64,000 bases of DNA. It comes from Halochromatium roseum (GTDB lineage: Bacteria > Pseudomonadota > Gammaproteobacteria > Chromatiales > Chromatiaceae). Within the stretch, counting starts at the first letter, position 1; the number at the start of each line of letters is the position of its first letter. The stretch is from contig NZ_NHSH01000042.1 of assembly GCF_016653315.1 (NCBI RefSeq), positions 62,001 to 126,000 on the forward strand. Reading direction: 5' to 3'. Below, piece after piece: positions 1 through 64,000 of the stretch. Under the pieces are notes generated by a model. The model was given only the letters and a program-made list of their open reading frames with translations. It made no database searches and was not told the origin of the DNA. The translations under genes were made by a program, and so were the position numbers.

Positions 1-1
1 C

Positions 2-508
2 TTCGAGGGTGTGAGCGAAGGGCCTCTGGTGCCGAGCATTGCGGCGATGAACGCCCGCCTATTCTTCTACATTATGCGTGGTTATAAGCTGGATGAGCGC
101 CCATCGACCATCATGGGCCGCATCGCCAAGGGCTATAGCCTGAAAGAACTTCGCGCGATGGCTGACTATTTCGAAGGTCGGCCTTGGCGAGGGGCGCGCG
201 GGGAGGGCCTAGGGGCAAGTTTGGAGATTGATCGTGAGCGCGCCTTGGAATTGCATGATGACCTGTGCGCCGAGTGTCATGATGATGAAGGGCGGTTTCA
301 GGATAAGGAGATCCCGCGCCTCGCAGGTCAGTGGCCAGCGTACCTCAGCATGATGCTGACTGATTACCGGGATGCTGGTTCCGGCTCAGCCGAAGGTTCG
401 GCTTTCGGTTCTAGGCTACCGCAGCCTGAGAAAATGCGAGAGCGGGTTCAAGATCTGAGCGACGAGGAAATCGATCTGCTGAGCCAGTTCTACTCGCAGG
501 TCGACTGA
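2..508 (+). CDS. Dihaem cytochrome c, FccA-like (5' end outside the window)
   Basis: This is the C-terminal part of a periplasmic dihaem cytochrome c resembling the cytochrome subunit of flavocytochrome c sulfide dehydrogenase, which takes electrons from sulfide oxidation. The frame is open to the left edge, so the first haem motif lies outside the window. What remains shows the inter-haem stretch with STIMGRIAKGYS, typical of FccA, and a second haem site CAECH followed by LAGQWPAYL. The first available internal start is a GTG at 11, which would leave a protein without its first haem and is probably not the true start. The gene ends with a TGA at 506. No partner flavoprotein gene is seen downstream on this strand. 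The family call is by motif and could also fit a general dihaem c4/c5-type cytochrome. Confidence 0.75.
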   Translation, partial: FEGVSEGPLVPSIAAMNARLFFYIMRGYKLDERPSTIMGRIAKGYSLKELRAMADYFEGRPWRGARGEGLGASLEIDRERALELHDDLCAECHDDEGRFQDKEIPRLAGQWPAYLSMMLTDYRDAGSGSAEGSAFGSRLPQPEKMRERVQDLSDEEIDLLSQFYSQVD

Positions 509-579
509 TTCGAAACTGCACACAAGATCTGACGCATCTGTAGTATTCGGAGCTGTCAAATCTAGGTCGCACTGGCTCC

Positions 580-729
580 TCAGGCGCTAGATGGGCTGGG
601 AGTCAGCCGTCGCCAGGTGATCAGTATCCAACGATCCGTGACCTTGCGAACCTCGTTGACGACGTTCAGACCGGCGTGACCGGCACCGATGATGGCGACA
701 TCAACGTTCGTGGTCACAGCATTCTCCAT
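580..729 (-). pseudogene. Truncated flavoprotein start (dihydrolipoamide-dehydrogenase-like)
   Basis: A 49-codon minus-strand frame starts with ATG at 729 and ends with TGA at 580. Its first ~36 residues read as the N-terminus of an FAD-dependent pyridine-nucleotide disulfide oxidoreductase: VDVAIIGAGHAGLN is the dinucleotide-binding GxGxxG fold, followed by NEVRKVTDRWILI, as in Lpd-like proteins of purple sulfur bacteria. After ILI the similarity stops, the active-site CxxxxC segment never appears, and the frame closes within a dozen codons. I read it as the remnant left after the rest of the gene was lost by deletion. Whether the fragment is still expressed cannot be told. Confidence 0.6.
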
Positions 730-906
730 TGGGAAGCAACGCCACTTTCAAGCGCTGGCTTGAAGGCTGTGTTTGCCACAGCAGTCAAGACCGCAGGTGG
801 AAACGAGAGCGCAGGCTGTTGAGATGGTCGCCGGTAGGGACCGCTTAGAGGCTGCGCAGAGGTTGCAGCCTCCAAGCATGACGTGGGGTGACGGGGGGAG
901 GGGTGG

Positions 907-1257
907 CTACTGCATCGAAAGCCATTCGGTGATTGATTTGACCTGCTCGTCACTCGGAGGCGCGTCGCAGCTCGATGGGGAATAGAACGCGGCGTGCATC
1001 AGCTTCGCCTCATCGTTGCTGCCTTCGCCAGCGAGAATCTTAGTGGCTTTCGAATAGAGCTCGTCGGCCGGCTTACCCGCGAGTTCAGGAACCATTTTGC
1101 TGACTGGGCTCTTGCCGTCGGCGCCATGGCAGTTGACACAGCCATGGAACTTGAACAGCTCCGCGCCAGCATTCTCGTTGGCATCCTCAGCCTGAACAAC
1201 GGTGTGCGTGCTGAGCAATAGGGTCAGTAGGCTGGCGGTTAGGGCAGTGTGTTTCAT
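907..1257 (-). CDS. Small periplasmic cytochrome c (class I)
   Basis: A 116-residue exported monohaem cytochrome. Residues 1-23 form a signal peptide ending VVQA, and the haem site CVNCH is at residues 40-44, followed by GADGKSPVSKMVPELAGK. The C-terminal part DEAKLMHAAFYSP and the helix EQVKSITEWL are usual for short cytochromes of the c5/c553 type. The ATG at 1257 is chosen because it begins the signal peptide; the frame extends upstream but without cytochrome-like sequence. The sixth ligand is probably one of the Met residues after the haem site, but which one cannot be fixed by eye. The gene stands alone, divergent from the HAD nucleotidase gene, and probably carries electrons in sulfur or photosynthetic electron transfer. 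Confidence 0.8.
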   Translation of the reverse strand: MKHTALTASLLTLLLSTHTVVQAEDANENAGAELFKFHGCVNCHGADGKSPVSKMVPELAGKPADELYSKATKILAGEGSNDEAKLMHAAFYSPSSCDAPPSDEQVKSITEWLSMQ

Positions 1258-1661
1258 GACGGAACCTATCTCACGTAGTGGGCAGAGGAGCTGGACGACG
1301 TTTTGCGAAACCTTGTCGGTCGTGCTGAGGCACGGCTGATAACAATGCGATTTCGCACGATACTGCTGATAGAGGCATGGTTGGCGACAATGGCGAATCG
1401 GTCTATAGCTCGGATGGCCTAGTGCAACTGGACTAGTCCATCCTGTTGTCCAGGTTCGGCACTGATGACTGGGCACCGACCGTTGAGCTTTTTCGTATAC
1501 TCAGGGCACGGGAATTCTCGTCTCTGATGTCACGCACTGATTCGCACAGGGCTGATCGACGCCCTCGGTCAGCCCTGCGACCGATCGCTAGATGCGACTG
1601 ATCCTTGGCCATCGCGGTCTGTAGAATGGCCGTTAACGCCGAGAAACAGCTGAGCCAACAC
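1258..1661. other. Divergent intergenic region with an inverted repeat
   Basis: These ~400 bases separate the divergently transcribed cytochrome and HAD genes and hold no convincing ORF. The clearest structure is a perfect 9-bp inverted repeat, CAGGGCTGA at 1547-1555 and TCAGCCCTG at 1569-1577, with a 13-base spacer, ~85 bases before the HAD start. It could be an operator or a transcript hairpin. No convincing -35/-10 pair was found. Confidence 0.45.
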
Positions 1662-2345
1662 ATGCTGGACTGGAACGCCATCGATACCGTCTTCCTCGAC
1701 ATGGACGGCACACTGCTGGACCTGCGCTTCGACAACCATTTCTGGCTCGAGCACGTCCCGCTGCGCTATGCCGAGTCGAGAGGGATCTCGCTGGCGGCCT
1801 CGAAGGACGACCTCTATGCGCGCTATCAGGCGCTGCTAGGCTCGCTGCAGTGGTACAGCGTTGATCACTGGACGCAAGCGCTCGCGCTCGATATCGCCAT
1901 GCTCAAGGCTGAGGTCGAGCATCTGATTGCGATTCATCCGCATGTGCTGAGCTTCCTTGAGGCGTTGGCTGCTGCCGGCAAGCGGCGCGTCTTGGTGACC
2001 AATGCGCACCAGAAATCGATCGAGCTAAAGATGAGCAAGACGCGCCTCGATGGCCATCTGGAGCACATCGTCTGTTCCCATGACCTGCACGCCGCGAAGG
2101 AGTCTCCGGAGTTTTGGCCGCGAGTCCAGAAGATCGAGCCCTTCGATCCCGAGCGCACGCTGTTCGTTGACGACAGTCTCCCGGTGTTGCGGGCTGCTCG
2201 TCAGTATGGCTTCCGCTGGCTGCTGGCGATCTTGGCGCCAGACTCGACGCAGCCCGCGCGCGCCTGTGAGGAGTTCGATGCGATCGAGGATTTTTCAGCA
2301 CTGCTGCCAGGACTAACCGCAGTAGCAAGCCCAGAATCTGCTTGA
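1662..2345 (+). CDS. yrfG: GMP/IMP nucleotidase, HAD family (YrfG-like)
   Basis: A 227-residue cytoplasmic haloacid-dehalogenase hydrolase resembling E. coli YrfG, which dephosphorylates GMP and IMP. HAD motif I is DMDGTLLD (nucleophile Asp13, Asp15), followed by the cap with FDNHFWLEHVP. Motif II is in VLVTNAH, the motif III lysine in AAKESPEFW, and motif IV in LFVDDSLPVL. I chose the ATG at 1662 because the protein then begins eight residues before motif I's strand, as in YrfG; earlier in-frame starts (TTG 1605, ATG 1626) add an unconserved leader. The gene stands alone, with a transposase remnant directly after it. Substrate preference is inferred from the family. Confidence 0.85.
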   Translation: MLDWNAIDTVFLDMDGTLLDLRFDNHFWLEHVPLRYAESRGISLAASKDDLYARYQALLGSLQWYSVDHWTQALALDIAMLKAEVEHLIAIHPHVLSFLEALAAAGKRRVLVTNAHQKSIELKMSKTRLDGHLEHIVCSHDLHAAKESPEFWPRVQKIEPFDPERTLFVDDSLPVLRAARQYGFRWLLAILAPDSTQPARACEEFDAIEDFSALLPGLTAVASPESA

Positions 2346-2462
2346 CATCGGAGGCGCGCTGGTTTCGTTCACCGATGATCGCGCGGGCGATCGACGCCAA
2401 GCTCGGCCGCGACTCGACACGGCCGTCTGCGTCCTCTGCGGCCTAGTGATGCCTGCTTCTGG

Positions 2463-2720
2463 GTGGCACAGTGGATGACCAAGCGTCTGTACCAACAACG
2501 ACGACACGCTTATCAGGTCAATTTCGCCAATGCCCTCTCGAAGATGAAGGACAATGTGGTGCGCCTGCTGACTTTGGACCCTCCACCGGGCTTGCTTCAG
2601 CGGTTGCTCTGCGCCATCGCCTCTGAGGTGGAGCCGATCCGGCCTGATCGCACCTTCCCGCGTCACATCAAGTCGACGAAGCCAAAGCGTTTCCACCCCA
2701 ACTACAAGCGCTGCCGGTAG
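2463..2720 (+). pseudogene. Transposase C-terminal remnant (IS4-like)
   Basis: An 85-codon frame whose translation looks like the tail of a DDE transposase of the IS4 group: a helix around YQQRRHAYQVNFANALSKMK, then VVRLLTLD, and a basic end with RPDRTFPRHIKS and NYKR. The in-frame sequence before 2463 soon meets a stop, and no catalytic DDE region is present, so only the last part of the gene survives. About 10 bases after the stop, near 2726-2745, the sequence GGGCTTAACTTAATGGCATT looks like the end of such an element. No matching left end was found upstream. Confidence 0.6.
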
Positions 2721-3216
2721 GTGGGGCTTAACTTAATGGCATTGCTCACAGGCCCCGTGACGATGGCGCTGTTGCTTGATCAACAGGATGTAGCCGATTA
2801 ACGTCGAATTCTATCGTTTTAATGGGCTAGCCCTGTAGGTCTAACCTGTAGGAGGCGAGGTTTCGTATGTTGATCGCGTTGGCCCTGTCTGGGCGGGGTA
2901 TCCAGTGCCGCCAGGCAGTGACTTCGGGTCGTTGCTATAACCTATGCCGGCGAGAATTTTACGGGCCTTGGGGTCGGTTTCATCATCACAGTATCCTTGG
3001 CCTTAATTGCGCTGTGAGCCAAGTCAAACGGCTGTATTAAACAACCGTTTCAGTAACCCCAATGGGCTTCCTCCTGCAAGCTTGGTTGAAATGTTGAAAT
3101 GCAAAAAAGTTCTATGGTCCTTTTGGAGTACTCCCTTCGGGCCAGTTGTCGCCTTCAACCGGAAAAAAGTCGAACATGAGTGACCGCTGCTAGAATGCGT
3201 TTTGTATACTAGTAGG
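2721..3216. other. Gene-poor stretch upstream of the signalling cassette
   Basis: About 500 bases with no gene I can support. It starts with the presumed insertion-sequence end (about 2726-2745). Around 3026-3050 an imperfect inverted repeat AAACGG...CCGTTT could form a hairpin. Around 3085-3101 the 8-base direct repeat TTGAAATG occurs twice in a row, followed by an A-run; this is a possible regulator site for the response-regulator gene that follows. A 57-codon frame at 2867-3040 has a ribosome-binding-like GGAGG before it but no recognisable sequence. Confidence 0.4.
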
Positions 3217-3954
3217 ATGAAAATCCTCATTGCAGATGATCATGCAGTGGTTCGCGCAGGATTGATCTCAGTCCTAGGTGCGCTGTGCCAGCTCAAGATC
3301 GAGTGCATTGAGGCAGAGGATGCTGATCAGGTGGTCGGGGTGCTGGACTCTGGCCTGCATCTGGATCTCGTGATCCTCGACCTGTTTATGCCGGGTGCGA
3401 ATGGCTTCGAACTGCTGAGCGATCTCTGCGCGCGGCTCGATGGCTGTCCGGTGGTTGTGTTCACGGCCAGTGAAGATCTGGCCGATGCGCGCAAGGCGAT
3501 GGATAGTGGCGCCTCGGGCTACATCCCCAAATCGACCGATCCTGCACTGATGCTGCAGGCGATTCGGCTGGTCTTGGAGGGCGGGGTGTACTGTCCGGCT
3601 GAGCTGTTTCAGACCATCCCAGCGCAGGCTACCCGCTGCCTGCCAGAGCCTATCGAGCGTTCAGAGGTGCCACCTGAGGTGGCCGCCGCTGATCAGTTGC
3701 CAGACCTGCTTCAGCCTCAGGACCCGCCTAAGCCTCAGCATCCGCCATCGGCGACCGATCTGGTGCTGACCAGCCGACAACTGCAGGTGCTAGCGCTGAT
3801 CGCCAAGGGCCGGAGCAATAAGATGATCGCGCGTGAGCTCAAGCTCTCTGAGTACACGGTGAAGTCACATGTCGTTGCCATCCTGCGCGCCCTGGGGGCG
3901 GCAAACCGCATCGAAGCCGTGATGCTCGCGCGCGAGCAGGGGTTCGATGTCTGA
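3217..3954 (+). CDS. Response regulator, NarL/LuxR type (first of two)
   Basis: A 245-residue DNA-binding response regulator. The receiver domain is at residues 1-120, with acidic pocket DD at 7-8, phospho-acceptor Asp55 (VILDLFMPGANG), and the conserved Lys in SGYIPKS. A Pro/Gln-rich linker of ~45 residues follows, then a LuxR-type helix-turn-helix (LTSRQLQVLALIAKGRSNKM...YTVKSHV) to the end. The ATG at 3217 is chosen because the protein then starts exactly like its paralogue at 6208; a TTG 15 bases upstream is in frame. It opens a co-directional group with a TonB-dependent receptor, a second regulator, a binding protein and a hybrid kinase, and is probably phosphorylated by that kinase's Hpt domain. 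The long linker distinguishes it from the second regulator. Confidence 0.9.
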   Translation: MKILIADDHAVVRAGLISVLGALCQLKIECIEAEDADQVVGVLDSGLHLDLVILDLFMPGANGFELLSDLCARLDGCPVVVFTASEDLADARKAMDSGASGYIPKSTDPALMLQAIRLVLEGGVYCPAELFQTIPAQATRCLPEPIERSEVPPEVAAADQLPDLLQPQDPPKPQHPPSATDLVLTSRQLQVLALIAKGRSNKMIARELKLSEYTVKSHVVAILRALGAANRIEAVMLAREQGFDV

Positions 3955-4112
3955 GGCGCGTTTCGCTCAGCAGACTATTCTCTCGGCTTCTGCTGAATCG
4001 GCAAGGTCAAGATGCGCCAAGGTCAATGGGACTGCCGGCGACGACAATGGTGATGCTGCTGATTGCAATCACCTTGGGGTGACTCATTGCGGTGATGTGA
4101 CTTCTAATAACC

Positions 4113-6125
4113 ATGGGTAATGCTTTGGCTAACGGCTTTTCACAAGGCGCTTGCTCTCTGCTCCTACTGGCGACGGGTTCGGTCGCGCAGGCGATGCCCG
4201 AGACCTCGGCTGATGAGCGTGAGTTTCTCGCCAAGATACCAAAAGTCACCTCGGCAACGCGGTTGACTGACTCAGTGCTCAATACGCCGGCTGCCGTGAC
4301 CATCATTGATCGCGACTTGATCGATGCGTCAACCCTGCTCAGTGTCCCGGAATTGTTGCGACTTGTCCCTGGCTTTCAGGTGGCCTTGGCATCAGGCGCA
4401 GTCACAACAGCGACTCGACATGGCGTTGCTGACGCCTTGGAGCGTCGGCTTGAAGTGATGGTCAATGGTCATGCGGTCTATTCTCCGGTTCATGCCTTTA
4501 CAGATTGGAATTTGCTTGGCATTCCGCTGGAAAACATTGAGCAGATTGAGGTCATTCGTAGTCCGAATGCACCGGCCTTTGGCGGCAATGCGACATTCGG
4601 CAGCGTCAATGTCATCACCAGAGAGCCCTTTGAACTGCGAGGTCAATATTTGCGGGGTACCCTAGGGTCGGTCGACACTCGGCAGGGGGTTGCGCGCTTG
4701 GGTACTCAGTTTGCTGGAATGGATGCGGTTGCGACGGTTCAGTATGATGAAGCTGACGGCTTCGATGCGGTCAATGATCATCGGCGAATTACAGGCCTTC
4801 GATTTCATGGTCAGCTTCCTTTAGGGCTTTCCGATACCCTCTCTATTGAGCTTGGTTATACCGACGGCGAGACGGGCGCCGATGGTCAAGGTTCCGAGTT
4901 TTCTCCCTTTCGCGATCGTCGGCTATTGGGACATTATCAGGTTCTCACTTGGCGCAGGAATGCGTCTAATGATCAGGGCATGAAGCTCTCGGTCTCCCAT
5001 CAGTTTTCTCGGGAAGATGATCGTTACCAAGTCGATGTCGCCCCTGAGTTATCGATTGAGCTTGGTTATTTTAATAGCGATGGGAGCCGTATTGACGTTG
5101 AGTTTGAGCAATGGTTGAAGCCTCATCCGTCACTGCGCTTGTTGTGGGGTGCTAGCGTTCGCTATGATCACGTAGAATCTGACCTCTACCTTGCTCGAAC
5201 CAATGGCGAGATCGGAGAATGGACCGGACGCGTTCTTGGCTCTGCTGAATGGTATGCTAGCGAGCGGTTGACTTTTAGTTTGAACGCCTTAGGTGAGTTT
5301 TCCGAGTCTGCTGACAGTAAACTATCGCCCCGTTTGGGTGTCAATTGGCGTCTTGCCAAGGGGCAGGCATTGCGCGCAAGCGCGAGTCGAAACTATCGAC
5401 TGTTTAGTGCTGCTGAACAGTTCGTTGATTACCCGATTTACCTATCAGACGGCACTTTTGTGCGACAGCTGTTCTTGGCAACAGGGCCGGATGCAGCTCC
5501 AGAGCAAGTGGATAGCCTGGAGTTTGGCTATCTCTTTGACCAGCCGTTGATGGGATTGAGCTTTGACTTCTCACTCTTCTATGAGCGTCTAAAAGGCGCG
5601 GGCGCTGAATTGCTCGCCCCAGGTCGCGTTCGTATTAGAACAGATCGAGGCGGCGGTTGGACGACGCGCGGCTTTGAGGCGCAGGTGCGCTACCAGCCGG
5701 ATGCAAAGATGCTGATTTTCGGCAGCTACGCTTGGGCCAAAACCAAGGGGAGCGAGCCGACGCGCTTGGATGAGAATGGGGTCATGGTCGATTGGCAGTC
5801 GCTTAATGATGCAACGCCTGAGCATACCCTGGCGTTGCAAGCCAGTCGCCGTTTTGGCCGAGGCTGGAGCGGAACCCTCGCGATTTTCCATCTGGACGAG
5901 ATGCGCTGGTTGGGTGATGGCGGTCCGATTGACGATTACATCCGGCTCGACGCCAAGCTCGCCAAGCGCTTTCGCCTGTCCGATGCTGAGGTCAACATTG
6001 AGCTGATTGTGCAGAATCTGGCAAACACGCCCTATCAGGAGTTTCGAGATGATGGTGTTTACGAGCGCCAAGGTAATCATTTCGATCGTAGGGCGTTCTT
6101 GCAAGTCAGTCTTGGGCTTCCGTGA
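4113..6125 (+). CDS. TonB-dependent outer-membrane receptor
   Basis: A 670-residue outer-membrane receptor. The N-terminus has a signal peptide ending VAQA. The plug domain spans about residues 45-165, with TPAAVTIIDRDLI, LLRLVPGFQVALASG, LENIEQIEVIRSP and FGSVNVITRE. The remainder is the 22-strand barrel with alternating aromatic and polar strands, ending QVSLGLP. Such proteins import siderophores, cobalamin, metals or other ligands with TonB energy; the ligand here is unknown. It lies between two response-regulator genes, so its expression or its ligand is probably tied to the two-component system. No Shine-Dalgarno sequence is obvious before the ATG at 4113. The codon use looks less GC-rich than its neighbours, which may hint at separate acquisition. 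Confidence 0.9.
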   Translation: MGNALANGFSQGACSLLLLATGSVAQAMPETSADEREFLAKIPKVTSATRLTDSVLNTPAAVTIIDRDLIDASTLLSVPELLRLVPGFQVALASGAVTTATRHGVADALERRLEVMVNGHAVYSPVHAFTDWNLLGIPLENIEQIEVIRSPNAPAFGGNATFGSVNVITREPFELRGQYLRGTLGSVDTRQGVARLGTQFAGMDAVATVQYDEADGFDAVNDHRRITGLRFHGQLPLGLSDTLSIELGYTDGETGADGQGSEFSPFRDRRLLGHYQVLTWRRNASNDQGMKLSVSHQFSREDDRYQVDVAPELSIELGYFNSDGSRIDVEFEQWLKPHPSLRLLWGASVRYDHVESDLYLARTNGEIGEWTGRVLGSAEWYASERLTFSLNALGEFSESADSKLSPRLGVNWRLAKGQALRASASRNYRLFSAAEQFVDYPIYLSDGTFVRQLFLATGPDAAPEQVDSLEFGYLFDQPLMGLSFDFSLFYERLKGAGAELLAPGRVRIRTDRGGGWTTRGFEAQVRYQPDAKMLIFGSYAWAKTKGSEPTRLDENGVMVDWQSLNDATPEHTLALQASRRFGRGWSGTLAIFHLDEMRWLGDGGPIDDYIRLDAKLAKRFRLSDAEVNIELIVQNLANTPYQEFRDDGVYERQGNHFDRRAFLQVSLGLP

Positions 6126-6207
6126 TCTCGTCGGTGAGAAGCGCTGATGAGCTATTGGAGTCGATCATGGTGTCGGGTGTGGTCCACCCGCTTGGCGTGA
6201 GAACAAC

Positions 6208-6846
6208 ATGAGAGTGCTCATCGCAGACGATCATGAACTTGTCCGCGCTGGACTCATCGCTGTCCTCGACCAACTCTGTCAGAAGGGTACGGAGTTCATT
6301 GAGGCAGAGGATGCGAATCAGGTTCTTGGCGTGATCGATTCGGGTATCCATCTCGATCTGGCGATCTTGGATCTCTTTATGCCCGGCGCCGATGGTTTCG
6401 AGTTACTCAGTGATCTGACTGCACGACTTGATGGCATACCGATCGTGGTCTTGTCGGCAAGTGAAGACAGATCGCATATCCGCAAGACATTGGATTGTGG
6501 CGCCTGTGGTTATATTACAAAATCGACGCCAGCAGCGCTCATGATTCAGGCCTTTCGCTTGATCTTGCAAGGCGGTATGTATTTTCCGGTCGAGCTTGTC
6601 TCCACAGCCCACTCGCCAGCCAGTTGCGATCAGCTGCCGCCCGATCCGACTCTAGGGCTGACCGACCGACAGCTCGAAGTGCTATCGTTGATGGCGAAAG
6701 GCCGAAGCAACAAGATGATCGCACGTGAGTTGGGTTTATCCGCATTCACGGTGAAGACCCATGTTGCGTCGATATTGAGAACGCTCCAGGTCGCAAACCG
6801 CGTTGAAGCCGCGCTGGTCGCGAGTCGCCTTGGCATTGACCTCTAA
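6208..6846 (+). CDS. Response regulator, NarL/LuxR type (second of two)
   Basis: A 212-residue response regulator, a close paralogue of the one at 3217: the first 60 residues align without gaps, including Asp55 in LAILDLFMPGADG and the DD pocket. The LuxR-type helix-turn-helix (LTDRQLEVLSLMAKGRSNKM) occupies the last 60 residues. The linker between the domains is ~25 residues shorter than in its paralogue. It starts 82 bases after the receptor gene and is followed at once by the binding-protein and kinase genes, so it is probably cotranscribed with them. Two such similar regulators under one kinase suggest either shared targets or one acting as a phosphate sink. Confidence 0.9.
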   Translation: MRVLIADDHELVRAGLIAVLDQLCQKGTEFIEAEDANQVLGVIDSGIHLDLAILDLFMPGADGFELLSDLTARLDGIPIVVLSASEDRSHIRKTLDCGACGYITKSTPAALMIQAFRLILQGGMYFPVELVSTAHSPASCDQLPPDPTLGLTDRQLEVLSLMAKGRSNKMIARELGLSAFTVKTHVASILRTLQVANRVEAALVASRLGIDL

Positions 6847-6866
6847 ACCTCCTGCGCGTGATTAAC

Positions 6867-7838
6867 ATGACAGCAGAGGCCACAACCAGGTTGCGGCGCA
6901 AGGCAGTGAGGGGATGGTTAAGAACGGTGGCGGCCGCTGGAATCGGGTGCTCGACGTCCGTCTTTTCACATTCCGATCCGGCGCCTGTCGAGCTGCTGCT
7001 GAGTGGGCGGCATCAGGCCTATCAGGCGGTTGCCGATGGGCTTCTGCAGGGCTTGACGAGGACAGCGGCTGGGCGGCGCCTGCGGGTGGCTCAGCAACAG
7101 CTGCCGGAAAGCGAGCCGAGCGCTGAAGCAGCGTTATTGGTCGCGGTGGGGGCGCGTGCCTGCGAGCGTGTGCTCGAGCAGCAGGCTGTTCCGATCTTGT
7201 GTGTCTTTATTCCCGAAGGTCGGTTTCGCACCCTGGCAGCGCGAAAACGGGCCGATCAGCTCCTCGGCGCGATCTTCATCGATCAGCCGATCGTCCGCCA
7301 ACTGGCGCTTGCTCGGGCGCTATTGCCCAATGCTAAGCGGGTTGGTTTGCTGGCTGGGGCGCAGTTGAGTCAGGCCGAGGTCGCGCTCCGCCGTGCGGCG
7401 CTGGCCTTGGGGTTCAGGGTCAACCTAGAGGTGAGTGACGGCGGCAAAGACGTCGCGCCGGCAATCAGGGCGCTGCTGCAACGGGCCGAATTGATTGTTG
7501 CGGCCTTCGAGCCGGAGGTATTGAGTGTCTCAACCGCACGCTGGTTGCTCCAAGGTGCCCATCATCGGCGAATCCCAGTGATTGGCTATTCGGCAGCCTA
7601 CGTCGAAGCGGGCGCCTTAGCAGCAATCTACAGTTCGCCCGAGTCCATTGGTGAGCAGACCGCGGGCGCGGTCCTGGCTTGGGCGCGACAGCGGCAGCGC
7701 TGGCGCCCGCCGGTGTCTTATCCAGAGCAGTTTGAGCTGTCTATCAACGCCTCGGTTGCGAGCGCTTTGGGGATCGATGCCCCTTCTCTTGAGGTGTTGG
7801 CCGAGCGTGTCGATAGGCTGATCGGGGATTCCCGATGA
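6867..7838 (+). CDS. Periplasmic ABC-type substrate-binding protein
   Basis: A 323-residue protein of the ABC substrate-binding type related to the TrpX/PF04392 group. After a basic and hydrophobic export signal comes a two-lobed fold: VELLLSGRHQAYQAV..., ...LLVAVGARACERVL, LLGAIFIDQPIVRQLALARALLP, a central strand AKRVGLLAG, and IPVIGYSAAYVEAGALAAIYSSPESIG. No ABC permease or ATPase gene lies nearby. Its stop overlaps the kinase start (ATGA), so it most likely serves as the periplasmic ligand sensor for that kinase rather than as a transporter part. The ATG at 6867 is chosen; a GTG at 6858 is also in frame. The ligand is unknown. Confidence 0.8.
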   Translation: MTAEATTRLRRKAVRGWLRTVAAAGIGCSTSVFSHSDPAPVELLLSGRHQAYQAVADGLLQGLTRTAAGRRLRVAQQQLPESEPSAEAALLVAVGARACERVLEQQAVPILCVFIPEGRFRTLAARKRADQLLGAIFIDQPIVRQLALARALLPNAKRVGLLAGAQLSQAEVALRRAALALGFRVNLEVSDGGKDVAPAIRALLQRAELIVAAFEPEVLSVSTARWLLQGAHHRRIPVIGYSAAYVEAGALAAIYSSPESIGEQTAGAVLAWARQRQRWRPPVSYPEQFELSINASVASALGIDAPSLEVLAERVDRLIGDSR

Positions 7839-10600
7839 GACGGCCGCGATACGCAGTCCTGCAAAGCATCCAAGGGCGTTTGATCGCGCTGGCCTTGGTG
7901 CCCTTGGCGGTGACCTCGGTCATGGTCGGTGGCTACAACGTCTATCGCGGTGCTGAAGACGCTCGCGCAACGCTCGAATCGCGCGGTCGGCTGATCGCCG
8001 ACAACTTGGCGTTGGCGGCAGAACTGCCGCTGTTGGTCGGAGACCTCTCGCAGTTGCGGGCGATCTGCCGGACAGCTGTTCTGCAGCCCGACGTGATTTG
8101 GGCGGGAATTCGTGATCCAGGCCATGAGCTACTGGTTGAGAGCGGTGCGACTGAGATCGCAAAGCAGACGGGACTGCGGTTTACGTCGATTGCGGGCAGC
8201 ACCGCTACGCCCGTGGCTGATCATCCTGAGCAATTGGAGCCCATTGCGGCCGTCAGTCTGCTGGGTTGGGCTGAGGTGCGTCTGTCGATGGCATCGACGC
8301 TGTCAGCGCAGCGAGCGCGTTTCATCAAAGGCTTCTGGATGCTGCTGGTTGGTCTTGGTGCGAGCATCTTGGCTGCGCTCTCGATCGGGTCAGCGTTGTC
8401 GCGGGCTCTGCATGACCTGAGCACGACCGTTGCACGGTATCGAGAGGGTGATCTGAGCGCTCGCGTCCCGCGGCAGTCTTTGGTCGAGCTGGATCAACTG
8501 GCCCGAGGCTTTAACTTCATGGCCGCTGAGCTTGAGGGCGCGCAGCAAGCCATGCGACAACAGGTCGAGCTGGCGACGCAGGAGTTGCGTCATAGCCTGC
8601 GCACGCTGGAGCAGCGCAATCTGCAATTGGAGCAAGCGCGCGAAGAGGCGTTTGCGGCGAATCGGGCAAAAGATCAATTCATTGCGCGTGTCAGCCATGA
8701 GATGCGCACGCCCTTAAATGCCGTCGTGGGTTTTGGTCGGTTGCTTGAGCAGGAGGCACAGACGGAGGCGTCGCGGGACTATAGCCAAACGATCGAGCGC
8801 GCGTCGGAGCAGCTGCTGACTGTGGTGGATGACATTCTTCAGTATGCGAAGCTGCATGTTGGAGCGCTGTCGATCGAATCGGAACCTTTTGATCCCTGGC
8901 GTTGCTTGGAAGACGTGGTCGCCATTCTGGGCCCAGAGGCTGCGGCCAAAGGCATTGAGCTTGCGCTTCTGGTGCATAGCGATGTCCCGGAGCGGCTGCG
9001 CGGTGATGCGAATCGCATTGGACAGATCTTGTTGAACCTGCTCAATAACGCGGTCAAGTTCACAGAGCAGGGTCATGTGTTTGTGGAGGCGAGCTATCGG
9101 TCCTTGGCGCGAGGCGATCATGGCGTTGGTGGTGAGCTGCAGGTGGTGGTCATCGATACCGGCATTGGCTTGAGCGATGCGCAAAAGCAGCGGTTGTTCC
9201 GACCCTTTGAACAGGCTGACTCGGCCATCTCCCGTCGCTATGGAGGCAGCGGATTAGGTTTGGTGATCAGCAAACGCTTGCTTGAGTTGATGAACGGCCG
9301 CATCGAGGTGCGAAGTCAGCTGGGCAAGGGGTCACGCTTTGCGTTTTCACTGCCCTGCGATGCCCTGTCTTGCCGCGCCTGGAAGGAGGCGCCTCGGTCC
9401 ATGGCTGGGCGCAAGGTGCTGCTGTGTGATCCCGCCCCCATTCAGGTACGGGTACTGCGCTCGGTGCTGTTGAGCTGGGGTATCGAGGTCTTCGCGACCA
9501 GCCAGATCGAGCACATCGAGACCATGTTGCGGCAAGCCGAGCGCGTTGGTCGCAGGTTTGATCTTCTACTCCTTGGTCTCGCTGTGCGTGGTGAGCCGCA
9601 GGTCGAGATTGAGCGCAAGGTCGTTGAGGTCTGCGACCTGTTCAGCGGCCCGTTGCTGTTGTTGGTCAACGAGCAACGCTGGCAGTTGCCCGCCGCGGTG
9701 CAGGCGCTGGGACGAGTGGATTGGTGTCCAAAGCCGGTGCGCCGCGAGCGGCTGTTCAGTCTGCTCGGCCGACTTCTTGGCGTTGACGAGATCGAGCGGG
9801 CTCATGGGTCGGGCGTCGCATCGGCTCCGGTCTTTCCCGGAGTGCCTGTGTTGGTGGTCGATGACAACGCGTTTAATCGGTCGTTGATGCGGGAGCTGTG
9901 TGAGGTGCGCGGCATGCGGGTGGCTGAGAGCGCCTCGGGGCACGAGGCACTGCAACGAGTCGAGAAGCAAAGGCCGGCGCTGGTGTTCATGGATCTGCAC
10001 ATGCCGGGCATGGATGGCTTTGAGGCCGCGCGCCGCTTGCGGGCGCTGATGCCGCAGGGACAGGGTCCGCGCATCATCGCGCTGAGCGCCGATGCCTTTG
10101 TCGCTGAACCTACTGATGATCTGAGTCCGTTGTTCGATGCCTTTCTGCTGAAGCCGCTCTCAGAGCGGTTGTTGGATGAGACCCTGGAGCGTCTGTTAAG
10201 CGCTCAGCGATCAACCGCTCCGGCGCGGTCGTCGGCGACGGCGCAGCGGTTCGCGCCTCAGCCCATCGATCCAGCTGGCGTGCGGCCGGTGACGCTCGAT
10301 GTCCACGGGCAGGGGCGCCTTGAGCAGGAACTGCTGGATCAGCTGGCCAAGCTGGAGGCTGCCATCAGTGGCGCTGAGCGCGCTGCGGTGCGTGAGCGGG
10401 TGCACGACTTGAAGGGGCTCTGCGCCTTCTTTGGGCTGGAGCCGGTCAGGCAGCAGATGGTCGAGTTCGAGGAGGTGGCCAAGTCGGCGCCTTTTTCGCT
10501 GTTACAGCGCAAGTACAGGCGGCTGCGGGCGCGTTTGACAACGTTGATCAAGGCTGGCGAGCTGGGCTCAGGGGATTCAGAATCTAACGTACCGGGTTGA
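7835..10600 (+). CDS. Hybrid sensor histidine kinase with Hpt domain (BarA-like)
   Basis: A 921-residue inner-membrane kinase. A first membrane helix (about residues 16-36), a periplasmic domain, a second helix (GFWMLLVGLGASILAALSIG) and a HAMP domain (ALHDLSTTVARYREGDLSAR) lead into a coiled coil. The histidine kinase core has His288 in SHEMRTPLN, N-box LLNLLNNAVKF, DTGIGL and GGSGLGL. The first receiver-like domain (about 535-650) lacks the phospho-acceptor Asp and is degenerate; the second has Asp720 in FMDLHMPGMDG and Lys in LLKPLS. A C-terminal Hpt domain has His857 in VHDLKG. It overlaps the binding-protein gene by four bases. The layout predicts a phosphorelay His288-Asp720-His857 to the two response regulators encoded upstream. 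Confidence 0.93.
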   Translation: MRRPRYAVLQSIQGRLIALALVPLAVTSVMVGGYNVYRGAEDARATLESRGRLIADNLALAAELPLLVGDLSQLRAICRTAVLQPDVIWAGIRDPGHELLVESGATEIAKQTGLRFTSIAGSTATPVADHPEQLEPIAAVSLLGWAEVRLSMASTLSAQRARFIKGFWMLLVGLGASILAALSIGSALSRALHDLSTTVARYREGDLSARVPRQSLVELDQLARGFNFMAAELEGAQQAMRQQVELATQELRHSLRTLEQRNLQLEQAREEAFAANRAKDQFIARVSHEMRTPLNAVVGFGRLLEQEAQTEASRDYSQTIERASEQLLTVVDDILQYAKLHVGALSIESEPFDPWRCLEDVVAILGPEAAAKGIELALLVHSDVPERLRGDANRIGQILLNLLNNAVKFTEQGHVFVEASYRSLARGDHGVGGELQVVVIDTGIGLSDAQKQRLFRPFEQADSAISRRYGGSGLGLVISKRLLELMNGRIEVRSQLGKGSRFAFSLPCDALSCRAWKEAPRSMAGRKVLLCDPAPIQVRVLRSVLLSWGIEVFATSQIEHIETMLRQAERVGRRFDLLLLGLAVRGEPQVEIERKVVEVCDLFSGPLLLLVNEQRWQLPAAVQALGRVDWCPKPVRRERLFSLLGRLLGVDEIERAHGSGVASAPVFPGVPVLVVDDNAFNRSLMRELCEVRGMRVAESASGHEALQRVEKQRPALVFMDLHMPGMDGFEAARRLRALMPQGQGPRIIALSADAFVAEPTDDLSPLFDAFLLKPLSERLLDETLERLLSAQRSTAPARSSATAQRFAPQPIDPAGVRPVTLDVHGQGRLEQELLDQLAKLEAAISGAERAAVRERVHDLKGLCAFFGLEPVRQQMVEFEEVAKSAPFSLLQRKYRRLRARLTTLIKAGELGSGDSESNVPG

Positions 10601-10633
10601 ACGGATACCCGCTGTCGTCGTGACGGGAAGGTG

Positions 10634-10672
10634 AGGGGCACGCCGCCGCGTGCGGCTGCGGCGCTTGCCCCT
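10634..10672 (+). terminator. Strong GC hairpin after the kinase gene
   Basis: A 7-bp outer stem, AGGGGCA (10634-10640) with TGCCCCT (10666-10672), encloses a 6-bp stem CGCCGC/GCGGCG. It lies 34 bases after the kinase stop. There is no T-run, so it may stabilise the transcript end or help a factor-dependent terminator rather than be a classic intrinsic one. Confidence 0.45.
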
Positions 10673-10737
10673 GATGTGGCGTGGCTGCATCCTGCACTCA
10701 CCCACTAGCATAGCGGGTACGGACTCAAAAAAGAGCG

Positions 10738-10777
10738 GGCGATTATCGGGAAGTAGAAAATGGGCAGCCACTTAACC
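10738..10777 (+). repeat. Repeat family 2, copy 1 (upstream of the DUF4139 gene)
   Basis: The sequence GGCGATTATCGGGAAGTAGA continues with sequence similar to that at 25231-25270 upstream of pilT, matching over ~40 bases with a few changes. It lies just before the ribosome-binding site of the DUF4139 gene. It may be a small interspersed repeat or a shared leader element; two copies are too few to decide. Confidence 0.45.
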
Positions 10778-10785
10778 AGGAGATC

Positions 10786-12282
10786 ATGATGAGACTACCC
10801 TTGGCGACCGTGCTCGGCTATGCCGCCACCATGGCGCTTGCAACCAGCCTCGTCGCGGAGACAAGCATGGCCGAGATCGACCACGAAACCGCTGCGCCAG
10901 TCGCCATTGAGCAGCGCAGCACGCTTGAAGATCAGACCGCCGTTGCGGTGACGATCTACAACGACGACCTGGCGCTGATCCGCGATAGCCGGCGGGTTGA
11001 GCTGCCGGCGGGCCGCACGGCACTGGCCTTCCGCGACGTCAGCGCGCAAATCCGCCCGGAGACGGCGCTGCTGCGGGCTACTGAAGGTTCGACACCGCAG
11101 GTGGTCGAGCAGAACTTCGACTTCGACCTGCTGACGCCGGCGGCGCTGCTCGAGAAGTATGTCGGCCGCCAGGTCGGGCTGGTGAGCACCCATCCAACGA
11201 CCGGCGAGGAGACCGAGGAGAAGGCCACCGTGCTTGCCGCGAGCAATGGCGTGGTGCTGCGCGTCGGCGACCGGATCGAGACCTTCCAGGCTGGCCAGGC
11301 GCCAGGGCGCATCGTCTACCGGGATATCCCGTCTACTTTGCGTGACCGGCCAACGCTGGTGCTGGCCTTGGAGAGCGCAGAGGCGGGTCCCCGGCAGCTC
11401 GAGCTGAGCTATCTGAGCCGTGGGCTCGGCTGGAAGGCGGACTATGTGGGCGAGTTGTCGGTGGATCAGCAGCGGCTCGATCTTGCTGGCTGGGTGACCT
11501 TGACCAACCGCAGTGGGACAACCTATCAGAACGCTCAGCTGCAGCTGGTGGCTGGCGAGGTGAATCAGGTCGAGGAGGCGATGCAGGCGCCGCAATATGA
11601 GGCGATGGTCATGCGCTCTGCCGCGCCAGCACCGAACATGCGCGAGGAGCGCTTGTTCGAGTATCACCTCTACTCGCTCGCGCATTCGACCACGATTGCC
11701 GATAACCAGACCAAGCAAGTCGCGCTGCTCGATGCGCCGGGCGTGACGGTTGGCAAGGAGCTGCTGATCCAAGGCGATCAACGGGCGTTTCACGAGCCGC
11801 GCGGCGGTCTGGCGCAGGAGCTGGCGGTGAACGTGTACCTCACCGCGACCAACGATGAGGCGTCGAATCTGGGGCTCCCGCTGCCGGCGGGGATCGTGCG
11901 CATCTATCAGCGCGACAGCCAAGGTAATGCGCAGTTCATCGGTGAGGACCGCATCGACCACACGCCGAAGAACGAGGCCATCCGCCTCAAGCTTGGTCAG
12001 TCATTCGATGTGACTGCGGAGCGCAAGCAGACCGATTTCAAGAAGTTGTCGGGCTCGGGACCTTGGCAGTATCAGTTCGAAAGCGCCTTTGAGGTGCTGG
12101 TCAAGAATGCCAAGTCGGAGCCGGAGACGGTGGTGATTCAGGAGCGCATCCCGGGCGACTGGAGCATGCTGGAGGAGAGTGCTCCGCATGAGAAAGGGAA
12201 TGCCAATACGGCAGTCTGGCGGTTGGAGGTTCCCGCCGAGTCGGAAGCGCGCCTGAGCTACCGAGTGCGCGTCCGCTACTAG
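10786..12282 (+). CDS. DUF4139 domain-containing exported protein
   Basis: A 498-residue protein with a signal peptide (MRLPLATVLGYAATMALATSL...). It has the layout of the DUF4139 family: an N-terminal beta domain beginning VTIYNDDLALIRDSRRVELP, a middle region with RPTLVLALES, then the DUF4139 core with LSYLSRGLGWKADYVGELS, LAGWVTLTNRSGTTYQNAQLQL and a conserved C-terminal end with WRLEVPAESEARLSYRVRVRY. The function of the family is not established. A good AGGAG lies before two adjacent ATGs (10786 and 10789); spacing slightly favours the second. The gene stands alone and is followed by a heptanucleotide repeat. Confidence 0.85.
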   Translation: MMRLPLATVLGYAATMALATSLVAETSMAEIDHETAAPVAIEQRSTLEDQTAVAVTIYNDDLALIRDSRRVELPAGRTALAFRDVSAQIRPETALLRATEGSTPQVVEQNFDFDLLTPAALLEKYVGRQVGLVSTHPTTGEETEEKATVLAASNGVVLRVGDRIETFQAGQAPGRIVYRDIPSTLRDRPTLVLALESAEAGPRQLELSYLSRGLGWKADYVGELSVDQQRLDLAGWVTLTNRSGTTYQNAQLQLVAGEVNQVEEAMQAPQYEAMVMRSAAPAPNMREERLFEYHLYSLAHSTTIADNQTKQVALLDAPGVTVGKELLIQGDQRAFHEPRGGLAQELAVNVYLTATNDEASNLGLPLPAGIVRIYQRDSQGNAQFIGEDRIDHTPKNEAIRLKLGQSFDVTAERKQTDFKKLSGSGPWQYQFESAFEVLVKNAKSEPETVVIQERIPGDWSMLEESAPHEKGNANTAVWRLEVPAESEARLSYRVRVRY

Positions 12283-12283
12283 T

Positions 12284-12346
12284 TGCCCGCTGCCCGCTGC
12301 CCGCTGCCCGCTGCCCGCTGCCCGCTGCCCGCTGCCCGCTGCCCGC
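12284..12346. repeat. Heptanucleotide tandem repeat, nine units of TGCCCGC
   Basis: Nine perfect units of TGCCCGC follow one another directly after the DUF4139 stop codon (12280-12282). Perfect identity of all units suggests recent or continuing slippage. The unit length is not a multiple of three, but the array is outside the reading frame, so changes would alter only the 3' region. Confidence 0.9.
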
Positions 12347-12355
12347 TGCAGCGGG
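12342..12355 (+). terminator. Palindrome closing the heptanucleotide array
   Basis: CCCGCTGCAGCGGG is a perfect 14-base palindrome formed by the last repeat unit and the bases after it. In the transcript many upstream units could pair with the single GCGGG, giving alternative hairpins. No T-run follows, so a terminator role is only possible. Confidence 0.35.
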
Positions 12356-12402
12356 TTCATCTCCCTCTTGACCGACAAGTTCCCCGGTAACTGTCTTCTT
12401 GG

Positions 12403-12416
12403 TTGATCTGGATCAA
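12403..12416. promoter_or_regulatory. Perfect FNR/Anr-type box upstream of cbbL
   Basis: TTGATCTGGATCAA matches the FNR consensus TTGAT-N4-ATCAA exactly and is a full palindrome. It lies 284 bases before the cbbL start, with no divergent gene, so the carboxysome operon is its natural target. FNR-family regulators respond to oxygen or redox state. Binding is inferred from sequence only. Confidence 0.6.
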
Positions 12417-12518
12417 TGTGATGCTCGCCAACTCATAGTGGCTATTGCTGCACCGTGACGGGTCGTTTATCTTGCCGAGCGCACTAAAACGGCGCCGTCG
12501 ACGGTTCTCGCCATAGAC

Positions 12519-12554
12519 GGAAATCGATTCCGTCGATCGAAACAATCGATTTCC
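12519..12554. promoter_or_regulatory. Inverted repeat upstream of cbbL, candidate CbbR operator
   Basis: A perfect 10-bp inverted repeat, GGAAATCGAT at 12519-12528 and ATCGATTTCC at 12545-12554, with 16 bases between. Inside, TCGATTCCGTCGA fits the LysR T-N11-A pattern. It lies ~145 bases before the cbbL start and ahead of a possible promoter at 12603. A LysR regulator gene (cbbR) closes the operon, so CbbR is the likely binder. Confidence 0.5.
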
Positions 12555-12602
12555 ACTGAAGACTGCACGGGGCGTATGGTTATCGGGTTATCAGCGGCAT
12601 CA

Positions 12603-12631
12603 TTGCCGAGGCCCTCCGAACACGATCTAGA
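12603..12631 (+). promoter_or_regulatory. Possible sigma-70 promoter of the carboxysome operon
   Basis: TTGCCG (12603-12608) and TCTAGA (12626-12631) are 17 bases apart. The match is modest. A 12-base tandem AACACGATCTAG/AACACGATCCAG (12619-12642) overlaps the -10 region. The cbbL ribosome-binding site AGGAG is at about 12689, 70 bases further on. Confidence 0.3.
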
Positions 12632-12699
12632 ACACGATCCAGAGTTAGGCAACCCGGATCAAGCGAAGCAGACGCAGAACAGACCCACAGGAGCTGAGC

Positions 12700-14112
12700 A
12701 TGAGCGTTAAAAAGTACGACGCCGGTGTAAAAGAATACCGGGACATGTACTGGACCCCCGACTATGTCCCGTTGGACACCGATCTGCTGGCCTGCTTCAA
12801 GGTCACCGGACAGCCCGGCGTTCCGCGTGAAGAGGTTGCCGCTGCGGTTGCCGCTGAATCCTCCACCGGTACCTGGTCGACCGTTTGGTCAGAGTTGCTG
12901 ACCGATCTCGAGTACTACAAGGGCCGCGCCTATCGCATCGAAGATGTGCCGGGCGACAACGAGTCCTTCTACGCCTTCGTCGCCTACCCGATCGATCTGT
13001 TCGAGGAAGGCTCGATCGTCAACGTGCTGACCTCGCTGGTCGGTAACGTGTTTGGCTTCAAGGCCCTGCGCCATCTGCGTCTGGAAGACCTGCGCTTCCC
13101 GATCGCCTATATCAAGACCTGCGGTGGTCCGCCGGCCGGTATCCAGCTCGAGCGTGACCGTCTGAACAAGTATGGTCGCCCGATGCTCGGCGCCACCATC
13201 AAGCCGAAGCTGGGTCTGTCGGCGAAGAACTACGGCCGTGCGGTCTACGAGTGCCTGCGTGGCGGTCTGGATATGACCAAGGACGACGAGAACGTCAACT
13301 CGCAGCCGTTCATGCGCTGGCGTGATCGTTTCGAGTTCGTCGGTGAGGCCATCCAGAAGGCGCAGCAGGAGACCGGTGAGCGTAAGGGTCACTACCTGAA
13401 CGTCACCGCCGCGACGCCGGAAGAGATGTACAAGCGCGCCGAGTTCGCCAAGGAAGTCGGTTCGCCGATCATGATGCACGACTTCCTCACCGGTGGCTTC
13501 ACCGCCAACACCGGCCTGGCCAACTGGTGTCGTGAGAACGGCATGCTGCTGCACATCCACCGAGCGATGCACGCGGTCATCGACCGTCATCCGAAGCACG
13601 GTATCCACTTCCGCGTGCTGGCCAAGTGTCTGCGTCTCTCGGGCGGCGACCATCTGCACACCGGTACCGTGGTCGGTAAGCTCGAAGGCGACCGTCAGTC
13701 GACGCTTGGCTTCGTCGACCAGCTGCGTGAGTCGTTCGTGCCGGAAGACCGTTCGCGTGGCGTCTTCTTCGATCAAGACTGGGGCTCAATGCCGGGCGTC
13801 TTCGCGGTTGCCTCTGGCGGTATCCACGTCTGGCACATGCCGGCCCTGGTGACCATCTTCGGTGATGACTCCATGCTGCAGTTCGGTGGTGGTACTCAGG
13901 GTCACCCTTGGGGCAACGCCGCTGGCGCCGCCGCCAACCGTGTCGCCCTTGAGGCCTCGGTCAAGGCCCGCAACGAAGGCCGCGAGATCGAGAAAGAGGC
14001 TCGCGACATCCTCACCGAGGCTGCTCAGCACAGCCCAGAGCTGGCCATCGCGATGGAGACCTGGAAGGAGATCAAGTTCGAGTTCGACACCGTCGATAAG
14101 CTCGATGCCTGA
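12700..14112 (+). CDS. cbbL: RuBisCO large subunit, form IA (carboxysomal)
   Basis: The 470-residue large subunit carboxylates ribulose-1,5-bisphosphate in the Calvin cycle, here inside carboxysomes. The N-terminus [20 protein letters not shown] and the end [11 protein letters not shown] are typical of proteobacterial form IA. The activator lysine to be carbamylated is Lys194 in [15 protein letters not shown]; other active-site parts are [31 protein letters not shown] and [15 protein letters not shown]. An AGGAG lies seven bases before the ATG. It opens the carboxysome operon with cbbS and csoS2 next, which is the best evidence for the carboxysomal subtype. An FNR-type box and a CbbR-like dyad upstream suggest redox and metabolite control. 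Codon use is strongly biased, as expected for an abundant protein. Confidence 0.98.
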
Positions 14113-14128
14113 TCGGCCATCGCTGCCA

Positions 14129-14157
14129 GGATCAGGCGCGAGCAGCGCGCCTGATCC
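14129..14157 (+). promoter_or_regulatory. Intercistronic hairpin between cbbL and cbbS
   Basis: A perfect 12-bp stem, GGATCAGGCGCG (14129-14140) with CGCGCCTGATCC (14146-14157), closes a 5-base loop 17 bases after the cbbL stop. No T-run follows and cbbS begins 70 bases later. Its likely role is to protect the 3' end of cbbL mRNA or to set the ratio between cbbL, cbbS and the shell genes. Confidence 0.7.
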
Positions 14158-14226
14158 GAGCCCGGACCGTCTCCGCTGGCGCTAGCCACCTCACGACCGA
14201 ACCGCATCTTATTAGGAGTATCCGCC

Positions 14227-14571
14227 ATGTCCTTGCAAGCAACCATGGGCGACTACCAGACCAAGAAGACCCTTGAGACCTTCGGCTTCCTGCCGCCGCT
14301 CTCGCAACAAGAGATCTACGACCAGATCGCCTACATCATCGCCCAGGGCTGGACGCCGGCCATCGAGCACGTGCATCCCTCCGGCCAGATGGATGACTAC
14401 TGGACCATGTGGAAGCTGCCGTTCTTCGGCGAGCAGGATCTCGGCAACGTCGCTGCCGAGCTCGAGGCCTGTCATCGTTCTTATCCGGATCATCACGTTC
14501 GCCTGACCGGCTACGACAACTACACTCAGAGTCAGGGCTCCTGCTTCGTGGTCTTCCACGGGCGCGGCTAG
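14227..14571 (+). CDS. cbbS: RuBisCO small subunit, form IA
   Basis: The 114-residue small subunit caps the L8 core to form the L8S8 enzyme. It has ETFGFLPPLSQQEIYDQIAY near the start, the central GWTPAIEH and YWTMWKLPFFG, and the C-terminal half with VRLTGYDNYTQSQGSCFVV. The sequence TTAGGAGTATCCGCC before the ATG carries a good AGGAG. It lies 114 bases after cbbL, separated by a strong hairpin, and 222 bases before the csoS2 start chosen here. Pairing with cbbL and packaging by CsoS2 follow from the operon. Confidence 0.97.
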   Translation: MSLQATMGDYQTKKTLETFGFLPPLSQQEIYDQIAYIIAQGWTPAIEHVHPSGQMDDYWTMWKLPFFGEQDLGNVAAELEACHRSYPDHHVRLTGYDNYTQSQGSCFVVFHGRG

Positions 14572-14793
14572 ATCGATCGCCAGATGGCTTCTGTCTCTAG
14601 CTGATCTGGTTGCGGGACTCGTGCCCGTAGCCGGCGCTAGATTGGAGCGCAGGCGTCGACGATGTCGTTCTCCGTCTTTCCGGTCTTTCAGCACCTCGCG
14701 GGTGCCGGAGGCCGGCAAGCGATGCACTATCCCGAGCTGCCCGCCCGCCCGGCGATGACGGACAGCCAACCCGACAGCCCCACGGAATTACCC

Positions 14794-17229
14794 ATGGCAA
14801 GCAAAGCGAACCTGAGATCGAGTGGCCGCGAGGCGGCCCTGGCCCGCCGGCGTGCCCTGTCGAACCAGGGCAAGCAGGGTTTGGTGCAAACCACGCCGGA
14901 GCGTAATCGTAGCCCGCGGCCTGTTCGCGCGCGGCCTGAACGGCCTGTCGCAAACAGTGTTACGGCCCGGCCATCTGCGTCCGTATCTGCCCCAGCGTCG
15001 GCTCAGGCGCAAACGCGGAGTCTCGATCTGTCTCCTTCGGCTGGCGTCCAACGGCATCGTGCCGCGCCCCCAAGTCCGGCGCAGTCGAGCCGCGAGTTCG
15101 CGCGTCAGCGCCGGGCGAAGCTGGCCCGCGATGGTCGTCGCGCACAGCGCAGCGGTGATCGTGTTCGCGACCTCAAGACGCGCACAGGCGCTAGCAAGTC
15201 GCCAGCACAAGCGAAGCCCGACTGCGGTTGTGGCTGCAACGGCAACGGCAATCGTGCAGCCTTGGATGCGGTCAAGCAGAGCGCGCCGAGGTCAACGACC
15301 CTATCGCTGTCGGTATCGCCGACCTCCAACCAGCCGCAAGCAACCAATCGCAAGCGTAAGCCAAATCCGGTGTTAGCCAACAAGCCCGCCGGACGGGCCG
15401 TCGTCCTCGCGCGGCGGGCTGCGCTGAGCAGCCGCGGTAAGGCTGCGACCAATGTTCCCCATTCGGTGGCCGGGATCGCTCGCCAAGCCAATCCTAAGTT
15501 GTCGGGCCGCGAGCTTGCACAACGGGTTCGCGCGCAGCGCAGCAGCAACGGTGGCGCCGGGGAACGTAAGTCTCAGCCTAGCGGTCGGATGCGGCCGACC
15601 AGAGTCAGCGCTGCGGATCAGCCGTGGAAGGTTGGCGTCAGCGAGACATCCCAAGGTCAATTCGTCACGGGTACCACTGTTGGCCGCAGCCTGAAGACGA
15701 CCGGCGATGAGCCTAGCACCTGCCGGACCATCACTGGCACTGAATACATGGGTGCCGACATCTTCCGTGAATTCTGTCAGACCGATCCGGCCCCGTCGGT
15801 CAGCAAGATCGGCGCAAGCTCTACGGGTTACGGTAATTTTGTGACCGGTAATGAGGTCGGGCGCTCGCCCAAAGTGACTGGCGATGAGCCTGGTACCTGT
15901 AAAACCGTGACCGGTACTCAATACCTATCGCCTGATCAATACGTCAGCTATTGCAATACACGTCCGGCCCCTGAGCCGCGCGAGACTGGCATTGCCGAGA
16001 CCCTCCATGGCCAGGGCCTATCAGGGACCATGGTTGGGCGTTCGATCAAGGTCACCGGCGATGAACAGGGGGCTAATGTTGTGCCAACCGGCACTCAGTA
16101 CACCGCAGCCTCTGAGATTCCGACCGATCGCTCGGTGCCACCTAAGGTCGCGACCTCCGGGACCTTGTCTGGCGGTACTGTAACCGGAACCCGTCTCGGC
16201 CGTGCCTCGAGCGTGACCGGCGATGAGCCTGGCAGCTGCCGCTTGGTGACTGGCGATGAGTACACCTCTCGCGAGCAGTACGAGCAATTCTGCGAGATCA
16301 GCCCGCAGCCGGAGCCGCCCAAGGTCGGCTTCTCGGTGACCAACAAGGGCCATCGTGTCTCTGGCACGCAGACCGGTCGCTCGGCCAAGGTGACGGGCGA
16401 TGAGCCTGGTACCTGCAAGGCGGTCACTGGCACGCCCTACGCGGGATTGGAGCAGGCTGCGGATTACTGTGCCCCCAATCAGCGGCGCGAGATCAAGGCA
16501 CGCACGCCGGTGATGTCGGCAACCCCTGGCCGGGTGATGACGGGTATCCAGCCCGGGATTGGCGGTGTTATGACCGGTGCTTCCAAGGGGGCCTGCGAGC
16601 CACTGACCGGCACGCCCTACGTCGGCGCGGATCAGTTCGCCAGTGTCTGTGACACCGAGGCGAGTCATGCTGCCGAACCTGGACAACCTGACTTCCCGCG
16701 CCCGCTCGACGATGCGGAGCCCATACCCGGTCAAGGCTTCAGTGTCAGCTCGCCTGCTCGTGCGGCGCGCGAAAGTCGCTCGGGCAACGTGACCGGAACC
16801 AGCTACGAGTCGAATCGGCATATCACCGGACCGTTCGGGATGGGAACTGGCAAGATTACTGGCACCGAACAGTTTCGTTTCGACAGCCGGCGTCCCCGAA
16901 CGAGCCTGCTGACCCCGCAGCCCAAGGAGGATGTCGCTGAGGGAGCGGCTACTGTAGCGGCCGAACGGTCGCGGGTAACTGGGGAAGGTCAGTCCGCTGG
17001 CAGTAAGATCACCGGTGACGACTGGGATCGCGGCGAACGCGTCACGGGCACTGAGGGGAGTTCGGCGCGTCGTCGGAATCCGACCCGGCCAGGTCCGATG
17101 AGCGTGATGCCTCGCGTCGAGGCGAAGCGAAATGAGGATGCACCTCAGCCGACAAGCCGGGTCACGGGCAGCGCTGGCAGTACCGATCGCGGTGCCTTGA
17201 TCACCTATTCGGGCGGCGCCCGCGGCTGA
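14794..17229 (+). CDS. csoS2: Carboxysome assembly scaffold CsoS2
   Basis: CsoS2 is the disordered scaffold that links RuBisCO to the alpha-carboxysome shell. The 811-residue protein shows the three known regions. Four basic N-repeats, which bind RuBisCO, lie near residues 11-28 (GREAALARRRALSNQGKQ), 98-115, 200-217 and 238-254. The middle region (about 270-630) has six or seven repeats built on VTGDEPG and VTGT with paired Cys residues. The C-terminal region has ITGTEQ, VTGEGQ, VTGTEG and ends GALITYSGGARG, the shell-facing end. The frame opens at 14662, but the ATG at 14794 puts the first N-repeat close to the N-terminus, as in other CsoS2 proteins; ATG 14755 is also possible. In Halothiobacillus a ribosomal frameshift yields a short form; I found no standard slippery heptamer here by eye. 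Confidence 0.95.
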   Translation: MASKANLRSSGREAALARRRALSNQGKQGLVQTTPERNRSPRPVRARPERPVANSVTARPSASVSAPASAQAQTRSLDLSPSAGVQRHRAAPPSPAQSSREFARQRRAKLARDGRRAQRSGDRVRDLKTRTGASKSPAQAKPDCGCGCNGNGNRAALDAVKQSAPRSTTLSLSVSPTSNQPQATNRKRKPNPVLANKPAGRAVVLARRAALSSRGKAATNVPHSVAGIARQANPKLSGRELAQRVRAQRSSNGGAGERKSQPSGRMRPTRVSAADQPWKVGVSETSQGQFVTGTTVGRSLKTTGDEPSTCRTITGTEYMGADIFREFCQTDPAPSVSKIGASSTGYGNFVTGNEVGRSPKVTGDEPGTCKTVTGTQYLSPDQYVSYCNTRPAPEPRETGIAETLHGQGLSGTMVGRSIKVTGDEQGANVVPTGTQYTAASEIPTDRSVPPKVATSGTLSGGTVTGTRLGRASSVTGDEPGSCRLVTGDEYTSREQYEQFCEISPQPEPPKVGFSVTNKGHRVSGTQTGRSAKVTGDEPGTCKAVTGTPYAGLEQAADYCAPNQRREIKARTPVMSATPGRVMTGIQPGIGGVMTGASKGACEPLTGTPYVGADQFASVCDTEASHAAEPGQPDFPRPLDDAEPIPGQGFSVSSPARAARESRSGNVTGTSYESNRHITGPFGMGTGKITGTEQFRFDSRRPRTSLLTPQPKEDVAEGAATVAAERSRVTGEGQSAGSKITGDDWDRGERVTGTEGSSARRRNPTRPGPMSVMPRVEAKRNEDAPQPTSRVTGSAGSTDRGALITYSGGARG

Positions 17230-17240
17230 GCAGCTAGATC

Positions 17241-19097
17241 ATGCCGATCCGAAGTCGACAATCGCCGCGCAGCCAGAGCTTGGGCCGAAGCCCGCGTGGG
17301 CTGTCGCCCATGAAGCGGGCTGCAGATCCAGCCGCGTCCTCAGCACCAGCGACCAAAGCTGTGCAATTGAGCGCGCCTGGGTCGGCGGCATCTCCTGGAA
17401 CAACGGCGTCTCCGGAGAAGTCGCAGCGCGCTGCAACGGCACGGCCCGAGCGGCCGGCGAATGTCGGGCGGGGGCCTGTGCGGCCAACTCGGCCGCCACG
17501 GCCGAAGCCGCCAGGACTAGCAAAGGTGAAGGCGAAGGCCCGCCATGCGAGCAGCCCATCGACCACACTTGGGGCGCGCCCTGAACAGATGCCAAGCAGA
17601 TCGCTCGAGAGCAAGCAGGACTGGAGCCAGAGCAAGCCGCAGCCGTTTGGTTTCGGCTCGACGGCATTGACTGCTAGCAGCGGCCATGGCCTGCATCCGC
17701 TGACGGATGCTGCGGCGAACGCTCGACTGTACGACTATGAATCGTCGGTGAAGCATGCCTTCGATCATCTGGTGCCGGTGCTGAAGCAGATTGCGAGCGA
17801 GCGCTGCGAGCCTGATTTCGTGGCGCGGGCACAATCGATTGCCCGCGCTGAACTCGGTTTCGAGCTGCCGGCCTATGTCCTTGAAGACACCTGGGTGACT
17901 GGGCTCGACATGCGCCGTCTGTTCGCCGCCTGTGTGTTCGAGACCTATCACCGGGTCAGTGATCGGTTCTTCACCGCTGACCCGCTCGGTGGGCGTGATG
18001 GCGCGGATTTTGAGCGCTTCCTGCTTGACTGCGGTTTCCATCTGATGGATGTGACGCCCTGTGCGGACGGCCGCCTTGCGCATGCCATCAGCTATGTGTT
18101 GCGGCTGCCCTATGGGCGCGTGCGTCGGAAGTCCTACGCTGGCTCCCTGTTCGATATCGAGAACACGGTCGAAAAATGGGTCGAGACCGAATTGATGCGC
18201 TTCCGTGAAGGGCGGCCGAATACGGCGGACGAGCCCACGCGCTACCTGAAGGTGGTGATGTATCACGGCAGCTCGGTTGATCCGGTCCATCAGGGTTGCG
18301 CTGCACATGGCTCCGATGATGCCGCTGCCGCCAACGCCGGGTTGGAGCGATTGCGGGCGTTCCGGCAGGCGATCGAGAACAGTTTTTGCTGCGGCGCGTC
18401 GGTCGATCTGTTGCTGGTTGGGCTAGACACCGACACCGATGCCATCCGCGTCCATGTCCCGGATGCCGACGGCTATTGCGATCTCGAGCACTGGCTCGAT
18501 GCTGCCAAGGTCTACGAGATCACACGGGGTCTGTCGCCAGCGCAGGCGCGGGAACGGATCAAAGAGTTGGTTCGGGCGCACGCGCCGAGCAAGAGCGCCG
18601 GAGCAGCGCTGTCGGATGGCTTGGTGCGATTGATCGTGGGGCTGATCGAGAACAACCTGTCGCAGATCGACTACGTGCGGCAATACCACGGCGGTAGCTA
18701 TGCGGACATCGGACATGCCGAGCGCTTTATCGGCGCTGGCATCGGCTTCGAAGAGATTCAGCTGCGCAACCTGACCTATTTTGCCTACCTCAGCACCATC
18801 GAGGAGGGCGCGAACGACATCGACGTCGGGATCAAGATCTTTACCGGCCTGAATGTCAATCGTGGGCTGCCGGTGCCGGTCATCGTGCGCCACGACTACC
18901 ACGGCGGTGTGCCGGGTGCGCGTGAGCGGGCGGTCGAACATTGCGAGCGGATTGCTGCAGCCTTGAAGGCGCGTTACCCGCAGCTCTGCGCCGACGGCAT
19001 GCTGCATTGTTTGCGTGCGGTGCGCGATTGCGATGCGGCAGCGCCGATCGAGATCGTTGGTTCGTCGCTGCAGCCTGCGGCCTCGGTCGGGCACTGA
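17241..19097 (+). CDS. csoSCA: Carboxysome shell carbonic anhydrase (CsoSCA, epsilon/sub-beta class)
   Basis: This zinc enzyme turns bicarbonate entering the carboxysome into CO2 for RuBisCO. Of its 618 residues the first ~145 are Pro/Ala/Arg-rich and disordered, probably binding RuBisCO as the N-terminus of CsoSCA does. The catalytic part has Cys274, Asp276 and Arg278 in PCADGR, His342 in VMYHG and Cys353 in HQGCAAH. The Cys, His, Cys spacing (C-x-D-x-R, then H-x10-C) matches the known zinc ligands and catalytic Asp-Arg pair of Halothiobacillus CsoSCA. The C-terminal third corresponds to the family's degenerate second half. It starts 11 bases after csoS2 and is cotranscribed. Confidence 0.96.
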   Translation: MPIRSRQSPRSQSLGRSPRGLSPMKRAADPAASSAPATKAVQLSAPGSAASPGTTASPEKSQRAATARPERPANVGRGPVRPTRPPRPKPPGLAKVKAKARHASSPSTTLGARPEQMPSRSLESKQDWSQSKPQPFGFGSTALTASSGHGLHPLTDAAANARLYDYESSVKHAFDHLVPVLKQIASERCEPDFVARAQSIARAELGFELPAYVLEDTWVTGLDMRRLFAACVFETYHRVSDRFFTADPLGGRDGADFERFLLDCGFHLMDVTPCADGRLAHAISYVLRLPYGRVRRKSYAGSLFDIENTVEKWVETELMRFREGRPNTADEPTRYLKVVMYHGSSVDPVHQGCAAHGSDDAAAANAGLERLRAFRQAIENSFCCGASVDLLLVGLDTDTDAIRVHVPDADGYCDLEHWLDAAKVYEITRGLSPAQARERIKELVRAHAPSKSAGAALSDGLVRLIVGLIENNLSQIDYVRQYHGGSYADIGHAERFIGAGIGFEEIQLRNLTYFAYLSTIEEGANDIDVGIKIFTGLNVNRGLPVPVIVRHDYHGGVPGARERAVEHCERIAAALKARYPQLCADGMLHCLRAVRDCDAAAPIEIVGSSLQPAASVGH

Positions 19098-19109
19098 GGC
19101 CTTAAGGCG

Positions 19110-19364
19110 ATGAAGATTTGCAAGGTCCTCAAACCACTGGTGTCGACCAACCGCATTGCGGGCTTCGGGCACAAGCATCTGCAGGTAGTGCAGGACGGCA
19201 GTGCGCAGCTGGTCGCGGTTGATGCGGTGGGCTCAGTTCCAGGCGACTGGGTGATCTGCGTCGGCAGCTCAGCCGCGCGCGAGGCCGCTGGAAGTAAAGA
19301 ATATCCGAGTGATCTGACCATCGTCGGCATCATCGACGATTGGGACCCGGACGCAGAGCGCTGA
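19110..19364 (+). CDS. csoS4A: Carboxysome vertex protein CsoS4A (pentameric BMV domain)
   Basis: An 84-residue pentamer-forming shell protein that caps the icosahedral vertices. It reads MKICKVLKPLVSTNRI, then HKHLQVV, VDAVGSVPGDWVICVGSSAAREAAG and ends with DLTIVGIIDDWD, the CcmL/EutN fold order. It lies 12 bases after csoSCA and 10 bases before csoS4B. Two vertex paralogues side by side are the rule in alpha-carboxysome operons. Confidence 0.95.
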   Translation: MKICKVLKPLVSTNRIAGFGHKHLQVVQDGSAQLVAVDAVGSVPGDWVICVGSSAAREAAGSKEYPSDLTIVGIIDDWDPDAER

Positions 19365-19374
19365 GGCGGTTGGG

Positions 19375-19689
19375 ATGGAGATCAACCAGGTCGTGGGCAC
19401 CCTGTACTGCACCGAGCGGATCGAAGGTCTGAGGCATTGCAGCTTGCAGATCTTGAAGGACCGCAAGGGCAATCTGCTGGTGGCCACCGATCCTGTTGGC
19501 GTGCGGCCCGGCAACTGGGTCTTCACCGTGAGCGGCTCGGCTGGGCGGCTTGCGATGGATGATCCGAAGGTCATGACTGATCTCGCGATCGGCGGGATCA
19601 TCGATTTTTGGCAGCCCAAGCAGGTGGCAAAGCCAGACAGTAGCAGTGGCGACGAGCAGCCAACGGAACAACGCGATCAGGCGGCCTAG
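19375..19689 (+). CDS. csoS4B: Carboxysome vertex protein CsoS4B
   Basis: A 104-residue second BMV-domain pentamer. It has MEINQVVGTLYCTERIEGL, LQILKDRKGNLLVATDPVG, RPGNWVFTVSGSAGRLA and DLAIGGIIDFW, plus a C-terminal acidic/polar tail of ~20 residues that CsoS4A lacks. It starts 10 bases after csoS4A and is followed 66 bases later by three hexameric shell genes. Its role with CsoS4A is to seal the shell corners. Confidence 0.95.
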   Translation: MEINQVVGTLYCTERIEGLRHCSLQILKDRKGNLLVATDPVGVRPGNWVFTVSGSAGRLAMDDPKVMTDLAIGGIIDFWQPKQVAKPDSSSGDEQPTEQRDQAA

Positions 19690-19755
19690 GCTCGGCCAGT
19701 TAAACCCCCAACCGCGACCAAAGCGGCGTAAAAGTCTTTAACGGAGACGACAGAA

Positions 19756-20079
19756 ATGGCAGGCGAAAGATTTGGCATTGCGCTGGGCATGATCGAGACC
19801 CGTGGTCTAGTGCCGGCGATCGAGGCCGCGGATGCGATGGCGAAGGCTGCCGAGGTTCGGCTGATCGGCCGTGAGTTTGTCGGCGGCGGTTATGTCACTG
19901 TGCTCGTGCGCGGTGAAACGGGTGCTGTCAATGCTGCCGTGCGTGCTGGCGCCGACGCTTGCGAGCGGGTCGGCGACGGTTTGGTGGCGGCACATATCAT
20001 TGCCCGTCCGCATCGCGAGGTCGAGCCAGTGCTCGAAAATACCGGCGAAGGGTTCAAGCCCGGGCAGCCTGGTCGCTAA
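19756..20079 (+). CDS. csoS1: Carboxysome major shell protein CsoS1 (copy 1)
   Basis: A 107-residue BMC-domain protein forming the hexameric facets. It reads GIALGMIETRGLVPAIEAAD, then EVRLIGREFVGGGYVTVLVRG and GAVNAAVRAGADACERVGDGLVAAHIIA, almost identical to the two copies that follow. The pore loop F-V-G-G-G is intact. It differs from them in its first residues and in its C-terminus (ENTGEGFKPGQPGR), so this copy may be a minor variant of the CsoS1C/A/B set. Letter suffixes cannot be assigned by eye. Confidence 0.95.
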   Translation: MAGERFGIALGMIETRGLVPAIEAADAMAKAAEVRLIGREFVGGGYVTVLVRGETGAVNAAVRAGADACERVGDGLVAAHIIARPHREVEPVLENTGEGFKPGQPGR

Positions 20080-20143
20080 GCACGACGGCGTCAGTGCTCG
20101 ATAGCAAGGTTTTCAAAGACAGTAGACAGACGGAGAAAGACAG

Positions 20144-20452
20144 ATGGCGAACGAGACCATGGGTATTGCGCTCGGCATGATCGAGACGCGCGGACTGGTG
20201 CCGGCGATCGAGGCCGCTGATGCGATGACAAAGGCCGCCGAGGTGCGGATGATCGGCCGTGAGTTCGTCGGCGGTGGCTACGTCACCGTGCTGGTGCGCG
20301 GTGAAACCGGTGCCGTCAACGCGGCCGTACGTGCTGGCGCTGACGCCTGTGAGCGCGTTGGCGACGGCCTGGTTGCCGCGCACATCATTGCTCGCCCACA
20401 CCGAGAGGTGGAGCCAGTGCTGCCAACCGGTAGCGGTGCTGCTGCGGACTAA
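20144..20452 (+). CDS. csoS1: Carboxysome major shell protein CsoS1 (copy 2)
   Basis: A 102-residue BMC hexamer subunit differing from its neighbours only at a few positions (for example EVRMIGREF where the others have EVRLIGREF) and at the tail PTGSGAAAD. The FVGGG pore loop is present. It starts 64 bases after copy 1; GGAGAAAGACAG before the ATG gives the ribosome-binding site. The near identity of the three copies suggests gene conversion or recent duplication, kept for high dosage of facet protein. Confidence 0.95.
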   Translation: MANETMGIALGMIETRGLVPAIEAADAMTKAAEVRMIGREFVGGGYVTVLVRGETGAVNAAVRAGADACERVGDGLVAAHIIARPHREVEPVLPTGSGAAAD

Positions 20453-20601
20453 GCGAGGCCTCCGCCTGCTTAGCATCCGACCTGGTTGAGGGCGGCTAGC
20501 TGCGCTTAAGTCCTTGCTCCGAGTGGCTCGGCATAAGCGCAATTCATACGATCGCGAAACGGGTGATCTGAGCCCGGCGCGTCAACACTGGGAGAAGTTC
20601 C

Positions 20602-20907
20602 ATGGCACATGAGACGATGGGCATTGCCCTCGGAATGATTGAGACGCGCGGCCTGGTGCCGGCGATCGAAGCCGCTGATGCGATGACCAAGGCAGCCGAG
20701 GTTCGGCTGATCGGTCGTGAGTTCGTCGGTGGTGGTTATGTCACCGTGCTGGTGCGTGGCGAGACTGGTGCAGTCAACGCCGCGGTGCGTGCTGGCGCCG
20801 ACGCCTGCGAGCGCGTTGGCGACGGCCTGGTGGCTGCGCACATCATCGCCCGCCCGCATCGCGAGGTAGAGCCGGTGCTGCCAACCGGCGGTGGTGCGGC
20901 TGACTAA
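20602..20907 (+). CDS. csoS1: Carboxysome major shell protein CsoS1 (copy 3)
   Basis: A 101-residue BMC hexamer subunit starting MAHETMGIALGMIETRG and ending LPTGGGAAD. It is almost the same protein as copy 2. A 149-base gap, the longest within the shell cluster, precedes it and a GGGAGAAG lies before its ATG; no clear hairpin was found in the gap. It is followed eight bases later by the ferritin-like gene. Confidence 0.95.
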   Translation: MAHETMGIALGMIETRGLVPAIEAADAMTKAAEVRLIGREFVGGGYVTVLVRGETGAVNAAVRAGADACERVGDGLVAAHIIARPHREVEPVLPTGGGAAD

Positions 20908-20915
20908 GACGACGC

Positions 20916-21392
20916 ATGCGTCACGCAACCGTCCATCCGCGCACGCTCGGTTACCTTGGCCGAGCCTTGAGCCTTGAGTATTCGGCCGTCCAGCAGTACA
21001 TGACACAGGCGGCGCTCACCGAGGCCTGGGGCCTGGCCGAGGCGGCTGATCGATTCCGTCGGGAAACCGTCGAAGAGATGCAGCACGCGGAACGCCTGGT
21101 CAAGCGCATGCTGGGCCTGGGCGTATCACCGAACGCCTCTCAACTGCGGCCGGCGAATGTCGCGCGCAACCTGGTCGACCTCTTGCGTCAAGACGCCGTG
21201 CTCGAGGCTGAGATCGTTGCCCTGTACAACGAGGCGACGCAGTTCTGTCGTCGAATTCAGGATCACGAGAACGCTGAATTCTTTAACGGACTGCTGCAGG
21301 ACGAACTCCATCACGCGGCCGAGATCGAGGCCTGGCTGGAGGCGCTTGGGGTGCCGCGGCAGCAAGCACCCAATGAGCGGGCCTATTTCTGA
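20916..21392 (+). CDS. Bacterioferritin-like protein of the carboxysome operon
   Basis: A 158-residue four-helix ferritin-like protein. Metal-ligand residues are visible as Glu in LEYSAVQQY, the pair EExQH in VEEMQHAERL, Glu in LEAEIVALYNEA and the D-E-x-x-H motif in LLQDELHHAAEIEAWL. Such genes accompany many cso operons; their task is not settled and iron storage or redox buffering near carboxysomes has been suggested. It lies eight bases after the third csoS1 and overlaps the acRAF gene by one base (TGATG). Confidence 0.9.
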   Translation: MRHATVHPRTLGYLGRALSLEYSAVQQYMTQAALTEAWGLAEAADRFRRETVEEMQHAERLVKRMLGLGVSPNASQLRPANVARNLVDLLRQDAVLEAEIVALYNEATQFCRRIQDHENAEFFNGLLQDELHHAAEIEAWLEALGVPRQQAPNERAYF

Positions 21393-21679
21393 TGTCTGCA
21401 GCGGCTTCTGAGACGGGCGGCCATCCTTGGCGCGAGCGCGGGCGTCCATTGCGGCTCGAGCGACGCGTCGAGTTCGGCGACTATGAGCCGCTGCGAGAGT
21501 TCCTCGACCGCCTTGCGGAGCTATCCGAGGCGACCGAGGTCTATCCAAACCTGAGTTTTGGTCGCACCTATGCCAATCTGACGCTCTTTGCTGAAGAAGG
21601 GGCACAGCAGATCGAGGAGCCGCTGCAGGCGTTTGCGCGAGAGGTCGACGCCTTGCTCGAAGGCCCACCTAGTTCTTAG
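21392..21679 (+). CDS. Alpha-carboxysome RuBisCO assembly factor (acRAF, PCD-like fold)
   Basis: A 95-residue protein resembling pterin carbinolamine dehydratase but serving as the form IA RuBisCO chaperone acRAF. It has PLRLERRVEFGDYEPLREFLDRLAELSE and YPNLSFGRTYANLTLFAEEG, where a true dehydratase would have a His-His-P-x-x signature; that signature is absent. The operon position after the ferritin-like gene is the usual place of acRAF. Its ATG overlaps the preceding stop. A role in RuBisCO L8S8 assembly is known for the family. Confidence 0.85.
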   Translation: MSAAASETGGHPWRERGRPLRLERRVEFGDYEPLREFLDRLAELSEATEVYPNLSFGRTYANLTLFAEEGAQQIEEPLQAFAREVDALLEGPPSS

Positions 21680-21751
21680 CGCACAGTCTGCTCGCCGGGG
21701 CCTTTCTGGCGCCGAACGGCGGTCCCTCTTGTATCCGTTGGAGGATGGATG

Positions 21752-22015
21752 ATGAGTGAAGAAACGATCGTATCCGCGCCTGCTGAGCCGTCAGCCTCGG
21801 CTGCGGGTGGTGCTAGCACGACGGCGTCGGGTTCTGCTGCCCGCAAGAAGGCCCCGACCAAGGCTGCGGCGACAGCGCGGCGCAGCAGCCGGCCGTCATC
21901 TGCGGCCACTACGCCAGCAGGCTTTGGCGCGGCGGTACTGGAGAGTGAGTCGCGAAGGCAAAATCCCTCGACCAATGATCCCTTCCAGAGTGGTCAACGG
22001 ATCTGGCCGGATTAA
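21752..22015 (+). CDS. mcdB: Small disordered protein, candidate carboxysome positioning factor McdB
   Basis: An 87-residue Ala/Ser/Thr-rich protein with a basic central stretch (ARKKAPTKAAATARRSSRP) and an ordered-looking C-terminal end NDPFQSGQRIWPD that contains the only Trp. Short disordered proteins with a conserved near-terminal Trp at this operon position are the alpha-type McdB, which spaces carboxysomes over the nucleoid with the ATPase McdA. GGAGG at 21740-21744 fits the ATG at 21752 (a second ATG at 21749 is in frame). The usual mcdA neighbour is absent: acRAF precedes and cbbR follows. If the McdA gene is elsewhere, or lost, is unknown. The name rests on position, composition and the C-terminal motif. 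Confidence 0.65.
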   Translation: MSEETIVSAPAEPSASAAGGASTTASGSAARKKAPTKAAATARRSSRPSSAATTPAGFGAAVLESESRRQNPSTNDPFQSGQRIWPD

Positions 22016-22029
22016 ACCCCCTCGGGGGT
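22016..22029 (+). terminator. Small GC hairpin after the mcdB-like gene
   Basis: ACCCC-CTCG-GGGGT forms a 5-bp hairpin directly after the TAA stop. No T-run follows, so it is at best a weak or factor-dependent transcript end for the carboxysome operon. Confidence 0.3.
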
Positions 22030-22082
22030 GTCTCCGGTATTGAAGGCAGGGTGCCCAATTCCGCGACTCGGTGCCAGCCGTT

Positions 22083-22099
22083 GATGCAACCGTTGCATC
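22083..22099. promoter_or_regulatory. LysR-type operator (T-N11-A) upstream of cbbR
   Basis: GATGCAACCGTTGCATC is a perfect inverted repeat with 7-base arms and a 3-base centre; TGCAACCGTTGCA within it fits the T-N11-A consensus of LysR regulators. It lies 81 bases before the cbbR start. The likely binder is CbbR itself, controlling its own gene, but the site differs in sequence from the dyad upstream of cbbL. Confidence 0.55.
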
Positions 22100-22179
22100 C
22101 TGTTCAGCTGGTCCAAGTCCCGCGATGAACCAGCAGGCGAAACTTGGCACAGCGCTTATCAAACTAGGGACTTGGTTAC

Positions 22180-23274
22180 ATGGCCGGACGTAAGCCTAAG
22201 GGCGTACCGGCTGGAAGCAGCCGTCACAGCGCGATGCCGCAGATCCCGACTAGAGACGCCGCGGATACCCGAACCAGCACGGGCAGCAACGGCTCGGATT
22301 ATCTGATCCGACATACCACGCTGCGCCAGTTGCAACTGCTCGAAGCGATCGTGCGTCTCGGCAGTTTTACCCGCGCCGCCGAAGAGCTTTTTCTGACTCA
22401 GCCAACGGTCTCGATGCAGATCAAGAAGTTGTCTGAGGCCATCGGCTCGCCGCTGTTCCGACAAGTGGGGCGAGCCATCGAGCCGACCGACGCCGGTCGT
22501 GAGGTGCATGCCGCCTGTCGGGATATTCTGAGCACACTGTCCAATCTCGAGATCAAGCTTGCCGACCTAAAAGGTCTGAAGCGTGGCCGTCTGCGCCTTG
22601 GCGTCTTGACCACGGCGAAATACGTTGCACCGGAGATCTTGGGTGCCTTTTGTCAGGTCTATCCAGGCATCGATGTCTCGCTCAAGGTCACGAATCGCGA
22701 GAATATCCTGGAACGGCTGATGGGTCACGACGATGACCTCTATGTGATGGGACAGCCGCGCGAGACCAGCGATCAGATCCAGACCATCCCGTTCGCTCCG
22801 AACCCGCTGGTGATGGTTGCGAGTGTCGAGCATCCGCTCGCGGGGCGATGCTCGATACCCTTGAGCGCTCTTGCAGACGAGAACCTTATCCTGCGCGAGC
22901 CTGGCTCGGGTATCCGTGATGCGGTGCTGGCGCAGTTTGCGACGGCGGGATTGGTGCCTCGCGTGAGGATGCAACTGGGCAGTAACGAGGCGATTAAGCG
23001 CGCCATTGTCGGCGGCCTGGGGATTGCCGTGTTGTCCCTGCACTCGCTGACCCTCGAGAGCGGGGGTGGACGTCTTGCGCTACTCGATGTCGAGGGTTTT
23101 CCCATCATGCGCCGTTGGCATCTGGTCTATTCGCGGGCGCGCGAACTGTCTCTGGTGGCGCGCACCTTTCTGGATTTCGCGATTGATTACGAACCTGAGA
23201 TTCGCGCCCGCCTAGCGGAGGCTGAGGAAAACTTTGCCAGCCTGCGCAATCGCCTGGTTGCGCAGTCGCCCTAA
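22180..23274 (+). CDS. cbbR: LysR-type regulator CbbR
   Basis: A 364-residue LysR-type transcription factor that usually activates Calvin-cycle genes in response to metabolites. The winged helix is at about residues 45-105 (TLRQLQLLEAIVRLGSFTRAAE...TQPTVSMQIKKLSEAIGSPLF), followed by a linker helix and the ligand-binding domain with RLRLGVLTTAKYVAPEILGAF, HDDDLYVMGQP and GLGIAVLS. The ~44-residue N-terminal extension (Gly/Ser/Thr-rich) is not normal for CbbR; no later start codon gives a shorter protein that still begins before the helix-turn-helix except internal leucines. It lies downstream and co-directional with the cso genes, instead of divergent from cbbL as is common. Its TAA stop falls in an interspersed repeat. 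Confidence 0.9.
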   Translation: MAGRKPKGVPAGSSRHSAMPQIPTRDAADTRTSTGSNGSDYLIRHTTLRQLQLLEAIVRLGSFTRAAEELFLTQPTVSMQIKKLSEAIGSPLFRQVGRAIEPTDAGREVHAACRDILSTLSNLEIKLADLKGLKRGRLRLGVLTTAKYVAPEILGAFCQVYPGIDVSLKVTNRENILERLMGHDDDLYVMGQPRETSDQIQTIPFAPNPLVMVASVEHPLAGRCSIPLSALADENLILREPGSGIRDAVLAQFATAGLVPRVRMQLGSNEAIKRAIVGGLGIAVLSLHSLTLESGGGRLALLDVEGFPIMRRWHLVYSRARELSLVARTFLDFAIDYEPEIRARLAEAEENFASLRNRLVAQSP

Positions 23275-23326
23275 GGCTCATGGCGCGGCGCCACCCCGGA
23301 AAATGCATCGCGTGAGATCCAAGTGA
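23271..23326 (-). repeat. Interspersed repeat family 1 (REP-like), copy E
   Basis: Read on the minus strand it has GGATCTCACGCGATGCAT, then the core GGTGGCGCCGCGCCATG, then GCCTTAGGG. The core folds as TGGCG/CGCCA. The TAA stop of cbbR (23272-23274) is made by the repeat edge. Four other copies lie at 36261, 39285, 40575 and 51199. Confidence 0.8.
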
Positions 23327-23406
23327 AGGCGATTGCCGGAAAATCGCGTACCGAATTGCGCAGGAACTTCGCTTGTCTTCAAGGAGCTTGCAAGGGTTTT
23401 CAAACT

Positions 23407-24585
23407 ATGTCTAAGCAGCATGCGTGGCCGGACCAGTATTCTTACCCCGTCGCGCGTATCGGCATCATCGGCGGCGGGCAGCTTGGGCGGATGCTGGTGA
23501 AGTCAGCCAAGCGTCTCGGCTGTACCTGCGTCGTCCTCGATCCGACCCCGGGCTCGCCGGCTGGCCAGGTCTCCGGGCAGCAGATCGTCGCTGATTCGCA
23601 TGATCCTGATGCGCTGCAGCAGCTCGCGCAGCAGGTCGATGTGATCACCTTCGACATCGAGGATATCGACGCTGGCATCCTCGAAGAGATTGCGGCAGCG
23701 GGTCACCAGATCCTGCCCTCCGCGACCCTCTTGGGTGACATTCAGGACAAGCTGCGGCAGAAGCAGTTGCTGACGAGTTTGGGTATCCCGACCGCTGATT
23801 TCGTTGAGGTCGATGCGTCGGATGCCGAGCAGTTTGCGCGTTTCGGCTATCCGCTAGTACAGAAGGCGCGGCGAGGTGGTTATGACGGTCGTGGGGTGGT
23901 GGTCATGCAGTCCGCGGCGGACGCGGCGCAAGCGCTACCGGTGCCGTCGCTGATCGAGCGTTTCGTCCCCGCGGCGAAGGAGCTGGCGGTGATCGTGGTG
24001 CGCGGTCAAGATGGCGAGGTGCGCAGCTATCAACCGGTGGAGATGTGCTTCCGCTCGGGCGAGAATATTCTCGACATGCTGCTTGCGCCGGCGCGGATAT
24101 CGCCGGAAACGGCCGCCGCTGCGCGGCGCCTGGCGGTTGAGACGGTGACTGGTCTCGAGGGTGTTGGCATCTTCGGCGTCGAGTTGTTCCTGACCGAGGA
24201 TGCTGCGCTGTTGGTCAACGAGGTCGCGCCGCGTACTCATAACTCCGGACACTACACCATCGAGGCCTGCATCACCGACCAGTTTGAGCAACATCTGCGC
24301 GCGATTACCGGGTTGCCACTCGGCGCCACCGATCAGCTGATCCCGGCGGCCATGATCAATCTGCTCGGCGCGTCGGGGCAATCAGGACCGCCAGTGATCC
24401 GCGGGTTACGCGCGGCGCTCGCGATCCCCGGCGTTTCGGTACACTTGTACGGCAAGGCGTCCACCCGGCCATTTCGCAAGATGGGCCATGTCACGGTGTT
24501 GGATGCCGAGATCGAGTCTGCGCGGCGCAAGGCCGAGCAGGTGCGTGCATTGATCGAGATCGGAAGCGAAAGCGAGACGGGGTGA
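23407..24585 (+). CDS. purK: 5-(carboxyamino)imidazole ribonucleotide synthase
   Basis: PurK carboxylates aminoimidazole ribonucleotide with ATP and bicarbonate in purine synthesis. The 392-residue ATP-grasp enzyme begins with the pre-ATP-grasp fold [21 protein letters not shown], continues with [13 protein letters not shown], the phosphate-binding loop [12 protein letters not shown], and the ATP-grasp end with [33 protein letters not shown]. The ATG at 23407 is chosen; the frame extends to a GTG at 23323 but that stretch overlaps a repeat element and is not conserved. It is translationally coupled to purE. The order purK-purE is the reverse of E. coli. Confidence 0.95.
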
Positions 24586-24590
24586 TGGGG

Positions 24591-25124
24591 ATGGCAAGAG
24601 GCAATCCACGGGTTGGCGTCATCATGGGTAGCGATTCTGACCTGCCTGTGATGCAGGCGGCTGCTGATGTGCTTGGCGAGCTTGGCGTGGCCTATGAGGT
24701 GACGATTGTCTCGGCACATCGAACCCCGAGGCGTCTCTACAGCTATGCTGAACAGGCGGCCGATCGTGGTTTGGGGGTGATCATCGCCGGTGCGGGCGGT
24801 GCGGCGCATCTGCCCGGGATGGTCGCCGCGATCACCGCGTTGCCAGTGATTGGCGTGCCGGTCAGGTCGTCAGCACTATCAGGCCAGGATTCCCTCTTGT
24901 CGATCGTGCAGATGCCGGCTGGCGTGCCGGTGGCCACGGTTGCGATCAATGGTGCCAAGAACGCGGGTCTCTTGGCCGCCCAGATCCTTGGTGTCACCGA
25001 CCTCGAGCTGCGCCAACGCGTGCAGCGGTTCAAGGATCGCCTCGAGGCGGAGGTACTTACCAAGGCGGAACGGCTCGAAGCGGGCGAGATCACCGCCGAT
25101 ACGGTCAGGGCCGCCCGCCGTTAG
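24591..25124 (+). CDS. purE: N5-carboxyaminoimidazole ribonucleotide mutase
   Basis: PurE moves the carboxyl group of the PurK product from N5 to C4. The 177-residue class I enzyme shows [14 protein letters not shown], the catalytic-His loop [30 protein letters not shown] and [20 protein letters not shown]. Three start codons crowd the purK end (GTG 24582, ATG 24585, ATG 24591); the last has the best spacing to the G-rich sequence before it. An incomplete stem followed by a T6 run after the stop (25113-25135) could end transcription. Confidence 0.95.
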
Positions 25125-25200
25125 GGCTTTTTTAGCGTCATTGCTGTCATCGCCTGACGAGCCTGAAAGTTGGCCGCTACGCGGTAAGAAACTGTCCATC

Positions 25201-25270
25201 AACTTCTTCCCGATTTAAGTACCACTGTAAGGCGATCATCGGGAAGTAGAATGTTGACAGCTCCTAAGCG
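25201..25270 (+). repeat. Repeat family 2, copy 2, with inverted arm (pilT leader)
   Basis: The block at 25231-25270 matches that at 10738-10777 (core ATCGGGAAGTAGAA). Here an inverted arm CTTCCCGAT lies at 25206-25214 and pairs with ATCGGGAAG at 25238-25246, so the pilT leader can form a long-loop hairpin. It may be a mobile repeat or a shared regulatory leader. Confidence 0.5.
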
Positions 25271-25347
25271 AGTTTCCGGCGATGGCCTTGTTCCCGCGAC
25301 GCGAGGAATGTTGATGCTCGGGTCGCATCGCTGCTGGGGTGTACTTC

Positions 25348-26385
25348 ATGGATATCGCTGAGCTACTCGCCTTCGGGGCCAAGAACAACGCCTCGGATCT
25401 GCATCTCTCGGCCGGTCTGCCGCCGATGATTCGGGTCGATGGCGACATGCGTCGGATCAACGTGCCGGCGCTGGATCATCGTGCCGTGCATGCACTGATC
25501 TACGACATCATGAACGACAAGCAGCGCAAGGACTACGAGGAGTTCCTTGAGACCGACTTCTCGTTCGAGATCCCCGGCGTCGCGCGCTTCCGTGTCAACG
25601 CCTACAACCAGAAGCGCGGTGCTGCCGCGGTCTTCCGGACCATTCCCTCGAAGGTGCTGACGCTCGATGATCTCAAGGCGCCAGAGATCTTCAAGCGCAT
25701 TGTCGACGTGCCGCGTGGCCTAGTGCTGGTGACCGGACCCACGGGCTCCGGCAAATCGACCACGCTGGCGGCGATGGTCGACTATGTCAACGACAAGGAA
25801 TACGGCCATATCCTCACCATCGAGGACCCGATCGAATTCGTCCACATCAGCAAGCGCTGCCTGATCAACCAACGCGAGGTGCACCGCGACACCCTCGGCT
25901 TCAGCGAGGCGCTGCGCTCAGCCCTGCGCCAAGACCCCGACATCATCCTGGTCGGCGAGATGCGCGATCTCGAGACCATTCGTCTGGCACTCACCGCCGC
26001 CGAGACCGGCCATCTGGTCTTCGGCACCCTGCACACCAGCTCAGCGGCCAAGACCATCGACCGCATCGTTGATGTCTTTCCCGCTGCCGAGAAGACCATG
26101 GTGCGCTCGATGCTCTCGGAATCCCTGCGCGCGGTGATCTCCCAGGCCCTGCTGAAGAAGACCGGCGGCGGTCGCGTCGCCGCCCACGAGATCATGATCG
26201 GCACCCCGGCGATTCGTAACCTGATCCGCGAGGACAAGATCGCGCAGATGTACTCCTCGATCCAGACCGGCCAGGCGCACGGCATGCAGACGCTGGATCA
26301 GAACCTGAGTGAATTGCTCAAGCGCGGACTGATCTCGAAGTCGGATGCGCGCAGCAAGGCGCAGAATAAGGAGAGCTTTCAGTAA
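25348..26385 (+). CDS. pilT: Type IV pilus retraction ATPase
   Basis: PilT is the cytoplasmic hexameric ATPase that retracts type IV pili in twitching motility. The 345-residue protein has the N-terminal PAS-like domain (NNASDLHLSAGLPPMIRVDG), Walker A GPTGSGKST, the Asp box TIEDPIEFVH, Walker B DIILVGEMRD, the His box TLHTSSAAKTIDRIVDVFP and the C-terminal AIRNLIRE, the PilT mark needed for retraction. The ATG at 25348 is chosen because the protein then begins MDIAELLAFG, as in other PilT proteins. It converges with the pyrimidine genes, a neighbourhood shared with Pseudomonas. Confidence 0.97.
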   Translation: MDIAELLAFGAKNNASDLHLSAGLPPMIRVDGDMRRINVPALDHRAVHALIYDIMNDKQRKDYEEFLETDFSFEIPGVARFRVNAYNQKRGAAAVFRTIPSKVLTLDDLKAPEIFKRIVDVPRGLVLVTGPTGSGKSTTLAAMVDYVNDKEYGHILTIEDPIEFVHISKRCLINQREVHRDTLGFSEALRSALRQDPDIILVGEMRDLETIRLALTAAETGHLVFGTLHTSSAAKTIDRIVDVFPAAEKTMVRSMLSESLRAVISQALLKKTGGGRVAAHEIMIGTPAIRNLIREDKIAQMYSSIQTGQAHGMQTLDQNLSELLKRGLISKSDARSKAQNKESFQ

Positions 26386-26420
26386 GTTGAGCGCGGCGTA
26401 CCTCTGATCCCACCCACCAA

Positions 26421-27710
26421 TCAATCGCGCTGGTAGACCACCCGACCATTGCTCAGCGTGTAATGGACTTGGCCCTGCAGTTCGCGGCCAAAGAACGGTG
26501 TGTTCCGGCCTTGGCTGAGCCAGTGCTCGGGGGTCGGACGCCAGCGCTCTTTGAGGTCGAACAGGCAGAGGTCGGCGCGGGCGCCGATCTCGATGCGACC
26601 GAGCGTTGCGCGGCCTAGAATCTCCGCTGGATTGCAGGTCACTCGGGCGAGGGCGCTGCTGAGGTCCATCACCCCATCCGCGACCAGCTCAAGCACCAGC
26701 GCGAGCAGGGTCTCGAGCGCGGAGATACCGGGGCGGGTCTGCGGGAAGGGGGCGAGCTTGGCGTCGGGCTCGTGCGGGCGATGATCGGAGCAGATCGCTG
26801 AGATGGCGCCGCTGGCGACTGCCGCGCGCAGGGCATCGCGATCGCGCGCAGTGCGCAACGGTGGGATCACGTGGGCGTTGGCGTTGAAGCCGTAGAGGTC
26901 GTCTTCGGTCAGGAAGAGTTGATGGGCGCTGACGTCGGCGCTGGCGGCGATGCCGCGGCTGCGGGCCTCGGCGAGCATCTCGGTGGCGCGGGCGGTGGAG
27001 AGGCCGCGAAAGTGCACACGGGCGCCGGTCTGCTCGGCGAGCGCCAGATCACGGGCGACGGCGACGGTCTCGGCGGCCTCGGGGATGCCGGGTAGGCCGA
27101 GTTGGGTGCTGACGCGGCCTTCGTGGACGAGGCCGCCCTCGCTGAGATCATCATCGGCCGGGTGCAGAAAGCAGGTGAGATCGAAGGTGGCGGCGTATTC
27201 CAGCGCCCGGCGCTTGACGCGGGTGTTGCTGATGGTGCGATCGGCGTTGCCGACGGCTGGGCAGCCAGCCTCCTTGAGCGCGGCCATCTCGCTGATCTGC
27301 AGCCCGGCTAGGCCCTTGGTCAGGGCGCCGACGGGCAAGACGCGCGCTTGACCGCGGGTCTTGGCGCGGCGGCGGATCAGTTGCGCAACCGCTGGGGTGT
27401 CGATCACCGGGTTGGTATCCGGCGGGCAGCAGAGGGTGGTGATACCGCCGGCTACTGCGGCGCGGGTCTCGCTCTCGATGGTGCCCTTGTGCTCGAGCCC
27501 AGGCTCGCGCAGGCGGGCGCAGAGGTCGACCAGGCCGGGGCTGACGACGAGGCCGCTGGCGTCGATGATGCGTTGCGGCTCAAACCCCTCAGGCATGGCG
27601 CCGAGGGCGACGATACGCCCGCCGATCAGATGCAGGTCGATGATCTGGTCGAGACCGCTGGCGGGGTCGATGACCCGGCCGTGCTGGATGCTCAGGCGCC
27701 GCTCAGCCAT
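26421..27710 (-). CDS. pyrC': Dihydroorotase-like protein, probably non-catalytic (PyrC')
   Basis: A 429-residue amidohydrolase-fold protein encoded directly after pyrB. True class I dihydroorotases have the zinc motif H-x-H in VDLHVHLREPG; here it reads [10 protein letters not shown], so both His are lost. The later zinc-ligand sites are also changed (LHPADDD), though SDHRPHEPD remains. This is the pattern of the pseudo-dihydroorotase PyrC' of Pseudomonas, an inactive partner needed to assemble aspartate transcarbamoylase. An active dihydroorotase should be encoded elsewhere. The ATG at 27710 begins [19 protein letters not shown] and overlaps the end of pyrB by eight bases. The frame upstream of that ATG runs in pyrB repeats and is not a real extension. 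Confidence 0.92.
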
Positions 27711-29013
27711 ACACTGTGCCGTCTTGGTTGCTGCTGGTCTGGTTGCTGGTCTGATCGAGACTGTTCTGATCGGGGCTGGTCTGGTTGCGGGGCTGGTCGA
27801 GACCAGTCTGGTCGAGACTGGCATCACGCCCCGAGTCTGGCTCCGACTGGCCGGCGAGCTGTGGGCCGAGCTGGCGCCAGCGTTGCAGGCGCGATTGGCC
27901 GGTCAGGTCGGCGTCGAGCCCAGGCTCGAGCAACTTGGCGTCAGTCGCGATCTGCGCCGCGGTCTCAGCCTCCAGCTTGGCGCCGGTCGCTGTCGCCGCT
28001 CCAGTACCGCCCTCGGCCATCTCCGCGGGTCGGTTGGCGCTGGCGAGCGCCAGATTCTGGGTGCCGATGCACATCGACATCACCGCCATGCGCACCGCCA
28101 GTCCATTGCTGACCTGCTCCAGGATCACCGAGCGCGGGCCGTCGGCGATTGCGGAGTCGATCTCGACACCGCGGTTGATCGGCCCGGGGTGCATGACGAT
28201 GGCATCGGGTTTGGCCTTGTCGATGCGCTGCTCGGTGAGGCCGAAGAGCTGGAAGTATTCGTGCTCGCTGGGCAGGAAGGCGCCGTTCATGCGCTCGCGT
28301 TGCAGCCGCAGCATGATGATCACGTCGGCGTCGCGGATGCCCTCGTCGAGGTTGGCGCAGACCCGCACCCCGAGCGCCTCTTCGGCCAGGGCCGGGATCA
28401 GGGTACGCGGGGCGACCACCCGCACCTCAGCGGCACCGAGGGTGCGCAGGGCGCCGATCTGCGAGCGCGCGACCCGCGAGTGCAAGACATCGCCGACGAT
28501 GACCGCGATCAGCGGCTCGAAGGCGCCCTTGTGGCGGCGGATGGTGAACATGTCGAGCATGCCCTGGGTTGGGTGGGCATAGCTGCCGTCGCCGGCGTTG
28601 ATGACGCTGACAAAGGGGGCGGCATGCTCGGCGATGAACTGCGCGGCGCCGCTGTCGGCATGGCGCACGACGAACATGTCGACGTTCATCGCCTCGAGGT
28701 TGCGCAGGGTATCGAGCAGCGTCTCGCCCTTGGCGGTGGCCGAGGTGCTGATGTTCAGGTTCAGCACATCGGCGGAGAGCCGCTTGGCCGCCAGCTCGAA
28801 GGTGGTGCGGGTGCGGGTGCTGTTCTCGAAGAAGACGTTGGCGATGATCTTGCCGCGACAGAGCGGCACCTTCTTCACCGCTTGCCGCGCGACGCCGAGA
28901 AAGCCTTCGGCGCGATCGAGGATCTCGGTGAGCAGGGCGCGGTCGAGTCCGTCGATGGTGAGGAAATGTTTGAGTCGGCCCTGGTCGTCGAGTTGCAGCT
29001 GGCGGGGGTCCAT
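27703..29013 (-). CDS. pyrB: Aspartate carbamoyltransferase catalytic subunit with unusual tail
   Basis: PyrB makes carbamoyl aspartate, the first committed step of pyrimidine synthesis. Residues 1-330 are a normal catalytic chain with the carbamoyl-phosphate site [12 protein letters not shown], the mobile loop around [23 protein letters not shown] and [12 protein letters not shown]. About 100 extra residues follow: first Ala/Thr/Glu-rich, then a repetitive Gln/Asn/Ser/Thr stretch ([20 protein letters not shown] and similar) coded by tandem CTGGTCTG-like repeats at about 27720-27840. Family members end near residue 330-340. The tail may be disordered padding from repeat expansion. The start overlaps the pyrR stop by one base. 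It probably works as a PyrB/PyrC' dodecamer. Confidence 0.95.
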
Positions 29014-29735
29014 CAGCCGGCCCCGCTGGTAGGGCCGTTGACGTTGCCGTGACCGTGACCGTTGCCATCGTCATTCGCGTGGCTGTTGGAATCGCCGCTC
29101 GCCTGACCGCTGGAATGGCCACTCGTCTGGCTGCTAGCCTGGTCATTCGGGTCGAGGCCTGAGTGAATGGTTGGATCAGCGTCGAAGGCCGCGCCGTCTT
29201 GATGACTGCCGGGATCGACCCGGCCACGCTTCAGCGTCAGTGGCTCGGGGCCGGTTAGCTTAATCTGCTCGCCCGGCTCAAGCTCGGCGTAGAGGCCGAC
29301 CACATCCGGCTCGATCGGCAGTTCACGGCCATCGCGACCGGCGAGGATGGCAAGCACGACCGAGGCCGGGCGCCCGTAATCGAACAGCACATTCAGCGCG
29401 GCGCGGATGGTGCGCCCGGTTTGCAGCACGTCGTCGATCAGTACGATGTGCCGATCATCGACCGGCACCGGGAGGTCCGACGGGCGCACCTGCGGATGCG
29501 TGCCGATGCGGGTGAAGTCATCGCGGTAGAAGGAGATATCGAGCTGGCCCATCGGCTCTTGCAGGCCAAGGCGCTGGTGCAGCCGCTCGGCGACCCAGAC
29601 CCCGCCGCTGTGGATGCCGACCATCAGCGGGTGGTCGATGGCGCGGGCGGCCAACAGGGCGCCGAGCTGATCGGCCATCTTGCCGATGGCGGTATCAACC
29701 TCGTCGGCAGACTGCCAGGTATGCATGCTAGTCAT
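29013..29735 (-). CDS. pyrR: PyrR-type uracil phosphoribosyltransferase/regulator with low-complexity tail
   Basis: PyrR binds PRPP and acts as uracil phosphoribosyltransferase; in some bacteria it also controls pyr transcripts. Residues 1-175 show the type I PRTase fold: [13 protein letters not shown], the PRPP loop [18 protein letters not shown] and [10 protein letters not shown]. The last ~65 residues are Ser/Gly/Asn/His/Gln-rich ([20 protein letters not shown]) and are absent from normal PyrR (~170-180 residues). The ATG at 29735 ([14 protein letters not shown]) is chosen; the longer frame lies within ruvX. The start is 13 bases after ruvX, and its stop is shared with the pyrB start. Confidence 0.93.
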
Positions 29736-29748
29736 GGCGAAGGATTCC

Positions 29749-30243
29749 TTAGGATGCGCCGGAGGCGGATGGTGACGGCGGCTCAACGGCTGCTTGAGCA
29801 GCTGTTTGTGCCGCTGTTTGAGCAGCTGCCGCCGCGGATGATTGGGCATCGGCGAGCCAGGTCTCCAAGATGAGCTTGGCGGCTTGCGCGTCGATGCGGT
29901 CGTCTGCGGTGTGTTGGCTGACCTTGAGCTGACGCCGCGCCTCAAGACTGGTCAGACGCTCATCGATGAGATGGACTTGAAGGCCAAACCGGCCCTGCAA
30001 TTGGCGCGCGAAGCGATGGACGCGCTCGCTCCAGGCTTCCTCACTGTCGTCCATATTGAACGGCAGACCGACCACCGCGGCATCCGGCTGCCATTCGCGA
30101 ATGATGGCCTCGAGTCGCTTCCAGTTGGGACGCTGTCCCTGAGCGCGAACCGTCTCGAGCACCGTTGCCGTTCCGGTGACGGTTTGGCCCACCGCAACGC
30201 CGATCTTACGCGGGCCAAAGTCGAAGCCGAGCAGGGTCGCCAC
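29749..30243 (-). CDS. ruvX: Pre-16S rRNA nuclease / Holliday-junction resolvase-like YqgF
   Basis: A 164-residue RNase-H-fold protein of the YqgF family, essential in E. coli and implicated in processing the 5' end of 16S rRNA. It starts [16 protein letters not shown] (catalytic Asp in DFG), continues with [40 protein letters not shown] and ends the fold at [16 protein letters not shown]. About 25 Ala/Gln residues ([17 protein letters not shown]) follow, another repetitive tail in this gene group. It lies between algH and pyrR, as in Pseudomonas. Confidence 0.93.
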
Positions 30244-30278
30244 GCTTGCTGCTGCCTGTCGGTCTGCCCGATGCCGAA

Positions 30279-30842
30279 TCAGGCGTGGCCGGCTTGGCCG
30301 CTGAGGAGATTGAGATCGATGCCCAGCAGCTGCGCGGCCGACTGCCAGCGGTGGGCGGAGGGGGTCGAAAACAGGATCTGCGCATCGGCTGGACCGTTGA
30401 GCCAGGCGTTGGCGATCATCTCCTGCTCGAGCTGGCCACTGCCCCAGCCGGCATAGCCAAGAGCGATCAGCCGATTCGCCGGACCCTGGCCCTTGGCAAT
30501 GGCCTCGAGCACGTCGCGCGAGGTGGTGACGTGAATCTGATCGGTGACGCTGAGGGTGGAGTCAAAGTTGAAATGGCCGTCGTGGATGACAAAGCCGCGA
30601 TCTGTTTGGACAGGCCCGCCGAGATAGACGGGCGCATTGCTGACGTTGCTGACCTCAGGCTCGATATCGAGCTGTTCCAGGATCTCACCGAGCTGAATCT
30701 CCATCGGCCGGTTAATCACAATGCCCATGGCTCCTTCTTCGGAGTGCTCACAGACATAGGTGACCGTGCGCGAAAAGTTCGGATCTTGAAGACCCGGCAT
30801 CGCGATCAGGAAATGGTTCGTCAGCAAGGTAGTATGAGTCAT
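30279..30842 (-). CDS. algH: YqgE/AlgH family protein
   Basis: A 187-residue protein of the YqgE/AlgH (UPF0301) family. It begins LLTNHFLIAMPGLQDPNFSR, then VTYVCEHSEEGAMGIVINRPM, LGGPVQTDRGFVIHDG, DVLEAIAKGQGP and ends with GWGSGQLEQEMIANAWLNGPAD. The molecular role is not clear; in Pseudomonas the gene was linked to alginate regulation. It is 35 bases before ruvX in the same direction. Confidence 0.93.
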   Translation of the reverse strand: MTHTTLLTNHFLIAMPGLQDPNFSRTVTYVCEHSEEGAMGIVINRPMEIQLGEILEQLDIEPEVSNVSNAPVYLGGPVQTDRGFVIHDGHFNFDSTLSVTDQIHVTTSRDVLEAIAKGQGPANRLIALGYAGWGSGQLEQEMIANAWLNGPADAQILFSTPSAHRWQSAAQLLGIDLNLLSGQAGHA

Positions 30843-30967
30843 TGGGATAGTATCAAGCCGGCTCGAGCGCCTGGCAAGCCATTGCTTTTTGTTCGGCCTT
30901 GGTTTGCTGGGGCGCGCATGGGTGTCAGGTCATCGCTGATTTAGGTTGTCGTCCTCGAGCGGCCTGC

Positions 30968-31939
30968 TCAGTTGCCCCAGCCGAGTGCATTGTTGCGTTG
31001 GAACTGCCAGGTCCGGGTGATATCGAGGACATCGGTTTCGCGTTTGATGTTGGGTGGGAAGGGGGCAAACGGCGCCGCCAGCTCAACGATGCGAATCGCG
31101 GCCTGATCCAAGACCTCATGGCCGGACGAGCGCACCACGCGAATGCCTTCCAGGCTGCCGTCGGCGCGCACGGCGACATGCAGGATGAGGCTGCCGAACA
31201 GGCCGAGCTTTCTGGCCTCGGCGGGGTAGTTGAGATTGCCGATACGCTCTACCTTGCGCCGCCAGGCCTCCATATAGTTGGCGTAGAGATATTCGCGGGT
31301 TGCGGTGCTGATCGCCTTGCGTCGGGTGCGGTTTGCGTAGGCATGGCTGCGCTCTTCGATGCGAGCGCTGAGGTCGGCCATTTCGGCGTTGCGGCTGGCA
31401 AAGATATCCGCAGCTGAGATCGCTGAGCGCTGCGGCAGGTCGAGTTCGGTGCCGTCTTGTGTTGTCGTCAATAGCGCGGTTGACTGAATCGTCTCCGGCT
31501 CGGGCGCCGCGTCCACGTCGACGCTAGCCGCGGTTACCTGCGACGCCGTCGCTGTGTTGGCAGGGATTGCCTCTAAAGGGGGGGCGACCTGCGCTGCGGG
31601 TTCCGGCGGCTGCGGTCGCTCGGCGGTGTCGGCGACCCCGGCGGCAATGGTCTCGACCTCGGGCAGGAGGGCTTGGGTTTCGCCAGCCCGGTCGGTTTGC
31701 GCGGCTACCAGTGCGGTCACCGCGGCGGGCGAGTCGAGGCTAGGCTGGGTCACAACCATCAGTTCGAGCGATTGGGTGGGGCTCTTGCTTGGTCCTGGTG
31801 GTTTGATGTCGAGGCCGATCAGAAGGGCAGCGTGCATCGTGATGGCAATGGCAATCGCGACTGGCATCGACCAGCCCTCGAGGGCTGGTCCGGGGTTGGG
31901 GCTGGATGATGCGCGAACAGCCGCGGCCACTGTGGTCAT
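30968..31939 (-). CDS. tonB: Energy transducer TonB
   Basis: A 323-residue inner-membrane protein that carries proton-motive energy to outer-membrane receptors. It has one N-terminal membrane helix (about residues 25-45, VAIAIAITMHAALLIGLDI), a long Ala/Thr/Pro-rich periplasmic spacer, a coiled-coil-like stretch (ADIFASRNAEMADLSARIEE) and the C-terminal TonB domain with NYPAEARKLGLFGSLILHVAV, DGSLEGIRVVRSSGHEVLDQAAIRIV and PFPPNI. It may serve the TonB-dependent receptor at 4113 among others. No exbB/exbD is in the window. It is encoded just after apbE in the gshB-to-algH order. Confidence 0.92.
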   Translation of the reverse strand: MTTVAAAVRASSSPNPGPALEGWSMPVAIAIAITMHAALLIGLDIKPPGPSKSPTQSLELMVVTQPSLDSPAAVTALVAAQTDRAGETQALLPEVETIAAGVADTAERPQPPEPAAQVAPPLEAIPANTATASQVTAASVDVDAAPEPETIQSTALLTTTQDGTELDLPQRSAISAADIFASRNAEMADLSARIEERSHAYANRTRRKAISTATREYLYANYMEAWRRKVERIGNLNYPAEARKLGLFGSLILHVAVRADGSLEGIRVVRSSGHEVLDQAAIRIVELAAPFAPFPPNIKRETDVLDITRTWQFQRNNALGWGN

Positions 31940-31947
31940 GGCTTGTC

Positions 31948-33063
31948 TCAGGGTGTTGCGATTGGCTCGTCCTCCTCCGGGACGCGGATGATCTGCTCTG
32001 CTTTTGTGTCGAGCAGTTCGATCAGCCCTGCCATCGCTGGTGTCATCTGAATCCGACCAAGAGTGTCGATCAGCAGTGCGTAGCGGATGCCCATGCGCCC
32101 GGCGATGCGTGGCCAGTCCTGGGCGCCAGCGATCATCAAGGCGTTTGCCGCAGCTGCAGCGGTGAGTGCATCACCCTCGTAGAGAACCGTTGCTGAGGCT
32201 AGATCGTCGGTTGGGCGGCCGCTTCGTGGATCGATCACTGAATGATAGACCTCGCCCTGATAGACAAAGTTGCGGCGTTGGGTGCTCGCAGTGAACAGGC
32301 TGATATCGCCGCTAACATCAATGATGCCGATCACGCCGGTTCCGCTGGCGCGTGGCACAGGAAGGCGCCAGGCGCGTCCGGAGCGGCTGCCAATCGCGCG
32401 CACATCGCCGCCGATGTTGATCAGCGCACTGCGAACCGCTTGAGCGCGCAGCGCATCCATGGCGACCTCCATCGCATAGGCGGTTGCAACCGGATCGAAG
32501 TCGAGCTGGACCGCAGGGTTGTCGCTCTGCAGCTGAATCCCGTCCAGGTAGAGATCGTCCATGCTCGGTTGCACGGCGAGTAGGGCGTCGATCGCCGCCT
32601 GGCTGGGTGGAGGGTTTGATTGCGGGCGAGCCTGGTCGAGCCCCCACAGCCGGGTGAACCGGCCTAAGGCTGGATTGAATAGGCCATCGCTGAGGTGGAA
32701 GAGCGCTTGGCTATGCGTCAGCAGCGGTAACAGCGATGGTGGGGCCGCAAATGGCTCGCCACTGGCGAGCCGTTCGTTTATCCGTAACAATCGGTCTGAG
32801 TTGTCGCTGTACAGGGCGCGGTCGAAGAAGAGCAGGTCGCGTTCGACATCCGTTGCCGCTGTCTCAGCGCGTTCACGTTGGATGCCGACGATGCTGAGAT
32901 CGACCGCGGTGCCGAAGGCGGGAAACTGGGTCGTATAGACGGGGACTTCCGTGGTGTTGCAAGCGACCGTGAGCGCGGTGATGAGGAGCAAGACGGCCGT
33001 GCGCCGGAGCGTCCTCAGCGTGGGCCGGCGAGGTGCCTGCCGCGGGCAGCGATTAGCGCGCAT
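31948..33063 (-). CDS. apbE: FAD:protein FMN transferase (ApbE), lipoprotein
   Basis: ApbE attaches FMN to threonines of target proteins such as Rnf and Nqr subunits, or handles FAD in the periplasm. The 371-residue precursor has a lipobox LTVAC at the end of a signal peptide. The family core shows TQFPAFGTAVDLSI, FDRALYSDNSDRLLRINE, LFNPALGRFTRLWG, the FAD-binding SALINIGGDVRAIG and the metal-site region YHSVIDPRSGRP with DDLASATVLYEGDALTAAAAANALMI. It overlaps gshB by 11 bases. Its place between gshB and tonB is an insertion relative to the Pseudomonas order. Confidence 0.93.
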   Translation of the reverse strand: MRANRCPRQAPRRPTLRTLRRTAVLLLITALTVACNTTEVPVYTTQFPAFGTAVDLSIVGIQRERAETAATDVERDLLFFDRALYSDNSDRLLRINERLASGEPFAAPPSLLPLLTHSQALFHLSDGLFNPALGRFTRLWGLDQARPQSNPPPSQAAIDALLAVQPSMDDLYLDGIQLQSDNPAVQLDFDPVATAYAMEVAMDALRAQAVRSALINIGGDVRAIGSRSGRAWRLPVPRASGTGVIGIIDVSGDISLFTASTQRRNFVYQGEVYHSVIDPRSGRPTDDLASATVLYEGDALTAAAAANALMIAGAQDWPRIAGRMGIRYALLIDTLGRIQMTPAMAGLIELLDTKAEQIIRVPEEDEPIATP

Positions 33064-34018
33064 CGAGTCGGCTCTCGATGGCGGCCATCAGATCTTGGGC
33101 GATATCGGTACTAGCGGCACGGTCGATCTCTCGGATACAGGTTGGGCTGGTGATATTGATCTCGGTGAGCCAGTCGCCGATAACGTCGAGCCCGGCAAAG
33201 AGCACCCCGCGGGCCTTCAGCTCCGGTGCCACTTGTGTTGCAATCCAGCGCTCGCGCTCGCTGATCGGCCTGACCTCCGCACTGGCGCCTGCCGCCAGGT
33301 TGCCGCGCGATTCGCCAGCGGCGGGTATGCGTGCTAGGACATAAGGCACCGGTTCGCCATCGACGATCAGCACGCGTTTATCGCCATCAGCGATCTCGGG
33401 TAGAAAACGCTGCGCCATGCAGAAGCGCTGACCGGCGCCGCGGCTGACGCCGATCAGCGCCTCGATGATCACCGAGGTGTTGGGGTCGCCACGGCGGACG
33501 CGGAAGATCGAGCGCCCACCCATGCCATCGAGCGGCTTGAGCACGATCTCCTCATGCTCGACGAGGAACTCTCGCAGCACATCGGCATGGCGACTGATCA
33601 CGAGTGGCGGACAGCATTGTGGGAAATGGGTGGTAAAGACCTTCTCGTTGGCGTCGCGCAAGGTCCTCGGTGCGTTCACCACCAGGCAACCGGCAGCCTC
33701 GGCAAGTTCGAGCAGATAGGTCGCGTAGACATATTCCATGTCGAACGGCGGGTCTTTGCGCATCAGCACCGCATCGAGCGCTGAGAGGGCCAGTGTTTCG
33801 CTGTCCTCGAACTCAAACCAACCGGCGGGATCATCCTTCACTCGCAGTCGGCGCATGCGGGCTCTGACCTCTGCGCCAGCGACGAACAGGTCGGCGATCT
33901 CTAGATAATAGAGCGACCAGCCGCGCTCCTGCGCCGCGAGCAGCATGGCAAAACTGCTGTCTTTGCTGATCTTGATAGACCCAATCGGGTCCATGACGAC
34001 ACCAAGCTTGTACTTCAT
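33053..34018 (-). CDS. gshB: Glutathione synthetase
   Basis: GshB joins gamma-glutamylcysteine and glycine. The 321-residue ATP-grasp enzyme starts KLGVVMDPIGSIKISKDSSFAML, followed by VLMRKDPPFDMEYVYATYLLE, the ATP-binding loop VLKPLDGMGGRSIF, and ends with GLDVIGDWLTEINITSPTCIREID. It is encoded downstream of a possible small RNA with an intrinsic terminator and lies at the head of the tonB-algH-ruvX-pyr order. Purple sulfur bacteria also make glutathione amide, for which this enzyme would supply the precursor; that is inference. Confidence 0.96.
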   Translation of the reverse strand: MKYKLGVVMDPIGSIKISKDSSFAMLLAAQERGWSLYYLEIADLFVAGAEVRARMRRLRVKDDPAGWFEFEDSETLALSALDAVLMRKDPPFDMEYVYATYLLELAEAAGCLVVNAPRTLRDANEKVFTTHFPQCCPPLVISRHADVLREFLVEHEEIVLKPLDGMGGRSIFRVRRGDPNTSVIIEALIGVSRGAGQRFCMAQRFLPEIADGDKRVLIVDGEPVPYVLARIPAAGESRGNLAAGASAEVRPISERERWIATQVAPELKARGVLFAGLDVIGDWLTEINITSPTCIREIDRAASTDIAQDLMAAIESRLDAR

Positions 34019-34070
34019 CTCGCCAGTGTACCCCTTGACGGCTTTGGTCTGCGAGGCCGTTTCTTGTCAC

Positions 34071-34180
34071 AAAAGAAACCCCGGCGATCGGGGGAAGCAC
34101 CGGGGTAACTGTTCCCGGTTGTGGGGAGCCGGGAGACATAGCCGCTAGGGAGGGGGGCCCATTGCGGCCTAGCGCATTGT
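34071..34180 (-). ncRNA. Candidate small RNA with three C-rich hairpin loops and terminator
   Basis: On the minus strand three hairpins follow each other. The first pairs CCTAGCG (34168-34174) with CGCTAGG (34143-34149) and its loop holds a long C-run with CCTCCC. The second pairs TCCCGG/CCGGGA (34129-34134 with 34113-34118), loop CTCCCCACAA. The third pairs ACCCCGG/CCGGGGT (34100-34106 with 34078-34084), loop TGCTTCCCCCGATCG, and is followed by TTCTTTT (34077-34071), an intrinsic terminator. All three loops expose C-rich, Shine-Dalgarno-complementary sequence, a layout known from trans-acting small RNAs. A -10-like TACACT lies at 34203-34198. No family name is claimed; it could instead be just a terminator after the upstream adaptor gene. 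Confidence 0.55.
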
Positions 34181-34233
34181 TGCGCTTGCAATTTAAGAGT
34201 GTAGCAGTTGATTGGAGTTCCGCTAGGGCAAGT

Positions 34234-35106
34234 TTATGGAAGTGTGACCTGGACAAATTCCGAGGGTCTGAGAATCTCGTCTGGCCTGCTGTCGAAGATC
34301 ACGTCCAACTCATAGACGGCGCCGTCTGGGTCGATGCGCACCGCTTCGACTCCCAGGCTGTAGATGGTGCCGGTGCGCATCTGGCCACGGACATTGATCT
34401 TGGCCGACTGTCCAGGCCGATAACGGCGCAGGATGTCGGAGGTGACGAGCACCCGCGCGAGCATCTGGCTCGTTGGGGCAACGGCGATCAAGGGTTGCTG
34501 CTGCAGGGTCTTGTAGATCACCGCGCCCTGATAACCGTTCTGTGCGACGATGATCCCGTCAAAGGGCGCGCGCAGCTCGGTGCGCTCAAGCAGTACGTCG
34601 GCCGCAGCCTGCTTGGCCTTGGCCGATTCAAGCTCGGCCTCGGCGGCGGCCATCAGCAGCTCAGCGTCTTTGAGCTCTTCGCTGGCGATCAGCCCGCGGT
34701 CGAACAGTTCTTGCGCCCGCCCGAGTTCGCGCTCGGCGCTGTCGAGTGCAATCTGCTGGCGGGCGACGCCAGCCTTGGCCTCAAGGCTGGTCGCCTGCGC
34801 CTCGCGCTGATCCATGCGCAGCAGCAGCTTGCCCTCATCGACATGCTCGCCTGGCGCGACTAGGACCTCGGCAATGACACCATTCTCGACCGCGCGCATC
34901 TCGACCTTGCGCACCCATTCAAGTCGGCCGCTGAGCTGCAGCGCGGCCGCCGCATTGCTCGCCAGGAGCGACAGCAGGAGCGCGCTGAGCGCCAGCCTCA
35001 GGGCCGGAGCCAGTGCGTGCCGCGACCAGGAAGACGGCGTCGGTGCTTGATTTGCAGCGCTTAAGAGTGAAGTGCTTGAGAGTGAAGCGTCACGGCGCTC
35101 GATCAT
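34234..35106 (-). CDS. Periplasmic adaptor (membrane fusion) protein, HlyD/RND type
   Basis: A 290-residue adaptor protein. An N-terminal membrane or signal helix (LRLALSALLLSLLASNAAAA) leads to a lipoyl-like half (LEWVRKVEMRAVENGVIAEVLVAPGEHVDEGKLLLRMD), a coiled-coil hairpin with heptads (ATSLEAKAGVARQQIALDSA...ELESAKAKQAAADVLL), the second lipoyl half (ELRAPFDGIIVAQNGYQGAVI) and a beta-barrel domain. It overlaps the TolC-like gene by four bases. The inner-membrane pump that should join them is not encoded here, so a pump at another locus, or a role apart from efflux, must be assumed. Confidence 0.88.
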   Translation of the reverse strand: MIERRDASLSSTSLLSAANQAPTPSSWSRHALAPALRLALSALLLSLLASNAAAALQLSGRLEWVRKVEMRAVENGVIAEVLVAPGEHVDEGKLLLRMDQREAQATSLEAKAGVARQQIALDSAERELGRAQELFDRGLIASEELKDAELLMAAAEAELESAKAKQAAADVLLERTELRAPFDGIIVAQNGYQGAVIYKTLQQQPLIAVAPTSQMLARVLVTSDILRRYRPGQSAKINVRGQMRTGTIYSLGVEAVRIDPDGAVYELDVIFDSRPDEILRPSEFVQVTLP

Positions 35107-36236
35107 GGCGTTTGCCCTCGAAGTGCATTGAGCTCGGCCTGGGTGAGCGCGCGGCAGAAGGCGGTCTCCTGCTCATCCCGCCGTGCCTTGGTCTGCTGGC
35201 TCATCGAGAAGCCGAGGTCGGCCTTGGCTTCGAGTTCGTACATGGTGCGGCTCTCGTCGAGCTTCAGATCGCGCCAATCGGACTCACTGCGGGCCTGCTC
35301 GGCGATCACCTGCAGAAGTTGCAGACGGGTCAGCAGCTCAAGGGCGCGCTCGCGCACGGCCATCCGCACCAGGGCTTGCTCGGCATCGCTGCGGCCCTGC
35401 ATCAAGGTCTTGACCTCTGGGTTGTGCTCGATGGCCGCGTTGACGACTGCCTCCAGGTCCATCGGCTCCGGCGTAGAGGTATCAAGCGTGGGTGTGATCA
35501 GCTGGCGGGGCAAGGAAGTTGGATGTCCCATCGCCGTTGCGAGCATGGCACGGGTGACGCGCTGCGCGGCCTCGCTGGCGGCGCGCTGACGTCGGATCAG
35601 CTGATAATCGGCTTGCAGCTCGGCGGTGCGCAGTGGTGAGAATTGCCCAAGCGCTTCGCGCGCTTCGGCGCGGTCGAACTGAATGAAGGCGACGGCCATC
35701 GCCTCGTTGTCGCGCGCGAAGCTGAGGTCGGCCAGCAGCACATCATAGAAACGCTGCATGATCTCAAGACGTTGGGCATCGGCGCTGCTCAGCAACGCGG
35801 ACCAGGCGACATCGCGCTCGGCGTCGTTGCCGCGTGCGCCACTGAAGGCGAGTGAATGGCAACCGAGATAGAGGGGCTGAGCGCGTGGGAGGTCGACTGT
35901 GGGGGCTGTTGAAGCCTGCTCGGCGCGTACGCGCGGATGGGTCTCGGCGAAGCCAAGCGCCTGTTCTAGGCTGAGCGGGTCGGGCACGTCGACCAGCGCT
36001 TCATCGGCGTTTGTCGTCGCTGCGGCGATGGTCGCTAGCAGCATGACCATCACCAGCTGCGGAGCAGCCATCCGCAATCTGGCTGGTGCGACGCTCGCTA
36101 ACGACGGAGCAGTAGTTGCTCCCTTGGCTGTCAAAGGCAACGATCGGATGCATTGGCAGGGGCGCCCTGGGGTGTTATCAGCGATGGTGTCGGCGATGAT
36201 GTCGCCGGTTCTGTCGGCAGTTGATGATTGCTTCAT
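35103..36236 (-). CDS. TolC-like outer-membrane efflux protein
   Basis: A 377-residue protein with features of the outer-membrane efflux family: PLSLEQALGFAETHPRVRAEQA near the start of the mature part, long Ala/Glu/Gln-rich helices (FDRAEAREALGQFSPLRTAELQADYQLIRRQ), VVNAAIEHNPEVKTLMQGRSDAEQALV, and a final helix QTKARRDEQETAF. It is shorter than TolC (~450) and the second half of the helical repeat is incomplete, so it may be a divergent or partly reduced member. GAGGA precedes the ATG at 36236; a second ATG at 36071 starts directly at the signal-peptide-like MAAPQLVMVMLLATIAAATT and may be the true start. It precedes the adaptor gene with an ATGA overlap. Confidence 0.75.
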   Translation of the reverse strand: MKQSSTADRTGDIIADTIADNTPGRPCQCIRSLPLTAKGATTAPSLASVAPARLRMAAPQLVMVMLLATIAAATTNADEALVDVPDPLSLEQALGFAETHPRVRAEQASTAPTVDLPRAQPLYLGCHSLAFSGARGNDAERDVAWSALLSSADAQRLEIMQRFYDVLLADLSFARDNEAMAVAFIQFDRAEAREALGQFSPLRTAELQADYQLIRRQRAASEAAQRVTRAMLATAMGHPTSLPRQLITPTLDTSTPEPMDLEAVVNAAIEHNPEVKTLMQGRSDAEQALVRMAVRERALELLTRLQLLQVIAEQARSESDWRDLKLDESRTMYELEAKADLGFSMSQQTKARRDEQETAFCRALTQAELNALRGQTP

Positions 36237-36260
36237 TGCAATCGCTTCCTCGTTGGTGGT

Positions 36261-36318
36261 TTAACGTGAATCCCGCGCAATTCATCTGCCGGGGTGGCGC
36301 GGCGCCATGCACGTTAGG
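36261..36318 (+). repeat. Interspersed repeat family 1 (REP-like), copy A
   Basis: CGTGAATCCCGCG, a variable middle, the core GGTGGCGCGGCGCCATG and the end CACGTTAGG. It lies between the TolC-like gene start and the polA end, both minus strand. Compared with other copies the core centre is CGCGG rather than CGCCG. Confidence 0.8.
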
Positions 36319-36402
36319 TCGTTTGCTGACTCGCCTGTCACTCCAGTGACGGGGTCTCGAGGTCGAGCGAGTCAACCGACTGCGGCGGCGCTGGGACTGG
36401 TA

Positions 36403-39165
36403 TCAGTGCGCCTCGTCCCAGTTGTCGCCGATGCCGGCCTCAACCAGCAGCGGGACTGCCAGTTCGGCGGCGCCTTGCATCAGTGCACAGATCTGCGAGG
36501 AGACCGCATCCGCGGCCTCCTCAGCGACCTCGAACACTAGCTCATCGTGCACCTGCATGATCATTCGCACCGGCGGCTGCTCGGTCTGAATCCAGCTGTC
36601 GACCTGGATCATCGCGCGCTTGATGATGTCCGCCGCAGTGCCCTGCATCGGGGCGTTGATCGCGGTGCGCTCGGCGGCGCTGCGCAGTTGATGGTTACTG
36701 TGGCCGATATTGGTGAGGTAGAGCCGGCGGCCGAACAGGGTCTCGACATAGCGGTCCTTGCGCGCTTGCTCTCGGGTCTTGTCCATGAAGTCGCGCACCC
36801 CGGGGTAGCGGGCGAAGTAGGCGTCGACATAGTCCTGCGCCTCTTGCCGCTCGATGCCGAGCTGGCGCGCGAGTCCGAACGCCGACATGCCGTAGATGAG
36901 GCCAAAGTTGACCGCCTTCGCCGAGCGGCGCTGCTCGTTGGACACCTCCTCGGGCTGCAGTCCGAGGATCTCAGCGGCGGTGGCGCGGTGAATGTCCTGA
37001 CCAGCGGCGAAGGCGGCGAGCAGGCGCTCGTCACCCGAGAGGTGGGCCATGATGCGCAGCTCGATCTGCGAATAGTCGGCGGCGAGCATGCGGAAGCCCG
37101 GCTCGGGTACGAAGGCGCGGCGGATGCGGCGGCCGGCCTCGCTGCGGATCGGGATGTTCTGCAGGTTGGGGTCGCTGGAGGATAGCCGACCCGTTGCCGC
37201 GACCGCCTGGTGATAGCTGGTGTGCACCCGGCCGGTCTGCGGATTGACCATCGTTGGCAGCTTGTCGGTATAGGTGGAGCGCAGCTTGCTCACGCCGCGA
37301 TGCTCGAGGATCAGGCGCGGTAGCTCGTAGCCGTCTTCGGCCAGTTTCTCGAGCACGGCCTCGGAGGTTGAGGGGGCGCCCTTTGGGGTCTTGGCGACGA
37401 CCGGCAGCTTGAGCTGATCGAAGAAGATGGCGCCGATCTGTTTCGGCGAGCCCATATTGAAGCGGCTGCCGGCCTCGGCATAGGCGCGCTCCTCGAGTTC
37501 AGCAGCGCGCTCGGCGAGGGCGCGGCTTTGGGCGCCGAGCTCGTCGCTATCGATCTGCACGCCGGTGCGCTCGATGCGTGAGAGCACCGGTACGAGGGGG
37601 ATCTCGATCTCGCGGTAGACGCGGGCTAGGCTCGGTATCGCCTCGATGCGCGGCCAGAGGCTTTGGTGCAGCCGCAGGGTGACGTCAGCATCCTCGGCGG
37701 CATAGGGGGCCGCGGTCTCGAGCGGGATCTGATTGAAGGTCAGCTGCTTGGCGCCCTTGCCGGCGATGGTCTCGAACTTGATGGTGTCCTGGTCGAGGTA
37801 TTTCTTCGCCAGCGAGTCCATGTCATGCCGGGTGGCGGTGCTGTCGAGCACATAGCTCTGCAGCATGGTGTCGTGCGCGATGCCCTGCATCGTGATCCCG
37901 GTGCGGGCACAAACGCTCATATCGAACTTCAGGTTCTGGCCGAGCTTGGGGCGCCCGGGGTCTTCGAGCAACGGCTTCAGCGCGTTCAAGACCTGGTTGC
38001 GATCGAGCTGATCGGGCGCGCCCGGGTAATCGTGGGCGAGCGGAATATATGCGGCCTGGTGCGGGTCGACCGCGACCGAGACGCCGACGATGTCAGCGCG
38101 CATGTAGTCCAGCGCATTGGTCTCGGTATCGAAGGCGAACAGCTCGGCCTGGCGCAGGCGCTCGAGCCAGTCATCGAGTTGGGCTTGACTGAGGATGGTC
38201 TGATAGTCGGCCGTGGATCGTTGTGAGCGGCCAAGCGCGTGCTGATTCGTTGAAGGCTGGCCCGAGGTGTTTCCGTTTCCATCCGAGCCGCCAGCACTGT
38301 CTTGCCGTTCGCCTTCAGTGAGCGTCGCCAGCAGCCGTTTGGACTCGATGCGCTCGTACCAGGCGCGCAGTGTCTCCTCATCGGCTGGGCTCGGCTGCAG
38401 GTCGGTCGGCGCCAGATCCAGCGCGACATCGCGCTTGATGGTGGTCAGCTCGCGTGCAAGCGGGAGCTGGTCGAGTGCTGCGCGCAGGTTCTCGCCGACC
38501 TTGCCCTTGATCGCGTCGGCGTGGCTGATCACGCCATCGAGGCTGCCGTATTCATTGATCCATTTCACGGCAGTTTTCGGACCACACTTGGGCACCCCTG
38601 GGATGTTGTCGATACTGTCGCCCATCAAGCTCAGATAATCGATGATCCGCTCTGGCGGCACGCCGAACTTGGTCTTGACGCCGGCGGGGTCGAGCAGGCT
38701 GTCGGTCATGGTGTTGATCAGCGTAATGCGCTCCTCGACCAGCTGCGCCATGTCCTTGTCGCCGGTCGAGATCAGCGTCCTCAGGCCTTCCTGCGCGGCG
38801 CGGGTGGCGAGGGTGCCGATCACATCGTCGGCTTCGACCTCGGGGATCTCGATCAGCGGCAGGCCCATCGCGCGAATGATGGCCTTGAGCGGGTCGAGCT
38901 GCTCGCGCAGTTCGTCCGGCATCGGTGGGCGATTGGCCTTGTACTCGCTGTAGATCGCCTCGCGGAAGGTCGGCCCCGGCGCATCGAAGACGACCCCAAT
39001 ATAGGCCGGCGCGGTCTCGTCGATGAGTTTGCGCAGCATGTTCAGCACGCCGATCAGGGCGCCAGTGGCCTCGCCTTTGGAATTGGTCAGCTTGGGCAGC
39101 GCGTGGTAGGCGCGAAAGAGGTAGCCGGAGGCATCGACGAGGACGACAGCGTACTGAGCTTGCAT
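36403..39165 (-). CDS. polA: DNA polymerase I
   Basis: The 920-residue repair and Okazaki-fragment polymerase has all three domains. Residues 1-290 are the 5' nuclease (VLVDASGYLFRAYHALP, GDKDMAQLV, SIDNIPGVPKCGPKTA). Residues about 320-510 are the 3'-5' exonuclease, with DTETNALD keeping the catalytic Asp-Glu pair, so proofreading should work. The rest is the polymerase with motif A DYSQIELR, motif B KAVNFGLIYG and motif C VHDELVFE. A Gly/Ser/Asn/Gln-rich insert (SAGGSDGNGNTSGQPSTNQH) of ~30 residues separates the first two domains. Repeat copies lie on both sides of the gene. Confidence 0.97.
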   Translation of the reverse strand: MQAQYAVVLVDASGYLFRAYHALPKLTNSKGEATGALIGVLNMLRKLIDETAPAYIGVVFDAPGPTFREAIYSEYKANRPPMPDELREQLDPLKAIIRAMGLPLIEIPEVEADDVIGTLATRAAQEGLRTLISTGDKDMAQLVEERITLINTMTDSLLDPAGVKTKFGVPPERIIDYLSLMGDSIDNIPGVPKCGPKTAVKWINEYGSLDGVISHADAIKGKVGENLRAALDQLPLARELTTIKRDVALDLAPTDLQPSPADEETLRAWYERIESKRLLATLTEGERQDSAGGSDGNGNTSGQPSTNQHALGRSQRSTADYQTILSQAQLDDWLERLRQAELFAFDTETNALDYMRADIVGVSVAVDPHQAAYIPLAHDYPGAPDQLDRNQVLNALKPLLEDPGRPKLGQNLKFDMSVCARTGITMQGIAHDTMLQSYVLDSTATRHDMDSLAKKYLDQDTIKFETIAGKGAKQLTFNQIPLETAAPYAAEDADVTLRLHQSLWPRIEAIPSLARVYREIEIPLVPVLSRIERTGVQIDSDELGAQSRALAERAAELEERAYAEAGSRFNMGSPKQIGAIFFDQLKLPVVAKTPKGAPSTSEAVLEKLAEDGYELPRLILEHRGVSKLRSTYTDKLPTMVNPQTGRVHTSYHQAVAATGRLSSSDPNLQNIPIRSEAGRRIRRAFVPEPGFRMLAADYSQIELRIMAHLSGDERLLAAFAAGQDIHRATAAEILGLQPEEVSNEQRRSAKAVNFGLIYGMSAFGLARQLGIERQEAQDYVDAYFARYPGVRDFMDKTREQARKDRYVETLFGRRLYLTNIGHSNHQLRSAAERTAINAPMQGTAADIIKRAMIQVDSWIQTEQPPVRMIMQVHDELVFEVAEEAADAVSSQICALMQGAAELAVPLLVEAGIGDNWDEAH

Positions 39166-39284
39166 GATGGTGATGGGGAGGTTGGTCTATGCGGCAGGGT
39201 GGCTTGAGCGGGAACGTTAGCACGGCTTTCGACTGCGGGTGTCAGGCTAACGTTCATGGTGCGTCGGGACAGCGGGTACTTGCT

Positions 39285-39342
39285 TGACCTGAATCTCACG
39301 CGCTGCATTGTCTAGGATGGCGCCGCGCCATGCGCCTTAGGT
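39285..39342 (+). repeat. Interspersed repeat family 1 (REP-like), copy B
   Basis: CCTGAATCTCACGCG, then GATGGCGCCGCGCCATG and GCCTTAGG. The last bases (TTA at 39337-39339) form the TAA stop of rsmE on the minus strand, so the repeat edge coincides with a gene end, as in copies C and E. Confidence 0.8.
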
Positions 39343-40071
39343 TGCGCGAAAATCTCCCCAGAGGGTCTGAATGGCGGCAATGGCGGCGAGTGGGGCGGTC
39401 TCGGTGCGCAACACTCGGGGGCCGAGCCGCACGGGCGTGAAGCCCTGTGCCTGTGCAAGGTCGCGCTCTTTCTGTGCGAGTCCGCCTTCCGGGCCGATCA
39501 GCAAGCTGAGGCGTTCAACTGGCGCCGGCAGCTCGGTGATCGCTCTCGCAGCTTCGTGATGCAGGAGAATGCCACCAGGCTGCTGCTGTTGGAGCCAGTC
39601 GGGCAGGTCTGCGACGGGCGCCAGGGTTGGCAGCCGCCGCCGGCCGCTTTGCTCGCAGGCGGCGATGACCACGCCTTGCCAATGCTGCGCGCGCTTGGCG
39701 AGGCGCTCGCCGCTCAGGCGCACGAGGGTGCGGTTCGTGAACAGGGGTTGGATCGCACTGACGCCAAGCTCGACGGCCTTCTGCAGGGCCAGATCCATGC
39801 GCTCACCACGGGAGACGCCGAGTGCGAGGCTGATCGCCAAGGACGGCGCTGGTTCGGGCGCGCCGACGCTGAGGACCTGAACGCTGACCTGATGACGCGC
39901 GTTGGACAGGATCTCGGCGCGATAGTCATGGCCATCGCCATTGAACAGCGTCAGTGGGTCGCCAGCACCAAGCCGCAGGACTTGAGCGGCATGCTTGGCC
40001 GGCCGCGGTTCGAGTTCGATCTGCCCGCCGACGCTGAGCGGTTGGTCGGTGTAAAGGCGATTCTCACGCAT
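39337..40071 (-). CDS. rsmE: 16S rRNA m3U1498 methyltransferase
   Basis: A 244-residue SPOUT-class enzyme methylating U1498 of 16S rRNA. The N-terminal PUA-like part has HAAQVLRLGAGDPLTLFNGDG; the SPOUT part has LGVSRGERMDLALQKAVELGV, RWQGV-like QHWQGVVIAACEQSGRR, LSLLIGPEGGLAQKERDLA and the knot end LGPRVLRTETAPLAAIAAIQ. It stands between polA and the DUF423 gene on the same strand. Its stop codon lies inside a repeat element. Confidence 0.95.
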   Translation of the reverse strand: MRENRLYTDQPLSVGGQIELEPRPAKHAAQVLRLGAGDPLTLFNGDGHDYRAEILSNARHQVSVQVLSVGAPEPAPSLAISLALGVSRGERMDLALQKAVELGVSAIQPLFTNRTLVRLSGERLAKRAQHWQGVVIAACEQSGRRRLPTLAPVADLPDWLQQQQPGGILLHHEAARAITELPAPVERLSLLIGPEGGLAQKERDLAQAQGFTPVRLGPRVLRTETAPLAAIAAIQTLWGDFRAT

Positions 40072-40122
40072 GCCCGGGCGAACTCGGGTTGGCGATATCC
40101 GACAGCATCGGCTGGATCGTCT

Positions 40123-40518
40123 TCAGTTGCTCGGTTTGAGCTGTAAGGCCGCGGCGACGACGACGCCCCAGCCGGCGACCAAGAGAAGCCCCCCGATCGG
40201 GGTGATCGCCCCGAAGACGCCGATCCCGGAGAGCACGAGCAGGAACAGGCTACCGCTGAAGATCAAGGTACCGATTGCCAGTAGCCAGCCGGCGATGCCG
40301 AGCAAGCGCAGCGCAGCGGCGGGCGTGTTTGTTGACCAGGTCAGCGCGGCAAGCGCGAGCAGCACAGTGCCCTGCCAGCCGAGGTAGTACGCCGCAGTTG
40401 TCCAGACCTCGGCCCGTTCTGGGGTAACGCGGCCTTCTAGCGCATGAGCGCCAAAGGCACCCAGGATGACGGCACCGAGTCCGAACAAGGCGCCGATCGT
40501 AGCAAGCAGGCGAGTCAT
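40123..40518 (-). CDS. DUF423 membrane protein (YgdD-like)
   Basis: A 131-residue inner-membrane protein with four predicted helices: the N-terminal LLATIGALFGLGAVILGAFGAHAL, then VLLALAALTWS, LLGIAGWLLAIGTLIFSGSLFLLVLSG and GGLLLVAGWGVVVAAALQL. The GAFGAHAL motif near the N-terminus is the mark of DUF423. Function unknown. It is followed by rsmE after 51 bases and preceded by two repeat elements. Confidence 0.9.
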   Translation of the reverse strand: MTRLLATIGALFGLGAVILGAFGAHALEGRVTPERAEVWTTAAYYLGWQGTVLLALAALTWSTNTPAAALRLLGIAGWLLAIGTLIFSGSLFLLVLSGIGVFGAITPIGGLLLVAGWGVVVAAALQLKPSN

Positions 40519-40536
40519 TGGGCGTCAAGTGGCCTA

Positions 40537-40584
40537 GGTGACCGTGAAATAGGGTGACCGTGAAACAGGGTGACCGTGAAATGG
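40537..40584. repeat. Three tandem 16-bp repeats
   Basis: GGTGACCGTGAAATAG, GGTGACCGTGAAACAG and GGTGACCGTGAAATGG follow directly on one another upstream of the DUF423 gene. The last unit runs into repeat family 1 copy D, whose usual left part (CGTGAA...) resembles the repeat unit, so the array may have grown from the edge of that element. Confidence 0.85.
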
Positions 40585-40627
40585 GCGCTTCATCGTCTGG
40601 GGTGGCGATGCGCCATGTCCGTTCGTT
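40575..40627 (+). repeat. Interspersed repeat family 1 (REP-like), copy D
   Basis: A diverged copy: CGTGAAATGGGCGCTTCATC, then GGTGGCGATGCGCCATG and TCCGTTCG. The stem TGGCG/CGCCA is kept although the loop bases have changed, which hints at selection for the hairpin. Confidence 0.65.
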
Positions 40628-40755
40628 TGGATCTTCGCCAGGATTGTACGCGGTGATGCCTCGCCAGGCGACCGAGGTGTTGATCTCGGCGCGCCGGCGA
40701 GGCGGTCGGCAGGTGAACAGACCAGCTAGGCGGTATGCGGTTGGGCAGAAACGTC
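40628..40755. other. Spacer after the dsrC-like gene, no gene seen
   Basis: Together with the repeats before it this makes ~240 bases between the DUF423 start and the dsrC-like stop. Apart from the tandem and REP-like repeats I see no gene or terminator here. Confidence 0.4.
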
Positions 40756-41109
40756 TTAGCAGGAATGGCAGTAATGATCAGGCAGGCCGGCGATGCGGCA
40801 AGCCTGTTTGCAGCCGCCATTCGGGAATAGGCCTTCGAGCTTTTTGCGTGTGCAGGGGGTGTGCTCGGAGACCTTCTCGCCGATGGTGCGGATGATCACC
40901 TTCGGCGACGGAGGCATTTCGTGAAAGGCATAGTACTCGCGTAAGAACTCAATCACTGTCCAGTGGCACTCGGTGAGGCTGAGGCCTTCCTGTTGCGCCA
41001 TGGCATAGGCGAGGTCGTTGTCCCAATCTTCGAAGCGGGCGATAAAGCCCTTCTTGTTGAACTGGACCTCGCGCCCGGCGATCTCTCCAACAACATTCAT
41101 CGCAGTCAT
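40756..41109 (-). CDS. DsrC/TusE family sulfur-carrier-like protein with unusual C-terminus
   Basis: A 117-residue DsrC-fold protein. DsrC carries sulfur from reverse sulfite reductase on two Cys of a flexible C-terminal arm; TusE does so in tRNA thiolation. The body matches (FNKKGFIARFEDWDNDLAYAMAQ, LTECHWTVIEFLREYY, PPSPKVI, LFPNGG). In the arm, CKQACRIAGLPDHYCHSC, Cys104 sits at the upper-Cys place. The canonical last Cys would fall 11 residues later, where there is His115; Cys114 and terminal Cys117 flank it, and Cys100 is extra. GGAGGAG fits the ATG at 41109. No dsr genes are nearby, so this is a paralogue, perhaps regulatory or in another sulfur-transfer path. Confidence 0.88.
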   Translation of the reverse strand: MTAMNVVGEIAGREVQFNKKGFIARFEDWDNDLAYAMAQQEGLSLTECHWTVIEFLREYYAFHEMPPSPKVIIRTIGEKVSEHTPCTRKKLEGLFPNGGCKQACRIAGLPDHYCHSC

Positions 41110-41390
41110 TTGGTTTACTCCTCCACCTTAAGATCGGTGGATATCCTGGTTTCTCGGTATGCGCTTGCCGTTGATGACGGCTTCAGTCCTTGGCAGGGTC
41201 TGAAGGCGCCATGGGTATATCGGCTTATCGTTGTATTAGTGGTTCGTGGAACAGCATTCTTTTCGGCTGTCAAGGAAATATAGCCCTATATTCCGATAAC
41301 GAAACCCTGCAAACCAGGATCTGAGTCAATTGACCGTCGGATGCTTGCGCAGTGGCCCTAGATTTGCTGGCGCATCCTGCGCCTGCTGAT
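41110..41390. other. Leader region of the dsrC-like gene with a dyad
   Basis: About 280 bases without a gene. At 41274-41294 GGAAATATAGCCCTATATTCC is an AT-rich near-palindrome with one bulged base, standing out in GC-rich surroundings, 165 bases upstream of the dsrC-like start. TTGACA follows it on the minus strand (41273-41268), with no good -10 at normal distance. It may be a regulator site. Confidence 0.4.
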
Positions 41391-41858
41391 CTACCAGCTC
41401 ACGGCGTCCCCAGCGATCTGTTCGAGCATGGCCGCAACCTCCCGCATGGCCGGACTCTGCTCGGTTTCAGCGGCCGAAATCTTGCGATGCGCGACATAGG
41501 TCGTCTCAGACTCGTCGGGCAGGGTGTAGACAGCGATGATAAAGGGGCAATTCACGATTCGGCGTGGATCTTCGCTGATCATCTTGCGTGATAAGACCGC
41601 ACTGCAGAACTCTACCGAGTCGGCTTGGCCGAATAGGGGGCCGCCGAGGCCGAGGTCGGTGCCAGTGCGCTCGAGCATGTCGTTCATGTGCATCACGTTG
41701 TTGATGAACATGCCGCGTTGCTCGATCGCGAGCTTGAGTCCGTCCATGACGTCGGAAAAGCTGCTGTCACTTTCGTATACGACGTAGTCTTCGGCCGCGG
41801 TTTGCGTGGCTGCGCATAGCAGTAACAGGCTCAATATGAACGCCTGGAACCTCTTCAT
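41391..41858 (-). CDS. DUF302 domain-containing exported protein
   Basis: A 155-residue protein with a signal peptide (FILSLLLLCAATQTAA) and one DUF302 domain: YVVYESDSSFSDVMDGLKLAIEQRGMFINNVMHMNDMLERTG, then FCSAVLSRKMISEDPRRIVNCPFIIAVYT. The family's biochemical role is unknown; members often sit near sulfur or redox genes. The ATG at 41858 begins the signal peptide; the frame upstream overlaps the neighbouring gene and is not used. It is 66 bases downstream of the sulfur-globule-like gene and may be cotranscribed. Confidence 0.88.
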   Translation of the reverse strand: MKRFQAFILSLLLLCAATQTAAEDYVVYESDSSFSDVMDGLKLAIEQRGMFINNVMHMNDMLERTGTDLGLGGPLFGQADSVEFCSAVLSRKMISEDPRRIVNCPFIIAVYTLPDESETTYVAHRKISAAETEQSPAMREVAAMLEQIAGDAVSW

Positions 41859-41923
41859 CTGTGCTGCTCCTCTGTCATCAGCCCGCAGTGGTGAGCAGCC
41901 GCGGGCTGGGTCTCTGGGCTGGT

Positions 41924-42436
41924 TTAGTATTGGTCCATGGGACGGAAGGCCGGCGCTGACGGCCAACCCTCGCCAGAACCCTGACCTTGGGGTGGCTGGG
42001 AGCGGCTTGGTGGCAGGTTACGCGATTCGAGCTGTTCGATGCGTCGTTTCAGAGCCTCGATCTCGCGATCTTTGGCGCTGTTGCTGGTCTCGGGTGTCGA
42101 CTCGCTTGCTTGGGGCAGTGCGGGTGCCGTGTAGGCGGGTGCCCCATAGGCTGGTCCCTGGGTGCCATAGGCCGGAGCGCCGTAAGGAGAGTAGCCGTAC
42201 CCAGGACCTCCATAGGGGACGTAGCCGGGAGCGCCGTAAGGGCCTGGGGCATAGGGTCCCCATGGACCTTCGTCGTAGTAGGAGTCATTACTGTCGCCGC
42301 CAAACCAGCGGCCGGGATTAAACATGTCGCCGAAGCCCACCGCGTGAGCGGCTTGGCTGGACACCGTCAAGAGCGCGGCGAGCGTGATAGCCTTGCGAAC
42401 AGGGTTGACTGCAGTGAACAAATCGAGATCCTCCAT
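41924..42436 (-). CDS. Sulfur-globule-protein-like Gly/Tyr/Pro-rich exported protein
   Basis: A 170-residue exported protein with a signal peptide (about VNPVRKAITLAALLTVSSQAAHA), then FGDMFNPGRWFGGD and a low-complexity region of Gly, Tyr, Pro and Ala (YGAPGYVPYGGPGYGYSPYG). This composition is that of the structural proteins coating sulfur globules in purple sulfur bacteria (SgpA-C). The C-terminal part adds a short coiled coil (KDREIEALKRRIEQLESRN), as described for SgpD-like proteins. The ATG at 42436 gives an acidic lead of six residues; a TTG at 42421, spaced well after GGAGG, would start the signal peptide cleanly. The role is inferred from composition and the sulfur-oxidising context. 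Confidence 0.7.
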   Translation of the reverse strand: MEDLDLFTAVNPVRKAITLAALLTVSSQAAHAVGFGDMFNPGRWFGGDSNDSYYDEGPWGPYAPGPYGAPGYVPYGGPGYGYSPYGAPAYGTQGPAYGAPAYTAPALPQASESTPETSNSAKDREIEALKRRIEQLESRNLPPSRSQPPQGQGSGEGWPSAPAFRPMDQY

Positions 42437-42568
42437 CTGAGTCACAGAGCTGGAATTGTTTTGGTCATGAGGTCTGCTATTGGTCTATGGCAGCTCAGCA
42501 CGGCAACCGATGTCGCGTTGAGCTGAGTGAGATACTAGCGCGATCATCGCGGTCTGTCTGGGTCGCAT

Positions 42569-43441
42569 TCAGCCTCCCGCTTCGACTGTTTCGACTGTGC
42601 TAGTCGAGTACGTGCTCGCATGTTGGTGTGTATGCAGGCGCGCCCCGTCGGGCTGCACACTTGGACGTGCGGTCTTACCAGCAGCGCGACGCCGGCCCTG
42701 GGCGGCCACTTCCGCTCGCAGCCAGTCGAGCCAGGGTGAGAGTGCCTTCTGCTCGCCGCGGATCGCGACCTGCTCGAAGGGAACGCTACTGGCGAGGTGG
42801 CGCAGATAGCGCTCGGCCCGTGCCGGATCGAAGTCGTCGAGCACCGGCAAGAGATCCGCCTTACTGAGCAGCACGAGATCGGCGGCGCGAAACATGACGG
42901 GATACTTGGCCGGTTTGTCGTCGCCTTCTGGAACCGAGAGCAGGGTGACGTTGCGATGCTGGCCGAGGTCGAAGCTGGCGGGGCAGACGAGATTGCCGAC
43001 GTTCTCGATGAAGAGGATGTCGATGTCGGCAAGATCTAACTGGTGCAGCGCATCGTGGACCATGTGTGCGTCCAGGTGGCATGCGCTGCCGGTGGCGATC
43101 TGGATCGCCGGCACGCCTTTGGCGCGAATGCGCTCGGCGTCATTCTCGGTCTCGAGATCGCCTTCGATCACCGCGATACGCAGCTCGCCCTGAAGCGCCT
43201 CGATGGTGGCCTCGAGCAGGCTCGTCTTGCCCGCTCCGGGCGATGACATCAGATTCAGCGCAAGCAGGTTGTGGCGGTCGAAATGTTCGCGATTGTGTAA
43301 GGCTTGGTGGTCGTTCTCGTCGAGCAGGCCGGTCAGCACCTCGACGGCGGCTCGGCCGTCGGTGGTTTTGCTGTGTTTGCCGTCGCCACGGACGAGATGT
43401 TCATTGCCAGGCGTGATGTTGCAGCCACAGGTCTCGCACAT
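42569..43441 (-). CDS. hypB: Hydrogenase nickel-insertion GTPase HypB
   Basis: HypB delivers nickel to [NiFe]-hydrogenase with HypA. The 290-residue protein starts MCETCGC, the high-affinity metal-binding CxxCGC motif, has the P-loop SSPGAGKTSLLE, NLVCPASFDLG, and the G-domain base motif LLSKADLL. A C-terminal tail (HTHQHASTYSTSTVETVEAGG) is extra and low-complexity. The ATG at 43441 is chosen for the CxxCGC start. It is encoded 142 bases after hypA. The hydrogenase genes themselves are not in the window. Confidence 0.96.
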   Translation of the reverse strand: MCETCGCNITPGNEHLVRGDGKHSKTTDGRAAVEVLTGLLDENDHQALHNREHFDRHNLLALNLMSSPGAGKTSLLEATIEALQGELRIAVIEGDLETENDAERIRAKGVPAIQIATGSACHLDAHMVHDALHQLDLADIDILFIENVGNLVCPASFDLGQHRNVTLLSVPEGDDKPAKYPVMFRAADLVLLSKADLLPVLDDFDPARAERYLRHLASSVPFEQVAIRGEQKALSPWLDWLRAEVAAQGRRRAAGKTARPSVQPDGARLHTHQHASTYSTSTVETVEAGG

Positions 43442-43583
43442 GATGGTCTCCAAGCATTGGGTATGGTCGCATTGGGCAAGCCCAACGGTGTAAGCACGAC
43501 TATAGCAGCGCGACCTCAATCTGAACGATGATGGGCTTGTTTCAAGCTAACGCATGACGGCAAGGGCTAAGCCACGCGCTCGG

Positions 43584-43952
43584 TTAGAGGGGTTCGCTCG
43601 CGTCTTCTGGAAGACTCATTTCGAGGCTGGCAAGCAGCATCTCGTCGCCGCTGATGAGCTTGGTGTGATAACTGCTGCAGCTTGCGCAGAGTAGTCGGTT
43701 GGGTGTGGCCGGGCTCTCCGCGCCGCAGTCAACGCAATGGACCCGAACCGAGGCGGGTTCGATGTCCAGTTGCGCGTGCTCGGCGATGGTGCCAGCAGCG
43801 GCGAGCGGATAGGCGTTCATGAGCAACGGCGCCTCGACGCCGGACAGAGGTCCGATGCGAAGTAGGATGCGCTCAACGCGCTCGGCGCGGTGCTCCTTCG
43901 CGATACGCTCGACCTGGTCGAGTAAAGACATGCAGATCGAAAGCTCATGCAT
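43584..43952 (-). CDS. hypA: Hydrogenase nickel-insertion protein HypA
   Basis: A 122-residue nickel chaperone. It starts MHELSICMSLLDQVERIAKEH, where His2 and Glu3 help bind nickel. The structural zinc site is made by HCVDCG and LLCASCSS, two CxxC motifs 22 residues apart. HypA and HypB work together on the hydrogenase large subunit. The order hypA-hypB on the minus strand indicates one unit; the start codon is ATG 43952. Confidence 0.95.
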   Translation of the reverse strand: MHELSICMSLLDQVERIAKEHRAERVERILLRIGPLSGVEAPLLMNAYPLAAAGTIAEHAQLDIEPASVRVHCVDCGAESPATPNRLLCASCSSYHTKLISGDEMLLASLEMSLPEDASEPL

Positions 43953-44220
43953 CGCCTGCCTCCTGGCGTTGGCAGCCTCGACGCGGTGCGCTGGCCTTAG
44001 GGCTGCAACGATGGTGACGCATGGTGTCTTGCTGGTCGGCTGGTGGCGGTGTTCGGTGGCACATCATGCGAATGATTGGTCTGTTAACGATTTTGATCGG
44101 GCGATTTTGGGGTGGACGCCACGGATGACGCTGATTTATCATAAAGGGCTTGGTCGGGAGCAGATCAAGTTAGCCTGCTCTGTCGACACTGACGCTGCAA
44201 AGCGATGTTTACGCTGCAAA

Positions 44221-44296
44221 GGGCCGTTAGCTCAGCTGGTAGAGCAGGGGACTCTTAATCCCTTGGTCGTAGGTTCGAATCCTACACGGCCCACCA
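44221..44296 (+). tRNA. tRNA-Lys (CTT anticodon)
   Basis: The cloverleaf is complete: acceptor arms GGGCCGT and ACGGCCC, D-arm with AGCTCAGCTGGTAGAGC, anticodon loop CTCTTAA with anticodon CTT at 44254-44256, T-arm with GGTTCGAATCC, and an encoded CCA at 44294-44296. It reads AAG codons. The gene lies between hypA and the motB-like gene. Confidence 0.97.
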
Positions 44297-44441
44297 TTTT
44301 CTTCCCTCTTCGCTTGCGGTATCCGGCTGTAAGCACTAATTCTGACGCATACTAACCCCTCAGAACGACAGCTCATAGGCGTGCCCGCAGTGAAGCGTCG
44401 ATGTCTGGATCTTTGATCTGCTTGCAGGGCCGTCTGTTTGT

Positions 44442-45656
44442 ATGGCCGATACGCTGAAACATTCCGACACTCAGACCGAGGTCGAAGACGACATTGTGGA
44501 CGAGTCGGCTCCGAGCACGGCGCCTGCTCCAGCTGAGCCTGAGTCCGCGTCGGAACCTAAGGCAGAAGCGGAGCCTAAGGTAGAGACGCAGCCTGAGTCC
44601 TCGGCAGAACCTGAGCCCTCTGATGCTCCGCCGCCAGTGCATCAAGAACCGATGCCAGGTGGTCCACTGGCCTGGCGCCGCGATGATGGGTTGGCGCTCG
44701 CTCAGGCCGATGCCTACCTCGGCAGCCATTGGGCGGTGCCCTGGTCCGATCTCATGATGGTGATGTTCGTGCTGTTCGCGGTCCTGGTGGCGATTCTGAT
44801 GCGTGAGAATCGCGAGCTGGTCGAAGCTGCTGAGCGGCAACAACCGGTCCCGATATCGGTGCCAACCCCGAGCCCAAAGCCGACCCCCACACGCGTGCCG
44901 AGCTTCGAGCCGCTGATGCGGGTGAATGTCTTTCAGCGCAGCCAAGACGCCGTGCGTGATGCGCGTATCGACAATGTCGAGATCGTGCTCATGAGCGACC
45001 AGTCGGTCAAGGTCAGCGTGCAAGGACCCATGCTCTTTGAACTCGGCGAAGCGACGCTGCGGACCGAGGTGCGGGAGTTTCTCGACCGCTTGGCCCGCGT
45101 CATCGGGCAGACGTCATTCGCAGTGCAGGTCATCGGCCACACCGACGACTATCCAGTCGATACCGAGGTCTTCCCGAGCAATTGGGAGTTGTCCGCGGCG
45201 CGTGCTGCCCGTGTGGCCCGCTATCTCATCGACAGCGCCGGCATCGATCCGCGTCGGTTTACGGTGATGGGGCGTGGCGAATTCGAGCCGGCGGTGGGCA
45301 ACACGAGTGACGCCAACCGTGCCCTCAATCGACGCGTGGAGATTATCATCACCCGCACCGAGATAGAGCCCTTGGAGCCCTCTGGGCCGGCTGATGCGGA
45401 CATGCCGGCTAGCGAGGCTCCGGTGCGGGATCTGATGCTGCCGACCCCGGACCCTGTTAGCGTTGTGACCGGTCCGTTGATGCCGAGCACCGGATCATCG
45501 GACGCTACGGCCTCTGCGATGGAGATCGTTCCCGCAACCTTGCTGAGCGACGATATCCCTCGTGGCGACCTGCCGAACGGCAATCTGCCGGCAGGCGACA
45601 TTCGGAGCGACAGCTTCTCGAACGGCGAAATGCCTAGCACGGAGATGCGGAGATGA
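44442..45656 (+). CDS. MotB/OmpA-family membrane protein
   Basis: A 404-residue protein like the stator subunit MotB. The N-terminal ~65 residues are Glu/Pro/Ala-rich. Next is a single membrane helix (about residues 95-125) with the proton-carrying Asp in VPWSDLMMVMFVLFAVLVAI, a Pro-rich linker, then an OmpA-like peptidoglycan-binding domain (FELGEATLRTEVREFLDRLA, VQVIGHTDDYPV, NWELSAARAARVARYLI, VMGRGEFEP, NRRVEIII). A ~90-residue tail follows. It overlaps the motA-like gene by four bases. Encoding B before A is the reverse of the usual motA-motB order, so this may be a second stator set or another ion-driven machine. Confidence 0.88.
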   Translation: MADTLKHSDTQTEVEDDIVDESAPSTAPAPAEPESASEPKAEAEPKVETQPESSAEPEPSDAPPPVHQEPMPGGPLAWRRDDGLALAQADAYLGSHWAVPWSDLMMVMFVLFAVLVAILMRENRELVEAAERQQPVPISVPTPSPKPTPTRVPSFEPLMRVNVFQRSQDAVRDARIDNVEIVLMSDQSVKVSVQGPMLFELGEATLRTEVREFLDRLARVIGQTSFAVQVIGHTDDYPVDTEVFPSNWELSAARAARVARYLIDSAGIDPRRFTVMGRGEFEPAVGNTSDANRALNRRVEIIITRTEIEPLEPSGPADADMPASEAPVRDLMLPTPDPVSVVTGPLMPSTGSSDATASAMEIVPATLLSDDIPRGDLPNGNLPAGDIRSDSFSNGEMPSTEMRR

Positions 45657-46528
45657 CCCGAGTCAATTACCTGGCCGTTATTCTGTTTGGCGGGATTTTT
45701 GTCGCGAGCTTCATGCTCAGCAGCGACGTCGCTCTCTTTCTCAATCTGGTCGCAATCTCGATCGTCGTCTCTGGCACCCTGGGCGCGACCTTTCTCAGCT
45801 ATCCAGCCAGTGATATCCGTGCGGCCTTCTTTGTCGCGCGCAACAGCTATACGCAACGGCCACCCACGGAGCATGAGATTATCGACTCTCTGCTCGATCT
45901 GGCCGTGCGTTCGCGGCACAGTGGCATCCTGGCGTTGGAAGTCATCGAGGAGCAGACGACGATCAGTTTTTTACGCTCCGCGCTCGGCATGCTGGTCGAT
46001 GGTTACAAGCCTGCTGAGGTTCGTGACATCCTCTCGACGGAGATGCATTATTTCCGCCAGCGTCGTTTTCAGCATGAGAAGCTGTTTCGGCACATGGCCC
46101 GCTTGGCGCCGGCCTTTGGTGTCGCCGGCTCGGTGGTTGGATTGATCGGTATGGTGGCGGGTATTGGCGACCCGGAAGTGATCGTCAGTACGATACCGAT
46201 CGCCTTGACCTCGACCCTTTACGGTATCGTGATCGGCAATTTCCTGCTCACGCCGATCGCCGAGAACATCAGCGCGAAGACCGAGAAGGAATTGATGCTG
46301 CAGACGCTGATCAGCGACGGTGTGATGGCGATCTTGCAGGAGCACAACACCATCAAGCTGGCGAGGAAGCTGGAGTCATTCCTGACACCCGCTGGCCGCA
46401 CCGAGCCCGCGCGTAGCCTGCTGGAGATTCGCGATCGCTACCGCGCGTTACGTGGTCAGCCGACCACCATTGGCGAGTCGAAGCCGCTAGACGATGAATT
46501 GCGGGCGATGGGTGATAGCCGCATCTAG
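45653..46528 (+). CDS. MotA-like proton-channel membrane protein
   Basis: A 291-residue MotA/ExbB-type membrane protein. Two N-terminal helices (YLAVILFGGIFVASFML and NLVAISIVVSGTLGATFL) precede a large cytoplasmic loop and two further helices (LAPAFGVAGSVVGLIGMVAG and ISTIPIALTSTLYGIVIGN-like). The conserved Pro in APAFGVAGSVVGLIGM and the Thr/Ser-rich last helix are those of MotA. Charged cytoplasmic residues that would contact a FliG rotor are present around RDILSTEMHYFRQRR. It is translationally coupled to the motB-like gene. No flagellar genes are in the window. Confidence 0.88.
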   Translation: MTRVNYLAVILFGGIFVASFMLSSDVALFLNLVAISIVVSGTLGATFLSYPASDIRAAFFVARNSYTQRPPTEHEIIDSLLDLAVRSRHSGILALEVIEEQTTISFLRSALGMLVDGYKPAEVRDILSTEMHYFRQRRFQHEKLFRHMARLAPAFGVAGSVVGLIGMVAGIGDPEVIVSTIPIALTSTLYGIVIGNFLLTPIAENISAKTEKELMLQTLISDGVMAILQEHNTIKLARKLESFLTPAGRTEPARSLLEIRDRYRALRGQPTTIGESKPLDDELRAMGDSRI

Positions 46529-46604
46529 CGCCAACCTGACCGCAAGCGCCCTGGATGACGATGACGGCTCTGGGTTGCTGATGCTGATGCGGGTGTCGAA
46601 CAGA

Positions 46605-46679
46605 TGGCGCTCCCTAGGGGATTCGAACCCCTGTTACCGGCGTGAGAGGCCGACGTCCTAACCACTAGACGAAGGGAGC
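46605..46679 (-). tRNA. tRNA-Glu (CTC anticodon)
   Basis: On the minus strand the acceptor GCTCCCT pairs with AGGGAGC, the D-arm reads CGTCTAGTGGTTAGGACG, the anticodon loop CTCTCAC has anticodon CTC, the T-arm is AGGGGTTCGAATCCCC, and CCA is encoded at 46607-46605. It reads GAG. It lies in the gap between the motA-like gene and pcnB, antisense to both. Confidence 0.96.
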
Positions 46680-46786
46680 AGAAGCGCTGTGCAGAATCGC
46701 GTATTATACGCAGGTCGCCGGCGCGCTCAAGTCTCTTTCAGCGTTTTCGGTTCAGTTGTCTCCAAACCTTAGGAAGCCTGGTTCGA

Positions 46787-48259
46787 TTGCTCTCCGCTAA
46801 CCTTCCCGCTAACCTCACCGAGCCTCTCATCATCCCGCGCCCGGAGCACCCGATCTCCCGCGCCAACATCAGCCCGAATGCCCTAAAGGTGCTCAATCGG
46901 CTGAAACAGGCCGGGTTTCAGGCGTATCTGGTCGGTGGTGGCGTGCGCGATCTGCTACTCGGCCATGAGCCGAAAGACTTCGACATCGCGACCGACGCGA
47001 CGCCAGAAGAGGTCCGGAGCGTGTTCCGCAACTGTCGTCTGATCGGAAGGCGCTTCCGGCTCGCACACGTCTTCTTTGGTCGCGAGATCGTTGAGGTTGC
47101 GACCTTCCGCGGCAGCAATGCCGACGGCGGCAGCGATGCACAGGTCACCGAGCAGGGCATGATCCTGCGCGACAACGTCTACGGCAGCATCACTGAAGAC
47201 GCGCTGCGCCGCGACTTCACGGTGAACGCCCTCTACTACAATATCGCTGACTTCTCGCTGGTCGACTACGCTGGCGGTCTCGCCGATATCGAACAGGGAC
47301 GGTTGCGGTTGATCGGCGATGATCCGGTGGCGCGCTACCGCGAAGATCCGGTGCGGATGCTGCGTGCAGTGCGCTTTGCCTGCAAGCTGGGCTTTATCAT
47401 CGATGACGACTGCGCAGCGCCGATCCGCGCGCTTGCGGAGCTGCTCAGAGAGATCTCGCCGGCGCGTCTGTTCGAGGAGACGTTGAAGCTGTTTCATAGC
47501 GGTTATGCACTCCAAGCCTTCGAGAAGCTGCGCCACTTCGACCTGTTCGCGCAGCTCTTCCCGGAGACCGATGCGTGCCTTGCGCGCGAGGATCATGCGT
47601 TCCCGATCACCTTCGTCAGCCGCGGGCTCGACAATACCGACCAGCGTATCCTCGAAGGCAAGCCGGTGGCGCCCGCGTTCTTGTTCGCGGTGTTGCTGTG
47701 GGAGCCGGTGCGTCTTCGCTATCAAGCCTTGCTCGATGACGGGATGCCCTCGGCCGATGCCATGGCCTTGGCCTCGCACGAGGTCGCCTCGGCGCAACAG
47801 CAATGGGTCGCCATCCAAAAGCGCTTCGCCTTGCCGATGCGCGAGATCTGGGCCCTGCAGCCGCGGCTGGAGCGACGTCAGGGCAAGCGGCCGATGCTGC
47901 TGCTGAGTCATCCCCGCTTTCGTGCCGCCTATGACTTTCTGCTGTTGCGCGCTGAGGCCGGCGAAACCGATCCTGAGCTTGCGCAATGGTGGACGCGCTT
48001 TCAGGCTGTCGATGCGGCAGAGCGCGCGAAGATGCTCGGCAGCACCCCGCAGCAGCGCAAGCGTAAGCGAAGGAGGCGCAAGCCGAAATCGGCCCCGCTC
48101 GCGGCGGGAGCTGCGGCTGCTGCCGGGGCGACCGCAACCCCATCTGCTGGCGCTGAAGGCGCGGGTATCGCGTCCGTTCAGCCGGGCTCGATGGATGCTG
48201 GACCGGCCGATGTCCAGCCGGGGCGGGCCGCGCAGCGCAGAGAGAAAGCAGATGGTTGA
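46787..48259 (+). CDS. pcnB: Poly(A) polymerase I
   Basis: PcnB adds A-tails to RNA 3' ends and so promotes decay. The 490-residue protein has the nucleotidyltransferase fold with AYLVGGGVRDLLLG and catalytic Asp residues in KDFDIATDATPEEV, RRDFTVNALYYNI, and YREDPVRMLRAVRFACKLGF. The long basic tail (QQRKRKRRRRKPKS) is normal for PcnB; the Ala/Gly-rich end is longer. There is no ATG or GTG before the conserved part: the first start is TTG 46787, ten bases after AGGAAG. E. coli pcnB is also known for a rare start codon. Its end overlaps folK by eight bases. Confidence 0.93.
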   Translation: MLSANLPANLTEPLIIPRPEHPISRANISPNALKVLNRLKQAGFQAYLVGGGVRDLLLGHEPKDFDIATDATPEEVRSVFRNCRLIGRRFRLAHVFFGREIVEVATFRGSNADGGSDAQVTEQGMILRDNVYGSITEDALRRDFTVNALYYNIADFSLVDYAGGLADIEQGRLRLIGDDPVARYREDPVRMLRAVRFACKLGFIIDDDCAAPIRALAELLREISPARLFEETLKLFHSGYALQAFEKLRHFDLFAQLFPETDACLAREDHAFPITFVSRGLDNTDQRILEGKPVAPAFLFAVLLWEPVRLRYQALLDDGMPSADAMALASHEVASAQQQWVAIQKRFALPMREIWALQPRLERRQGKRPMLLLSHPRFRAAYDFLLLRAEAGETDPELAQWWTRFQAVDAAERAKMLGSTPQQRKRKRRRRKPKSAPLAAGAAAAAGATATPSAGAEGAGIASVQPGSMDAGPADVQPGRAAQRREKADG

Positions 48260-48917
48260 GTCGTCCAGCGAAACACCAACGCAGCGCGTGACCGTCTATC
48301 TTGGGCTCGGGGCCAATCTCAGCGATCCCCGCCGCCAAGTCGAGCAAGCCCTGCTGCAGTTGCAGACCTTGCCCGGATCTGAGGTGACGGCGGTGTCGTC
48401 GCTGTATCGAACCTTGCCCGTCGGTCCAGCGGATCAGCCCGACTTCATCAATGCGGTTGCGCGGATCGATACCCAGCTCGAGCCGCTGGTGCTGCTGACG
48501 GCGCTGCAGCAGATCGAGCGTCAGCACGGCCGCATCCGTAATGGCCAGCGCTGGGGACCGCGCACCTTGGATCTCGATATCCTGCTCATCGGTGAGCAGG
48601 TGTTGGCGCTGCCACAGCTGTGCGTTCCGCATCCACAGATGCACTGTCGGGCCTTCGTCCTAGGCCCGCTGGCCGAGATTGCACCGCCAGGACTCGAGAT
48701 CCCCGGTCAGGGCCGCTTGGATGACCTGCTTGCCGCCGTTGCCGATGAAGCAGGCACCATGGTTCGGCTGCGCGCCGATGACTCGGGCCGCTCTTATTTT
48801 TCCGCATCTGCCCGTTTTGGAGCCTCTGAGTTCGATGTCAGCGAGAACCATTACCACGACGAGCTTGCTTGCGCTCAAGCAGCGTGGCGAGCGCATCGCC
48901 TGCCTGACCTGTTATGA
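48252..48917 (+). CDS. folK: 2-amino-4-hydroxy-6-hydroxymethyldihydropteridine pyrophosphokinase
   Basis: FolK pyrophosphorylates the pterin precursor of folate. The 221-residue frame has YLGLGANLSDPRRQVEQAL, SSLYRTLPVGPADQPDFINAV, and the signature RWGPRTLDLDILLIG with PHPQMHCRAFVLGPLAEIAP. The family usually ends near residue 165-175; here the frame runs 45 residues further and overlaps panB by 83 bases. The extra part is not recognisable and may be a read-through after loss of the stop. It starts within the pcnB end. Confidence 0.93.
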   Translation: MVESSSETPTQRVTVYLGLGANLSDPRRQVEQALLQLQTLPGSEVTAVSSLYRTLPVGPADQPDFINAVARIDTQLEPLVLLTALQQIERQHGRIRNGQRWGPRTLDLDILLIGEQVLALPQLCVPHPQMHCRAFVLGPLAEIAPPGLEIPGQGRLDDLLAAVADEAGTMVRLRADDSGRSYFSASARFGASEFDVSENHYHDELACAQAAWRAHRLPDLL

Positions 48918-49698
48918 CGCCGCCTTTGCCAGGGTCTTAGAGCGCTCTGGGGTCGAGGTGTTGTTGGTGGGAGACTCGCTAGGCATGGTCATCCAAGGGC
49001 AACCGACGACCGTGCCGGTGACCTTGGATCAGATGGTCTACCACAGCCGTTGTGTCACTCGAGCGGCCGAGCGTAGCCTGGTCATCGCCGATATGCCGTT
49101 TATGAGCTATGCAACGCCGGAGCGGGCGGTGGCGGCGGCGGCCCGCTTGATGGGCGAAGGTGGCGCGGCGATGGTCAAGCTCGAAGGCGGTGAGCCACTG
49201 GTGGAGATCGTCGCCCGCTTGACCGCGTTCGGTGCCCCGGTCTGCGCGCATTTGGGTTTGTTGCCGCAATCGGTGCATCAGCTCGGTGGCTACCGTGTTC
49301 AGGGTCGCGAGGCCGCAGATGCCGAACGTATCGAGGCCGAGGCGTTGGCGCTGCAGGATGCGGGCGCCTCGTTGCTGATTCTGGAGTGTGTGCCGAGCGC
49401 GCTTGCGGCAGCACTGGCGCAGCGGCTCAGGATTCCTGTGATTGGCATCGGCGCTGGCAACCGCTGCGATGGGCAGGTGTTGGTGCTGCATGATGTGCTC
49501 GGACTCACGCCCGGAACCGCGCCGCGCTTCAGCAAGAATTTTCTCGCCGAGCTCGCGCCTGCGGCTGTTGCAGGGTCTGGTGGCGTTGATGCTGACGGCG
49601 GCAGCGGCGCTGCGTTCGGCATTGACGCCGCGATCAAGGGTTATGTCGAAGCGGTTAAGTCCGGTGCCTTTCCAGCGCCCGAGCACACCTTGGCCTGA
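48835..49698 (+). CDS. panB: Ketopantoate hydroxymethyltransferase
   Basis: PanB makes ketopantoate from ketoisovalerate in pantothenate synthesis. The 287-residue TIM-barrel enzyme has MLTCYDAAFA-like CLTCYDAAFARVLE, LLVGDSLGMVIQGQPTTVPVTLDQMV, MPFMSYATPE, KLEGGEPLVE, HLGLLPQSVHQLGGYRVQG, LLILECVPSALA and IGIGAGNRCDGQVLVLHD. The ATG at 48835 starts MSARTITTTSLLALKQRGER, as usual for the family, and lies inside the folK frame. A short Gly/Ala/Asp-rich insert (VAGSGGVDADGGSGAAFG) near the C-terminus is unusual. Confidence 0.96.
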   Translation: MSARTITTTSLLALKQRGERIACLTCYDAAFARVLERSGVEVLLVGDSLGMVIQGQPTTVPVTLDQMVYHSRCVTRAAERSLVIADMPFMSYATPERAVAAAARLMGEGGAAMVKLEGGEPLVEIVARLTAFGAPVCAHLGLLPQSVHQLGGYRVQGREAADAERIEAEALALQDAGASLLILECVPSALAAALAQRLRIPVIGIGAGNRCDGQVLVLHDVLGLTPGTAPRFSKNFLAELAPAAVAGSGGVDADGGSGAAFGIDAAIKGYVEAVKSGAFPAPEHTLA

Positions 49699-49709
49699 GG
49701 TCCAAACCC

Positions 49710-50621
49710 ATGCAATTTCTCGATCAACTGCGGGCACTGCGGCGGCAGCGTGCGGAATGGCGCCAGGCGGGCTTGAGGGTCGGGTTGGTGCCGACCATGG
49801 GCAACCTGCATGCTGGTCATCTCTCATTGATTCGTGCGGCCTCTGAAGCGGCCGATCGCGTCGTCGCGACGGTGTTTGTGAACCCCCTGCAGTTTGGTGT
49901 TGGCGAGGATTTTGCTGCCTATCCGCGCACCCTAGAGCGCGACTCTGACATGCTCCGCGACGCGGGTTGTGATCTGCTCTTTGCGCCTTCTGATGCTGAG
50001 GTCTATCCGCGCGGGCGCGATCAGCAGACCTTTGTCGAGGTGCCTGGGCTCTCTGATCAGCTGTGCGGCGCGAGCCGGCCAGGTCATTTTCGCGGCGTCG
50101 CGACCGTGGTCGCCAAACTCTTCAATATGGTTCAGCCGGAGGTGGCGATCTTCGGCGAGAAAGATTTTCAGCAGCTGCTCGTGATCCGCCGCATGGTCGA
50201 GGATCTCAATCTACCGGTCGAAGTGGTTGGGGCACCCATCGTGCGCGAGCCGGACGGGTTGGCGATGAGTTCCCGCAACGGCTATCTCAGCGCTGCTGAG
50301 CGGGCCATAGCGCCGCGGCTGCGGGCCTGCCTGATCACCGCCGTAGCGCGTTTGCGCTCTGGTGCCAACTTCGCTGAGGTGGAGCAGGATGCCCAGAACG
50401 CCCTGGCCGCGGCTGGTTTCGAGCCGGATTATGTCAGCGTCCGGCGCCGTGCTGACCTTGCTGAGCCTGCGCCTGATACCCAGCTTGGCTCAGGCACAGC
50501 GCAGGACCGGGCCTTGATGATACTTGCCGCTGCGCAGCTCGGCCGGGCGCGACTGATCGACAATCTTGCCTGCGATCTCGATGCGCCACTTGCCGAGCGA
50601 GCCCAGGATCTGAGACCCTAA
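49710..50621 (+). CDS. panC: Pantothenate synthetase
   Basis: PanC condenses pantoate and beta-alanine with ATP. The 303-residue enzyme has the nucleotidyl-transferase HIGH-type motif in VPTMGNLHAGHLSLI, VVATVFVNPLQFGVGEDFAAYPRTLE, GHFRGVATVVAKLFNMVQPEVAIFGEKDFQQL and the KMSKS-like AMSSRNGYLS. Its length is slightly over the usual ~285 owing to the C-terminus (LDAPLAERAQDLRP). It is 11 bases after panB; panD follows after 192 bases. Confidence 0.96.
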   Translation: MQFLDQLRALRRQRAEWRQAGLRVGLVPTMGNLHAGHLSLIRAASEAADRVVATVFVNPLQFGVGEDFAAYPRTLERDSDMLRDAGCDLLFAPSDAEVYPRGRDQQTFVEVPGLSDQLCGASRPGHFRGVATVVAKLFNMVQPEVAIFGEKDFQQLLVIRRMVEDLNLPVEVVGAPIVREPDGLAMSSRNGYLSAAERAIAPRLRACLITAVARLRSGANFAEVEQDAQNALAAAGFEPDYVSVRRRADLAEPAPDTQLGSGTAQDRALMILAAAQLGRARLIDNLACDLDAPLAERAQDLRP

Positions 50622-50813
50622 CGGATTGCTGCGCTGCAGCATACATGAGACTCATCACGATGGATCGCTCAGCAGAGAGGCTTGCCAGGCTCAGCTGCCG
50701 GTGCGAGCATGCCCCCATCTTGACGGCGAATTGTAATGGCCTCCGCCCGGTCACCTAATTACCGAGAGGGTAGCAGCATGGTTGATCGCGGCTGCCCCGG
50801 GAGACGACTACCG

Positions 50814-51194
50814 ATGCAACTGACTCTGCTCAAGTGCAAGCTTCATCGCGTCTGCGTGACGCAGGCCGAACTCGATTACGAGGGCTCCTGCGCCATCGAC
50901 GAGAACCTAATGCGTCAGGCTGGCATCCGCGAATATGAACAGCTTCATATCTACAACGTGGCCAATGGCGAGCGCTTCAGTACCTATGCGATCCGTGCCG
51001 AGGCTGGCTCGCGGGTCATCTCAGTCAACGGCGCCGCGGCACACAAGGCCAGCCCCGGCGACCGGTTGATCATCTGCTGTTATGTCGGGATGGGCGAGCA
51101 GGAAGCGGCACACTTCGAGCCAACGCTGGTCTACTGCGACGAGAACAATGAGGTGATTCGACTCGGGCATCAGATCCCGGCACAGGCGGCTTGA
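50814..51194 (+). CDS. panD: Aspartate 1-decarboxylase precursor
   Basis: PanD makes beta-alanine from aspartate, completing the panBCD set. The 126-residue pro-enzyme cleaves itself between Gly24 and Ser25 (DYEGSCAID) to make the pyruvoyl cofactor. [16 protein letters not shown] at the start and [36 protein letters not shown] follow the family. GGGAG nine bases before the ATG at 50814 supports this start; the longer frame from 50736 adds an unconserved leader. It converges with glgA across a repeat element. Confidence 0.96.
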
Positions 51195-51198
51195 GCAA

Positions 51199-51257
51199 TG
51201 AACCTGAATCTCACGCGATTGATCGTCCGGCGTGGCGCCGCGCCATGATCGTTTAAG
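51199..51257 (+). repeat. Interspersed repeat family 1 (REP-like), copy C
   Basis: CCTGAATCTCACGCG, then CGTGGCGCCGCGCCATG and ATCGTTTAAGCG, filling the whole gap between the convergent panD and glgA genes. The TTA at 51253-51255 is the TAA stop of glgA on the minus strand. Confidence 0.8.
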
Positions 51258-52764
51258 CGGAAAGCGCGACCGCCTGCTGCGTTCTCGACTCGAGCGCCTC
51301 TTCATAAAAGGCCTGGTAGTAGTTGGCGCTGGCTTCCCAGCTCAGATCCTTTGTCATCCCATTCTGTACCACGCGGCGCCAGGTTGCGGGCTCTTCGCGA
51401 TGGAGCCTCAGAGCTCGCTCGATGGCGCCCCAAAGCGCTTCGGAATCCGCGTCATCGAACAGAAAACCGGTCGCCTCATTGCTGGCGAGGCTCTCTGGCG
51501 TGGTATCAACCACGGTGTCGGCGAGTCCGCCGGTGCGGCGCACGATGGGCACCGTCCCGTAGCGCAGACTGTACATCTGGTTTAGCCCGCAAGGCTCGAA
51601 GCGAGAGGGCATCAAGAACAGATCGCTGCCGGCCTCGATCAAATGTGCGCGCGCCTCGTCATAACCGATCCGCACGCTCAATTGGTTTGGGTGCTGAGCG
51701 GCATGCTCCAGCAGACGTTGCTCCAAGACACGATCGCCTTCGCCCTGGACCACGAGTTGGATGTTGCCCCGCTCGAGCAGGCGCGGGACCAGGTCCAGGA
51801 TCATGTCGACCCCTTTCTGCTCGACCAGGCGGCCGATATGGCCCAGCACCAGGCTGTGCTCATCGTGTGGCAGATCAAAGTGGCGTTGCAGCTCATGCTT
51901 ATTCGCGGCCTTGAGCTCGATGCTGTCGAGATCGTAATTCTGGGCCAGACTGGCGTCGTGCAGCGGGTCCCAGGTCCGATAATCGATCCCGTTCAAGATG
52001 CCGCGGAAGCGGCTTCCAAGCTGTCGCAGCAGGCCATCGAGACCGCAGCCTGACTCGGCGGTGCGAACCTCCTCGGCGTAGGTCGGGCTGACGGTGTTGG
52101 TTCGGTCGGAGAAGGCGATGCCACCTTTTAAGAAGGACATGCGCTGATGGAACTCGACGCCACCGATCGACCAGAGCGCGGGGGGCAAGCCCAGACGATC
52201 GAAGGTCGCGCGATCAAAGACCCCTTGGTAGGCGAGGTTATGGACCGTGAACACGGTCGCCGGTCGCTCCTCATAGCGACTCAGGAAGACGGGCGCGAGA
52301 CCCGTTTGCCAATCGTTACAGTGCAGCACGTCGGGGCGCCAGTCGATGGTCGGTAGCCCGAGCGCGACCCGAGCTAACACTCGGGCAAACAGCAGAAAGC
52401 GTTCGGGATTGTCGCCCCAGTCACGGCCGCTGACATCGGTATACGGATTGCCTTCGCGGCAAAAATAGGCGGGTGCTTCGACCAGGTAAACCGGGAGATC
52501 GCGGTCTGGTAAGAGACCGCCGAGCAGTGAGACGGGGCCCTGTGTGCCTTTCAGCCCCACCTCGCTGAGCACGCGCAATTCACGCACCAGCCGTTTGGCT
52601 TGTGGATAGGCGGGTATGATGAGCCTGGCGTCATGGCCGAGTTCGCGCAGCGCCATTGGTAGGCTTGCGGCGACATCGGCGAGGCCGCCAGTCTTGATCA
52701 AGGGGTGCGCTTCGCTGCTGGCGAACAGTACGGCTTGGCCACCGGGAGCGACAGAAAGGGGCAT
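51253..52764 (-). CDS. glgA: Glycogen synthase (ADP-glucose, GT5)
   Basis: GlgA elongates glycogen from ADP-glucose. The 503-residue GT-B enzyme has the N-terminal KTGGLADVAASLPMAL (the KxGGL sugar-nucleotide motif), VFTVHNLAYQGVFDRA, FLKGGIAFSDRTNTVSPTYAEEV, and the C-terminal SRFEPCGLNQMYSLRYGTVPIVRRTGGLADTV with the catalytic Glu. The ATG at 52764 is chosen over a TTG 12 bases upstream. It is divergent from zwf with 79 bases between them, so the two carbon-storage and pentose-phosphate genes may share a control region. Confidence 0.96.
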   Translation of the reverse strand: MPLSVAPGGQAVLFASSEAHPLIKTGGLADVAASLPMALRELGHDARLIIPAYPQAKRLVRELRVLSEVGLKGTQGPVSLLGGLLPDRDLPVYLVEAPAYFCREGNPYTDVSGRDWGDNPERFLLFARVLARVALGLPTIDWRPDVLHCNDWQTGLAPVFLSRYEERPATVFTVHNLAYQGVFDRATFDRLGLPPALWSIGGVEFHQRMSFLKGGIAFSDRTNTVSPTYAEEVRTAESGCGLDGLLRQLGSRFRGILNGIDYRTWDPLHDASLAQNYDLDSIELKAANKHELQRHFDLPHDEHSLVLGHIGRLVEQKGVDMILDLVPRLLERGNIQLVVQGEGDRVLEQRLLEHAAQHPNQLSVRIGYDEARAHLIEAGSDLFLMPSRFEPCGLNQMYSLRYGTVPIVRRTGGLADTVVDTTPESLASNEATGFLFDDADSEALWGAIERALRLHREEPATWRRVVQNGMTKDLSWEASANYYQAFYEEALESRTQQAVALSA

Positions 52765-52843
52765 GGGCGGGTCCAACGCTTGTGTTGTTGATGAGGCTCT
52801 CCAACTGAAACTAGCACAAAACTCTTGACTCTAGGAGAACCTG

Positions 52844-54319
52844 ATGCGGGACGATTGCACACTGGTGATCTTTGGCTCGACCGGAAATCTGGCCCAGATC
52901 AAGTTGATTCCGGCGCTCTACCACCTGGAACTGGCCGGCCATCTGGCCCCATCGATGCGTGTGGTCGGCTTTGGGCGGCGCGACTGGTCTGATGCGCATT
53001 GGCGCGATGAGGTGTACGGCTGGGTCAAGCAATCGGCGCGCGGCGAACTCGATGAGTCTGCGCTGCAGCGCCTGCAAGAGCGCTTTTACTTTGTGAAAGG
53101 GGATCTCACCGATGTCGCAGGCTTCGAGCGGCTGGCGCAGCGGCTGCGGGGTGACGAAGGCTTTCCACGCAACCTGATCTTCTACCTTGCCATCGCGCCG
53201 GGTCAATATGGCAACACGGTCGATGGTCTGGCCGCACAGGGGCTCAACCAGCAAGACGACGGCTGGGCGCGGCTGGTGGTCGAGAAGCCCTTTGGCTATG
53301 ACCTGGAAAGCGCCGAGATTCTCGACCAGCAACTGCGCCGGCATTTCGATGAGGACCAGATCTACCGCATCGATCACTACCTGGGCAAGAGCACGGTGCA
53401 GAACGTGCTGGTGTTCCGCTTTGCCAACCTGTTACTCGAACCCCTTTGGAACCGCAACTACATCGATCATGTGCAGATCACCCATGCCGAGGCGCGCGGC
53501 ATCGGTTCTCGGGCCGGTTTTTACGATGGGGTCGGAGCGCTGCGCGACATGATCCAGAGCCATCTGCTGCAGCTGTTGACCCTGGTGGCGATGGAGCCGC
53601 CGCCGAGTCTGGATGCGGAGGCGTTGCGCGATGAGAAGGTCAAGGTGCTGCGCTCGATCCGCCCGATCAGCCGTCAGGCGGTGCATGCGCAGGCGTTTCG
53701 CGCCCAGTACCGGGCCGGCGAGGTTGATGGCGAGCGGGTGCCCGGTTATCTCGACGAGCCGGGCGTCGATCCGCAGAGCGCGACCGAGACCTATGCCGCG
53801 CTCAAGCTCTATATCGACAACTGGCGCTGGCGCAATGTGCCCTTCTATCTGCGCACCGGCAAGCGCATGGGCGAGACCAACTCGCTGGTCAGCATCCGCT
53901 TCCGGCATCCGCCGCAACAGCTGTTCAAGGACACGCCGATCGAGCAGTTGAAGCCAAACTGGCTGATGATCAACATCCAGCCGAACGAGTGCATCCGTAT
54001 GGAACTGCAGGTGAAGCAGGCTGGGCTTGAGATGCGCACCGTCACCGAACATCTGGACGCCAACACCTGCCACATCGGTAGCGAGCAGATCGATGCCTAT
54101 GAGGCCTTGTTACTGGACGCGATCGAGGGTGATCACTCGCTGTTCCTGCGCTACGACGAGGTCAACTACGCCTGGCGCATCGTCGATCCGGTACTCAAGC
54201 TCTGGGCCACCGAGCGCGACTTCATCCACACCTACCCCGCTGGCTCCTGGGGGCCGGCTGAGGCGACTCGGTTGTTCGACAAGGAGGATCAGGATTGGCG
54301 GAATGATTTGGATGGGTGA
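52844..54319 (+). CDS. zwf: Glucose-6-phosphate 1-dehydrogenase
   Basis: Zwf oxidises glucose-6-phosphate, giving NADPH for the pentose-phosphate path. The 491-residue enzyme has the coenzyme-binding loop [20 protein letters not shown], the substrate motif [13 protein letters not shown] and [26 protein letters not shown] and the C-terminal [11 protein letters not shown]. The Gly-x-x-Gly loop has GSTGNL where many have GASGDL. An AGGAG precedes the ATG at 52844. It converges with the heme oxygenase gene, leaving a 29-base gap. Confidence 0.96.
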
Positions 54320-54348
54320 GGAGTGAGGAGTGGTGAGCGCTTACTGCG

Positions 54349-55137
54349 CTACGACGGCTTGGGCGGTGCCGATGGATCAAAGACGTCGAGGAAGCAGTGG
54401 TACGCCTGCACGGCACCGGCAGTGATGGCGGCCAACTCTTTATCGTCCTCGGCCGGACGAGCGAGCGAGCGGGCCAGCGCCGTCCAATCGGCGCTTGCGG
54501 CGTCGAGCAGTGTCCAGTAGGCACAAGCCTGCTCGGTGAGCAACTGCGGCAATTGCGCTGTGACCCGGGCCGAGATCATCTTGCCGCCTTGAGTTGCGCC
54601 CTCGAGGACATAGCGCATGCCAAGGTACCGCGCCTGAGCTTGCACCACTGAATGAGCGCTGGCGAGCGCGGATGCCGTCGGCGATGGCTGCGACTGCGCT
54701 GGCTCTGGCGCTGGCTTTGGCGCAGACCGGATAGCCGAGGACGCGCTGATGGGTGCGGTCGTACTCGTTGGGATGGTCTTGCTTGCAAGGCGGCTGAGGT
54801 CCGATAACAGCGCCGGAACCCGTGGGCGATAGGCTGGCAGTCCGTCCGAACAGACACCGGGATGGCGATTGGCGAGCTGCTGTAGCTGGTGCTCTGCCGC
54901 GCGATGAGCCTCCAACAGGCCCCGCAGCGCGGCGACGTACTGCGTCAGCGTCAACTCCGGGTGGATGAGTTGGCGCAATCCAGGCGTGCTGTCGAGCCGG
55001 CTGTGCCAAGCCCTGGTGTTGGCCTTGAGCCGCTGATGGAGACTGGTGTCTTGGGTCTTGGTCAAGCTGAATCCGGTGTTCTGTCGTGGATAGTGAGCAT
55101 GCTGGGAGTTGTGATCGGCGTCTGCCTGAATGCTCAA
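54349..55137 (-). CDS. bphO: Heme oxygenase (biliverdin-producing) with inserted low-complexity segment
   Basis: Heme oxygenase opens heme to biliverdin, the chromophore of bacteriophytochromes. The first half has LKANTRAWHSRLDSTPGLRQ with the likely proximal His in WHSRL, and LTLTQYVAALRGLLEAHRAAE; the second half has LGMRYVLEGATQGGKMISARV and AYHCFLDVF. About 45 Ala/Pro/Ser-rich residues (APISASSAIRSAPKPAPEPA and on) split the fold. No ATG is available: the start is TTG, at 55137 or at 55065 (just before TKTQDTSLHQRLK), which would give a tighter N-terminus. It is the last gene of the photoreceptor cluster, matching the phytochrome's need for biliverdin. Confidence 0.82.
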   Translation of the reverse strand: MSIQADADHNSQHAHYPRQNTGFSLTKTQDTSLHQRLKANTRAWHSRLDSTPGLRQLIHPELTLTQYVAALRGLLEAHRAAEHQLQQLANRHPGVCSDGLPAYRPRVPALLSDLSRLASKTIPTSTTAPISASSAIRSAPKPAPEPAQSQPSPTASALASAHSVVQAQARYLGMRYVLEGATQGGKMISARVTAQLPQLLTEQACAYWTLLDAASADWTALARSLARPAEDDKELAAITAGAVQAYHCFLDVFDPSAPPKPS

Positions 55138-55307
55138 GCGGCCGACACGCGCTGGTTGCTCGGGTGCGGCAGACGCTGGTTTAGCGGGGCGACGGACTTG
55201 TGCTGGTCGGCTCAGGTGACGTCTGGCGCTGGCTTTGGTGACGTCTGGCGCAGGCCCTGGCTCTGGTCTGACTCAGGTGACGTCTGACTCTGGCTTAGGC
55301 AAGCGGC
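55138..55307. other. Spacer with short direct repeats between ligase and heme oxygenase genes
   Basis: GTGACGTCTG occurs three times between 55216 and 55290, with CTGGCTCTGG-like filler. It separates the ligase stop from the heme oxygenase start on the minus strand. It is probably slippage-derived sequence of the same type that sits inside the two flanking genes. Confidence 0.5.
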
Positions 55308-56831
55308 CTAGCCTGATTCTGCAGGGCCCTCAGCGGGCCAGTCGATCAGCTTGCCTGTGGCCGAGCGTGGTAACTGGCTGCCGATGCGGATGGCCCGTGG
55401 CCGCTCCAGGGCCGTGACAAGGCTGGCGAGCCAGGCATCTAGGCTATGCGCGAGTTGCCCGGGCTCGATGCAGTCGGCGACGGGTACCACGAAGGCCTTG
55501 AGTCGATCACCTTGCTCGGCGTTGGCTTGGCGGACGGCCGCCTCAGCCACCTCTGGATGCGTGCAGAGCAGCCGCTCGATGCGTTGCGGGAAGACATTGA
55601 CCCCGCCGATCTGCACCGCGCCATCGCGGCGTCCGAGGACGAAGAAACGCTCATGGTCCAGCCAATCCAGATGATCTTGTAGCTCGACAGATGTCAGGAC
55701 GCGGCGCGCAGTTGCGGTCGCAGCCATATCCGTATTGGCAGCCGCAGCCGTTTCCGAGCACGAATCCGAGTCCGAATGAGTATCTGAAGCCGAGGCCGCA
55801 TCAGTATCCAAGGCCGACGCTGCAGCTCTGACCGAGGCCGTATCAGTATCCGATGCCGATGCCGAAACCGTCGCGGTCTCCGCATCCTGTTCGATGCGAT
55901 GCGCCTGATCCCCGGTCGGCGCCTCAACAGGCTGTAAACGGTCAGTTGTCGTGCCGACACGCGACCAATGGGGCAGCAATCTGAACGGGGCATCCGCGGC
56001 CTCGCGCACGCCGATGCCGGCGTTCTCGGAGCTGCCGTAGATCTCGATCACCCGCGCGCAGCCGGCACTGATCAGCTGCTGCCACAGGCTTGGCGGGCAG
56101 GGGGCGGTGGAGGTCAACGCGATGACGTCGTCCGCAACGGTGCAGTCGCCGCGCGTCGCCAGCTCGAAGAACGCCGGATGACCGACGATGAGGTCACCCG
56201 GCTGCGCCTGCGCGAGGGCGCGACTCGGCAGTCCGGTGCGCAGGTCGAGCACCGGTATCCCGAGCAGCGCGGGGAGCATGGCGCTGAACAGGAAGCCGTA
56301 GATGTGATGCGCCGGCACGGCGCTCAAGACGCGGTGCCGATCGCCGAGCTGTCCGGCAAACCAGTGGATCTCTTGCTCAAGTCGGTACAGCGGATGCGCG
56401 CAGAGCTTGGGCTGGCCGGTTGAGCCGGAGGTCTGAAAGCTCAGCGCCTCATCCCAGCGCGCGCGGCTGTCGAGGATGATCTGCGCCCAAGCGCCGAGCT
56501 GCCGCTGCTGCAGCAATTGGTTGTCGAGTCCGGTCTGTTGCAGATGGAACTGCACCGCGATCAGGGTCGTGATATCCAGCCATTCCAGCGAGTCGAGCCC
56601 CAGGCTGTCCAGCTCGAGTGCGGCATCAGGTCGAAGCGCAGCATCAGACATCGGCCCTCGCCGCTCATTCGTTACAGCGGACTGCGTGCTCGTTCTGAGC
56701 CCAAGCTGACCCGGGCGCAATCGGTTCAGCTCCGCCCAGAGCAGATCATCCAGCACGCGCAACAGGGTATTGCGGTTCCACCAAGGGCGGCTGGCGAATG
56801 GCTGCGGACGCTGCTGCGCGCTACTCACCAC
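55308..56831 (-). CDS. AMP-forming acyl/aryl ligase fused to a carrier-protein-like domain (candidate p-coumarate ligase)
   Basis: A 507-residue fusion. Residues about 25-95 look like an acyl-carrier domain with the phosphopantetheine Ser in DSLGLDSLEWLD. The rest is an adenylate-forming enzyme: SFQTSGSTGQPK (ATP loop), AVPAHHIYGFLFS, IEIYGSSENAG, GRRDGAVQIGGVNVFPQRIE and the catalytic Lys in PRSATGKLID. A ~60-residue Ala/Ser/Asp/Thr-rich insert (ASASDTDTASVRAAASALD and on) lies before the hinge. It starts with GTG inside a heptanucleotide repeat directly after the PYP-phytochrome gene. The neighbour needs p-coumaroyl thioester, so activation of p-coumarate is the likely job; an aryl-polyene-type ligase is the alternative. 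Confidence 0.75.
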   Translation of the reverse strand: MVSSAQQRPQPFASRPWWNRNTLLRVLDDLLWAELNRLRPGQLGLRTSTQSAVTNERRGPMSDAALRPDAALELDSLGLDSLEWLDITTLIAVQFHLQQTGLDNQLLQQRQLGAWAQIILDSRARWDEALSFQTSGSTGQPKLCAHPLYRLEQEIHWFAGQLGDRHRVLSAVPAHHIYGFLFSAMLPALLGIPVLDLRTGLPSRALAQAQPGDLIVGHPAFFELATRGDCTVADDVIALTSTAPCPPSLWQQLISAGCARVIEIYGSSENAGIGVREAADAPFRLLPHWSRVGTTTDRLQPVEAPTGDQAHRIEQDAETATVSASASDTDTASVRAAASALDTDAASASDTHSDSDSCSETAAAANTDMAATATARRVLTSVELQDHLDWLDHERFFVLGRRDGAVQIGGVNVFPQRIERLLCTHPEVAEAAVRQANAEQGDRLKAFVVPVADCIEPGQLAHSLDAWLASLVTALERPRAIRIGSQLPRSATGKLIDWPAEGPAESG

Positions 56832-56855
56832 TCACCACTCACCACTCACCACTCA
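56823..56855. repeat. Heptanucleotide tandem repeat ACTCACC (4.7 units)
   Basis: Four perfect units and a partial fifth bridge the TGA stop of the PYP-phytochrome gene (56855-56853) and the GTG start of the ligase (56831-56829), both minus strand. On the coding strand it reads GGTGAGT, so each unit offers a GTG and a weak ribosome-binding-like GGTGAG. A change in unit number shifts frame relations. Confidence 0.9.
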
Positions 56856-59800
56856 GGCCTTAAAAAAATCCGCAGCCAACGCCGGCGGCACCGGCTTCGA
56901 CCACAGATACCCCTGCCCCCAATCACAGCCAAGATCCCGCAGGATCTCCAGCTGCGCTTGGGTCTCGATGCCTTCGGCGACAACGGTCTTGCCGATCGAG
57001 TGGGCCATCGCGATCATGCCGGCGAGCAGATTGCGGTCATGCGGCTGCTCGATACCTTTGATGAAGGCGCGATCGATCTTCAGCTCGCTAATCGGCAGCT
57101 CGCGCAGATAGAGCATCGAGCTGAAGCCGGTGCCGAAGTCATCGAGCGCTAGCCCGACGCCGCTGCGCGCGAGCCGCTCGAGCGCGGCCTTCACGCCCGG
57201 TGTCATGCGCAGTAGCATCGATTCGGTGATCTCGATGGTCAGCATCTCCGGTGGCACATCCAGCGTATGCAGATCCTGGATCAGGTGATGGGCAAAGTTC
57301 TGCGCCTCGAGGTCGCTGGCGGAGATGTTTACCGCCATCACCACGTCCTCCTCGCCACGCTCTAGGCAGGCCTTCAGCAGCCGGAGGGTCTGGCGTACGA
57401 CCACGCCGGTGACGGCGCGGATCAAGCCATTGCGCTCGGCGGCGGGGATGAAGTCCCCTGGCATGATCAGCTCGCCGTCTTTGTTGCGCCAGCGGGATAG
57501 CACCTCGAAGCGCTGGCCGCGCTCGCGGCTGCAGACGGGGTGTTGCGGCTGCAGCATCAGCTCGATCGCCAACGCGGGCGAGCGTCCGAGCACGGCGCGA
57601 TCAATCGCCAGCCGTGCTAAGGCCTCGGTCTGCAGGCTGCTGTCGAACAGCCGGGCACAGTTACGACCGGCTTCTTTGGCTCGATACAGGGCCAGATCGG
57701 CCTGTTTGAGCAGCTCGCTGGGATCGGCGTGCTGGTCGCCGATGGTCAGCCCCAAAGAGCCGGTGATCGAGAAGTTGCCGTCGTCGACATCGATCCGCTG
57801 GCGCAGCTGCTCGATCAAGCCTTGGGCTTGGCGCAAGGCCTCACTGGCATCGGATTGCGGCAGCAGCAGCGCAAACTCATCGCCCCCAAGCCGGGCGATC
57901 AGCGCCGTCGGTGGCAGGCTGTCGCCCAGCCGCTGCGCCACCGCGCACAGCAGTAGGTCGCCTTGATCGTGGCCCAGGGTGTCGTTGATGGTCTTGAAAT
58001 GGTCGATATCGAGCAGGGCGACGCCGAACAGGCGGCCGTCAGTCCAGCAGCGCTCGATCTGCTGCAACAGCGCATCGCGAAAATAGGCGCGGTTGGGCAG
58101 TCCGGTGAGGCTGTCGTGGAGGGCGCGGTGGCGCATCTCCTCGCGCGAGCGTTGCAGGGCGTCGCGCTGGCTGGCGAGCGATTGCGCGAGCCGCTCGAAG
58201 TGCGCCACATGCGCCACGATCACCTGCTGCAGCAGGGTCTTCAGGGCCTTGGCGGTGGCTAGTTCGGTGGCGGACCAGGCGGGCGCATGATGGGTGCGCT
58301 CCTCGCGCCAGGTCTGGAAGGTGCGGTTGGGCCAGCCGAGCGGTCGCGCGCGCGCCTCATCGAGGAAGGGCAGCGAGCCGGGCTCAGCGCCCCAGTCGAC
58401 GGTATAGTGCAGGCGTTTGCGGCCAAACAGCAGACAGTGCTCGCGCTGCTCGTCGAGGTAGATCACCAGCACCCCGGCCAGTTGCTCGGGATAGGCCGCG
58501 GCCGGCTCGAACTCGGCAGACAGGCAGTCGGTGCTCCAGGTGGCACTGGGTCGGGTGCGCAAGAAGCGCAGCAGCGCCTCGATCTGTTCTGCGGTGAGAT
58601 GACAGTCCTGGCCGATGAACAGCGGGCGGCCATGGTGATAGACCTGCACCAGGTCGGCACCGACCAGCGTGCGGAGCATGTCGGCCTTGCCGACCAGGTT
58701 GTCCGGGAACGGCTGCTCGATGTTGATCTCGCCAACGATGGCATTGACCTTGGCGATGCCCTGCTCACGCGCGCGATTCTGGCTGCGCTCCTCGATCAGT
58801 GATAGTCGCCCAGAGAGGCAGCCGGCCAGCTCGATCAGACGCTTGCGCACAGTGGGCGTGACCGGATGCGGGGCGCGGTTGTGGAAGATGATCAGCCCCC
58901 ACAGGCGCTGGTCGTCCATCAGCGACAGCGACATCGAGCCGTTGACGCCAAAGCGCTTGAGGTAGTTGCGATGGATCGGTGATTGGGCGCGCAGTTGGGC
59001 GATGCCGATATCGACGCGGCTGGGCTCGAGCGACCGGCTCAGTAGCGCCACCTCGGCATGATCGCGACTCGGCGCATAGCGCAGTGGCGTCTCGGCGTAG
59101 AGGGCGCGGGCTTGGCGTGGGATGTCGGTGGCCGGATAGCGCAGCCCGAGGATCGAGGGCCAGCTGCCCGGCAGGATACTTTCGGCAATCACCACACCAT
59201 CTTGGTTGGGCTCGAAGCGATAGGCGACCACGCGCTCGAATCCGGTCAGATAACGCAGTGACTCGACCGCGAGCTGGCAGGCTGGCGCCGCCTCTTCGCT
59301 GTTGCGTAGCAGGCGCTGGAAGGCGGCCAAGTCAAAACCGCGCATCCGGCGATCCATCGCCATCTCGCCATAGGGCTCCAGCTCAAGCAGGATGCGTTCG
59401 CGCCAATAGTGCACACGCACGTCCAATGGCAGCTCAATGCCCGGCCAGCTGAGGCGGAACTGGGAGGGCGCTAGCAGCCGCGCGGACTCGGCCTCGCTCG
59501 CTGCTGGGTGCGCTGCCGTCTGAGCGGCCGGGCTGCTTGCTGCGGCGCTCTCTTCTGCGGCTTTGTCTGCTGTAGCGTTGTCTGCTGCAGTATTGTCTCC
59601 TACAGCGCTGTCTGTCGCCCTGCGCTGCGGGTCTTCTGTGATCTTGAGCCCCAAGGCAGCGGCAAGGCCGACGGCATCTGCCGCCAAGAAATGCTGCAGC
59701 GGCTGGTCGAGCAGGGCATCAGGCTCCATGCCCAGGTACATCGCGCTGTTGGCGCTGCAGGCCTCGATGCGCAAGCTGGCCGGATCGAGGACCAGCAGCA

Positions 59801-60329
59801 CGCCGAACGGCTGAGTGGTCGCGCAGGTGGCAATCGGCTCGCGGTCGCACTGGGAAAAATCGAACGAGGCCGCCGACAGCCGGACCTGTTGCTCGCCGTA
59901 TTTGTCGCTGAGCAGCCGTTCGGCGGCTTGCGTGTCGTGGCTGCGCAGCTTGTGCAGCGGTTCGACGATGATCCAGAACTCCCCCGGGCGCTCTGAGGCG
60001 CGCATGGTGATCTGCACCTGCACCGGCTCCATCTCGAAATCGAACACGAACTCGAAGCTGGCGCAGAGGTCCCCGCTCAGCACGCCGCGCCGGAAGCGGC
60101 CATAGAATTCCGGTACCACGGTGCAGGGTGCGACATCGGTAAAAAAGTTGCGGCCGAGCACGGCCGGTGCCTCGCGCTGCGTGATGGCGCTTTGGGTGCG
60201 GCTGTAGAACAGGATGACGCCGGTCTCATCGACCCGGATGGTGCCGCACGGCAGCGCTTCAAGCTCGTCCTTGGTCAGGCTGTCGAGTTGCTTGGGGTCA
60301 TACACATCAATGGCGTCGTCGAGACTCAT
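56853..60329 (-). CDS. ppd: PYP-bacteriophytochrome-GGDEF-EAL photoreceptor (Ppd-like)
   Basis: A 1158-residue multi-domain light sensor. Residues 1-125 align without gaps to photoactive yellow protein: Tyr42, Thr50, Arg52, Cys69 (FFTDVAPC, p-coumarate site) and Met100 are kept, but residue 46 is Gln, not Glu. The phytochrome module follows: biliverdin-type Cys161 in CDREPI, a PAS with a ~40-residue Ala/Asp/Thr insert, a GAF with LRYPATDIPRQARALY, and a PHY domain. Then comes GGDEF (RLGGDEFALLL, no upstream RxxD inhibitory site) and EAL with EVLSRW, NISAS, EITES, DDFGTGFS, LKIDRAF, AEGIE and GQGY intact. The same order is known for Thermochromatium Ppd. The ATG at 60329 fits PYP numbering; a TTG at 60392 is also in frame. 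It should make or break cyclic-di-GMP under blue and red light. Confidence 0.95.
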   Translation of the reverse strand: MSLDDAIDVYDPKQLDSLTKDELEALPCGTIRVDETGVILFYSRTQSAITQREAPAVLGRNFFTDVAPCTVVPEFYGRFRRGVLSGDLCASFEFVFDFEMEPVQVQITMRASERPGEFWIIVEPLHKLRSHDTQAAERLLSDKYGEQQVRLSAASFDFSQCDREPIATCATTQPFGVLLVLDPASLRIEACSANSAMYLGMEPDALLDQPLQHFLAADAVGLAAALGLKITEDPQRRATDSAVGDNTAADNATADKAAEESAAASSPAAQTAAHPAASEAESARLLAPSQFRLSWPGIELPLDVRVHYWRERILLELEPYGEMAMDRRMRGFDLAAFQRLLRNSEEAAPACQLAVESLRYLTGFERVVAYRFEPNQDGVVIAESILPGSWPSILGLRYPATDIPRQARALYAETPLRYAPSRDHAEVALLSRSLEPSRVDIGIAQLRAQSPIHRNYLKRFGVNGSMSLSLMDDQRLWGLIIFHNRAPHPVTPTVRKRLIELAGCLSGRLSLIEERSQNRAREQGIAKVNAIVGEINIEQPFPDNLVGKADMLRTLVGADLVQVYHHGRPLFIGQDCHLTAEQIEALLRFLRTRPSATWSTDCLSAEFEPAAAYPEQLAGVLVIYLDEQREHCLLFGRKRLHYTVDWGAEPGSLPFLDEARARPLGWPNRTFQTWREERTHHAPAWSATELATAKALKTLLQQVIVAHVAHFERLAQSLASQRDALQRSREEMRHRALHDSLTGLPNRAYFRDALLQQIERCWTDGRLFGVALLDIDHFKTINDTLGHDQGDLLLCAVAQRLGDSLPPTALIARLGGDEFALLLPQSDASEALRQAQGLIEQLRQRIDVDDGNFSITGSLGLTIGDQHADPSELLKQADLALYRAKEAGRNCARLFDSSLQTEALARLAIDRAVLGRSPALAIELMLQPQHPVCSRERGQRFEVLSRWRNKDGELIMPGDFIPAAERNGLIRAVTGVVVRQTLRLLKACLERGEEDVVMAVNISASDLEAQNFAHHLIQDLHTLDVPPEMLTIEITESMLLRMTPGVKAALERLARSGVGLALDDFGTGFSSMLYLRELPISELKIDRAFIKGIEQPHDRNLLAGMIAMAHSIGKTVVAEGIETQAQLEILRDLGCDWGQGYLWSKPVPPALAADFFKA

Positions 60330-60572
60330 GGGCTGAGTATATCGGCATCTTCTGGGGAGCGTCTCTGTGTCTATTGAACCCTGTGCGGACAATGCTTGAA
60401 GAAGGCGCTCGGCCGCGCGTGCAGGCTCTGGCCAGCCAAGGCATGGGGCTGCTGATGTTGCGCTTGTCGGCTTTGCTGAGGTCAGCGCCGCCTTTTGTTC
60501 ATCGCCTGGGCCGATCGCTTGTTGATCAGGCTACGGCGATCAGGCTACGGCGATCAGGCTACGGCGATCAGG
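60330..60572. other. Leader of the PYP-phytochrome gene
   Basis: These ~240 bases hold no separate gene. The half near the kinase gene is filled by a 14-bp tandem repeat (60524-60575). No convincing promoter was found, so cotranscription with the LOV kinase gene is possible. Confidence 0.4.
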
Positions 60573-60575
60573 CTA
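60524..60575. repeat. Tandem 14-bp repeat GATCAGGCTACGGC (3.7 units)
   Basis: Three perfect units at 60524-60565 and a partial fourth that runs into the TAG stop of the LOV kinase gene (minus strand, 60575-60573). The units contain CTA, which is TAG on the minus strand, so each unit carries the same stop-forming triplet. Confidence 0.88.
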
Positions 60576-63500
60576 GGCCAGGGGCAACAGGAATTGCATC
60601 TGGGTACCACGACCCAGGCTCGAGTGAACCGTCAGGCCGGCGCCGGAGCGCAAGACGAACTCGCGCACCATGAAGAGGCCGAGGCCGTGACCACGTTGTT
60701 GCGTCTTGGTCGAGAACAGGGGTTCGAACATGCGCTGAACTACCGGCTCGGGGATGCCGCTCCCGGTATCGCTGACCTGAATGATGGCATAGTCGCCGGC
60801 GCTGAGCTCGCCCACCATCAGCGTCGGATAGCCCGGCCAATGTTTGCGCTGAGCAGTGATGCTGAGCTCGCCGCCTTCGGGCATGGCGTCGCGGCCATTC
60901 AGGGCGAGGTTGAGCAAGGCCGCTTGCAGAAAGCCGGCACTGGTCTTGGCGCTCAGCCCCGGCTCGATCTCAAGCTGCCAATGCACTGATTCAGGCAGCA
61001 TCATGCGCAGAATATCCGAGAGCTCTGTGAGTGGCGGCTCGAGCGGAGTCGGGCGCAGCGGTACACCACCGGCTCGGCTCAAGGCCAGCATGCCCGAGGT
61101 GATGACCTTGGCCTGGCCGAGGACGCTGGTCATCTCGTCGATGACCTGATGGCTTTCGTCGTCCGCCGGTTTGGAGCTGACGAAACCGCGCAGAAAGTAG
61201 AGATTGGCGTCGAGTACGGCGAGCACATTGTTGAAATCATGGGCAACGCCACTGGCGAGATGACCAATGGTCTCGCGTTCTTTGGCATTGACGAGATCCT
61301 GAGCGAGCTGGGCTTCGTGCTGAATGGTGGCGATGCGCTGACTGATGAAGCGCAACAGCTCGCGCTCCGCGCTGCTGAGATGAGTGCGCGGTCTGGCGCT
61401 CCAGAGTTGGGTCAAGAGCCATCTCGGTGGCGAGCTGTCGTTCGGCCAACGGGAGGCGAGCAGAATCAGGCTGCGATAGCCTTGAGCGCGAATCGGTTTT
61501 GGCACCAAATCGCCGCCGATCAGCTGTGGCTGATCGGAGCACTGATCAGGATCGGCAAACAGTGTCTCAGTGACGGCACGCGCGGCGAGCCCCGAGGGTT
61601 CGGCGGCGTCGGTCGGGAGGCGGATCAAGCGGTGATAGGGCTTGTTCGGCCGGCGCCAACCGGTTTCCGAGATCGCCATGTCCAGCGCCTCGTTGGCAAT
61701 CTCGAGCAGCGCCGCGACCTCATCAATGGGCTCGAGTCCACGGTTGCTGAGGTCGACCAGGCGCTCGAGATTGTCGGCATAGTGTTGCAGGGCCTGCTCG
61801 GCCTTGCGTCGCTGGCGCTCGGCCTGCTGCACATCGGTGACATCGAGCGTGCTGCCGCGATAGCCGCGCGGGCTGCCATCGGCGCCAAGGATCGGCTGAC
61901 CATCGACGCTGGTCCAGAGTCGCTGGCCATCGGCCTTGAGTAGCGGGCACAGCAGCGCGCTCCAGGGCTGGGACTGCTGCATCAGCGCGAAAGCCTCCGC
62001 CTTGAGTGCCGCGCGATCGGACTCAGGGATGAGATCGTAGAAGGCCTTGTGACCGATCAGCGTTTCAGGCGCATAGCCGAGCAGGGTCTTGGCGACCGGG
62101 TTGACATAGGTGTAGATGCCGTCGCTGTCGATCTCCCAGGTCATCATCCGGCTCTGCAGTGCCAGGGCATCGTAGCGCTCGGTGCTGCTGCGCAGATCGG
62201 CGAGGACGCGTTCACGTTGCAGGGCGCCAACCAAGGCGCCGGCCAGACCGCTGAGCAAATGCAAATCAGATCTTGCCCAGTCGCGCTGTTGACGCACGGC
62301 ATCCAGACCGACGAAGCCCATCAAGCCTTGCTTGTCTATGAGCGGCACCAGCAGCAACGATTGGATCTGCTGCCGCTCGAGGTCTTTGCGCAGCAGAGCC
62401 CAGTCTTCGCCAAGGTCGGCGACACGCGCAATGACAACGGCTTCCGCTTCAGTGAGCAGGCTCAGCATCGGGCCTAATTCGCTGGTGCGGATTCCTTGCA
62501 GGCTGTCGATACTGGCAGTGACGCCAGGTGCGACCCATTCGTCGGTGTTGCTGAAGGAGTCGCCGCCGCTATCGGCCAGGAATAGATAGGCGCGATCCGC
62601 GTTGGTCAGCTGCCCAATCTTTGCCAGCGTTTGTTGGAGCAGCTCGCCAGACGCGAGCGTTGTGGGGCCGACAAAGGCCGTGGTGAGGGCGACGAGCTCG
62701 CGCTCGAGCCGTTCGCGTGCGATCAGCTCGAGCTCGGCCTGCTTGCGTTCGCTGATCTCGAGATGGATACCAATCATGCGCACCGGCTGGCCATCCGGGC
62801 CGCGCTCGACGATGCGGCCGGTGCTCTGAATCCAGACCCAATGGCCGGCTTTGTGCTGCATCCGGAACTCGCACTCGTAGAGCACTGTGTCGCCGTCGAG
62901 ATGGGCCTTCAGGTGCTGTTCGACCTTTGGTTGATCCTCAGGATGGAGTCGTTCTTTCCAAGTGGTCCGGTTGATTGGCTGCAGCTCAGTCAGGCTATAG
63001 CCGAGTATCTCGGCCCAGCGATCGTTGCAGCGGACCTCTTCGCTCGGCAAGCGCCAGTCCCAGGTGGCGACACGGGCGCCTTCGATGATCTGCTCGAGGC
63101 GCTGGCGCTGCTCCCGGAGCGCTTTCTCGACCGCCTTGCGGTCGGTGATCTCGGCGGCGACGCCGACGACGCGACAGGGCTGGCCGGTGGCATCGCGGAC
63201 CAGGAAGCGACGGTCCGCGATCCATTTGAGCTCGCCAGCCGGGGTCAGAATCCGGTATTCGACGGTATCGAGATGGCCGGTTCTCACCAGCTCCTCGCGA
63301 CTTAGGAGCACCTGTTCACGATCAGCGGGATGGATACTCTCGCGCCAGACATGACGATCTGCGCAGACGGCGGCGATCGGCCGCTCCCAGATGGTTTCGA
63401 AGGCACGACTGACATAGGTCAGCCGATTCTGTTCGAGCTCATAGACCCAGAACACCTCTTCGATGGTCTCGGTCAGCTCCAGCAGCCGCGCCTCATTGGC

Positions 63501-64000
63501 GCTGAGTCGCTCGAGCGCTTGGCGGCGTTGCGTGTCGTCGCGCTGCACCCCGATGTAATGGGTGATCTTGCCTTCAGCATCGATCACTGGGGTCAGGTTG
63601 ACGGTGTTCCAGAACAGGCTGCCGTCCTTGCGATAGTTGCGCAGTGTGGTTCGGCAGGGCTTGCCTTCGGCGAGCGCAGCGCGTAGCGCCTGGCGTCCGG
63701 GTTGATCGCGATCACTGCCCTGCAGGATCCGACAGTCTTGGCCGAGCATCTCCTCGGACGTATAACCGGTGAGGCTCTCGAAGCCCTTGCTGACGAAACG
63801 CACCGGATGGTTACCATCGCCGGTGCGCTCGGCGATGACGATGCCGGTCTCGGCTTGAGAGAGCGCATCGAGCATAAACTGATGCTCGCGGCGCAGTGCA
63901 CGTTGCTCGCGCTCCTGATCTCGCTCCGCGACCAAGCGCTGGAAGCTGGCTTGGAGGCGTTCGCCAATCACGGTCAGGGCACGCGCGGCCAAGACCTGCT
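60573..64000 (-). CDS. LOV/PAS/GAF histidine kinase (5' end outside the window)
   Basis: At least 1141 residues of a cytoplasmic sensor kinase; the frame is open to the right edge, so the start is missing. After a coiled coil comes a LOV-type domain: FVSKGFESLTGYTSEEM, then GQDCRILQG with the flavin-linking Cys (codon at 63734-63732), LRNYRKDGSLFWN and ITHYIGVQRDDT. Most LOV domains have Asn where this has Asp (N/D-C-R). Two PAS domains, a GAF domain, another PAS and a further GAF-like region follow. The kinase core has His in ASGVAHDFNNVLA, LLNLALNGRDAM, VSDTGSGIP and RGHGLGLF. No receiver is attached, and no partner regulator gene is visible. It leads the photoreceptor cluster and probably reads blue light. 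Confidence 0.88.
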   Translation of the reverse strand, partial: QVLAARALTVIGERLQASFQRLVAERDQEREQRALRREHQFMLDALSQAETGIVIAERTGDGNHPVRFVSKGFESLTGYTSEEMLGQDCRILQGSDRDQPGRQALRAALAEGKPCRTTLRNYRKDGSLFWNTVNLTPVIDAEGKITHYIGVQRDDTQRRQALERLSANEARLLELTETIEEVFWVYELEQNRLTYVSRAFETIWERPIAAVCADRHVWRESIHPADREQVLLSREELVRTGHLDTVEYRILTPAGELKWIADRRFLVRDATGQPCRVVGVAAEITDRKAVEKALREQRQRLEQIIEGARVATWDWRLPSEEVRCNDRWAEILGYSLTELQPINRTTWKERLHPEDQPKVEQHLKAHLDGDTVLYECEFRMQHKAGHWVWIQSTGRIVERGPDGQPVRMIGIHLEISERKQAELELIARERLERELVALTTAFVGPTTLASGELLQQTLAKIGQLTNADRAYLFLADSGGDSFSNTDEWVAPGVTASIDSLQGIRTSELGPMLSLLTEAEAVVIARVADLGEDWALLRKDLERQQIQSLLLVPLIDKQGLMGFVGLDAVRQQRDWARSDLHLLSGLAGALVGALQRERVLADLRSSTERYDALALQSRMMTWEIDSDGIYTYVNPVAKTLLGYAPETLIGHKAFYDLIPESDRAALKAEAFALMQQSQPWSALLCPLLKADGQRLWTSVDGQPILGADGSPRGYRGSTLDVTDVQQAERQRRKAEQALQHYADNLERLVDLSNRGLEPIDEVAALLEIANEALDMAISETGWRRPNKPYHRLIRLPTDAAEPSGLAARAVTETLFADPDQCSDQPQLIGGDLVPKPIRAQGYRSLILLASRWPNDSSPPRWLLTQLWSARPRTHLSSAERELLRFISQRIATIQHEAQLAQDLVNAKERETIGHLASGVAHDFNNVLAVLDANLYFLRGFVSSKPADDESHQVIDEMTSVLGQAKVITSGMLALSRAGGVPLRPTPLEPPLTELSDILRMMLPESVHWQLEIEPGLSAKTSAGFLQAALLNLALNGRDAMPEGGELSITAQRKHWPGYPTLMVGELSAGDYAIIQVSDTGSGIPEPVVQRMFEPLFSTKTQQRGHGLGLFMVREFVLRSGAGLTVHSSLGRGTQMQFLLPLA

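Follow-up and report, generated by a model that had tools for sequence, protein, structure and literature searches.

A predicted small RNA with C-rich loops and a σE-type promoter in Halochromatium roseum, with relatives beside polA and engB in many gammaproteobacteria

The window analysed here is the whole stretch of 64,000 nucleotides from Halochromatium roseum (NCBI RefSeq assembly GCF_016653315.1, contig NZ_NHSH01000042.1, positions 62,001 to 126,000 of the forward strand), and window positions are counted from its first letter. Part of its minus strand carries polA, two further genes, a GC-rich intergenic stretch (34186–34071) that folds into four hairpins, and gshB. This stretch lies between the HlyD-family adaptor gene and gshB, and the end of polA is found 2.2 kb upstream of it, with two genes intervening. 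The features of the locus are, in the direction of transcription:

36403–39165, minus strand: polA (Pfam PF00476, 544 bits)
35103–36236, minus strand: a 377-aa ORF that separates polA from the adaptor gene, like an outer-membrane component by position only
34234–35106, minus strand: HlyD-family adaptor gene (Pfam HlyD_3), directly upstream of the small RNA (sRNA) promoter
34215–34221, minus strand: σE-type -35 element GGAACTC, from the sequence
34198–34203, minus strand: TACACT after TGC, a possible overlapping extended -10 for a housekeeping sigma factor
34194–34198, minus strand: σE-type -10 element TCTTA, from the sequence (TCTGA in several relatives)
34071–34188, minus strand: predicted sRNA of ~118 nt, its 5' end placed from the -10 to within a few bases
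34171–34186, minus strand: 5' hairpin 0 (AGCGCA/UGCGCU), from the fold and covariation helix 1
34140–34169, minus strand: stem-loop 1 with loop CCCCCCU (34157–34151), from the fold and covariation helices 2 and 3
34113–34134, minus strand: stem-loop 2 with loop CUCCCCACAA (34128–34119), from the fold and covariation helix 4
34071–34105, minus strand: stem-loop 3 and U-tract, an intrinsic terminator by terminator scan, fold and covariation helix 5
33053–34018, minus strand: gshB, the downstream gene (Pfam GSH-S_ATP, 230 bits)

The ORF at 35103–36236 is conserved in the genus but matches nothing in Pfam at E 0.001, and its counterpart is located between polA and hlyD in loci L062 to L064 and L117.

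The original prediction, made from the sequence of this stretch, placed three C-rich hairpins here on the minus strand, the last of them an intrinsic terminator. Sequence and fold confirm these three hairpins, to which a 5' hairpin at 34186–34171 has to be added, making four in total. The terminator is likewise listed by the terminator scan and followed by a U-rich tail, UUUCUUUU (34078–34071). Loop 1 had been read as CCTCCC; it is indeed C-rich, but half of that motif is paired in the predicted fold, in which GGG/CCC forms the closing helix and CCCCCCU the loop. Loops 1 and 2 have a high calculated probability of being unpaired, and within loop 3, CUUCCCCCGAU (34097–34087), the fold at 37 °C contains a weak helix of 2 bp that still leaves CCCC unpaired. 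Compared with dinucleotide shuffles, the fold of the minus strand stands out (z -3.48, none of 200 shuffles as good), while that of the plus strand is not outstanding (z -1.48, 17 of 200 as good). A second terminator-like hairpin is present on the plus strand at 34045–34059, between gshB and the sRNA. As to a coding alternative, a brief look revealed no stop-free frame common to all six sequences compared.

The σE promoter consensus is GGAACTT-N16-TCTGA. In the window, GGAACTC and TCTTA are separated by a spacer of 16 nt, and since GGAACTC-N16-TCTTA has the σE form, the original prediction was right in taking GGAACT (34221–34216) for a σE -35. It had paired this element with TACACT as -10; TACACT does occur at 34203–34198, but it is not the partner of that -35, the σE -10 being TCTTA at 34198–34194. 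The sequence TGCTACACT looks like an extended -10 for a housekeeping sigma factor, and TACACT is absent from most of the other genera displayed in the promoter comparison. Among relatives the -35 reads (G/T)GAACTT, and one genus member (L063) has the σE consensus promoter letter for letter. Another (L064) is missing GGAAC and contains TGCTATACT, which suggests that some members may use a promoter of the housekeeping type. When homologues were searched for the pattern [GT]GAAC-N17-20-TC between 60 nt upstream and 10 nt downstream of the model start, leaving out two that begin too close to a contig end (L079 and L161), it was found in 46 of 50 homologues of the family and 65 of 88 of the class, whereas random windows drawn from these loci contain it in 1.5 and 3.2% of cases, respectively. 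The spacer to TC measures exactly 16 nt in 43 of the 46 family promoters and 57 of the 64 class promoters that match the search pattern. Depending on the count, 22 of 89 or 23 of 88 class matches contain no σE pattern.

The H. roseum genome also encodes the corresponding regulators. RpoE (305 bits, above the curated cut-off) is followed by RseA (RseA_N) and MucB_RseB, and a gene for Hfq is present (102.7 bits). Upstream of rpoE itself (L314, position 1428 onward) lies AGAACTT-N17-TCAA, which fits σE autoregulation.

Five other members of the genus were drawn, and BLASTN found copies of the sRNA in four of them, together with shorter matches in other genera. Two covariance models were then used, R1, built from five genus sequences, and R2, built from 43 sequences that all belong to the family Chromatiaceae. 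The window copy matches R1 at 34185–34071 with 138 bits and R2 with 106.4 bits, its sequence being part of both training sets. The covariance search among Chromatiaceae proposed in the original prediction did recover the RNA there (R1, E <= 0.1, 55 of 146 family genomes), but the RNA turned out to be spread far more widely. With R2, matches were obtained at E <= 0.01 in 138 of the 210 genomes searched in the order (a figure that includes the training set, every listed genome belonging to the same family), at E <= 0.1 in 124 of 369 genomes and 97 of 272 genera of the class, and in 17 of 299 genomes of a phylum-wide draw, 13 of which are members of the class. At the limits used, this leaves 72 of the 210 order, 245 of the 369 class and 282 of the 299 phylum-draw genomes with no R2 match. 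Four weak matches beyond the class (E 1.5e-4 to 0.009), whose 3-kb loci contain no polA, were not counted as members.

Compensatory change in the stems is extensive. Alignment A4, with 43 sequences, has changes on both sides in 23 of 28 pairs and a covariation score of 0.479, against 0.154 when shuffled, and alignment A6, with 93 rows of which 92 come from outside the training family, has them in 27 of 28 pairs (0.575 against 0.149). A6 represents 79 of 89 class loci, the ten omitted being mostly near relatives of loci retained. Because both alignments were fitted to the models, they are biased towards the structure, just as R2 itself favours C-rich loops; sliding the partners by 1–3 columns abolishes the covariation signal in A4 and A6 alike. 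The additional 5' hairpin takes part in this, with changes on both sides in four of the four pairs of helix 1. Alignments produced by MAFFT (A1, A2 and A5) misplace stem 1, and in A5 RNAalifold finds changes on both sides in 13 of 15 pairs. Conservation of the first two hairpins, on which the original prediction had been staked, is thus borne out, and their stems covary in relatives. A6 furthermore contains 117 G-U pairs and 40 A-C mismatches, an excess that supports the minus strand as the transcribed one.

The loops are conserved in composition. In A6, 83 of 92 rows have three or more consecutive C in loop 1; of 93 rows, 84 have four or more in loop 2, and 68 have four or more in loop 3. Class-wide, loops 1, 2 and 3 consist of C to 62, 51 and 47%, respectively, compared with 37% for all positions and 19% for the remaining unpaired ones, in matches to a model that favours C. 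Among the A6 rows listed, those from outside the family often have CCUCCCU as loop 1, a sequence resembling the anti-Shine-Dalgarno tail of 16S rRNA. The run of four C is missing from loop 2 in four of five copies of the neighbouring genus (L066–L069) and in L064.

The number of copies also varies. Outside the family, two to four tandem copies of the RNA were observed in L142, L175, L156, L152, L169, L190 and L173, with four each in L142 and L175. At the other extreme, genus member G066 retains only a remnant (R1 19 bits, E 0.011) and has no match in the R1 search of the family or the R2 search of the order, so the RNA is dispensable in that strain. At its locus (L117, ~7780–7960) a single terminator hairpin with a C-rich loop stands between hlyD and gshB, and this hairpin resembles the 5' part of stem 2 fused to the 3' part of stem 3.

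In relatives the RNA is mainly associated with polA and engB. Of 55 family loci fetched, four were dropped by eye as chance matches because they lack the C-rich loops and the promoter (L108, L109, L115 and L116, with R1 scores of 26.7, 26.2, 23.7 and 22.9 bits, respectively). Among the 51 that were kept, polA is upstream on the same strand in 30, within 300 nt in 23; of the 27 family loci from other genera in which polA is seen, 23 have it no more than 300 nt upstream of the sRNA. Five more of the 51 have engB just downstream, which brings the polA/engB total to 35. At the level of the class, 89 loci were examined from the 122 match genomes outside the family, the remaining 33 being the weakest matches. 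Either gene is present in 79 of these 89 (polA only in 15, engB only in 19, both in 45), and both are absent from ten within the 2–5 kb fetched. The identity of EngB was confirmed by TIGR03598 in three loci. In three loci (L149, L201 and L214) the RNA has engB and polA as neighbours and is transcribed in the direction opposite to polA.

This association also emerges from a test that is independent of the RNA, in which 80 named polA loci were fetched and searched with R2 at E <= 1. All 32 matches, distributed over 29 loci of which four (L234, L235, L239 and L248) hold training-set sequences, are downstream of polA on the polA strand, and no more than 4.5% of the searched sequence falls in the 1000 nt following polA on this strand. 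Among the 51 loci in which R2 matched nothing, some stop within a few hundred bases of the end of polA. One of the 32, in L301 (E 0.87, 900 nt after polA), is probably a chance match and was excluded from the engB count. Among these records, L284, a MAG titled Klebsiella pneumoniae, looks odd, its PolA being 60% identical to that of the window. In all, the ancestral arrangement probably had polA upstream, next to the sRNA.

Taken together, these data make it probable that the element is a σE-induced, trans-acting sRNA of ~118 nt that blocks G-rich ribosome-binding sites, and that it is the Chromatiaceae version of a gammaproteobacterial polA-engB family. Evidence at the level of sequence supports the structure and strand of the element, the pattern of its promoter, its locus and its wide conservation, and from this we infer its transcription, its induction by stress, its pairing with ribosome-binding sites and the resulting repression. 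In the model proposed, envelope stress would lead RNA polymerase with σE (RpoE) to transcribe the sRNA from the minus strand, and the transcript would end at its own terminator. Three stiff stems would then present the C-rich loops, which may base-pair with mRNAs at G-rich Shine-Dalgarno sequences or close to them and so block ribosome binding. The usual home of the family would be the gap between polA and engB, into which, in the window, a gene pair apparently of efflux type intervenes. The central claim of the original prediction, an sRNA gene with loops of the anti-Shine-Dalgarno type, is accordingly retained as a prediction, strengthened by covariation, promoter, loops conserved across genera and the polA/engB position.

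Other roles for the hairpins were considered. They might form a leader or attenuator that regulates the glutathione synthetase gene in cis, as gshB is the next gene on the same strand and its start codon lies 52 nt past the U-tract. However, gshB is within reach in only four of the 55 family loci (L062, L063, L066 and L068), in one of them at a distance of 2.9 kb, whereas polA upstream or engB downstream is retained in 35 of 51. The element moreover ends in a terminator, and gshB is retained in the genus member that lost the RNA. A gshB leader is thus very improbable, because the conserved partner is polA/engB and not gshB. That the hairpins are mere terminators, or the processed 3' end of a polA-efflux operon with neither promoter nor function in trans, would agree with the position of the sRNA directly after the operon, with a last hairpin that would also stop read-through from hlyD, and with G066, where only such a terminator is left. 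This sits badly with the σE-type promoter pattern and its mostly 16-nt spacer (46 of 50 loci in the family, 65 of 88 in the class) and with two first stem-loops that are conserved, covary and expose C-rich loops; in addition, the relatives sX13 and ErsA have been studied as independent sRNAs, as excerpts of PMC3771888 and PMC7565897 describe. We regard this explanation as improbable.

A further alternative is that the C-rich loops bind a protein and not mRNA, the RNA serving as a sponge or scaffold. Tandem copies such as the four in L142 and the four in L175 are reminiscent of titrating RNAs, and the search for targets in the H. roseum genome yielded none. The sponge RNAs of CsrA carry GGA loops, and the C-rich loops found here are unlike them. 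The related sX13, as far as the excerpted PMC3771888 goes, works on G-rich mRNA motifs, so that protein binding as the main function is likewise highly unlikely.

The mRNAs that the predicted trans-acting sRNA would pair with do not emerge from target prediction with the C-rich loops, the approach suggested initially, which gave no clear excess over the control in the H. roseum genome. Octamers complementary to loop 3 and to loop 1 and located 3–11 nt before an ATG number 6 and 5, respectively, versus 5 and 2 for the reversed-pattern control. Only one of these 11 sites opens an ORF of more than 70 codons (L336, 289 aa), and no target is therefore claimed. One candidate is hfq, which sX13 represses in Xanthomonas (PMC3771888, in excerpt). 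In H. roseum, GGGG is absent from the 100 nt that precede the hfq start codon and occurs in codons 3–4 of the gene (L316, start at 1489), a candidate target to be taken as a lead only, because 4G motifs are common. By eye, the Shine-Dalgarno-like GGGAGC of rpoE could pair with loop 2 over only 6 bp, a possible feedback.

By the curated test of Rfam the window copy belongs to no family, since it scores under every cut-off. Its best Rfam match is anti-hemB (RF02837; 23.1 bits, E 0.0024, cut-off 49.5), followed by sX13 (RF02232; 19.7 bits over the full length 1–115, E 0.11, cut-off 50) and ErsA of Pseudomonas (Pseudomon-1, RF01719; 13.7 bits, cut-off 50), while Spot 42 (RF00021) gives no match in the window at E up to 10. 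In Rfam, sX13, ErsA and anti-hemB are separate families without a clan. Searched against the H. roseum genome, the ErsA model has no match at E 0.001, and the sX13 model does not list the window copy and has matches in 7 of 14 control genomes too; its one hit in H. roseum (G000:C48, 14.9 bits, E 5.07) was rejected, as by eye it appears to be in a coding region.

In the reverse direction, R2 arrives at members of these families. An Rfam scan of 80 class loci, from which L154–L162 were left out, gave six with an above-cut-off sRNA match at the R2 place. R2 finds the accepted sX13 of L195 (2248–2365; RF02232 116.7 bits, R2 46.2 bits) and an RNA in L263 (7876–7996; 31.6 bits) that exceeds the sX13 cut-off with 57.2 bits, and five of its class matches (L136, L165, L184, L209 and L213) are above the anti-hemB cut-off. 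In six ErsA loci, the ErsA gene is the only or best R2 match (18.2–20.7 bits in five, 29.4 in L302). In the named polA loci, R2 finds ErsA in L297, L302, L306, L310 and L313, weakly (18.2–19.9 bits) except in L302. One of these, L310, is a record titled Pantoea sp. Cy-639 with ErsA (143.7 bits) after polA, and its title may be wrong. Conversely, the RF01719 model has matches below cut-off in 12 class genomes, ten of which coincide with R2 places; an eleventh, in L231, is found by R2 with filters off. As regards Spot 42, R2 picks out exactly spf as its top match in 5.5 kb of E. coli, though not significantly (8.3 bits, E 0.2), and L285 and L303, which have an accepted Spot 42, give no R2 match at E up to 1; homology of Spot 42 to the window RNA is not established.

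The grouping proposed here is defined by an R2 match with the covarying four-hairpin structure, a σE-type promoter with a 16-nt spacer and adjacency to polA or engB. The window RNA displays the structure (106.4 bits, a match that is circular for this training sequence and not for the 92 other rows of A6) and the promoter, and lacks the adjacency, being displaced. A broader proposal is that the sRNAs of the polA-engB gap (the window RNA, sX13, ErsA, anti-hemB and unnamed ones, perhaps also Spot 42) descend from one ancestral σE-induced RNA mimicking the anti-Shine-Dalgarno sequence, which we put forward tentatively, at slightly below even chances. If true, the envelope stress response would possess an old and general translational arm, and sX13, with no visible σE promoter in L195, and the CRP-controlled Spot 42 would be later, lineage-specific derivatives. 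The sRNAs of the σE regulon are best known in enteric bacteria. Were the grouping right, a conserved RNA of anti-Shine-Dalgarno type would serve the envelope stress response far beyond these bacteria, and what has been learned about the loops of sX13 and the control of ErsA would extend to a large bacterial group. The survey spans many gammaproteobacteria, adds a common σE-type promoter and links several sRNAs so far catalogued separately.

The literature searched contains no work uniting sX13 and ErsA; as most subscription journals were outside the search, a published unification may exist. PMC8575079, PMC5760752 and related papers do not join the families in their titles or abstract openings, and the excerpts of PMC12235514 and PMC4603805 do not describe the window RNA. 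Literature on small RNAs and Hfq in Chromatiaceae gave a sole match, on Beggiatoaceae repeats, and none of the papers listed uses the name anti-hemB; the model of that family (Burkholderia RNA 7) spans 81 positions.

Among the known systems, sX13 is the closest in architecture. According to the excerpted PMC3771888, it is an RNA of 115 nt downstream of polA with three stems and three C-rich loops, the third stem corresponding to the terminator in the window, and its loops repress mRNAs with G-rich motifs near the start without Hfq. The same source describes it as constitutive and restricted to Xanthomonadaceae. Unlike sX13, whose 5' region is unstructured, the window RNA begins with a hairpin, and it is separated from polA by two genes. 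L195 has no σE pattern, whereas the sX13 of L263 (a MAG titled Rudaea) is preceded by TGAACTT-N16-TCTAA, which suggests that sX13 may have lost σE control.

ErsA would be the counterpart of the window RNA in promoter type. It responds to envelope stress and strictly depends on σ22, the σE counterpart (PMC7565897, in excerpt). The portion of PMC8575079 consulted places its gene between polA and engB, describes a U-rich unstructured domain between two stem-loops, and reports that its effect on anr requires Hfq. Spot 42 is alike in location, E. coli spf occupying the same locus (polA-spf-yihA(engB)); it requires Hfq and, to judge from a reference title, its gene is repressed by CRP (both from excerpts of PMC3771888). 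In alphaproteobacteria, the αr7 sRNAs mentioned in that source are likewise encoded at the polA locus and fold into three stem-loops whose loops are C-rich. By analogy with these systems, the window RNA would combine the architecture of sX13 with the promoter type of ErsA, two sRNAs that both adjoin polA.
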